Virus record (IMG/VR): IMGVR_UViG_3300005838_000054
Coordinates: 1 to 27,451 of that record
Source: a virus
Length of the DNA: 27,451 bases
Reading direction: 5' to 3' (one strand)
Shown: in pieces, positions 1-27,451 of the stretch
How the letters are laid out: the number at the start of each line of letters is the position of its first letter
Numbering within the stretch: the first letter of the stretch is position 1
The notes under the pieces: generated by a model
Database searches by the model: none
What the model was told of the DNA's origin: nothing
The model's input: only the letters and a program-made list of their open reading frames with translations
Made by a program: the position numbers and the translations under genes

Positions 1-1
1 C

Positions 2-2317
2 TATGGAAATATCGCTGAGTGGTGGAGAGATTTCTCTTCTGGGACTGGCAAGTGGTTTACCCGGTTGGGCGCGGGGATGGACAAGTTCAAAACGTCCGGT
101 GAGGCTGCTTGGAAGTTTTGGAAGAATATTTTTCGTGAGATTGGCGACTTCATGGGGGGTCGCTTTCAGGAGTACGACAAAGACATCACTAAGAACTTAG
201 AACAGTTCCAGCATTTCGGTACAACATTTGGCAGGGTGATTGCTGGTCTGTTGGGTGTGGTGACTGCTTTCAAGGATGAGTTTATGGGGATGCTTCCTGA
301 ACTGAATTCGTTCTTTGATTTCTTGACTATGGATGTTTTCCCTGTAATGCAGGATTTCGCTGTTCAGTTCGCCAAGGCGTTTAAGTCTGCGCTTCCTGTC
401 ATTCGCAATATCGCTTCGGCTTTCCTGCCTATGTTGAATGCTTTGAATAAGTTGATTGGTGCTATTGGTGGCTCTAGTGGTCTTGGTGGTTTGGCTGTTT
501 TGGTGGCTGGCTGGTTGACTATGACTAAGGGCGGTCAGGATTCGATGCAGTACATGAGGGGGGGTTATCTGGGCGATGTCGCTCCCAGAGGCCGTGGATC
601 GTTGAGTCATCGCTTGGGCGCGTCTGTGGGTAACCGGTTCAGGGCCGGGAGAGGTGCTATGGCCGATGGTGCCGGGATGGCCGGTACGGGTGGTGCTTTC
701 TTTGCTACAGGGGCAGGTGTATCTGCGGCGAGATTCCCGGTTCTGGGTGGCGGGTTACACGGTCCTGTAGATCCCCGACTGACCCAGTCGCAGGCGCTTC
801 GGCAGCGGTGGGGAAATCGCATGAAAAACATGGGGAGCGCTAGGGCCGGTTTCGGAATGTCCAAGGGTATGGGCATGGGGCCGATGATGGGAATGATGAT
901 GGGCGGTCAGTTGCTTGGAAGCATGGTCGGAGGCGATGCTGGTGGTGCCATATCGTCAGCGGGTTCGTATGCGGCCATGGGGTCGATGCTGGGACCGGGG
1001 GGTGCTTTGCTTGGTGCAGGGCTTGGTTTCGGCAAGGCTGCGTTGGATGCTCGTACCGGTAAGGGTGGAGCATTGGCTGGTGCCGCTAGTGGTGCAGCGT
1101 TGGGTGGAATGTTGGGCGGTCCGATTGGGGCAGGTATTGGTGCCGCATTGGGTGGCGCTATTGGTTGGTGGAAGGGAAACAAGAACGCTGAAAAATTAGC
1201 CAAGGCCGGTGAAGATTTGGCTAAAGAGACGGTTGATGCGATTGTTGACGGTTTCAAAAGCAAGAGTAGGGAAGGAATCAATAAGGATCGTCAAGATCTA
1301 GTAGACCTCATCAACGATGAAGTTCGCATGAAGGACATGGCGAAACAAAAGGGTGTTTCGTATGAAGCGTTTGATTCTGAGATGCGGTTACAACAGATCG
1401 CGTTGGAAGAGTCAGTCCCCGGAATCTTTGCAAACATTGATTCAAGCGTTAACAAGTTGGCAGAGATAACTGGTCATGCTGCTGACGATATTGAAGCAAA
1501 TGCTGCGCGTTGGGGGATCGCCTTGCAGGGAGGCCAGCAGGCGATTGATGATTATGTAAAGAAGGCAAACGAGGCTTTTAAGGACCACACCGAAGCGAAC
1601 GTTGCTTCGATTATCGACGGGGTGGTGTATGACACATTTATGAATAGCCCGTTGGACGTTCAAAATCGTAAGGATCGTGCAAGGGACGAGTCACGGGCAG
1701 CAATGAATAACCTGTTTGCTGACATGCAGGCAACTGGCAAGGTTGATCCTGACTTGATGGCTGGGATGAAGTCGGCAGCCATGGCAGAGGGTTCGGCACT
1801 TGGTTTGACGGGTGGTGCGCTTACGCAGTGGGTTGATGCTGGTATTCGGGGTTTGCCAGAATTGGCTCGCCGGGGTGGATATAGCATTGATAGCGGTGCG
1901 ATGAATGAACTCACCGGCCAGTGGGGTGAGGGCGGTTTTTATGGTGCAGCCTTTGAGAACTTTAAAGATACGAACTATTATGCTCAGAACCTAACTCAAA
2001 TGAGTGGTCGTATGGGAATGAGTGAGACTGAATTGGAAACAACCATAAAGGACATGTTCCACGCTGTTGATGCCGAGGCACAGATGGCAATCTTCAATGA
2101 GAGGTTGCATTCTGAGGCTGCCGATGCGTTGGTGGAATACAAGAACCAAGTTGTTCTTTCTACTGAAGCGCTAGCAGAGTTCCGTGCAAGGCTTTTGGGT
2201 GGGGGAGGCTTCACAAACACCTACCGTCCGGGCAGCCTGAATGATAGATGGGAACGAGGGGTTGGAGTAACAGATGAAGAGTTGGTTGATTATGAATCAT
2301 GGCTGTCGGCCCAGTAG
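2..2317 (+). CDS. Tail tape measure protein, C-terminal part (5' truncated by window)
   Basis: The frame is open from base 2, so the gene begins upstream; 771 residues are visible. Tape measure proteins set tail length, fill the tail tube and often help DNA cross the host envelope. What is seen: amphipathic and hydrophobic helices at the start (for example VIAGLLGVVTAF and LGGLAVLVAGW), then a long Gly/Met/Ala-rich stretch (about 840-1170) that includes a glycine-zipper-like segment near 1063-1170 ending in GGAIGWW, then a soluble helical C-terminal half with no recognised enzyme domain. The size, composition and position just before hub genes fit a tape measure protein of a contractile-tailed phage. 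A TTG at 65 and an ATG at 77 lie in frame but are internal. The gene ends 17 bases before the next start. The family is inferred from composition and context, not from a diagnostic motif. Confidence 0.8.
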   Translation, partial: YGNIAEWWRDFSSGTGKWFTRLGAGMDKFKTSGEAAWKFWKNIFREIGDFMGGRFQEYDKDITKNLEQFQHFGTTFGRVIAGLLGVVTAFKDEFMGMLPELNSFFDFLTMDVFPVMQDFAVQFAKAFKSALPVIRNIASAFLPMLNALNKLIGAIGGSSGLGGLAVLVAGWLTMTKGGQDSMQYMRGGYLGDVAPRGRGSLSHRLGASVGNRFRAGRGAMADGAGMAGTGGAFFATGAGVSAARFPVLGGGLHGPVDPRLTQSQALRQRWGNRMKNMGSARAGFGMSKGMGMGPMMGMMMGGQLLGSMVGGDAGGAISSAGSYAAMGSMLGPGGALLGAGLGFGKAALDARTGKGGALAGAASGAALGGMLGGPIGAGIGAALGGAIGWWKGNKNAEKLAKAGEDLAKETVDAIVDGFKSKSREGINKDRQDLVDLINDEVRMKDMAKQKGVSYEAFDSEMRLQQIALEESVPGIFANIDSSVNKLAEITGHAADDIEANAARWGIALQGGQQAIDDYVKKANEAFKDHTEANVASIIDGVVYDTFMNSPLDVQNRKDRARDESRAAMNNLFADMQATGKVDPDLMAGMKSAAMAEGSALGLTGGALTQWVDAGIRGLPELARRGGYSIDSGAMNELTGQWGEGGFYGAAFENFKDTNYYAQNLTQMSGRMGMSETELETTIKDMFHAVDAEAQMAIFNERLHSEAADALVEYKNQVVLSTEALAEFRARLLGGGGFTNTYRPGSLNDRWERGVGVTDEELVDYESWLSAQ

Positions 2318-2334
2318 GGATTGGGAGGTGAATC

Positions 2335-3231
2335 ATGCCGCATGGACCCGGAAATATAGGACACGATACTGAGACGGTAGAAAAAATTGCATCTCTGGGT
2401 GCAAGATGGGCGACGATAGTAGAATTTTATGTAGAGAGTGACGCTGGCGAGGTAGTGATTCAGAAAGTTCGTCAGGAACGTGCCGTCAAACTACAACAGA
2501 TACCCGTCGGACCAGCAGCAGAAGATAGAAAGTTGTTTTGGGCGAACCGCGATTATCAGGAAGATGTTGCGTTAACTTTTCAATTTCCGTATGGACCCAA
2601 AGACATCAAATATGGAGCAAACGCTCTTGAATATTCTGAAGTGATGCGTCCTAGTCGCAAACCTTTGCTTCGATCAAAGTTTCCTAAAAATCGCACAGTT
2701 TCTTTGAACGCTGTAATTGCCCATAGGGCGAGTCATGGATTTTTACCGTGTGAAGATCAACTGGCTATTTTATATTCAATGGCGGCACAAGATAAAGATC
2801 TGATTTTTTCCCATGGGGGGATAGCGCTTCCGTTCCACGTTAGGATGACTTCTTTAAACGTTACGGCGCGGCGACGCAACGAGAGTGGTTTGATAACACA
2901 AGCAAAGATAGATATAACTTTGAAAGAATCTATTTCTATCAATCAGCAGATTGTTTTCTTGACCGCTGTTCCCCATGAACCGGCAATAGTAAATGAACCT
3001 CCGCCCGGACCCGTTGCTCTGACCGGTGCAGAAATGCGAAGTTTTGGGGAAGGTTCCGATGCTCAATTGGCAGAAGATGTAGCCACAGAAGATGGGGATC
3101 ATGCCACCGGCCTTGTGTATAGTGTCAGTCTTGCTGAGTTTATTGACGGTGGGGGTTTATCAGCCGGTGGATATCGTCGTCCTGTTCCGGCTGAACTTAC
3201 AACTGACCGATACCACGATCCGATTCTGTAA
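2335..3231 (+). CDS. Baseplate hub-region structural protein, function inferred from position
   Basis: This 298-residue protein starts at an ATG with a strong Shine-Dalgarno (GGGAGG at 2323-2328, six bases upstream). It sits between the tape measure and the gpD-like hub gene, where contractile-tailed phages carry a small hub or tail-terminus adaptor (the place of XkdP/LysM or gp53-type proteins). I see no clear LysM motif. The central part (about residues 115-200) looks like an alternating beta region with ALPFHVRMTSLNVTARRR and a following IDITLKES strand; the last 80 residues are acidic and Pro/Gly-rich and probably extended. There is no signal peptide or membrane segment. A role as baseplate hub or tube-to-hub adaptor is inferred from gene order only. 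It could equally be a phage-specific baseplate protein. Confidence 0.5.
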   Translation: MPHGPGNIGHDTETVEKIASLGARWATIVEFYVESDAGEVVIQKVRQERAVKLQQIPVGPAAEDRKLFWANRDYQEDVALTFQFPYGPKDIKYGANALEYSEVMRPSRKPLLRSKFPKNRTVSLNAVIAHRASHGFLPCEDQLAILYSMAAQDKDLIFSHGGIALPFHVRMTSLNVTARRRNESGLITQAKIDITLKESISINQQIVFLTAVPHEPAIVNEPPPGPVALTGAEMRSFGEGSDAQLAEDVATEDGDHATGLVYSVSLAEFIDGGGLSAGGYRRPVPAELTTDRYHDPIL

Positions 3232-3236
3232 ATCTT

Positions 3237-4637
3237 ATGGAGAGTTTAGACAATTTTCTGATTTCTGCGACTGATTCTGATCGCCAAATAGAAATCAATG
3301 AGTCAATAATGAATATGGCTTGTGATTTGTCGATGGATCTGACAACACAGTTGGAATTAGAGATTTATGATCCAAGTTTTTTGATGTTTAAGAATAACTA
3401 TTTTCAGATTCGGCGTCCATGTTCGTATGTCGGTTACGAATACGAGATTGCTGCTGTTTCGATAAAACGTGATCCAAATCAGCAGGATTCCGTAAGTGTC
3501 ACTTGCCGTTCACAAGTGATTCAGAAATTGAAACGAGAAAAGGGACAGAAGACTTGGACGGGTATTTCGGCGTCAACGTTTGCTAAGCAGATTGCAGAAG
3601 AACACGGCTTGCAATATTTTATTCAGACGAGCAATGAGAAAACTTCGATTACTCGTCAGCAGTCGGAAGATGTTGACGAGTCCACTTGGCAGGTGCTTGC
3701 ACGACTGGCTGGGGATTTAGATTATTTGCTTTTTGAATCTTACGGCATGTTGTTCTTTACGTCGGAAGAATTTTTGATGGAACGTCAGCCGGGGATCGAA
3801 TGCGATCTTGAATCAAAAGCAGAAGATGATCCGTGGTTTCTTCACAGTGCGGCCTTTCGGGCTAGCGATGATGCCCGTGCTGGGGTTACGGTCAGTTTTC
3901 AAGTGGGTAGAACGAATGGACAGCGTCTTCGTCCGGGTTTTAATGTTTCATTCAAGAATGCGGGAATATTTGGCGAAAAAAAATATTTGATCTCTTCTGT
4001 TACATGGTCAGTGGGCACTAATCAGCCAGTGGCGGTTCAAGCAAGAACGTTGGCAGAAACTGAAGACACGGTAGCCGATGCCACAGTTGGCTTGGGTGTG
4101 ATTCCTTGGGGATCACGGAACCTGAGTAAAGGTATGACGGGAACGGATGTCAAAAGGTTGCAGCGTGAAATCGGTATGCCGGATTATTCCCGAGATGGAG
4201 TATTCGGCACGATGACAGAAGGTTACGTTAAAAATTGGCAATCAGTGAACGAACTAGGGACAAGGACAGTTACTTCGGTTGGTGATATAGATCCTGCTGA
4301 TCGTCACTTCTTTGGTGGTAGCACTACCGGTGAAATTGTCACTTGGGTCGGGGATGGGATTATTGATCAAGACGATTGGAACTTCTTGAACGCCGCACCA
4401 TTGACTTATAGAGATCTAATGCCGATAGTAGACGGTGTGCCTCAAAGCGTTGTGATGTTGACTGGGGGGTACAGTTCTGCACAAAACAGTGAAGGTACTG
4501 CTGATTTTGTTATAGATCCAGCGGATCGTAGTTTCATAGAGAGACACAATGGTTCTATTGTAGAAACATCGCAACGTGTGAAAGCAAAAGAACCAACAGA
4601 TACTTTTTCACCTGAAGCAAGAAAGCATTATTGGTAA
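3237..4637 (+). CDS. Baseplate hub protein (gpD/gp27/XkdQ-like) with C-terminal peptidoglycan-binding domain
   Basis: A 466-residue protein five bases after the previous gene, with no strong ribosome site. The first ~280 residues have the hub-type beta architecture: TTQLELEIYDPSF near the start, a segment about WTGISASTFAKQIAEEHGL, then DVDESTWQVLARLAGDLDYL, the typical 'test the helix then unfold' region of gpD/gp27 hubs, ending in KKYLISSVTWSV. Residues about 296-338 form a PG_binding_1-like unit (KGMTGTDVKRLQREIG, then DGVFGTMTEGYVKNWQ). The tail after that holds three acidic loops (GDIDPADRHFF at 349, GDGIIDQDDWNF at 372, VIDPADRSF at 425) that recall EF-hand or dockerin calcium loops; this last point is tentative. 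The hub would form the trimeric ring between tail tube and spike. The stop overlaps the next ATG by one base. Confidence 0.75.
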   Translation: MESLDNFLISATDSDRQIEINESIMNMACDLSMDLTTQLELEIYDPSFLMFKNNYFQIRRPCSYVGYEYEIAAVSIKRDPNQQDSVSVTCRSQVIQKLKREKGQKTWTGISASTFAKQIAEEHGLQYFIQTSNEKTSITRQQSEDVDESTWQVLARLAGDLDYLLFESYGMLFFTSEEFLMERQPGIECDLESKAEDDPWFLHSAAFRASDDARAGVTVSFQVGRTNGQRLRPGFNVSFKNAGIFGEKKYLISSVTWSVGTNQPVAVQARTLAETEDTVADATVGLGVIPWGSRNLSKGMTGTDVKRLQREIGMPDYSRDGVFGTMTEGYVKNWQSVNELGTRTVTSVGDIDPADRHFFGGSTTGEIVTWVGDGIIDQDDWNFLNAAPLTYRDLMPIVDGVPQSVVMLTGGYSSAQNSEGTADFVIDPADRSFIERHNGSIVETSQRVKAKEPTDTFSPEARKHYW

Positions 4638-5899
4638 TGCAGCGGCCAATTACGCCACAAAAGAGTCATGGTCGGGGAGGGATCAAACACGGATTCTGGC
4701 AAGCAGAGGTAATGAAGGTAACTGCTTCAGCCAATGACCCCTATAAAATATTTATTAAAATCGACCGTTTGGGGGTTGGGGTCAACGATCCCGTTCCAGC
4801 AGATTATGTCGGTTCTCCTCCAAGGGTTGGAGATCTCCTTTGGGCTACTTTTGTTGAAAATAATCATGATGAGTATCTGATTTTCAACACCCAGCATCAA
4901 GTCAGTGACGACATGAGTGAAGGAGTTGTTCGTTTCGGTGGACAGACCGAACAGTACGGGGTAACGATGAGAATCAACCCCACGGAGTATGTCGGATCTA
5001 ATCGTGCATCCATCATGTTGGATAACACGATCATGGGAACAGATAGTTCTGGGATTGGAACGGAGGGAGACTGGTACGTTTATGATAAGAAGAATGATGC
5101 GTACAATTTGCATCATTCCGGCCATTCCAATGTAGCCAATGGTGGGCTGACTGTCAGGGCCACCGGTACGCACACGCAGGGTACTGCGGGCACGTTTGAG
5201 CGGTACATCCAGTTTGCTCCAAGTTATGATTGGAGTGGTTATGAACGGAACGGCATCTTTACTAACACTCAGTACAACGACTTTACGTTCTTTGGAACGT
5301 TTTATCAGTACGGTTGCCATCCTCTCTCAAACAATCACTACTCGCTTGGCTACAACGGAGCGCGATGGAGCGAGTTGTATTGCTCCAATGGGACAATAAA
5401 CACATCAGATGAGAACCAGAAAACAGACATCGGTGACTGTGATCTGGGATTGGCATTTATCAATGCCCTACGGCCTGTAAAATTCAAGTGGATTGAGACC
5501 GAGGGAAGAACAGGGGTTAGGACGCACTACGGCCTGCTGGGACAGGAGGTCGAAACAGTATTGGGGAGCGCTGCTTCCGACACGGCCATCTGGACTAACG
5601 CACTGATTGAAGCACGCCCCGAAATGGCGGGTGACCCTGAACGCAATGTCATTGCCGTCCCTGCCGTGGAAGAACACTACGAGCAGGGATTGCGGTATAC
5701 GGAACTCATATCGCCTATGATTAAAGCAATACAGGAAATAAATGTTCAACTAGAAGGGAATGCTTTTCAATCTCAATCTGCTGTTGATTACATAGCAGAC
5801 TTCGACGCCAAGATGTTGGCAAAACAGCCACAGGCTGACCAAGACCGTGCTGACATAGCGGATCTCAAGACCCGTGTTGCCGCTCTGGAAGCCAGTTAG
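4637..5899 (+). CDS. Baseplate spike: OB-fold N-terminus with C-terminal peptidase S74 chaperone domain
   Basis: The start is the ATG in TAATG at 4637, overlapping the hub stop; a TTG six bases earlier is in frame but inside the hub gene. The product has 420 residues. Residues about 18-87 resemble the OB-fold of gp5/gpV-type spikes (KHGFWQAEVMKV, DPYKIFIKIDRLGVG, PRVGDLLWATFVE). The middle is Gly/Asn/Thr-rich beta structure. Residues about 257-385 match the S74 intramolecular chaperone: SDENQK (S257 and K262, the five-residue spacing of the known Ser-Lys dyad), LGLAFINALRPVKFKW, HYGLLGQEVE, and LRYTELISPMIKAIQE. S74 domains help beta-helical trimers fold and usually cut themselves off. The position after the hub supports a central spike or hub-attached fibre. 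A short helical tail (RADIADLKTRVAALEAS) looks like a coiled coil. Confidence 0.8.
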   Translation: MQRPITPQKSHGRGGIKHGFWQAEVMKVTASANDPYKIFIKIDRLGVGVNDPVPADYVGSPPRVGDLLWATFVENNHDEYLIFNTQHQVSDDMSEGVVRFGGQTEQYGVTMRINPTEYVGSNRASIMLDNTIMGTDSSGIGTEGDWYVYDKKNDAYNLHHSGHSNVANGGLTVRATGTHTQGTAGTFERYIQFAPSYDWSGYERNGIFTNTQYNDFTFFGTFYQYGCHPLSNNHYSLGYNGARWSELYCSNGTINTSDENQKTDIGDCDLGLAFINALRPVKFKWIETEGRTGVRTHYGLLGQEVETVLGSAASDTAIWTNALIEARPEMAGDPERNVIAVPAVEEHYEQGLRYTELISPMIKAIQEINVQLEGNAFQSQSAVDYIADFDAKMLAKQPQADQDRADIADLKTRVAALEAS

Positions 5900-5946
5900 A
5901 AACTATACTAATAAAGATAGCAACTATACCCAGTGAGGTGTTTAAA

Positions 5947-6696
5947 GTGTCATTGCCAGCAAAGAAGAATGTTGATCTTTCGCTGCTTCATCCACGTTTT
6001 GTACAACGGTTGGAAGCCTTCTTTAGAGATCCGCGTATCAGTGGTCGTGTAAGAATTACAAGTGGTTGCCGAACTTACGCAAAGCAGAAATATTTTTATG
6101 ATGGCTATAAAAATCGTAAGGCTGGATTTAACTTAGCGGCTGATCCGGATCGCCGTTTTGGACCTAAAGCCTTGAATGGTGTTGGGATTTGGCGTGGAAG
6201 TTGGCACATGGAACAGGACGACGGATTTTGCTACGCGGTCGATTTTGGTTTGTGTGGTAATGGAATAAAGAAATGGGAAGTTAATAACATCGCTAAAGAG
6301 TATGGGATGCATCCGACGGTTCGTGGTGAGTGGTGGCATCACCAGCCGCGGGCCTCTACCGATTGGTTTGATGCTCCGGCTATGACTGGTGTGGGAGTTA
6401 AGGAAGAAACAAAAGAACCGGTTATGGATTGGGGGGCATTGTTGAGGTATCACGCTGCTCTTACGGCTGAAATAAGGACGAATCCGATTCGGAGGAAAGA
6501 GCGTTCGGATCGGGTGAAGGTGTTGCAGCGTCGGTTGGGGGCTTTGGGTATTGATTGTGGAAAGATCGACGGGATCTTTGGTTGGGGAACCAAAAGGAAG
6601 GTCAAGCAGTTTCAGCGAATCAACCGTCTGACAAGGGACGGGGTCGTTGGGCCGGAAACGTGGGATGAAATGTGGGGGAGTGAGCCTTTGTCGTAG
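5947..6696 (+). CDS. Endolysin: M15 (VanY-like) peptidase with C-terminal peptidoglycan-binding domain
   Basis: The 249-residue product is read from GTG at 5947, which has GAGGTG six bases upstream; an in-frame GTG at 5938 would add three residues but would lie inside that ribosome site. The M15 zinc peptidase signature is present: SGCRTYAKQK, then GSWHMEQ with H87, AVDFG with D99, and GEWWHHQ with E128 and H131. These correspond to the SxH...D...ExxH residues of D-Ala-D-Ala carboxypeptidases and L-Ala-D-Glu phage endopeptidases. The H-to-D gap is 11 residues, longer than the usual 6. Residues about 180-245 form a PG_binding_1 domain (RVKVLQRRLGALG, DGIFGWGTKRKVKQFQ, DGVVGPETW). It should cleave peptidoglycan cross-links. 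No holin or spanin is adjacent, so a tail-associated role is possible, but the lack of hub-type domains favours a lysis enzyme. Confidence 0.85.
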   Translation: MSLPAKKNVDLSLLHPRFVQRLEAFFRDPRISGRVRITSGCRTYAKQKYFYDGYKNRKAGFNLAADPDRRFGPKALNGVGIWRGSWHMEQDDGFCYAVDFGLCGNGIKKWEVNNIAKEYGMHPTVRGEWWHHQPRASTDWFDAPAMTGVGVKEETKEPVMDWGALLRYHAALTAEIRTNPIRRKERSDRVKVLQRRLGALGIDCGKIDGIFGWGTKRKVKQFQRINRLTRDGVVGPETWDEMWGSEPLS

Positions 6697-6765
6697 TTTT
6701 CTTTCCTTGGTCGCAGGCGAAGGCAGGCTAAAATCTGTTTGTCCTAGATCTTAGAGTAGGCTTAT

Positions 6766-7059
6766 ATGGAAGTTTTATCTATACCATTATCGTTAGACTC
6801 AACTGGTGGATTCAAACATGTTGATACCACTAGCGATGAGTATAAAGCCGAGCAGGTTCAAGTATTCGTTTTGACCCACAAGGGCGAGCGTCCGGTGTAT
6901 CCGACATTCGGTGTCACTGATCCTGTTTTCGACAATATGGCGACGGAAGACATTTTAGAAGAGTTTTCAACATTTTATGGAAGTTCGATTTTGTTAGATC
7001 GTGTTAACATAATCAAGAGTGCAGGTACTGTTAGCAGAATAGAAGTCAATTTTCAATAG
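6766..7059 (+). CDS. Baseplate wedge protein, gp25-like
   Basis: A 97-residue protein of the gp25/gpW family length. It opens with the short strand SIPLSLDSTGGF, has the family signature KGERPVYPTFG near residues 44-55, then an acidic helix (ATEDILEEFSTFYGSSILL) and a final strand (VSRIEVNF). In contractile tails gp25 sits at the sheath-baseplate junction, next to the J-like wedge, and starts sheath assembly. The gene order gp25, then J, then gpI is the standard one in P2- and T4-type baseplates and is followed here. A 69-base gap separates it from the endolysin; the start at 6766 has a GAGTAGG about six bases upstream. Confidence 0.88.
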   Translation: MEVLSIPLSLDSTGGFKHVDTTSDEYKAEQVQVFVLTHKGERPVYPTFGVTDPVFDNMATEDILEEFSTFYGSSILLDRVNIIKSAGTVSRIEVNFQ

Positions 7060-7065
7060 GGGTTC

Positions 7066-8688
7066 ATGATGGCATCTCCAGATTTTAGTACCTATGTAGA
7101 TTTGACTCCTTTTGATACGACTGTTACTTCGATTTTGGAGGAGAGTATTACGCAGGCCCGCGCTTTGATTCCTAGTTGGGAACCTCGCGTTGGGCAAATG
7201 GAGACGACTTTGCTGGAAGCAACGGCGCATCAGACGGCGGTTTTGGCGAATTCTGCAAATCGTTTGCCTGCCTCCACTGTGGAAACACTATTGAAGTTGT
7301 ATGGGGTTACTCGCTCTAATGGTGTGAAATCAACAGCAAAGATAACGATCAACTTTACTGATACCGCTGGTTACACGGTTCCTATCAGTACTCCATTTGC
7401 TTATTATGGTAGTAGTGGTGAGGTTTTGGTGTACATGTTGGATGCGGCTCAAACGGTGAGTGCGGGGTCGTCACAACTAACCCTGTGTCCGGTTACGGCT
7501 CAGGCAATTGGATCGGCGTATAACGGTCCTCCGAATGGAAGCACCTTGCAGGTGTTGGCAACGATTCCTTACATTTCTTCAGTTGTTTTTGATCTCAAAC
7601 CTTCTGGTGGATTTGATGCCGAATCAGATGACATATATTTTTCTAGGGCGATAACGACTCTGGCTGGATATTCTTCGGTGTTGGCAACTGAGAGTCAAAT
7701 CCAAAATTATGTATTGGCAAATTATGCAACTACTGGTTTCCGTGCAAAGGCATACAACAAACGACGGTTTGCTGATAGGAACATGGTGACTGGTGGAGGG
7801 GAACATACTGCTTATGTTTTGCTATCTCTTGCCAGTGAGAATGTAAACGGATATTCTCGTTCAGTCGATGATGCGACTCTTCTTGCTGCGGATTTGACAA
7901 CTATTTCCACTGCTATAAACGCTAAGATTGCCACCGGGCTTTCTGTTGAAGTTCATAACGCAGAATTGGTTGGCGTCGGCGTAACGCTGGAGGTTTACAA
8001 GACCACAGCGGCTGCGTCCGGAACGGTGAACACAGCCGTTCAGACAGCCTTGAAAATATATTTGGATTCCGATGCTTGGGATTGGGACCGAGTAGTTCGA
8101 CTAAATGAAATCATCAGTTTGGTTGATGGTGTAACAGGTGTTGATTATGTCAAGTCAGTAACATTGTCTCTGCCCGAGGAAACGGTTGCCTGTGCAACGA
8201 TAGCGAACATGCCCGTGGTGTACGACAACGGAACCGCTGGGGTTGGTGCCACAGTGACGAATTCAGGCACTCAAGCGGCGTTTACTGTCGATGGTGTTAC
8301 CCCATCTGCTGATGCCCGTATCTTGGTTAAGGATCAAAGTACTGCTTTTCAGAACGGTATTTATACTTTGACAACAGTGGGTGACGGTTCGTCCAATTGG
8401 GTTTTGACTAGAGCAGCGGATGCTGACGTTGTTGGTGAGTTGTGTGTTGACAAGTTTGTTTGGGTAACGGCAGGTACGGCCAATGGAAACGAAGGGTGGT
8501 CTTGCAGCGTCGCTCCCACGATAATGGGAGCAGGTACAACGACCTTTATTCAAACCACTACGGCTGTTCGGGCCGAGGTGATGGCATCTAATGCAACGGA
8601 TACAACGGGTGCCTTGACTGGCGATATTCGCATGAATCATTTAGGAATGCTGACTTATCCAAGTACGCTTACTGTCACGGTAACTTAA
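7066..8688 (+). CDS. Baseplate J-like wedge protein (gp6/gp47-type) with an inserted fibre-type module
   Basis: A 540-residue protein beginning ATGATG at 7066, six bases after the gp25-like gene. The N-terminal half shows the J pattern: an early helical region (EESITQARALIPSWEPR, ETTLLEATAHQTAVLANSA), RLPASTVETLLKLYGV, then an extended beta part and the conserved core DDIYFSRAITTLAGYSSVL...IQNYVLAN. The C-terminal J region continues with AINAKIATGLSVEVHNAEL, LVGVGVTLEVYK and WDRVVRLNEIISLVDGV. It is then interrupted by about 125 residues (roughly 373-499) carrying VVYDNGTAGVGATVT, ARILVKDQ and QNGIYTLTT, a module normally seen in fibres. The expected final strand (MNHLGMLTYPSTLTVTVT) follows. 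The protein should form the wedge ring around the hub and link to the gpI-like protein. Confidence 0.85.
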   Translation: MMASPDFSTYVDLTPFDTTVTSILEESITQARALIPSWEPRVGQMETTLLEATAHQTAVLANSANRLPASTVETLLKLYGVTRSNGVKSTAKITINFTDTAGYTVPISTPFAYYGSSGEVLVYMLDAAQTVSAGSSQLTLCPVTAQAIGSAYNGPPNGSTLQVLATIPYISSVVFDLKPSGGFDAESDDIYFSRAITTLAGYSSVLATESQIQNYVLANYATTGFRAKAYNKRRFADRNMVTGGGEHTAYVLLSLASENVNGYSRSVDDATLLAADLTTISTAINAKIATGLSVEVHNAELVGVGVTLEVYKTTAAASGTVNTAVQTALKIYLDSDAWDWDRVVRLNEIISLVDGVTGVDYVKSVTLSLPEETVACATIANMPVVYDNGTAGVGATVTNSGTQAAFTVDGVTPSADARILVKDQSTAFQNGIYTLTTVGDGSSNWVLTRAADADVVGELCVDKFVWVTAGTANGNEGWSCSVAPTIMGAGTTTFIQTTTAVRAEVMASNATDTTGALTGDIRMNHLGMLTYPSTLTVTVT

Positions 8689-8689
8689 G

Positions 8690-10816
8690 ATGTCTGTCAA
8701 TTTGTTGAAGACAGATACTCAAGATGTTTTCGATATCAATAGATGGTCAACTGTAAATGCTACTGCTCAAACAGTGTCCGGCATGGGTGAAAGAGAAACC
8801 GTTTTAGGTAGCGACATTTATACCGACGGAATTGATGTCACTTCTCTCGCTGCGGGTGATGTAGAACTTAGATCTCCAATATTTCCTATTCCAATTGATA
8901 AGAGTTTTATTGCAACTGGAATCATGAAAGTTGGATCAACTTTGCTGGGCGAAGTTCTCAGCATGAGGGTGGAATATTTCGCTGTTGACGATGTAAGCAG
9001 CGGTGCCGTTTTGGGCTACACGGGTGAAAAAGGGGACGGTGCTGCATGGGTTGTCTCCACGGATGTTCACAAAGTGCAAACAACTGTTTCCACTAATGAT
9101 TTGGTTTCAGGACAGTTGGCAACAATTCCATTTTCAATTACTGCCTATGAGACAGGTTTTCAATATGGGAATCCGGTTAGTGGTAGAGAAAGATTTTGGG
9201 TTCCCACAGATGCCAATTACGCCCGTATTATTTTTGAAGCCGAAAGTGTAGATTCAGCAAACCTATCGTTTGCTATCTCTGATGTTACAGCGGTTTCTGT
9301 TAGTGGTGTATTTACGAACAAGACATTTTCGGATACCTACAACCTATTGCCAGATTTCATCAGATCAAGTGACACGGATCAACATAATCCTACGGTTGGG
9401 CATCACAATCTGACAAGAAAACTATTGGCTAGTGCCTTTGTCTATGGTTCCCTTATCGGACAAGAAATAGGAAAATGGGGTTACACCAGAGCAGAGGACA
9501 GTCTGACCAATACGGAAGCATTGTCAACTCTCACTAACCCTTTGACAGCGCCTAAAAGGTATTTGTCATGGTTGTCTCAATTGCTGGGAGTCAAACTGAC
9601 CAATCCGTTCACCGGAACAAGCATGTGGTTGTCTCTGGCTGGTTGGAATGACGACACTGATTCCACGACATGGCAAAATCTAGACGTTTTGGATGCGGAG
9701 TCGGCAGAAGATTCGGTCACTTGGCAGTTGGCACGTTCTTCTACTTACGAAAATATTGACGCCTATCGGCAGCAAATCAAATATGCCTTTAATGGGCTGA
9801 ATGCTGGTAAGCCGGAAGCAATGCGTTCTTATTTGAAAACAGTTTTAGATACAACTACTCCAGATAATTATTTCACAAGAATCAAGACTCATTATCGGGA
9901 ATCTCCGTTTTTTGTCAAATATGTTTTTGATCCAGTAGTAGATCCTGATCCCGATGGGACGAGGGTTGAAACGGAGATGGCTCCAACCTTGTCTGCCGGG
10001 GTGGTAGGGAGTCAGTCCAATAGTCCAAGTGATGCTGCGGAATTTGCTTTTGAGGCAAAGATCATTTTACAGAAGTGTGTACCGGGTGCCGGAGTTGCGG
10101 CAAACGATGACACTGTATTGAGATTTGGCAATGATGCCTGTACGGCAATACCGGATAGGACTGGTTCGGGTAGGCACATTTCATTGTTGTCATCAACGAC
10201 TGCGATTGACCCTAAGGATTCTCGTTATGGGATTATCGCCGGAGCGCGGTATAACTCAGGATTTGCTTTTTATCCCAGCGGAGTTACTGGGTCGAAAGTA
10301 TTCATGCGAGCGGATGCTGTTTCTAATGGACTTTCAGGTGGAGAAACAGAAGCAGATTATTTATTCTTTGTGAGTGACATTAATTATGGAAACTCGTCTG
10401 ACATCATTTTGTTGGAACAGGGGACTTCTGGTAACGCTAATTATCGGGCATGTGTCATAGATGAATCTGGAGTACTGAAATACTTGACGGGAGCGTCAGG
10501 ATCGGCGGTATCTTCGGCCTACGTTTCGGGAACCCATACAACTCTGTATGACTTCACTACGGTGGGGTTGCGGTGGATACGATTCTCCGTTTCAGCCTCT
10601 ACTACGAAGTTTTATGTAGCGCCTTCACTGACGGATGCTTGTCATCCAACGACGTATCTTATTAATTCTGTTTCTCTCTCTACTCCGAATGTTTATGATA
10701 AAACTTTGGATACTGATATGTTCAAAGTTAATCACGGAGAAAACGGGATTGTTGGTTATCGGGCTATTGTAAATGATGGTCCTTTGGATAGTTCATATGC
10801 CGGGTTGTGGGGTTGA
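8690..10816 (+). CDS. Baseplate/tail protein with P2 gpI-like core and large N- and C-terminal adhesin-like domains
   Basis: 708 residues, far longer than P2 gpI (under 200). Residues about 1-205 are a beta-rich domain with carbohydrate-binding-module character (GSDIYTDGIDVTS, FPIPIDKSFIATG, ARIIFEAESVDSANL). The core, about residues 212-390, matches the gpI/tail protein I pattern: TYNLLPDFIRSSD, KLLASAFVYGSLIGQEI, LTAPKRYLSWLSQLLGV, YRQQIKYAFNGLNAGKPEAM and LKTVLD. From about residue 455 a LamG/concanavalin-like domain follows (AKIILQKC, VLRFGNDA, ALRWIRFSVSASTTKFYV-type strands). P2 gpI connects wedge and tail fibre, so the fusion may place sugar-binding domains directly at the baseplate edge. 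It starts one base after the J stop. The core assignment is good; the flanking folds are inferred from strand pattern. Confidence 0.7.
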   Translation: MSVNLLKTDTQDVFDINRWSTVNATAQTVSGMGERETVLGSDIYTDGIDVTSLAAGDVELRSPIFPIPIDKSFIATGIMKVGSTLLGEVLSMRVEYFAVDDVSSGAVLGYTGEKGDGAAWVVSTDVHKVQTTVSTNDLVSGQLATIPFSITAYETGFQYGNPVSGRERFWVPTDANYARIIFEAESVDSANLSFAISDVTAVSVSGVFTNKTFSDTYNLLPDFIRSSDTDQHNPTVGHHNLTRKLLASAFVYGSLIGQEIGKWGYTRAEDSLTNTEALSTLTNPLTAPKRYLSWLSQLLGVKLTNPFTGTSMWLSLAGWNDDTDSTTWQNLDVLDAESAEDSVTWQLARSSTYENIDAYRQQIKYAFNGLNAGKPEAMRSYLKTVLDTTTPDNYFTRIKTHYRESPFFVKYVFDPVVDPDPDGTRVETEMAPTLSAGVVGSQSNSPSDAAEFAFEAKIILQKCVPGAGVAANDDTVLRFGNDACTAIPDRTGSGRHISLLSSTTAIDPKDSRYGIIAGARYNSGFAFYPSGVTGSKVFMRADAVSNGLSGGETEADYLFFVSDINYGNSSDIILLEQGTSGNANYRACVIDESGVLKYLTGASGSAVSSAYVSGTHTTLYDFTTVGLRWIRFSVSASTTKFYVAPSLTDACHPTTYLINSVSLSTPNVYDKTLDTDMFKVNHGENGIVGYRAIVNDGPLDSSYAGLWG

Positions 10817-10819
10817 GTT

Positions 10820-12337
10820 ATGGCTGACAAAATCACAACAATTCTGGATATGGATCTGACGAGTGACGTGACAGCGACTTCTACCGGTCCGGGTGACCCC
10901 GGTATGCCGGGTACCTTGTCGCTGGCCGCGGGCAGTCCTGCGTACACGGTTATCACTTTGTCGTGGTCGGCGGGGGATGACGGGAATTCAACGCTCACCG
11001 GCTATCGGATCAAGAAGGACGGTGTGATTCTCGTTTCTGATACGGGGAGTACAGCAACAACCTATTCAGCGACCGGACTAACAAACAACACCGCCTATAA
11101 CTTCACCGTGGCAGCGATCAACGCTTATGGAACTGGTCCTGATGGGAACACTCCATCATTGACAACTAGTGCCTACACGGTTCCCGGCACGCCGGGTACC
11201 TTGTCGTTGGCAGCCGGAGGGTCAGCGTCTACTGAGGTGGATCTGACTTGGTCAACGCCTGCTTCTGACGGCGGTCAGACCATTTCGGGCTACCGGGTTC
11301 AGAAATCAACTGATGGTTCTGCGTGGTCGAACGTCACCGCTACTACTGGTAGTTCCGCGACGACTTATACGGCTACTGGGCTTACGATGAACACTCAATA
11401 CTGGTTCCGGGTCGCAGCGATCAACTCCATTGGCACTGGGGCGGACAGTAATGAGCCAAACATCACAACAGCGCAGCAGATGTCTTGGACGGCTACTGGG
11501 ACGTATACCACTGGTACGGACGGTAGTAACACTTGGGTCAAGTGGACTTCGACTGGGAACTTCGTTGTTAGTAATGTTTCCGCTACTGCTGATATTTTTG
11601 TGAGTGCTGGTGGCGGTTCGGGCGCTAAGGCTGGAGGCGTGTATTACGGTCCTTACGGTGGTGCCGGTGGCGGTGGTGGAGGTGGTGCTTTGACAACGAC
11701 GGGAGTGACCTTGGGAGTTGGAACTCACGTTGCGACCGTTGGTGACGGTGCGGCCAGTCCGGGTACTTCTATTGGCGTGAATGGATCGCGTGGCAATAAC
11801 AGCATGTTTGCTGTGAGCGGCGGTTCGACTTACACTGGTCAGGGTGGCGGACATGGAAGCACCAACGGGGCCGGTGAAAGTGCCGGTTGTGGTGGGGGCG
11901 GTGGCGGTTTGAGTACCTCTACTCATAGCGCTGGCGGTACTGGTTCGCAGGGCGGCGACGGTGGTGAGTCTCAGGATTCGGGCAACAACTACCACTTTGG
12001 CGGAGGAGGCGGCGGCATGGGTGGAAACGGTGGACATGGCAGTGGCACTTCATGGACAGCGGGAGCCGGGGGTACCGATCAGACGAACTCGTACACCGGT
12101 TCTGCTATCGCCTACGGTGGCGGTGGCGGTGGGCAGGCTTCCGGGTTTTCTAGCGGTGCCGCTGGTGGCACTACGGGAACTGCTGGTGCAACAAGTCAGG
12201 CGAATGTTTCTGCTCCAGCGGCGAACAGCAGTGGTGGTAGCGGTGCGGGCAGCCTTTATACCAATGGTGCTGGTGGGCCGTTTAGCGGAGCAGCGGGCGG
12301 ATCGGGTGTTGTAGTCATCCGATTCCCGACGCCGTAG
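10820..12337 (+). CDS. Adhesin-like tail protein: two fibronectin III domains and a glycine-rich tip
   Basis: 505 residues. Two consecutive fibronectin type III domains are visible, about residues 28-117 and 122-218, each starting PGTLSLAAG and showing GYRIKKDG or GYRVQKSTDG, then TTYSATGL or TTYTATGL, then AYNFTVAAIN or QYWFRVAAIN. The rest (about 222-505) begins MSWTATGTYT and becomes extremely glycine-rich, with GGGGGG runs, closing in GGSGVVVIRFPTP. This is the Gly-rich layered domain found at the tips of many phage tail adhesins, where stacked polyglycine helices carry variable receptor loops. The starts of the two fibronectin repeats are also close at DNA level (CCGGGTACCTTGTCG in both). 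The gene follows the gpI-like gene by three bases. Surface attachment is the likely role; receptor unknown. Confidence 0.8.
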   Translation: MADKITTILDMDLTSDVTATSTGPGDPGMPGTLSLAAGSPAYTVITLSWSAGDDGNSTLTGYRIKKDGVILVSDTGSTATTYSATGLTNNTAYNFTVAAINAYGTGPDGNTPSLTTSAYTVPGTPGTLSLAAGGSASTEVDLTWSTPASDGGQTISGYRVQKSTDGSAWSNVTATTGSSATTYTATGLTMNTQYWFRVAAINSIGTGADSNEPNITTAQQMSWTATGTYTTGTDGSNTWVKWTSTGNFVVSNVSATADIFVSAGGGSGAKAGGVYYGPYGGAGGGGGGGALTTTGVTLGVGTHVATVGDGAASPGTSIGVNGSRGNNSMFAVSGGSTYTGQGGGHGSTNGAGESAGCGGGGGGLSTSTHSAGGTGSQGGDGGESQDSGNNYHFGGGGGGMGGNGGHGSGTSWTAGAGGTDQTNSYTGSAIAYGGGGGGQASGFSSGAAGGTTGTAGATSQANVSAPAANSSGGSGAGSLYTNGAGGPFSGAAGGSGVVVIRFPTP

Positions 12338-12345
12338 GAGACGAC

Positions 12346-12897
12346 ATGGCACGCTTCGCTGAACTAGACGAAAACAACATCGTTCTTCAAGTCATCATCG
12401 TCGGCAACGAGATAACAACTATTGATGATGTGGAAGTTGAACAACGCGGTATTGATTTCCTGAACGACCTCTTTCCTGATTCGGGAACTTGGGTGCAGAC
12501 ATCCATGTGGACATGGGATGGCAAGCATCACGGAGAAGACGGCAACGAGGATGGTGGAACGCCGCTCAGGGGCAGGCACGCAGGAATCGGGTTTACCTAC
12601 GATCCGTCAAACGACATATTTCATGCACCAAAACCGTACCCATCTTGGACTTTGAATACGACAACTGCGGAATGGGAAGCGCCCAGTGCTTATGTTCTTG
12701 GATATGAATGGGATGAAGACACGCTGGCGTGGGTCAAACCTGCTCCTCCATTCGCATCGTGGGTTACATGGAACGAAGAGTTGGGACGCTGGGAACCGCC
12801 GGTTGCCTATCCGGGCGAGGAAGGCGGAGCAGGAGTGCGATCAACGCCATTTTATTCGTGGGATGAAGATACGACTGCTTGGGTGGAGGTGACGTAA
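12346..12897 (+). CDS. Conserved Trp-rich phage structural protein of unknown role
   Basis: 183 residues, with an AGGAG site overlapping the previous stop. The opening MARFAELDENNIVLQVIIV, the central AGIGFTYDPSNDIFHAPKPY and the following SWTLNTTTAEWEAP are features I associate with a small protein common in marine myovirus fibre regions; this is recollection, not a search. The C-terminal half repeats a short aromatic hairpin pattern four times (PSWTLN..EW, YEWDEDTLAWV, SWVTWNEELGRWEPP, YSWDEDTTAWV). Lack of a signal peptide or membrane segment and its place among fibre genes suggest a fibre component or a fibre-assembly partner. No catalytic motif is seen. Its stop overlaps the next start by one base. 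Confidence 0.6.
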   Translation: MARFAELDENNIVLQVIIVGNEITTIDDVEVEQRGIDFLNDLFPDSGTWVQTSMWTWDGKHHGEDGNEDGGTPLRGRHAGIGFTYDPSNDIFHAPKPYPSWTLNTTTAEWEAPSAYVLGYEWDEDTLAWVKPAPPFASWVTWNEELGRWEPPVAYPGEEGGAGVRSTPFYSWDEDTTAWVEVT

Positions 12898-13880
12898 TGG
12901 CAACACTTTATGACGGTGTTGATTCTTTCACGCAGAATTCCTCCGTGAATAACAACGTGAATTATAACCTTATCTATGAGGCTGGTCCGCTACCGATTGC
13001 GAACTGGATTGGTTTGCCGCATACGGGAACTGATTATTTGTACTTGGGGATACAGAGTAGTTCGGGTGATAACATTATTGTGTCTGGTATGGACAATGAT
13101 GCTTATGACTGGACTGTAAGTTACACAAATGGGCTTGTAGACACAGGAAGTGGGACAAGTACTACGTTTACTTGGGCTGCTGCGACCTACGGCGGGAAAC
13201 AGATTACTCAAATAGCAGTTGTAGGGACTAAGACGTATACGTTTTTGCCAAGTATTCTTACTACTCATACTGCTACGACAAGTACGGGAACAGATACTCA
13301 GAGTGGAACGTGGACCGTAAACCGCGCTTGGGAGGCAGCGGATGTTTACGAGCATTCAAGTGTTGTCGATAGAAATCTGTTTCAGTTGAATCGGGAGGGT
13401 GGGCGCATGGCTCCCAACCTTGTCGTTGGGCGGGATACTGCTGTCAGCATTTCGTTCAGTTATCGACGGTGGAAGATGGATAGTACTGATTATGTATTTA
13501 CGCATCCCAATTTGAAGTTGAGGTTCGACAGCGGCAACGTAATTGGAACAGTTACGTCACAATATGATTTTTCGTCGTCAGCGGGAGACACTGTCAACGC
13601 GACTTGGGATGATTCTTCACGGGTTGGACAATGGAATCATGTCGGACTTGTTCGGGATGTTGCAAATACTAAACTTATTTTATATGCGAATGGGACACAA
13701 ATCCAATCAGTGGCAGATAGTACGACAAATAGTTTGGCGTCTAGGACGGGTATTTCCAATGCCGATATTGTTTTTCATACAGATGATCAGCCGGGTTGGC
13801 AATTCAATCATTTCGCAGTGTTCAAGGAAGCATTATCCGCAGCGGATATGGAAAGAGTACGACAGACACTTCCCACTTAG
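12897..13880 (+). CDS. LamG/concanavalin-like tail adhesin
   Basis: The start is the ATG of TAATG at 12897, giving 327 residues; an upstream in-frame ATG at 12879 lies inside the preceding gene. The N-terminal ~130 residues are Thr/Ser/Gly-rich beta structure (YLYLGIQSSSGDNIIV, KQITQIAVVGTKTYTFLPS). Residues about 150-325 have the shape of a laminin G-like jelly roll: VSISFSYRRWKM, KLRFDSGNVIG, RVGQWNHVGLVRD, KLILYANGTQIQS, FNHFAVFKEALSAADMERV. The WNHVGLVRD...LILYANG and FNHFAVFKEALSAAD segments are typical LamG_3 landmarks. Such domains bind glycans, so a receptor-binding role is likely. A 28-base gap with AGGAG follows before the next gene. Confidence 0.7.
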   Translation: MATLYDGVDSFTQNSSVNNNVNYNLIYEAGPLPIANWIGLPHTGTDYLYLGIQSSSGDNIIVSGMDNDAYDWTVSYTNGLVDTGSGTSTTFTWAAATYGGKQITQIAVVGTKTYTFLPSILTTHTATTSTGTDTQSGTWTVNRAWEAADVYEHSSVVDRNLFQLNREGGRMAPNLVVGRDTAVSISFSYRRWKMDSTDYVFTHPNLKLRFDSGNVIGTVTSQYDFSSSAGDTVNATWDDSSRVGQWNHVGLVRDVANTKLILYANGTQIQSVADSTTNSLASRTGISNADIVFHTDDQPGWQFNHFAVFKEALSAADMERVRQTLPT

Positions 13881-13908
13881 GGTGTAGGATTATCGCAGGA
13901 GCGTCAAT

Positions 13909-15831
13909 ATGGCTATTATTTATGGAACAAGATTTACATCGTTGCCGAACTGGGGTTCCAGTACGGATTCGTTCAGTCGCGTCCAGTTTAATGGAGCATT
14001 TGATCAATTGGATGTCAATGCTGCCGGGTGGTCTGAAAGCAATATTGCGGCGTCTGGAACAACGAGTGGATTTTTTCATTACAACACAACTGATAACTCA
14101 TTAAAGGTCTATTCGACTGGTGAAACAGCATGGGTTTTGGTGCGAGATGGCTACGAGATGCGCTCGTCCACGGTGGATGCCAAGGGTGACCTTCTTGGCG
14201 GAACAGCGGATAATGCTATTGGGAGACTTGCCGTAGGTACCAACGATCAAGCACTCGTTGCTAATTCTTCTGCTGGTACTGGGTTGGCATGGGCCAACGT
14301 TGTTAACAGTATTACCGGAACGGGTAATGAAGTTGAAGTAGATGCTTCGACTGGGAGTATCACTATTGGTTTGCCCAGCGCTGTAACTATTGGCACTTTG
14401 ACTATCGACAGTGTCGGTATTTCTACTATTCAGACGGGGTCTGAATCGTTTGCCGACAACGACACTTCGGTTATGACCTCTGCTGCGGTGCAGGACAAGA
14501 TCCTTGGATATTCGTATGCAACGGTTGCAGACACTATCCCCATTGCAACCATCGACGCTAAAGGTGATCTTCTCGTTGGAAGTGCAGATGACACCGTCGT
14601 CAATGTTGGGATTGGTGCTGACGGCAGGGTTTTGTCGGCTGATGCTTCTGCGGCGGGCGGCATGGTGTGGAGTACGACGGTTACCAGTGTCACTGGCACG
14701 GCTGCTCAAATTTCGTTGTCAGATTCTTCGGGCGCTGTCACTATTGGCCTTCCGAATGATGTAGCAATTGTTGGAACTCTCACCTTGGATAGCGTGGGAA
14801 TCGCTGCCGTCCAGTCGTCTGGTGAGTCGTTTGCCGATAACGATACGTCGGTGATGACTTCTGCTGCGATTCAGGACAAGATTGAAGCATATGGGTATTC
14901 CACAACGGCGAACACAATCTCGTCTGTTGGTGGAACTTCCAATGAGATTGAGGTTGGACTTGTTTCTGGTGTGGCAACGGTTGGCTTGCCTAACAATGTC
15001 ACGATTACCGGAACGCTTACTGTAGATAGTGTTGGGATTGCGACAGTCCAAACTGGGTCGGAATCGTTTGCTGATAACGACACCTCGTTAATGACCTCCG
15101 CTGCTGTTCAAGACAAGATTCTTGCTTACGCCTACGCCACCACAGCGTCGGCAACGCTCAAGGGAACCCTGACGACTAAGGGTGATATTTACGCTCGTAG
15201 TTCTTCTGCTCCGGCAAGACTGGCCGTCGGCTCCAATAACCAAGCCCTCCTTGCCGATTCGACAGAAACAAAGGGCATGAAGTGGGCTGCTGTCGTTAAC
15301 AGTGTTTCTGGTACTGCCGCTGAGGTTGTTGTTTCGGCATCCACGGGTTCCGTTACTATCGGTCTGCCGGACGATATAACCATTGCCGGAACGTTGACCT
15401 TGGACAGCGTGGGTATCGCTGCGGTTCAAACTTCCGCTGAATCCTTTGCAGATAACAACACTTCGATCATGACTTCTGGGGCTATCGCAGACAAGATCGA
15501 AAACTATGGTTACATTACCGCTAGTCAAGCGATTATTTCGGTTACCGGTACCTCAAATGAGGTGGAGGCATTTACTAGTTCGGGAGCAGTTACGGTTGGC
15601 TTGCCGGACGATGTGACAATTGCTGGAACATTGACATTGAACAGTGTCGGTATTGCTGCGGTCCAGACTGGATCTGGATCATTTTCTGACAATGATACTT
15701 CAATCATGACTTCTGCTGCTGTTCAAGATAAGATTCTGGCATACAGTTATGCAACTACTACTCAGTTGAATGCTTTTCAAACTACTATTGATGATGTGGA
15801 AACCATGTTCCACATGGAGGTTATGGTCTAA
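13909..15831 (+). CDS. Long repetitive tail fibre built from five 72-73 residue repeats
   Basis: 640 residues, start ATG at 13909 with AGGAG at 13897-13901. After an N-terminal ~75 residues and a linker with VDAKGDLLGGTADNAIGRLAVG, the protein is five copies of a repeat with the pattern S(V/I)TGT..E...G.(V/A)T(I/V)GLP.(D/N)(V/I)TI.GTLT(L/I/V)(D/N)SVGI, then (S/F)ADNDTS.MTSAA(V/I)QDKI..Y.Y. Copies 1-2 and 3-4 are separated by ~53-residue KGD(L/I) linkers; copies 2-3 and 4-5 by only six residues. No enzyme signature is seen. The KGDL linker and GLP repeat are known from marine phage fibres, so this is most likely a fibrous trimeric shaft. The last ~25 residues (TTQLNAFQTTIDDVETMFHM) look helical. 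The stop overlaps the next start. Confidence 0.8.
   Translation: MAIIYGTRFTSLPNWGSSTDSFSRVQFNGAFDQLDVNAAGWSESNIAASGTTSGFFHYNTTDNSLKVYSTGETAWVLVRDGYEMRSSTVDAKGDLLGGTADNAIGRLAVGTNDQALVANSSAGTGLAWANVVNSITGTGNEVEVDASTGSITIGLPSAVTIGTLTIDSVGISTIQTGSESFADNDTSVMTSAAVQDKILGYSYATVADTIPIATIDAKGDLLVGSADDTVVNVGIGADGRVLSADASAAGGMVWSTTVTSVTGTAAQISLSDSSGAVTIGLPNDVAIVGTLTLDSVGIAAVQSSGESFADNDTSVMTSAAIQDKIEAYGYSTTANTISSVGGTSNEIEVGLVSGVATVGLPNNVTITGTLTVDSVGIATVQTGSESFADNDTSLMTSAAVQDKILAYAYATTASATLKGTLTTKGDIYARSSSAPARLAVGSNNQALLADSTETKGMKWAAVVNSVSGTAAEVVVSASTGSVTIGLPDDITIAGTLTLDSVGIAAVQTSAESFADNNTSIMTSGAIADKIENYGYITASQAIISVTGTSNEVEAFTSSGAVTVGLPDDVTIAGTLTLNSVGIAAVQTGSGSFSDNDTSIMTSAAVQDKILAYSYATTTQLNAFQTTIDDVETMFHMEVMV
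14308..15756 (+). repeat. Five coding repeats of 216-219 bases in the fibre shaft
   Basis: Copies lie at 14308-14523 (216 bases), 14686-14904, 14923-15141, 15301-15519 and 15538-15756 (each 219 bases). Spacers alternate between long (162 and 159 bases) and short (18 and 18 bases), so the array reads long-1-long-2-short-3-long-4-short-5. DNA divergence between copies is clear, while the protein motif stays conserved, as expected for old duplications under structural selection. Confidence 0.85.
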
Positions 15832-16163
15832 TGGCAATGACTCAGACGAAACTACACGCACCTTCACAGTTGGGAACTTCGCTTTCCACCCTGTACACGG
15901 TGCCGGGTAGTACAACGACAGTCGTCAAGCAGATTGCTCTGTGTAATACTGCCGCGGCTAACCGGACGGTGACTTTGCATCTGGTTCCAAGTGGCGGTTC
16001 GGCGTCGTCTGCGAATGCTATTCTGTTTGACGTAGCGGTGGATTCCAAGTCCACGACGTTCGTAAACTTATCGGCAGTGATGGCTACTGGTGATTTCATT
16101 CAGGCTTCTGCGAGCGTTGCCGCTTCGGTGTCGATTCATTCATTTGGTATTCAGGAGGCGTAA
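15831..16163 (+). CDS. Small beta-rich tail fibre-associated protein
   Basis: 110 residues, starting in the TAATG junction with the fibre gene. The sequence has a regular strand pattern: LSTLYTVPGSTTTVVKQIAL, NRTVTLHLVPSGGS, ANAILFDVAVDSKSTTFV, and a final VSIHSFGIQEA. It looks like a single beta-sandwich of the kind often found as a stand-alone gene or as an end domain in phage tail fibres (the LYTVP...TTVVK opening is recurrent there, from memory). There is no signal or membrane segment. A trimeric fibre cap or connector is a reasonable inference. Its own end carries AGGAGG (16153-16158), which serves the next gene. Confidence 0.6.
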   Translation: MAMTQTKLHAPSQLGTSLSTLYTVPGSTTTVVKQIALCNTAAANRTVTLHLVPSGGSASSANAILFDVAVDSKSTTFVNLSAVMATGDFIQASASVAASVSIHSFGIQEA

Positions 16164-16822
16164 TGGCTGGTCGGTTAGTCCGAATAGGCGCACCTGATGC
16201 TTTAGCGGATTTCTATGATTCGCCGTCGCACATTTTTGGAAGCGGCGAAGATGGTGCCGTCACTATTAGCACCAACACAACCCTGACTCAAGACAAGTAT
16301 TATCTTGACTTGACAGTTGACAGTGGTGTTACTTTGAATACTGCTGGTTACAGGGTTTTCGTTCAACGAAACCTGTTTCTGTCGGGAACCATAGGAATGG
16401 CCGCTGGCCCTTCCGCCCAAGGATCATTAGGTATCGGCACGCAAGATGCGAATGTTGCCAATTCTCTTGGCGGAGCATCAGCAACCTACACGGCAACCGC
16501 ACCCACGGCGGCTCTTGGCGGCGAACAGTGGTACAAGAATGCTTTGAACGCTATCGACGGTTATTCGTTTGATCCTGCTACGGGAACGATCAACCTGTTG
16601 AAAGGTGGAGCAGGGGACGGAACCAACTATGGCGGTGGAGTGGTAATTGTCGCTGCCCGCTATTTGTTTGGAACCGGAAATGTTTTCGCAAAGGGTGCCG
16701 TCAATGCAGGTGGCGGTGTGGTAATTCTGATTTCCTCAGATAAGAGTCATTCCTATACGGTCAGTGCCGCTGGTACTGGTACCGGCAGTGCGGGGAACAC
16801 TTATTTCCTAGAGGCTGACTAA
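16163..16822 (+). CDS. Glycine-rich tail adhesin, short paralogue
   Basis: 219 residues, TAATG start with AGGAGG four bases upstream. After ~25 residues it has GSGEDGAVTISTNTTLTQDK, then YYLDLTVDSGVTLNTAGYRV and FVQRNLFLSGTIG, a beta-helix-like entry domain shared with the next gene. The C-terminal part is a Gly-rich double sheet: LLKGGAGDGTNYGGGVVIVA, ARYLFGTGNVFAKGAVNAGG, GVVILISSDKSHSYTVSAAG. The direct comparison with the next gene shows the same order of segments, so the two are tandem duplicates, this one lacking the large insert. Likely a receptor-binding or fibre-tip protein. Confidence 0.7.
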   Translation: MAGRLVRIGAPDALADFYDSPSHIFGSGEDGAVTISTNTTLTQDKYYLDLTVDSGVTLNTAGYRVFVQRNLFLSGTIGMAAGPSAQGSLGIGTQDANVANSLGGASATYTATAPTAALGGEQWYKNALNAIDGYSFDPATGTINLLKGGAGDGTNYGGGVVIVAARYLFGTGNVFAKGAVNAGGGVVILISSDKSHSYTVSAAGTGTGSAGNTYFLEAD

Positions 16823-18594
16823 TGGCTGACGCAAACTACGATCAGGGCGTTCGTCGGGAAAAAGATCTTCTTCCTTACGTTGTTGAACTTCTTCCCGAAG
16901 ACGAATTTGGCGACCTTCAATTTGATGGCGACCTGATTTTTGGTCATGGCGGCGACGGTGATGTAACCATTACCACGAATACAAGTTTGACTGAAGACAA
17001 GTATTACGGTAACTTGACTATCAATTCAGGAAAGGTTTTGAACCCGAACGGGTTTCGGGTGTTTGTTAAAAACACGTTGACGTTGAATGGCGACTTGGGT
17101 GTCAAAGAAGATGCAACCAGTGTGTCTACGGGTTCGCTAGAAGGAACCGTTGCTGTTGGACAGAATGTTGTTGATGGCTTGGGCGGTTCAGGGGAACCTG
17201 ACGGTTATGTGCCGGGGTACACATTCTCTAGTTCTGGGTCTGTCACCAGTTCGGTTGGTGTGACGGTCCCTGATTTTTATGATCTTCGTGATGCCATCAA
17301 TGCTTACAAGCAGCGCGGTTCCGATTTCATTCGCGTAAAGGGCGGCGCAGGTGGCGGTACGGGAGCGGACGGAATTAGTGGGGCCGGTGCTGACGGCAGT
17401 ATGGGTCCGGGCGCTTCTAACCCCCATCCTAATTATCAGACTGTTGGAGCGGCGGGTGGTAAGGGATCGACAGGCGTGGCCGGTACCGGTGGCGGTGGTG
17501 GTCGGGGTAGCGCAGTTGTAATGGTTTCGGCTCGTCAGATCACTGGGTCTGGTGGTTTGTATTCCGAGGGTGGTGCAGGCGTTTCGGGAACGGCAGGAAC
17601 TCCCGGCACTAAAGCACCTGACGCCACGATAACACCACCTTCTACGTTGGCTCCGGGGAATCATCACCATCGGGAGTCTGGTACGCCGGGTGCTAATGAA
17701 ACTCCGAATCCGGCTGTTACTAACCATCATCAAAATGTTGTTAGTCCGGGTACACCTTTTTCGGGGGATCATCACCATACGTCAGTCACGAACCCCGGAG
17801 AACCATATAACCACGCCACTCAGCCCACAACTAATGATCCGACACATACGTCTGTTGGTGGTAACACGAATGCGGATACAACGAATCATCACGCAACTCC
17901 GGGCACAACTAACAATCCGACACATACGTTTGTTCCCGGTAATACGAATCCGGATGGAACGAATCATCACACTTCAAGCAACCCCGGCACCCATGTGCCG
18001 TCTGGCGGCAACCATAACCCTCCGGTTCCATATCCGGGTCCGGGCGGACACGCACCGGGTAACCAAAATCCGACCAATCACTCCTATCAGCCGGGCAACC
18101 ATCATCACTCTTCAGCGGTAAGTCCGGGTACACCGAATCCAAGTAATCACTTTTCGACGCCGGGCACCCATCACGGTAATCCTGATGGAAGTGCGGTAAG
18201 TCCGGGCACGACTAATCCGACTAATCACTTTTCGACGCCGGGCACCCATCACGGTAATCCTGATGGAAGTGGCGTTAACCCCCCGGTCCAGAACCATCAC
18301 ACAGTTACCAATCCGGGTGGCGTGAATCCGGATGTGCCGAACACTGAACACGGTGCCCACACTACACCGGGGACGACCAACCATCACGGTGTGACCAATC
18401 CGTCGGTTACCACCAATTATCCGACAGAGTATTACATTGGTGGTGCGGGCGGTGCGGGAACTGACGGTCAGCGCGGTGGACGCGGTGGCGGTGGTGTCTT
18501 GATTGTGGTCACCAGAAAAGCCGGTACACCGAGTTACACTCTCAACACAGGAGTAAATGGCAACGCGATTGCCCTAGACACGGCGGATATCTAA
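16822..18594 (+). CDS. Glycine-rich tail adhesin with a ~270-residue His/Asn/X-Pro-Gly insert
   Basis: 590 residues, one-base overlap with its short paralogue. Residues about 35-95 repeat the paralogue's entry domain (FGHGGDGDVTITTNTSLTED, YYGNLTINSGKVLNPNGFRV, FVKNTLTLNGDLG). Gly-rich layers follow (RVKGGAGGGTGADG, GGGGGRGSAVVMVSARQITG). Then, between the two sheet layers that are contiguous in the paralogue, residues about 260-533 form an insert with about 34 His, 18 X-Pro-Gly triplets and many Asn/Thr (TNHHATPGTTNNPTHT, QPGNHHHSSAVSPGTPNP). The Gly-rich sheet then resumes (GGAGGAGTDGQRGGRGGGG, VLIVVTRKAGTPSYTLN). No enzyme motif is present. The insert could be a metal-binding or polyproline-like stalk; HxH-type iron sites of T4 gp37 are a loose precedent only. 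The gene directly precedes the enzyme cassette. Confidence 0.75.
   Translation: MADANYDQGVRREKDLLPYVVELLPEDEFGDLQFDGDLIFGHGGDGDVTITTNTSLTEDKYYGNLTINSGKVLNPNGFRVFVKNTLTLNGDLGVKEDATSVSTGSLEGTVAVGQNVVDGLGGSGEPDGYVPGYTFSSSGSVTSSVGVTVPDFYDLRDAINAYKQRGSDFIRVKGGAGGGTGADGISGAGADGSMGPGASNPHPNYQTVGAAGGKGSTGVAGTGGGGGRGSAVVMVSARQITGSGGLYSEGGAGVSGTAGTPGTKAPDATITPPSTLAPGNHHHRESGTPGANETPNPAVTNHHQNVVSPGTPFSGDHHHTSVTNPGEPYNHATQPTTNDPTHTSVGGNTNADTTNHHATPGTTNNPTHTFVPGNTNPDGTNHHTSSNPGTHVPSGGNHNPPVPYPGPGGHAPGNQNPTNHSYQPGNHHHSSAVSPGTPNPSNHFSTPGTHHGNPDGSAVSPGTTNPTNHFSTPGTHHGNPDGSGVNPPVQNHHTVTNPGGVNPDVPNTEHGAHTTPGTTNHHGVTNPSVTTNYPTEYYIGGAGGAGTDGQRGGRGGGGVLIVVTRKAGTPSYTLNTGVNGNAIALDTADI
18115..18270 (+). repeat. Two tandem 78-base repeats inside the His/Pro-rich insert
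   Basis: Unit 1 is 18115-18192 and unit 2 is 18193-18270. The last part is identical over 50 bases (18144-18193 and 18222-18271); the first ~28 bases differ at a few positions. Each unit encodes 26 residues with SPGT, NHFSTPGTHHG and NPDGS. The high DNA identity points to a recent duplication, in contrast to the diverged repeats of the upstream fibre. Confidence 0.9.
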
Positions 18595-19044
18595 ATGAAA
18601 ACAATGATGTATGTTCCTGAAAAGGAACAGACTGAAGACTATTTGAAAGAAGCGGAATGGTGGGGCATAGAGATATGCCACGGTATGCCGCCGAAGGTGT
18701 TGGAAGAGTTTCCCGATATCACCCCACCTGAAGCATCTATCGTCAAGATTCCTGAAATCAATGACATATCTATGCGGTGTGGAGAAATGCCCGTTGGGCA
18801 TTACCAGAATATTTTATTGGTGAATGAGTATGTCGATTTGAGAGATGGGGATCTCTCATTGGATCTAGTGGAAAACCGCAAGAAGGAAACTGTTTTTGAA
18901 GGGTTGAAGCCTCAGTGGACTGAACGTAGTCGGGCACGATGGTCGTTCGTGGTAGAGGGTTTGGGCAGATACACAGCGAAAGTGATGCTAGATTCTGATG
19001 AGATTTCTTGTATCAATTTCTACGCGTTTAAAAGGCTCACTTGA
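18595..19044 (+). CDS. Unknown protein at the head of the oxygenase-halogenase cassette
   Basis: 149 residues, starting directly after the previous stop (TAA then ATG). I do not recognise the family. It has a charged N-terminal half (EKEQTEDYLKEAEWWGIEI, PKVLEEFPDITPPEASIV) and a C-terminal half with possible beta strands (NILLVNEYVDL, ARWSFVVEGLGRYTAKVML, SCINFYAFKRL). No signal peptide, membrane segment or metal motif is seen. Its stop overlaps the start of the first oxygenase gene (TGATG), so the two are probably translated together, which suggests a role with the enzymes, such as substrate binding. Confidence 0.55.
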   Translation: MKTMMYVPEKEQTEDYLKEAEWWGIEICHGMPPKVLEEFPDITPPEASIVKIPEINDISMRCGEMPVGHYQNILLVNEYVDLRDGDLSLDLVENRKKETVFEGLKPQWTERSRARWSFVVEGLGRYTAKVMLDSDEISCINFYAFKRLT

Positions 19045-19844
19045 TGGAACTATTGGCACCGGGTTTGGCCATTTGGCGTAATCAGCCTTATGGCGAAGTC
19101 GATGATGAATTCGTTTTAGATTTGTGGAGAGAAAGATACGAAGCAGATCGTGAAACAAAATGGACTGGCAATCCTAAAGACGGACCGGTTGCTGGCCACG
19201 AAGCGGCTTATGGTCCTCTCAGGTGTCGAAACATTCCGCGTCACGGTGGTTTGGTACGGGGTAACAAGTATGACGATTTCACTTTCATACTTCAGGAAGA
19301 TTTGTTTGCATGTTTGTCAGATTACGCGTACGAATATCGGACGCTTCCTATTGATCTAGGATGGCAGGAAACCCACAGGCTCCTTTATTATTATCCGGGT
19401 GCCCAAATGGGGCCACATTCAGACAACACCCCTACTCGTTTTCAAGATGCCCACGGAGGGGAGGTTACTGATCCTGTGGCACCGTCACGGGTTCTGTGTT
19501 CTTTGCAGTTTTTAACCACTAATGAAAAAGACTTTGTTGGAGGCGAATTACATTTTCCGTTTTTGGATGTGGAATACAGGCCATCCAAGGGTGACACTTT
19601 GATTTATCCTGCCAACTTTTTGCATACGCATAGCGTGCAAGCGGTCTTGGATGGAATCAGGATTACAAATCTTTCGTGCTTCTGTCAGGGGGATTTCACC
19701 AAGTTAGCATGGGTGGATATGGGTAATGGTGGTGGGAGGGATTCCGATAACAATGTTCCGGTGCCGGGTGGAAACATGCATATAGAACACGAAGATCTAG
19801 GGGAGAGGCTTAAATTCAAATGGAGGTCGTATGCCAATTCATAA
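19044..19844 (+). CDS. 2-oxoglutarate/Fe(II)-dependent oxygenase, P4H-like (first of two)
   Basis: 266 residues from the ATG of TGATG at 19044; a TTG at 19041 is in frame but inside the previous gene. The double-stranded beta-helix oxygenase signature is complete: LLYYYPGAQMGPHSDNT gives H125 and D127 of the HxD iron motif; LCSLQFLT then GGELHFPFLDVEYRPSKGD; and NFLHTHSVQAVLDGIRITNL gives H196 with R206 ten residues later, the usual distal His and the 2-oxoglutarate-binding Arg. The YYPG...HSD and GGEL.FP....V.P..GD spacings are typical of prolyl 4-hydroxylase-like enzymes. The reaction would be oxygen- and 2-oxoglutarate-dependent hydroxylation of an unknown substrate. The N-terminal ~85 residues are a family-specific extension. 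It overlaps the next gene by 14 bases. Confidence 0.88.
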   Translation: MELLAPGLAIWRNQPYGEVDDEFVLDLWRERYEADRETKWTGNPKDGPVAGHEAAYGPLRCRNIPRHGGLVRGNKYDDFTFILQEDLFACLSDYAYEYRTLPIDLGWQETHRLLYYYPGAQMGPHSDNTPTRFQDAHGGEVTDPVAPSRVLCSLQFLTTNEKDFVGGELHFPFLDVEYRPSKGDTLIYPANFLHTHSVQAVLDGIRITNLSCFCQGDFTKLAWVDMGNGGGRDSDNNVPVPGGNMHIEHEDLGERLKFKWRSYANS

Positions 19845-20409
19845 TCCTGCTCCCGGCATGGCTGTTATGGAGAATGCTTATCCAGAATCAGCAAAGTTCT
19901 TGGCAGATATTATTGAAGCAGCCGAATTGGAATATTCCCCCAGCGCGTGGCGGCGCTCCCAGACAGGACACGGAACTTTAGGGGATCACAGAAGCAGTGT
20001 TGAATCTGATTTTACGCAACTTCTCTGTAGCCGCGAACCAGAATATGAGGCTCTTGCCGAATCAACTAGATCGTTTCAACAGACTTTGGACGAGTTGGTA
20101 AACGAATTCAAGAGTGTTTACGATCTTGGCTTATGTTCAGACGAGGGACTTCGATGCATCCGTTACCAGAATAAGGCTGAATACAGGATTCATCATGATC
20201 ATGGGGAACTCAATATGCGGGCATTGAGCATGGTGATGTTTCTCAATGACGACTTTGAAGGAGGGCAATTAGAATTTCCCTACTTCGATGTTACGATTCA
20301 ACCCAAGGCCGGACAGTTGGTGTTTTTTCCTTCCAACTTTCCTTACGCTCACATCGCTCATCCTGTAGAAGAGGGAACCAAATACACGCTTGTTACATGG
20401 TTCCGCTGA
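19831..20409 (+). CDS. 2-oxoglutarate/Fe(II)-dependent oxygenase, P4H-like (second of two)
   Basis: 192 residues, with AAATGGAGG shortly upstream inside the end of the first oxygenase. Iron ligands H121 and D123 lie in YRIHHDHGEL; the strand MRALSMVMFLNDDFEGGQLE leads to FPYFDVTIQPKAGQLVFFP; the distal His is H174 in YAHIAHPVEEGTKYTLVTWF, with K184 at +10 taking the place of the Arg that binds 2-oxoglutarate (Lys is common in prolyl 4-hydroxylases). It shares the GG.L.FP.FDV...P..G pattern with the first oxygenase but is diverged elsewhere, so this is either an old duplication or an independent gain. It probably hydroxylates a peptide or small molecule. The substrate is unknown. Confidence 0.88.
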   Translation: MPIHNPAPGMAVMENAYPESAKFLADIIEAAELEYSPSAWRRSQTGHGTLGDHRSSVESDFTQLLCSREPEYEALAESTRSFQQTLDELVNEFKSVYDLGLCSDEGLRCIRYQNKAEYRIHHDHGELNMRALSMVMFLNDDFEGGQLEFPYFDVTIQPKAGQLVFFPSNFPYAHIAHPVEEGTKYTLVTWFR

Positions 20410-20418
20410 GTATATTTC

Positions 20419-21897
20419 ATGGCTGACAGGATTAAAGACAGACGAGTTGTTGTTGTCGGCGGTGGAAATGCTGGTTTGGTAACTGCTTTAGTTTTACGTC
20501 AGGCGTTTAGTGGTTACAGAATCACTGTTATCCAATCGGATGCCATCGGAACGATTGGTGTAGGGGAGGGGTCCACAGAGCAATGGCGTGGATTCATGAA
20601 CTATGTGGGCATTCCTGTGGCGGAGTTGATATCAGCGACAGGGGCAACCCATAAAAAGGGAATCCGTTTTGAGGGCTGGAACGAACATACTCCCGATTAT
20701 TTTCATGCCACCACAGGTATATGCGATCCACCTATGGTATTCGGTTTTAATGCTGCCTATGGAAAATTGATTTCTGAAGGCAAGTTATTGACCGATCACA
20801 CTTCACATCCTAAACTAAAAGAAAATCAGATTCCTTCTATCAATGCTCATCAACAGGTTAATCAATTTCACTTTGATACACATGAGTTAAATTATTTTCT
20901 TAGATTCAAAGCAGAACAAAAGAATATTACTTTTATAGAAGGGGAAGTAGAAGATGTCAGGGTTTCTGATGATTGGATCGGAAGTGTAGGACTCGTCGGT
21001 CAGGAAGAAAGAATCACTGGTGATTTTTGGATTGATGCTTCTGGATTCCGACAGGTGTTGATGTCTGAACTCTCCGATAAAAAATGGAACTCGTTTAGTA
21101 AATATCTTTTGGGTGATTCGGCAATCGCTTTTCCAACTCCATCTGATGAGAGCGGGGAAATCCGAACGTATACCCGAGCAAGAGCCATGAAAAATGGATG
21201 GGCTTGGGAGATCCCTACTCAGTTCAGGCGCGGCAACGGCTATGTGTATTCTTCAAAGTTTTGTTCAGAGGAGGATGCCGTATCCGAGATGGAAGAACTA
21301 TTGGACATCCGACTATCGGACTACAAACATTTTCGATTTGATCCGGGCTATCTGGAAAAGATGTGGGTAGGGAACTGTATCGCCGTGGGTCTTGCGGGTT
21401 CGTTCGTGGAACCTCTAGAGGCGACATCCATTGGGTCCACGATTCAACAGGCGTTTATGATGGTTGGAGGGTTGGCGTCATTCCGTAAAGGATATGTATG
21501 GGGGGCTAGAGAATATAATCGTCAGTTTGAAGACATCATGTCTAATATTTTGGACATGATCAGATTGCATTATATTTCTGATCGCACAGATACTGATTTC
21601 TGGTTAGCGCAACAGGAGACACCCATACCGGAAAATTTGGAACATCTATTGGGTTTATGGTCGGAGCGTCCTTTGCAAGACACGGACGCATCCGGAGCGT
21701 ATTGGATGTTCAGTCATCCGCACTTTGCTCATGTGGCTCAAGGCCAAGGAGTTTTCAATCTTCAGGCATCGCAGGATGCTTTGGATGCTTTCGGTATCAA
21801 TGATACTGTGAATGATTATATGTGGAACTTGAAAGAACAGCGAAGTTGCCCTGTGAGGGATCATGCTGAAGCGCTTAAAGAACTTATCGAAGATTAG
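20419..21897 (+). CDS. Flavin-dependent halogenase (tryptophan halogenase family)
   Basis: 492 residues. The hallmarks are all visible: FAD-binding VVVVGGGNAGLVTA (G14, G16, G19); GVGEGSTEQW, the family's GxGE motif; K79 in ATHKKGIRFEGW, aligned with the catalytic Lys79 of PrnA; W261 to P266 (WAWEIP), the WxWxIP motif that marks halogenases off from monooxygenases; and SFVEPLEATSI, whose E334 aligns with catalytic Glu346 of PrnA. The next residue is Ala335 where PrnA and RebH have Ser. Such enzymes use reduced FAD, oxygen and halide to halogenate aromatic compounds. The flavin reductase partner is not in the window and may come from the host. A cyanophage enzyme of this class (VirX1) is known to iodinate diverse substrates, so a phage origin is not itself new. 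It overlaps the next gene by 35 bases. Confidence 0.92.
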   Translation: MADRIKDRRVVVVGGGNAGLVTALVLRQAFSGYRITVIQSDAIGTIGVGEGSTEQWRGFMNYVGIPVAELISATGATHKKGIRFEGWNEHTPDYFHATTGICDPPMVFGFNAAYGKLISEGKLLTDHTSHPKLKENQIPSINAHQQVNQFHFDTHELNYFLRFKAEQKNITFIEGEVEDVRVSDDWIGSVGLVGQEERITGDFWIDASGFRQVLMSELSDKKWNSFSKYLLGDSAIAFPTPSDESGEIRTYTRARAMKNGWAWEIPTQFRRGNGYVYSSKFCSEEDAVSEMEELLDIRLSDYKHFRFDPGYLEKMWVGNCIAVGLAGSFVEPLEATSIGSTIQQAFMMVGGLASFRKGYVWGAREYNRQFEDIMSNILDMIRLHYISDRTDTDFWLAQQETPIPENLEHLLGLWSERPLQDTDASGAYWMFSHPHFAHVAQGQGVFNLQASQDALDAFGINDTVNDYMWNLKEQRSCPVRDHAEALKELIED

Positions 21898-22609
21898 AAG
21901 TTACATCGACTGGCCCAAGGTCCAGCCGGGTGAGATTCTGGTTGTTCCTTCAGACAACAGGCTGCATGAGCATCCCCCGTTTCTCAATGATAAAGGTTGG
22001 CCTGATTGGTATAAGGCTCCGGAAATAGCGGAAGCCGGAACCATCAACAGTTGTAAGGGCATTCAAGATTATTTGTCAATAGGAATGACTGTGCCCCTAT
22101 GGTGTGATGTCGAAGTTTCTCCGCTGGGGATGGACGATATGACGGCCCGCACCAGTGATGCTGCGTTTGAGATACAGAGATTCGACAAGCGGATGACAAG
22201 GGGATGCCCAATAGCCAAAGGGCGTGAACGACCCAATGCTGGTTGGCCCAAGATCGTATCCCCATGGCTCTATAAGACTGCTCCGGGCTACTCCACGTTG
22301 GCGTTGCCGATTGCTTACGAACCGGATCCCCGGTACCAAGTCTTACCAGCAGTAATTCATACTGATTATTATCATAACTTGCATGTTGTGATTAGAGCAA
22401 TGGTAGAAGATAATTTTACTATTACGGCGGGAACTCCCATTTATCAACTATTTCCTTTTAAACGTAAGAATAAGTTGCACACTATTATTATGGGTGATGC
22501 AGCGATGCATCGTGATGGGCAAACCCGAGGCATGAACTACGGATCTATAGGGAAATTTTCTGTCAAGGGTGCTTACCGGAAACATCAACGGAAGGCTGAC
22601 GCCGACTAA
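21863..22609 (+). CDS. Conserved protein of unknown function linked to the halogenase
   Basis: 248 residues, starting inside the halogenase gene (35-base overlap, with GAGGGA just upstream of the ATG). Visible features: PPFLNDKGWPDWYK, NSCKGIQDYLSIGMTVPLWC and DVEVSP, then VSPWLYKTAPGYSTLALPIA, HTDYYHNLHVVIRAM, FTITAGTPIYQLFPFKRK. This DWYK / C..(I/F)..D....G / PLW.D / (T)APGYS / D.Y / GTP..Q.FPFKR set resembles a family I remember from marine phages and from bacterial halogenase or 2OG neighbourhoods (labelled DUF6065 or similar); the identity is not verified. No known catalytic triad is evident. The overlap suggests it works with the halogenase, for example as a substrate-handling partner. 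Confidence 0.6.
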   Translation: MLKRLKNLSKIRSYIDWPKVQPGEILVVPSDNRLHEHPPFLNDKGWPDWYKAPEIAEAGTINSCKGIQDYLSIGMTVPLWCDVEVSPLGMDDMTARTSDAAFEIQRFDKRMTRGCPIAKGRERPNAGWPKIVSPWLYKTAPGYSTLALPIAYEPDPRYQVLPAVIHTDYYHNLHVVIRAMVEDNFTITAGTPIYQLFPFKRKNKLHTIIMGDAAMHRDGQTRGMNYGSIGKFSVKGAYRKHQRKADAD

Positions 22610-22633
22610 GTAGTGGTGTAGTAAGATCTGTTC

Positions 22634-22870
22634 ATGAGCGAAGATCCGATGAAGCAGATTCTTGATTCCGAAGTAGCCGACAAGTATGAAGATTTGCCTG
22701 TCGTCGTAAAGGATTACGTTGTCATAGCGGAAATCCTGACCGATGAAGGTTCTTCTTTGTTGGTTTCAACAGGACCGTCCACTACGCCGTGGGCCGTGTA
22801 CGGTTTATTGCAGTATGGTGAACACTTTTTTGAAGATCAGTTTTACAATCCTGACTTTAACCAAAAGTGA
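22634..22870 (+). CDS. Small acidic protein of unknown function
   Basis: 78 residues, with no strong ribosome site upstream of the ATG at 22634. The sequence is acidic with one beta-rich core (DLPVVVKDYVVIAEILTDEG, SSLLVSTGPSTTPWAVYGLL) and an aromatic end (HFFEDQFYNPDF). No signal peptide, membrane helix or enzyme motif is seen. It sits between the enzyme cassette and the second fibre block, with gaps of 24 and 39 bases on either side, and could belong to either. Small proteins with LLVSTGPS...W...GLL are frequent in phages of actinobacteria and other hosts as structural-region orphans; this is a weak impression. Confidence 0.5.
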   Translation: MSEDPMKQILDSEVADKYEDLPVVVKDYVVIAEILTDEGSSLLVSTGPSTTPWAVYGLLQYGEHFFEDQFYNPDFNQK

Positions 22871-22909
22871 TGTAGACGATTTTTCCAAACTATCTCTATG
22901 GAGTAAATA

Positions 22910-23257
22910 ATGCCTGCTGGTATATATAATTTCACTTGCGAACAGGGATCTACATTTTCTCGCGACATAGAAGTAACGAACTTTGACGACACGGTTAGAG
23001 ATTTGACGGGTTTTACGTCTCGGATGCAGGTTCGTAGAGACATTGAGGCGAGTTCGGCGCTGGTCGAATTGACTACAGAAAATGGACGGATTCAGATCAC
23101 TCCTTCTACGGGAACCGTAGGTTTAACTATTTCCGCTGCGGATACTGCGACCTTGACGCAGGGCGGCATATATGATTTAGAGTTGATTGGCCCTACCGCA
23201 ATAGTGGAAAGGTTGCTGCAAGGCAACTTCAATTTGGATGCGAATGTGACGACATGA
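22910..23257 (+). CDS. Small Ig/beta-sandwich-like phage structural protein
   Basis: 115 residues, GGAG at 22900-22903 upstream of the ATG. The pattern MPAGIYNFTCEQGSTFSRDI, DLTGFTSRMQVRRD, SSALVELTTENGRIQI, STGTVGLTISAADTATLTQG and IYDLELIG...VERLLQGNF is a recurrent phage protein that I associate with baseplate or fibre attachment genes in podo- and myoviruses. It has about eight predicted strands and looks like a compact beta-sandwich. The gene ends in ATGA with the next gene, so they are translationally coupled. The structural role is inferred from composition and position. Confidence 0.6.
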   Translation: MPAGIYNFTCEQGSTFSRDIEVTNFDDTVRDLTGFTSRMQVRRDIEASSALVELTTENGRIQITPSTGTVGLTISAADTATLTQGGIYDLELIGPTAIVERLLQGNFNLDANVTT

Positions 23258-23706
23258 CTACTTACAGTGTAACAGTTGAAGAACTCCGAAATATTGTTAC
23301 TACGTCTGCGGCTACTCCTAATACGGTTTATGTCAAGATTCTTGCTACTGCTGGTGGCGGTTCCAGTCTTTTGACTGGATCGGACGCACCAAATGCTTTG
23401 ACTGGTGCTGACGGCAATTGGTATGTGCAGAAAATGTCCAATGAACATGGTCGTTTTTGGGGGCCAAAAGCCTCAGGAACGTGGCCTTCGGAGTATGTTG
23501 CTTTGACTGAAGCAACTCGTCATGTCCACGCTCAGGGGTCCGCACAGACGACTTGGACAATAACACACACATTAGGTGGTAGACCTTCTGTAACAGTTGT
23601 TGATTCTACCGGCACAGTGGTAGTGGGTGATGTACAATACAACTCGGATACGCAGGTTACACTGACATTTTCTGCGGCATTTTCAGGGTCGGCATACTTG
23701 ACTTAG
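23254..23706 (+). CDS. Short tail fibre protein with GPK linker and beta tip module
   Basis: 150 residues, ATGA overlap with the preceding gene. After a ~45-residue start it has the common fibre linker SDAPNALTGADGNWYVQKMS, then GRFWGPKASGTWPSEYVAL, and ends with a tip module TTWTITHTLGGRPSVTVVDS, TGTVVVGDVQYNSDTQVTL, TFSAAFSGSAYL. The linker pattern (G.DG..Y......YGPK..G.W) and the tip module are both typical of marine and enteric phage side fibres. The tip module is related to the last ~60 residues of the next fibre gene (SFTITHGLGTRDVSVQVYDM). It probably forms a short trimeric fibre or an adaptor at the fibre end. Confidence 0.7.
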   Translation: MTTYSVTVEELRNIVTTSAATPNTVYVKILATAGGGSSLLTGSDAPNALTGADGNWYVQKMSNEHGRFWGPKASGTWPSEYVALTEATRHVHAQGSAQTTWTITHTLGGRPSVTVVDSTGTVVVGDVQYNSDTQVTLTFSAAFSGSAYLT

Positions 23707-23719
23707 GTTTGGGGCAAAC

Positions 23720-25270
23720 ATGGCACAAAAATTCGTTACTAATCTCAACATCAACCAGAATGAACTTCAGAATGCAAAGATGCAGTTCTCTGCCGGGGAT
23801 CCCGGTTCTGGGGAGTTTGAGGGTTGGACGATTTTCGATTCGACCAACAACATTCTCAAGGTTTACAACGGTGCTGCATGGAAGCAGATTCTCACTGAGG
23901 TTTCTTCTGGTACCACAGCACTAACTGTTACCGCAGGTGCGGCAGGTGCCCCGGCGCTAGCCGTTGCCAATGCCAACGGCTCTACTGATGGGTTGATGCC
24001 TACAGCGCATTATGCGTTAGTCGCTGCCGCTACTGAGGCTGATACTGCTTCTACTATTATGAAGCGGGATGCCAGCGGCCATGTCAATGTCACAAAAGTT
24101 ACAGGCTTGGCGGCACCCACAAACTCTGCCGATGCTGCGAACAAGGGTTATGTTGATGATCGGGCTGCTGGTCTAGACCCTAAAGAATCGTGCGTTGTCG
24201 CCACTACGGCTGCTTTGACGCTTGTCAGCGATCTTGAAAATGGCGACACCCTTGACGGGATTACACTCGCAACGGGTAACCGGGTTCTGGTCAAGGATCA
24301 GGGCACGGGTGCAGAGAACGGCATTTATACGGTTAATGCTTCAGGCGCTCCCACGCGAGCCACCGATTTTGACGCAGCGGCTGAAGTGAATGCCGGTTCT
24401 TTCTTCTTCGTGGAGCGAGGCACACTCAACGCTAACCGGGGTTATGTACTCCAAGCCAAGTCTGGCGGTGGAGCATATACGGTTGGTACGGATGCCCTAG
24501 TCTTTTCACAGTTCTCAGGTGCCGGTCAGATTGACGCTGGTGCTGGTCTAACCAAGACTGGCGACGTTCTCAATGTTATTGCCGGAGATGGCATCACCGT
24601 CAACGCTAACGATGTTGCTCTCGCCAGCAGCACTGCCGGTGACGGAATCACGTTCTCTAGTGGTGTTCTTTCGCTTTCTAGCACGACAGCCGGTGACGGT
24701 CTGGCAATCGCAAGTGGTGTTTTGTCGATCAACGTGGTTGCTGCTGGAGGCGTTGAAACTTCGTCTGACAGTCTTCAGATCAAGTTGGATTCGGGTGTTT
24801 CGGGTCTGGCTACGACTACTAGCGGTTTGGCGATTAAGAGCAATATTGCTGGTACGGGTATTACTTTCACTGCTGGTGTTCTTTCGGCGGATGCTTCCGA
24901 TCTGGCCGCGAGCGGTGCCGGTGGCGTAACCGGAACCCTGCCGATTGCTAATGGTGGTACTGGCACCACAACGTCTGCTCTTGCCCGAACCAATGCTTTC
25001 TTGGCTATTGGGGACAGTTCCGGTGCTTCACGAAGCACCATCGCTCCGGTCTTGAGCCGGGTTGTCGCTCAGAGTATCGGCAACGCTTCGGCTACATCAT
25101 TCACGATTACCCACGGTTTGGGTACTCGCGATGTATCAGTTCAGGTTTACGACATGTCGTCATACGACACGGTGATTGCTGATGTCGTAAGGACTGATAC
25201 AGATACTGCAACAATTTCATTTTCTACTGCTCCGGCCAGCAACGCTTATCGGGTGGTTCTGGTCGGTTAA
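23720..25270 (+). CDS. Tail fibre with YVDD collar, NGIYT module, repeating shaft and tip domain
   Basis: 516 residues. In order: a start shared with the gene at 25319 (MAQKF.T); FDSTNNILKVYNGAAWKQI; the LMPTAHYALVAAATEADTAS segment; a collar motif LAAPTNSADAANKGYVDDRA, common in long side fibres; the VATTAALTLV...NRVLVKDQGTGAENGIYTVN...PTRATDFD module (24191-24520), homologous to the insert in the J-like protein; a shaft of about seven repeats of 15-20 residues of AGDGI/L...S.VLSL type (24535-24900), reminiscent of triple beta-spiral shafts; LPIANGGTGTTTSALARTNA; and a C-terminal beta tip ending RVVLVG. The order collar-module-shaft-tip fits a receptor-binding side fibre. Confidence 0.8.
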   Translation: MAQKFVTNLNINQNELQNAKMQFSAGDPGSGEFEGWTIFDSTNNILKVYNGAAWKQILTEVSSGTTALTVTAGAAGAPALAVANANGSTDGLMPTAHYALVAAATEADTASTIMKRDASGHVNVTKVTGLAAPTNSADAANKGYVDDRAAGLDPKESCVVATTAALTLVSDLENGDTLDGITLATGNRVLVKDQGTGAENGIYTVNASGAPTRATDFDAAAEVNAGSFFFVERGTLNANRGYVLQAKSGGGAYTVGTDALVFSQFSGAGQIDAGAGLTKTGDVLNVIAGDGITVNANDVALASSTAGDGITFSSGVLSLSSTTAGDGLAIASGVLSINVVAAGGVETSSDSLQIKLDSGVSGLATTTSGLAIKSNIAGTGITFTAGVLSADASDLAASGAGGVTGTLPIANGGTGTTTSALARTNAFLAIGDSSGASRSTIAPVLSRVVAQSIGNASATSFTITHGLGTRDVSVQVYDMSSYDTVIADVVRTDTDTATISFSTAPASNAYRVVLVG

Positions 25271-25318
25271 AAAATATGGTCCTGAGGGATCGGTCATACG
25301 AAAGGTACGGTTGAGGCT

Positions 25319-25900
25319 GTGGCTCAGAAGTTTAAGACTGGCGTGGTCGTTGAAGAACTGGCATCTGTCTCTACGCAGGCAGTGGGCGTCAAAGTCGATG
25401 GGGATTCTGAGACACGGGTTAAGATCGACGCGGGTGGCAAGATCACTTGGGGATCTGGTTCTGCTACTGGTGATGCAACGTTGTATCGTTCAGCGGCCAA
25501 TATTCTTAAAACTGATGACACCCTTGAAGCCGTCCTTGGAGTGGTCACATTAGCCACGGATGGTGCCCCCTCTACGGCCCTAGCCAACGGCGCTCTTGCT
25601 GTTGACACCACGAACGACGTTTTCTATTTCCGGTCCAGTGGCGCATGGCAGGAAGTGTCCGGCGGCGGGGCGAGCCTCACTGTTTCCGACACTCCCCCCG
25701 CTAGCCCTGAGGCGGGCAACCTGTGGTTTGAGTCAGACACAGGAAACACTCTCGTGTACTACACGGATGCGAACACCTCGCAGTGGGTTGAAGTCGGCCA
25801 GTCTGTCGATTCCTCACATGAGTTCTTCGTCAACATGGACGGCGGGGGACCAACCAGTCTCTACGGGGGCGCTCCCACCATTGACGCCGGGGGCATCTGA
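25319..25900 (+). CDS. Tail fibre protein with W(Y/F)ESD module
   Basis: 193 residues from a GTG at 25319 preceded by TTGAGG only two to three bases away and AAAGG further up; no better start lies nearby, so the start is likely but not certain. It opens MAQKFKTGVVVEEL, like the previous fibre. The centre is fibre linker (FYFRSSGAWQEVSGG). One copy of the ESD module follows (SDTPPASPEAGNLWFESDTG, then SQWVEVGQSV), and the end FVNMDGGGPTSLYGG...DAGG matches the end of the next gene. The stop and next start overlap (TGATG). Likely a short fibre or adaptor; no enzymatic motif. Confidence 0.65.
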   Translation: MAQKFKTGVVVEELASVSTQAVGVKVDGDSETRVKIDAGGKITWGSGSATGDATLYRSAANILKTDDTLEAVLGVVTLATDGAPSTALANGALAVDTTNDVFYFRSSGAWQEVSGGGASLTVSDTPPASPEAGNLWFESDTGNTLVYYTDANTSQWVEVGQSVDSSHEFFVNMDGGGPTSLYGGAPTIDAGGI

Positions 25901-26490
25901 TGGCTATTGACTTTCCCGCCTCACCGTCGACTAACGACACCTACGTTGTTGGAACGACCACTTTCACATACAACGGTACCTACTGGGCGCGTTCCGCTAA
26001 CACCAACAAGTTTTCGGCTTCGGACACCGTTCCGTCAAGCCCCACGCTGGGGGATCTCTGGTATGAGTCCGATACCGGCAAGGCGTTCATCTACTACGAC
26101 AACACTTGGGCTGAGATCGGTCACGCATCAGACGGTCAGTCCTTCCTAGTAGGCGATACAGCCCCGTCAACGGGCAACGCTGGTGACATCTGGTACGAGT
26201 CCGACACGGGCAAGACGTTCATCCGCTACGACAGCGCGTGGGTGGAGATCGGCCACGCATCCGACGGACAATCATTCAACGTCGGGGACACTGTTCCGGG
26301 TTCCCCCACCGCTGGTGACATCTGGTTTGAGTCGGATAGCGGTGGGGCGTACATCTACTATGCTGATGGGAGTTCATCGCAGTGGGTTGAACTCGGCCAT
26401 TCGGTGAGTGGGGTCAACGTGAACGTCGATGGTGGTGTGGCGAGTACCAACTTTGGGGGCATGTTCGCTCTTGATGCGGGGGCAGCGTAA
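25900..26490 (+). CDS. Tail fibre protein with three 44-residue WYESDTG repeats
   Basis: 196 residues, TGATG start. It opens MAIDFPASPSTNDTYVVGTT and TFTYNGTYWARS, a common fibre N-terminus that the next gene shares (MAINFPDSP). Three consecutive repeats follow: (G/S)DT.P.SPT.GD(L/I)W(Y/F)ESDTGK.FI.Y...W.EIGHASDGQSF. The last copy has a small insertion (ADGSSSQWVELGHSV). The end VNVDGGVASTNFGG...DAG corresponds to the end of the previous gene. The repeats suggest a stalk of stacked beta units. The stop overlaps the next start. Confidence 0.7.
   Translation: MAIDFPASPSTNDTYVVGTTTFTYNGTYWARSANTNKFSASDTVPSSPTLGDLWYESDTGKAFIYYDNTWAEIGHASDGQSFLVGDTAPSTGNAGDIWYESDTGKTFIRYDSAWVEIGHASDGQSFNVGDTVPGSPTAGDIWFESDSGGAYIYYADGSSSQWVELGHSVSGVNVNVDGGVASTNFGGMFALDAGAA
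26023..26409 (+). repeat. Three tandem 132-base coding repeats
   Basis: Repeat units start at 26023, 26155 and 26287, a period of exactly 132 bases (44 codons). A fourth, diverged copy starts at 25688 in the preceding gene. DNA identity is high in the WYESDTGK and EIGHASDGQ parts (for example GGTGACATCTGGT occurs in units 2 and 3) and lower elsewhere. Confidence 0.85.
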
Positions 26491-27451
26491 TGGCTATCAA
26501 CTTTCCTGATAGTCCAACTACGGGTGAAACTTTCCAGCAGGCTGATCGTGCTTGGCAGTGGGATGGGGAGAAATGGAAGTCCACTGGGACTACGTCTAGT
26601 TCCACGGTGGGAGCGTCTGTCATCTTTGAGGGCAGCACCGATGACGCTTTTGAAACCACCCTTGCGGCTACGGATCCGACCGCAGATCGCACAATCACAC
26701 TTAAGAATGCCAGTGGAACTGTGGCGTTCACAAGCGACATCCCTACGGTTGCTGGTGTATATGCCCCTCTAGAATCCCCGGCGTTTACTGGGAATGTCAC
26801 ACTCCAGTCACTGGACATGGATGACATCGTTGCTGGTGACGTTATCTATGGTTCGGGGGCCGATACTCTCGCCCGACTTGCTAAAGGAACAGACGATCAG
26901 GTTCTAACTCTTGCATCGGGCGTCCCCTCATGGGCTGCTGCTGGTGGTTCTCCTTCTGTCGCTGACACTACAGATACTTCCTGTTCTGTGCTTCTGCATG
27001 AAGATGCCACGGGGACTCTTGCTCCGAAGTCGGATGCGGGGATCACCTATAACGCTTCCACTGGGGTGTTGACGGCTACCGGGTTCGCTGGTTCTCTGAC
27101 CGGCAACGTGACCGGGGACGCTTCAGGTAGTTCGGGCAGCACCACAGGCAATGCCGCTACGGCTACTGCTCTGGAAACAGCCCGGAACATCGGCGGTGTT
27201 TCATTTGATGGGACCGGAAACATCAACCTTCCCGGTGTGAATGCAACGGGTAACCAGAATACTTCTGGTACTGCTGCTACCGTGACTGGAGCCGCCCAGA
27301 CAGCCATCACCTCAGTTGGAACGCTGACCTCTCTGACAGTTTCGGGCGGTCTGGTTGCCCCTCTCCAGATCAACGCCCAGACGGGTACGACCTACACGTT
27401 CGTGCTGGGTGATGCGGGGAAGTTGGTTACCTCGTCCAATGCGTCAGCCCA
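26490..27451 (+). CDS. Tail fibre protein, 3' truncated by window end
   Basis: Starts in the TAATG junction and stays open to the window end (320 complete codons). It opens MAINFPDSPTTGETFQQADR, AWQWDGEKWKST, like the preceding gene. Later parts: TADRTITLKNASGTVAFTSD, a KGDL-like unit (GDVIYGSGADTLARLAKGTD, DQVLTLASGVPSW), then a fibre repeat with GFAGSLTGNVTGDASGSSGS, ATALETARNIGGVSFDGTGN, INLPGVNATGNQNTSGTAAT and AITSVGTLTSLTVSGGL, ending in NAQTGTTYTFVLGDAGKLVT. These are well-known side-fibre elements in marine phages (family recognition from memory). The receptor-binding end is expected beyond the window. Confidence 0.75.
   Translation, partial: MAINFPDSPTTGETFQQADRAWQWDGEKWKSTGTTSSSTVGASVIFEGSTDDAFETTLAATDPTADRTITLKNASGTVAFTSDIPTVAGVYAPLESPAFTGNVTLQSLDMDDIVAGDVIYGSGADTLARLAKGTDDQVLTLASGVPSWAAAGGSPSVADTTDTSCSVLLHEDATGTLAPKSDAGITYNASTGVLTATGFAGSLTGNVTGDASGSSGSTTGNAATATALETARNIGGVSFDGTGNINLPGVNATGNQNTSGTAATVTGAAQTAITSVGTLTSLTVSGGLVAPLQINAQTGTTYTFVLGDAGKLVTSSNASA

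Follow-up and report, generated by a model that had tools for sequence, protein, structure and literature searches.

A translationally coupled oxygenase and halogenase cassette behind a hypervariable phage adhesin suggests chemical decoration of phage particles, though not specifically at X-Pro-Gly

Marine phages often carry genes for 2OG oxygenases and Trp halogenases, and these genes are unexplained. P4H-like folds are widespread in these phages (PMC12774648), and the function of viral 2OG genes is, according to one cyanophage paper, not specifically investigated (PMC9602691). Other papers place 2OG genes in repair or in metabolism and see the halogenase as a protection against antibiotics (PMC2984593, PMC9964418); collagen-like viral fibres have been raised as a possible target of P4H (PMC9301287). 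In haloarchaeal hafunaviruses, host range is determined by the glycine-rich adhesin (PMC8651126). The searched literature yielded no paper that ties 2OG or halogenase genes to phage adhesins. Their linkage to adhesins and to proline-rich proteins, described here, makes the function of both enzyme families directly testable.

The DNA analyzed (the window; 27,451 bases) is one whole IMG/VR record, a fragment from a marine phage. Its adhesin and the genes around it are the following.

16163-16822, plus strand: 219-residue paralogue of the adhesin's N-terminal domain, lacking the insert (phrog_13336, E 7e-7, a family common to the adhesin)
16822-18594, plus strand: adhesin, 590 residues, with a conserved N-terminal domain and glycine-rich blocks flanking an insert (open reading frame; flank identity among 11 adhesins)
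17599-18438, plus strand: hypervariable low-complexity insert of the adhesin, residues 260-539, 280 residues (composition; 78-nt duplications; 29% median identity between lineages)
18595-19044, plus strand: orf149, cassette protein of 149 residues, predicted Ig/filamin-like beta-sandwich (AlphaFold2 pLDDT 89; Foldseek 6oe6, E 2.4e-4, and 7o0b, E 4e-4)
19044-19844, plus strand: ox1, 2OG-Fe(II) oxygenase with H125, D127, H196 and R206 (PF13640, 2OG-FeII_Oxy_3, 28.5 bits)
19831-20409, plus strand: ox2, P4H-type 2OG-Fe(II) oxygenase with H121, D123, H174 and K184 (PF13640, 58.4 bits; Bacillus P4H 3itq/5hv0, E 1e-8)
20419-21897, plus strand: flavin-dependent (Trp-type) halogenase homologue (PF04820, 337 bits; matches 30 solved halogenase sequences)
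21863-22609, plus strand: phrog_7084 protein (o248), predicted dUTPase-like beta-clip fold (phrog_7084, E 7e-22; AlphaFold2 pLDDT 68; Foldseek dUTPases, E 2e-4)

The adhesin has no match to a Pfam family, and its only PHROG match, phrog_13336, is to the N-terminal domain. The paralogue that precedes it is 82-85% identical in relatives and matches the adhesin of the haloarchaeal virus HRTV-15 over 53 residues (E 3e-3). IMG/VR scans and one genome scan yield 11 distinct adhesins at this locus, the window's included; over their 55 pairs the median identity is 74% in the N-side flank and 86% in the C-side flank (74-86% for the pooled flanks) as against 29% in the insert. A hypervariable segment between conserved glycine-rich flanks is a feature of gp38-like adhesins, and the insert is probably the receptor-facing hypervariable loop of a glycine-rich tail adhesin. 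It contains 45 Pro, 34 His and 37 Asn, is also rich in Thr and Gly, and has few Tyr and no Trp. A collagen-like insert was considered and rejected: no Gly-x-y repeat is found in the insert, and the longest run in the whole adhesin (7 triplets) lies outside it. Elsewhere in the window, a gene at 5938-6696, which by eye resembles a peptidase/peptidoglycan-binding gene, shares 91% identity with its counterpart in two relatives (L015/L016), while adjacent genes are 43-62% identical; the sequences are compatible with a possible recent exchange.

From the adhesin, which ends at 18594, to the phrog_7084 gene, all genes are coupled, with gaps of 0-10 nt or overlaps. An earlier note on this DNA had remarked on the adjacency of the adhesin and two oxygenases; these are indeed coupled genes, with orf149, which the note did not mention, sitting between, and the halogenase-family and phrog_7084 genes were likewise absent from its account. 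Both oxygenases exceed the PF13640 cut-off of 27 bits, and the iron motifs reported for them are intact: HxD...H, with R or K ten residues further on, identifies both as 2OG-Fe(II) oxygenases, and HxD...H...K/R is kept in 25/25 cassette 2OG proteins of the window and its relatives. Their description as two P4H-like enzymes stands for ox2, which has the P4H Lys at the 2OG-binding position (K184) and a P4H as its closest solved relative (3itq/5hv0). It does not stand for ox1, which has Arg at that position (R206) and gave no match in a PDB sequence search. By its 2OG-binding residue ox1 is not of the P4H class, yet it may, by analogy, have prolyl activity despite R206, because Arg at this position occurs in PHD-type prolyl hydroxylases.

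The halogenase homologue belongs to PF04820 and, aligned with solved halogenases, has GxGxxG, the catalytic Lys, WxWxIP and the catalytic Glu; it matches VirX1 (6qgm) at E 7e-53. VirX1 comes from Syn10, a phage related to the cyanophages described below. The dUTPase-like beta-clip fold of the phrog_7084 protein is predicted with moderate confidence. Orf149 is without a Pfam, PHROG or NCBIfam match, and single-sequence searches of isolated phages or IMG/VR with ox1, orf149 or the adhesin returned nothing, or the close group only.

At least two 2OG genes, a halogenase gene and a phrog_7084 gene lie downstream of 11/11 distinct adhesins, all of them bearing the insert; adhesins lacking it were not found. 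Frequent occurrence of the insert in phages lacking 2OG genes, which the earlier note had named as a refuting observation, is not seen (0/11 adhesins). Within a single phage group, conserved synteny may reflect nothing more than common descent. The insert is Asn-rich in most lineages with ox1 and Glu-rich in those with oxX (a different, third oxygenase type), and L039, which has both enzymes, is intermediate; this covariation of Asn content with ox1 and of Glu content with oxX is suggestive only, the lineages being few and related.

The same gene set recurs outside this group. Four families were looked for in 13 halogenase-bearing phage records, and in five cyanophages of another family (Syn9, S-RIM44, P-TIM40, Sf-FR1 and S-CREM1) the order is Gly-rich adhesin or adhesins, 1-2 halogenases, phrog_7084 and 2-5 2OG genes, over a span of about 6-16 kb. 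On random circular shift the proximity of halogenase to Gly-rich adhesin has p 5e-5 and that of halogenase to phrog_7084 p 1.5e-4 (the genomes are related, and these values are not corrected for relatedness). The median distance from halogenase to 2OG genes reaches only p 0.02, and the distance from Gly-rich to 2OG genes, taken alone, is not significant in these cyanophages (p 0.26); many 2OG genes are also scattered outside the module. A JmjC_2 (PF08007) gene lies within the Syn9 module (L028, 13030-13740). The JmjC_2 family includes known ribosomal-protein hydroxylases. In S-SRM01 the halogenase lies between a tail fibre and the gp37-gp38 adhesin tip, and in haloarchaeal hafunaviruses a phrog_7084-like gene is found about 1 kb from the glycine-rich adhesin. 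The actinobacterial phage DSL-LC01 (L126, 2028-7497) has a halogenase near two collagen-annotated genes; a PF13640 match was not found in its genome.

A second pairing involves small proline-rich proteins. The window ends upstream of the region concerned, and the pairing is known from relatives and other contigs. In five relatives (L045, L047, L049, L050 and L132) a small downstream protein has a PASTA head and a tail of (F/H/Y)FPP repeats, and behind its gene come glutathione-peroxidase-like, TauD, DUF6065 or phrog_7084-like, and P4H-like genes. Among 70 contigs retrieved for their resemblance to another tail gene (o516), which were not selected for repeats and include several near duplicates, 2OG genes are found in 9/13 that encode a repeat protein, its head PASTA or fn3-like, and in 0/57 that do not (Fisher 1e-8). 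A repeat-directed scan gave 80 loci, 53 of them with at least 1 kb of downstream sequence, and a P4H-like gene lies within 3 kb in 38/53. Small proteins of this type, in which a fn3-like or PASTA head carries a long tail of (F/H/Y)FPP tetrapeptides, are encoded ahead of P4H-like 2OG genes at L051:15559-16134, L066:8377-8913, L074:10292-10915, L090:10463-11026 and L047:15658-16155 and in L151-L230. The gene at L120:11049-11648 is the sole (x-F-P-P)n gene among the 70 contigs that has downstream room and yet no 2OG gene found. No PHROG match was obtained for the three (F/H/Y)FPP proteins scanned; two (x-F-P-P)n proteins compared with isolated phages gave no match, in a search (BLAST) that masks such repeats.

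One relative, L132 (G001:C74, 243-8852), has at least seven 2OG genes in about 9 kb that also contain TauD, DUF6065 and glutathione-peroxidase-like genes; this contig was assigned to a gammaproteobacterial MAG in which two phage contigs of the window's group are found as well. A link through DUF6065 to a bacterial operon of TonB, SapC and halogenase genes was dropped, the neighbours of DUF6065 in seven genomes having no match to the halogenase or 2OG proteins of the cassette. Kinship of phrog_7084 with DUF6065 is not claimed, the resemblance being weak (PHROG E 0.004, hhalign probability 4.8%).

The earlier note had proposed that one or both oxygenases hydroxylate the insert, whose X-Pro-Gly triplets are preferred by collagen-type prolyl 4-hydroxylases, and so stiffen or alter the receptor-facing surface. 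The adhesin has 20 such triplets, and the 18 reported for the insert, between the two glycine-rich blocks, are all there: shuffling of insert residues predicts 5.7 +/- 2.0 (5.4-5.7), with a maximum of 14 in 5000 shuffles, and Pro-Gly density is 6.4 per 100 residues in the insert as against 0.32 across the remaining window proteins. The P4H lysine of ox2 and its match to the Bacillus enzyme also speak for this proposal. The triplets are not all independent: several are copies produced by a pair of 78-nt tandem duplications (17812-17970, 18115-18271), which inflate the window's count. Across the 11 adhesins the inserts have 18 (window), 8, 8, 5, 11, 10, 1, 8, 8, 1 and 2; the number is above chance in L003, L007, L016, L131 and L039 as well, borderline in L008 and L038 (8 in the latter), and not in excess in L133 (1), L047 (1) and L033 (2), these last three having complete enzyme sets. 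The L038/L047 pair is the clearest case: oxygenases that are 97% and 92% identical and halogenases that are 94% identical accompany 8 triplets in one phage and 1 in the other, so that the enzymes are kept where the triplets are not. Ox1, moreover, has Arg in place of the P4H Lys, and the insert has no collagen-like Gly-x-y repeat. X-Pro-Gly is rejected as a conserved substrate signal by this comparison (counts of 1-18 beside kept enzymes); it is at most one of several modification contexts, and collagen-type hydroxylation of the insert is quite unlikely.

Less improbable, though still unlikely, is that the oxygenase and halogenase genes are auxiliary metabolic genes whose products have small molecules, nucleic acids or proteins of the host as their targets, and that they lie in the tail region by chance. 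DNA repair, 2-oxoglutarate or host metabolism, and antibiotic protection are the usual readings in the cyanophage literature (PMC2984593, PMC9602691, PMC9964418), and the numerous, scattered 2OG genes of cyanophages fit them. Coupling to the adhesin, recurrence with adhesins in unrelated phages and the 2OG clusters behind (x-F-P-P)n genes argue the other way, as does the JmjC_2 gene of the Syn9 module. It is also conceivable that the insert works unmodified, for example by binding metal through His in the manner of iron-binding HxH tail fibres, the enzymes serving other virion proteins. Nine of 11 inserts have 19-53 His, often as HH or HHH, and iron-binding fibres have been proposed (PMC11705849). 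Yet the inserts of L133 and L033 have only 7-9 His beside a cassette of the same kind, the repeat seen does not have the HxH spacing of iron-binding fibres, and the coupled enzymes are left unexplained; we regard an unmodified metal-binding insert as very unlikely.

We somewhat favor modification of the adhesin by the cassette: the translationally coupled enzymes would oxidatively modify the adjoining adhesin during virion assembly, a substrate link that we infer from gene neighborhood only. Candidate sites of hydroxylation by the 2OG oxygenases are the Pro, Asn, His or Asp side chains of the low-complexity insert. A further mark may come from the halogenase homologue, and orf149 and the phrog_7084 protein are possible helpers; the adhesin is a candidate substrate, and the modified residues and any effect on binding are likewise putative. 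The part of the earlier proposal that has the enzymes acting on the adhesin thus retains circumstantial support, from the 11/11 linkage, the adhesin/halogenase/2OG modules and the (x-F-P-P)n/2OG pairs of unrelated phages, while X-Pro-Gly as the target does not. Counting against modification by the cassette, the halogenase has no obvious target residue in the insert, because Trp is absent and Tyr scarce there; the lineages are related, and cyanophage 2OG genes are also abundant elsewhere in their genomes. More tentatively, at a little under an even chance, the cassette may belong to a transferable virion-maturation system of aquatic phages, in which clusters of P4H-like 2OG enzymes, frequently accompanied by a flavin halogenase and by a phrog_7084 or DUF6065 protein, hydroxylate (perhaps halogenate) adjacent low-complexity virion proteins, namely hypervariable adhesin inserts and (F/H/Y)FPP tails.

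As read from sequence, the recurring pairing of adhesins and enzymes suggests that phages chemically decorate their own particles, though not specifically at X-Pro-Gly. If so, phages would vary the surfaces that face the receptor by chemistry in addition to sequence, and two gene families that are normally classed as auxiliary metabolic genes would have a function in virion maturation.

Several described systems resemble parts of this locus. An algal virus likewise encodes a P4H-type enzyme together with proline-rich proteins of its own as possible substrates; the enzyme is not known to be coupled to an adhesin gene there, and its activity on peptides has been measured. The Bacillus anthracis P4H (3itq, 5hv0) shares HxD...H...K with ox2 and is its closest solved relative, although only about 100 residues align (E 1e-8). 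The gp38 adhesins of T-even phages, S16 and PP01 and the adhesins of haloarchaeal hafunaviruses (PMC12892980, PMC8651126) have, like the window's adhesin, hypervariable tail-tip segments bordered by glycine-rich blocks, and an N-terminal domain family is weakly shared with the HRTV-15 adhesin. Where they have short loops, the window's adhesin has a single, very long low-complexity insert; it also differs from them in its enzyme cassette directly downstream and in having no Pfam gp38 match. A further such system is the module of Syn9, S-RIM44, P-TIM40, Sf-FR1 and S-CREM1: its adhesin loops are rich in Gly, His and Asn but not in Pro, its halogenase and phrog_7084 genes come before the 2OG genes, and no orf149 is seen in it, but Gly-rich adhesins, halogenase, phrog_7084 and 2OG genes stand together there as they do in the window.

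Follow-up and report, generated by a model that had tools for sequence, protein, structure and literature searches.

We somewhat favor the reading that a cassette of five genes embedded among the tail-fiber genes of a marine phage is a fiber-modification set. Its substrate would be a hypervariable segment of the adjacent adhesin-like protein w15, which would be hydroxylated and, where it is His-rich, also halogenated. Catalysis on the fiber, the residues changed, and an effect on host binding are putative. Across roughly a hundred related viruses, the presence of the hydroxylases and halogenase, and the changes in them, go along with a His-rich loop of this fiber. The initial annotation had proposed that the genes form one pathway or modification system, possibly directed at phage structural proteins; comparison of related loci adds support for this proposal and narrows the likely substrate to a single w15 segment but does not bear out a fixed five-gene unit. 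The support is partial because C1 and C2 are replaced in some loci and because related halogenases from the superfamily are found elsewhere without this fiber.

Gene layout and predicted enzymes

The window, by which we mean the whole 27,451-nucleotide stretch analyzed, carries the five genes on the plus strand at 18595–22609, overlapping or closely spaced, as originally annotated. C1 (18595–19044; 149 aa) starts at the base directly after the w15 stop and overlaps C2 (19041–19844; 267 aa, TTG start) by 4 nt; C2 overlaps C3 (19831–20409; 192 aa) by 14 nt; a 9-nt gap separates C3 from C4, also called HAL (20419–21897; 492 aa); and C4 overlaps C5 (21863–22609; 248 aa) by 35 nt. Tail and fiber families flank the cassette on both sides, in agreement with its earlier placement inside the structural region. 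A 78-aa gene downstream of C5, C6 (22634–22870), was ruled out as a cassette member: it is kept in the sibling locus L306, where C1, C2, C4, and C5 are absent, and thus belongs to the structural backbone. We also rejected the cassette as a defense system, because PADLOC matched no system-specific model of known defense systems and returned only generic 2OG and weak methyltransferase profiles. The genome records nearest to the window are MAG contigs whose names, Gammaproteobacteria and Verrucomicrobiales, may reflect binning.

Pfam searches, motifs, and alignment bear out the two P4H-like oxygenases and the halogenase with its key motifs. C4 matches Trp_halogenase (PF04820) over residues 9–448 (E 2.4e-100; 337 bits versus a cut-off of 21), and its motifs are intact: GGGNAG at 14–19, K79, WAWEIP at 261–266, and E334 in FVEPLEATS. 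C4 is thus a predicted flavin-dependent halogenase, with some uncertainty about activity added by its EPLEA variant, which most halogenases of the set carry where VirX1 has EPLES. C3 matches 2OG-FeII_Oxy_3 (E 1.4e-15). Its closest solved structures are all protein hydroxylases, namely prolyl 4-hydroxylase entries 3itq and 5hv0 followed by prolyl 3-hydroxylase 1 and LH3, and alignment with 3itq and relatives places the iron ligands at H121/D123/H174 and the 2OG lysine at K184. These ligands are retained in 11 of 12 aligned sequences, the exception being L306. C3 is prolyl-4-hydroxylase-like, with a putative prolyl substrate. C2 matches the same Pfam family (E 3e-6), with HSD at 126, H197, and R207 assigned by motif only; in L002, L020, and L021, another 2OG oxygenase takes the place of C1/C2.

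C1, a candidate partner, has no Pfam match, and its all-beta AlphaFold model (pLDDT 96) gives Foldseek matches to filamin/Ig-like domains. C5 (AlphaFold pLDDT 89) has a dUTPase fold (best Foldseek E 1.3e-4; VIA Z 10.2 over 120 residues, rmsd 3.1). Its Pfam dUTPase score of 13.1 bits lies below the gathering cut-off of 22, with only the stretch 159–198 recognized, and sequence profiles did not recognize catalytic dUTPase motifs in it. In comparisons where dS was not saturated, selection on C3, HAL, and C5 was purifying (dN/dS 0.07–0.11).

The w15 fiber and the composition of its segment

The conserved fiber block, on the plus strand, begins with w13 (15831–16163; 110 aa), which adjoins w14/w15 in most related loci, and continues with w14 (16163–16822; 219 aa), a glycine-rich fiber protein, and w15 (16822–18594; 590 aa). 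A conserved N-domain common to w14 and w15 is followed in w15 by glycine-rich blocks, the hypervariable segment, and a conserved C-end. Glycine-rich blocks combined with hypervariable segments are also found in the gp38-type adhesins of T-even phages, phage S16, and Hafunaviridae; a tip position and receptor-binding role for w15 are putative. Unlike those adhesins, w15 has a long segment of low complexity that is rich in His. An alignment scan with w14 yielded 317 viral relatives, of which the best 80 were kept. In the phages collection, w15 gave no tblastn match with the low-complexity filter on, and w14 matched only Halorubrum virus HRTV-15. The HRTV-15 adhesin shares the N-domain over 53 aa and lies ~1 kb from a C5 homolog but, unlike w15, has no oxygenase or halogenase annotated nearby.

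The segment proposed as the substrate (17614–18435, plus strand) is rich in His, Pro, Asn, and Thr, contains 34 His, 6 Tyr, and 0 Trp in 274 aa, and includes 78-bp repeats at 17812–17970 and 18115–18271. Such segments turn over among phages: at 15% 4-mer overlap, 69 from HAL+ loci fall into 40 clusters. In certain His-rich segments, such as that of L252, Pro is scarce or absent, which would leave a pure prolyl hydroxylase few targets.

Segment composition follows the halogenase. Of 77 dereplicated HAL+ loci, 76 had more His than Tyr in w15, compared with 0 of 27 HAL− loci; L308 is an exception, with a halogenase and a w15 containing 19 Tyr versus 7 His. HAL-free cassettes that keep oxygenases have Tyr-rich w15 segments. 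On the w14 tree, the association between His and the halogenase amounts to two independent contrasts, too few for a sign test. In L306, whose w14 is 79% identical, C1, C2, HAL, and C5 are missing between w15 and C6, C3 has lost two iron ligands (H121 to Arg and H174 to Phe), and the His-rich segment of w15 is gone.

These compositions bear on two other explanations. The His-rich segment might bind metal ions, with at most the oxygenases acting on it and the halogenase working elsewhere. HxH motifs bind metal ions in some other fibers, Nereis jaws offer a known case of His-rich proteins that bind zinc, and His content in the richest 100 residues of the segments has a median of 25 and reaches 45. 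We nevertheless consider this explanation very improbable, as it accounts neither for the tie of His content to the halogenase nor for the Tyr-rich segments of HAL-free cassettes that retain the oxygenases. Alternatively, the enzymes could produce or modify a small molecule or host surface component, either a ligand carried by the fiber or a receptor change that excludes other phages; their place beside the adhesin would then reflect a shared involvement with one receptor. VirX1 has a broad range of small aromatic substrates, and P450, ferredoxin, FkbM-like, or glycosyltransferase genes are found in some cassettes; with the nearest solved relatives of C3 acting on proteins and the composition of the fiber itself changing with the halogenase, we judge this alternative quite unlikely.

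Linkage and co-divergence with the fiber pair

After dereplication, 65 loci combined a full-length halogenase with the w14/w15 fiber pair; in these, C5 was present in all 65 and directly followed HAL in 61, an oxygenase was present in 64, and C1 was present in 51; the distance from w15 to HAL had a median of 1.8 kb and a maximum of 3.9 kb. When 31 dereplicated fiber pairs with 6 kb on both sides were considered, C5 was found in 31, an oxygenase in 30, C1 in 24, and HAL in 18. Gene order is reversed in L023, L092, and L138. The set thus occurs together beside the same fiber pair in many phages, in two orders, rather than scattered and never together, the distribution named in the initial annotation as counting against one system. 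The alternative offered in that annotation was the chance arrival of host-metabolism genes at this site, and published work does class both kinds of enzyme among auxiliary metabolic or 'host' genes, suggesting that they influence 2OG/nitrogen status or host metabolites. This alternative fits poorly with an association with w14/w15 that recurs on contigs of ~10–200 kb, in both orders, and also in a distinct lineage that has C1, oxygenases, and C5 but no HAL; we assign it very little weight.

Glycosyltransferases of PF11397 and GT25 can be present in cassettes of this kind that lack HAL; these families include transferases acting on hydroxylated protein residues (Skp1 hydroxyproline and procollagen hydroxylysine). 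Cyanophages and pelagiphages have halogenases from this superfamily but not this fiber beside them, for example in HTVC008M, where the gene lies between terS and terL, and no His-rich protein was found in the flanks examined. A C5 scan of viral contigs reached only three close contigs, and when viral contigs were searched for phages of the window's genus that lack HAL, the hits were contigs already known. In a HAL-independent w14 scan for HAL-free loci of the window type, loci without HAL were short or stopped at a contig end.

In a comparison of nine phages belonging to the window's genus, similarity of the segment correlated with that of HAL (rho 0.61, Mantel p 0.0015), C3 (rho 0.66, p 0.01), and C5 (rho 0.77, p 0.0005), versus values of 0.10, 0.24, and −0.07 for the flanking structural genes w14, w13, and w16. 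In 48 other phages, partial correlations given w14 were 0.21 for HAL and 0.20 for C5 (p 0.002) and 0.03 for the w15 N-domain. Exchange of one contiguous block would likewise make neighboring genes diverge together. The segment and the enzyme genes could accordingly move together within one recombination hotspot for host range, with the enzymes doing another job and having no substrate relation to the fiber. The segment and C1–C5 are contiguous, the hypervariable region that determines host range in Hafunaviridae contains their adhesin genes, and the enzymes diverge more than w14. We regard this alternative as unlikely but serious, as it leaves unaccounted for why dissimilar segments are repeatedly His-rich with the halogenase and Tyr-rich without it, and why C3 of L306 lacks iron ligands.

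Proposed fiber decoration and related systems

If the cassette modifies the fiber, the late transcript would encode w15 first and then directly the enzymes that modify its hypervariable segment. P4H-type oxygenases would hydroxylate Pro, Asn, or His of the segment, and the halogenase, using reduced flavin from a host reductase, would halogenate aromatic side chains, with His the likeliest target in this clade. The conserved partners in this scheme would be C1 and C5, which might bind the substrate or serve as scaffolds. The outcome would be a chemically altered receptor-binding tip.

The closest characterized relative of C4 is VirX1/Syn9 gp42 (6qgm), which shares its family and catalytic motifs at 29% identity over most of the length; Syn9 gp42 matches VirX1 end to end. 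As in the window, the gene directly downstream of gp42 encodes a C5 homolog, gp43 (E 1e-9), and 2OG oxygenases and tail-fiber genes lie nearby; unlike in the window, no adjoining w14/w15 and no His-rich protein were found in the flanks examined. For C3, the best matches are P4H structures; known systems for comparison are the Bacillus P4H structures and the P4H of Chlorella virus PBCV-1. Earlier work described a viral P4H as well as hydroxyproline in viral proteins (Eriksson 1999, as cited in PMC9301287); the window differs from known P4H systems in joining C3 to a halogenase and an adhesin as putative substrate. The HAL-free cassettes that pair PF11397 GlcNAc-type transferases with 2OG oxygenases recall the Skp1 hydroxyproline pathway of a prolyl hydroxylase and a GlcNAc transferase (PMC11570480, PMC3515798), whereas the window cassette has no glycosyltransferase. 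The Nereis jaw proteins Nvjp-1 and Nai11527 (PMC13120676) are likewise Gly/His-rich structural proteins, from a tissue containing zinc and halogens, but are animal proteins of unrelated sequence and may serve as an analogy only.

More tentatively, the phage may hydroxylate and halogenate the hypervariable His-rich loop of its own adhesin, while a sister lineage has oxygenases, Tyr-rich loops, and possible glycosyltransferases but no halogenase; this would be a previously undescribed, interchangeable tip decoration, a broader claim that we think possible but doubtful. A literature search outside most subscription journals found no published fiber halogenation or hydroxylation. Halogenases and 2OG oxygenases from marine phages have been described as auxiliary metabolic genes, and we know of no natural substrate for VirX1. 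If the enzymes act on the fiber, some of these 'metabolic' phage genes would belong to the host-range machinery, a flavin-dependent halogenase would have a protein as a native substrate, and the chemistry of phage adhesins would extend beyond the twenty amino acids.

An enzyme cassette beside a glycine-rich fibre

The window spans one whole viral record of 27,451 bases with tape-measure, baseplate, and fibre genes, and the five-gene block reported by the initial annotation was borne out, with each gene found at its site: C1 (18595-19044), C2 (19041-19844), C3 (19831-20409), the halogenase C4 (HAL; 20419-21897), and C5 (21863-22609), all on the (+) strand. Directly upstream is w15 (16822..18594, (+)), a 590-aa glycine-rich fibre with 0 bases between its stop and the C1 start; downstream are a 78-aa gene (22634-22870) and then more fibre genes. 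C2 and C3 are 2OG/Fe(II) oxygenases, and the solved structures nearest C3 were prolyl 4-hydroxylase entries first, followed by prolyl 3-hydroxylase 1 and LH3. C4 is a flavin-dependent halogenase with intact GGGNAG, K79, WAWEIP, and E334 motifs, in which Ala follows the active-site Glu, as in most relatives. Most of the halogenases from the retrieved loci read EPLEA instead of EPLES next to this Glu (residues 329-337 of the window C4). C5 scored under threshold against Pfam, and its predicted structure (pLDDT 89) gave a dUTPase fold (Foldseek best E 1.3e-4; VIA Z 10.2); that of C1 (pLDDT 96) gave Ig/filamin-like matches. Purifying selection acts on HAL, C3, and C5, with dN/dS of 0.07-0.11 in comparisons not saturated in dS.

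Scans with alignments of the halogenase and of w14 (16163..16822, (+)), the gene preceding w15, yielded ~370 loci. Many of these overlapped or were almost identical, and dereplication was therefore applied throughout. Before the last scans, the w14/w15 pair was present in 144 of 201 halogenase loci, the remainder being short or of cyanophage/pelagiphage type. After dereplication, 65 loci held both the fibre pair and a full-length halogenase. Every one of them had C5, which sat immediately behind HAL in 61; 64 had an oxygenase and 51 had C1, and w15 and HAL were at most 3.9 kb apart. The usual order is fibre then enzymes, reversed in L023, L092, and L138. In a second lineage, which lacks the halogenase, the fibre pair is accompanied by C1, oxygenases, and one to three copies of C5.

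The closest viral contigs are colinear with the window and vary in the two upstream genes of the cassette: a different 2OG oxygenase replaces C1 and C2 in L002, L020, and L021, and L008 carries both sets. The halogenase–C5 pairing also occurs outside the window's family, because Syn9 gp42, which aligns end to end with the cyanophage halogenase VirX1, is followed by gp43, a C5 homologue. C5 homologues without a halogenase occur in S-RIM4 and haloarchaeal viruses, and terS and terL flank an oxygenase–halogenase pair in HTVC008M. In Halorubrum virus HRTV-15 (L323, 6857-7678 and 8574-9578), an adhesin with the w14/w15 N-domain lies ~1 kb from a C5 homologue, and no oxygenase or halogenase is annotated near it. 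A second C5 copy, 53% identical to that of the window, lies further downstream on one contig (L067:16018-16743), and at another locus (L274) both the halogenase and the fibre pair are present twice.

Halogenase-free cassettes can include glycosyltransferases (PF11397 and GT25) and a ferredoxin, and a P450 or a GT2 occurs in some of those with a halogenase. By annotation only, the glycosyltransferases, P450, and ferredoxin are the kind of neighbours that a modification system would be expected to have. Individual sites include GlcNAc-type (PF11397) and GT25 glycosyltransferases adjoining 2OG oxygenases in halogenase-free loci of the same fibre family (L082:8700-9926, L122:13727-14866, L082:12310-12978), a cytochrome P450 in a halogenase-bearing cassette (L013:11203-12447), and, in a cassette lacking the halogenase, a 4Fe-4S ferredoxin (L095:10974-11234).

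Composition and history of the variable segment of w15

Within w15 is a hypervariable low-complexity segment (17614..18435, (+)) that in the window contains 34 His, 6 Tyr, and 0 Trp in 274 residues. Tandem repeats of 78 bp (26 residues) occupy 17812-17970 and 18115-18271. In a first set of 20 segments from loci with the halogenase (HAL+) and 23 from loci without it (HAL-; including L077, a truncated contig whose twin L078 carries HAL), median His was 22.2% versus 6.2% and median Tyr 4.0% versus 14.8%, respectively. The final set comprised 104 dereplicated loci, in which His exceeded Tyr past w15 residue 130 in 76 of 77 HAL+ loci (the exception being L308) and 0 of 27 HAL- loci, where absence was scored only with an oxygenase and C5 both visible or at least 6 kb on each side, a rule that excluded eight contig-end loci, and L306 was entered by hand. 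The p-values are exploratory, because the His–Tyr comparison was picked after the sequences were read and several statistics on composition and on correlation were computed. Segments turn over: 69 from HAL+ loci formed 40 clusters (15% shared 4-mers). The w14 tree requires two changes of the halogenase label and three of the His label. With the resulting 2 independent contrasts, 0.05 is out of reach for any sign test; few independent events underlie the association.

Similarity between segments, compared across nine members of the genus to which the window belongs, tracked HAL (rho 0.61), C3 (0.66), and C5 (0.77) and did not follow w13 (15831..16163, (+)), w14, or the flanking structural gene w16. 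Across 48 other phages, partial correlations given w14 were 0.21 for HAL and 0.20 for C5 (exploratory p 0.002), and 0.03 for the w15 N-domain. Exchange of a single contiguous block would give identical co-divergence; thus, the pattern shows a shared history of segment and enzymes, not contact between them.

An apparent natural loss occurs in L306. This contig comes from a Verrucomicrobiales MAG, and its w14 and that of the window are 79% identical. Its only enzyme gene between w15 and the 78-aa gene is one oxygenase (L306:2646-3245), a C3 orthologue (41%) in which two of three iron ligands are lost (His121 to Arg, His174 to Phe) and which, judged from these substitutions, is a predicted pseudoenzyme. 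The L306 segment is Cys-rich with little His. This contig ends before the stretch upstream of w13, and the enzymes may therefore have relocated there.

Fibre modification as a proposed role for the cassette

Adhesin modules of phages are familiar, as are protein-modifying enzymes encoded by viruses, and we found no description of their combination in the literature searched, most subscription journals lying outside its coverage. Cyanophage 2OG oxygenases and halogenases have been classed with auxiliary metabolic genes or genes of host origin (PMC3037559; PMC10452541), and P4H use by marine viruses has been termed cryptic, with mention of viral collagen in tail fibres (PMC9301287). In Hafunaviridae, glycine-rich adhesins are reported to be the host-range determinant (PMC8651126). 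We consider modification of the fibre by the cassette the best explanation, by a modest balance of probability, and this reading differs from those published for 2OG oxygenases and halogenases. In this view the enzymes would act on putative target residues of the fibre to give putative products, and may affect host binding.
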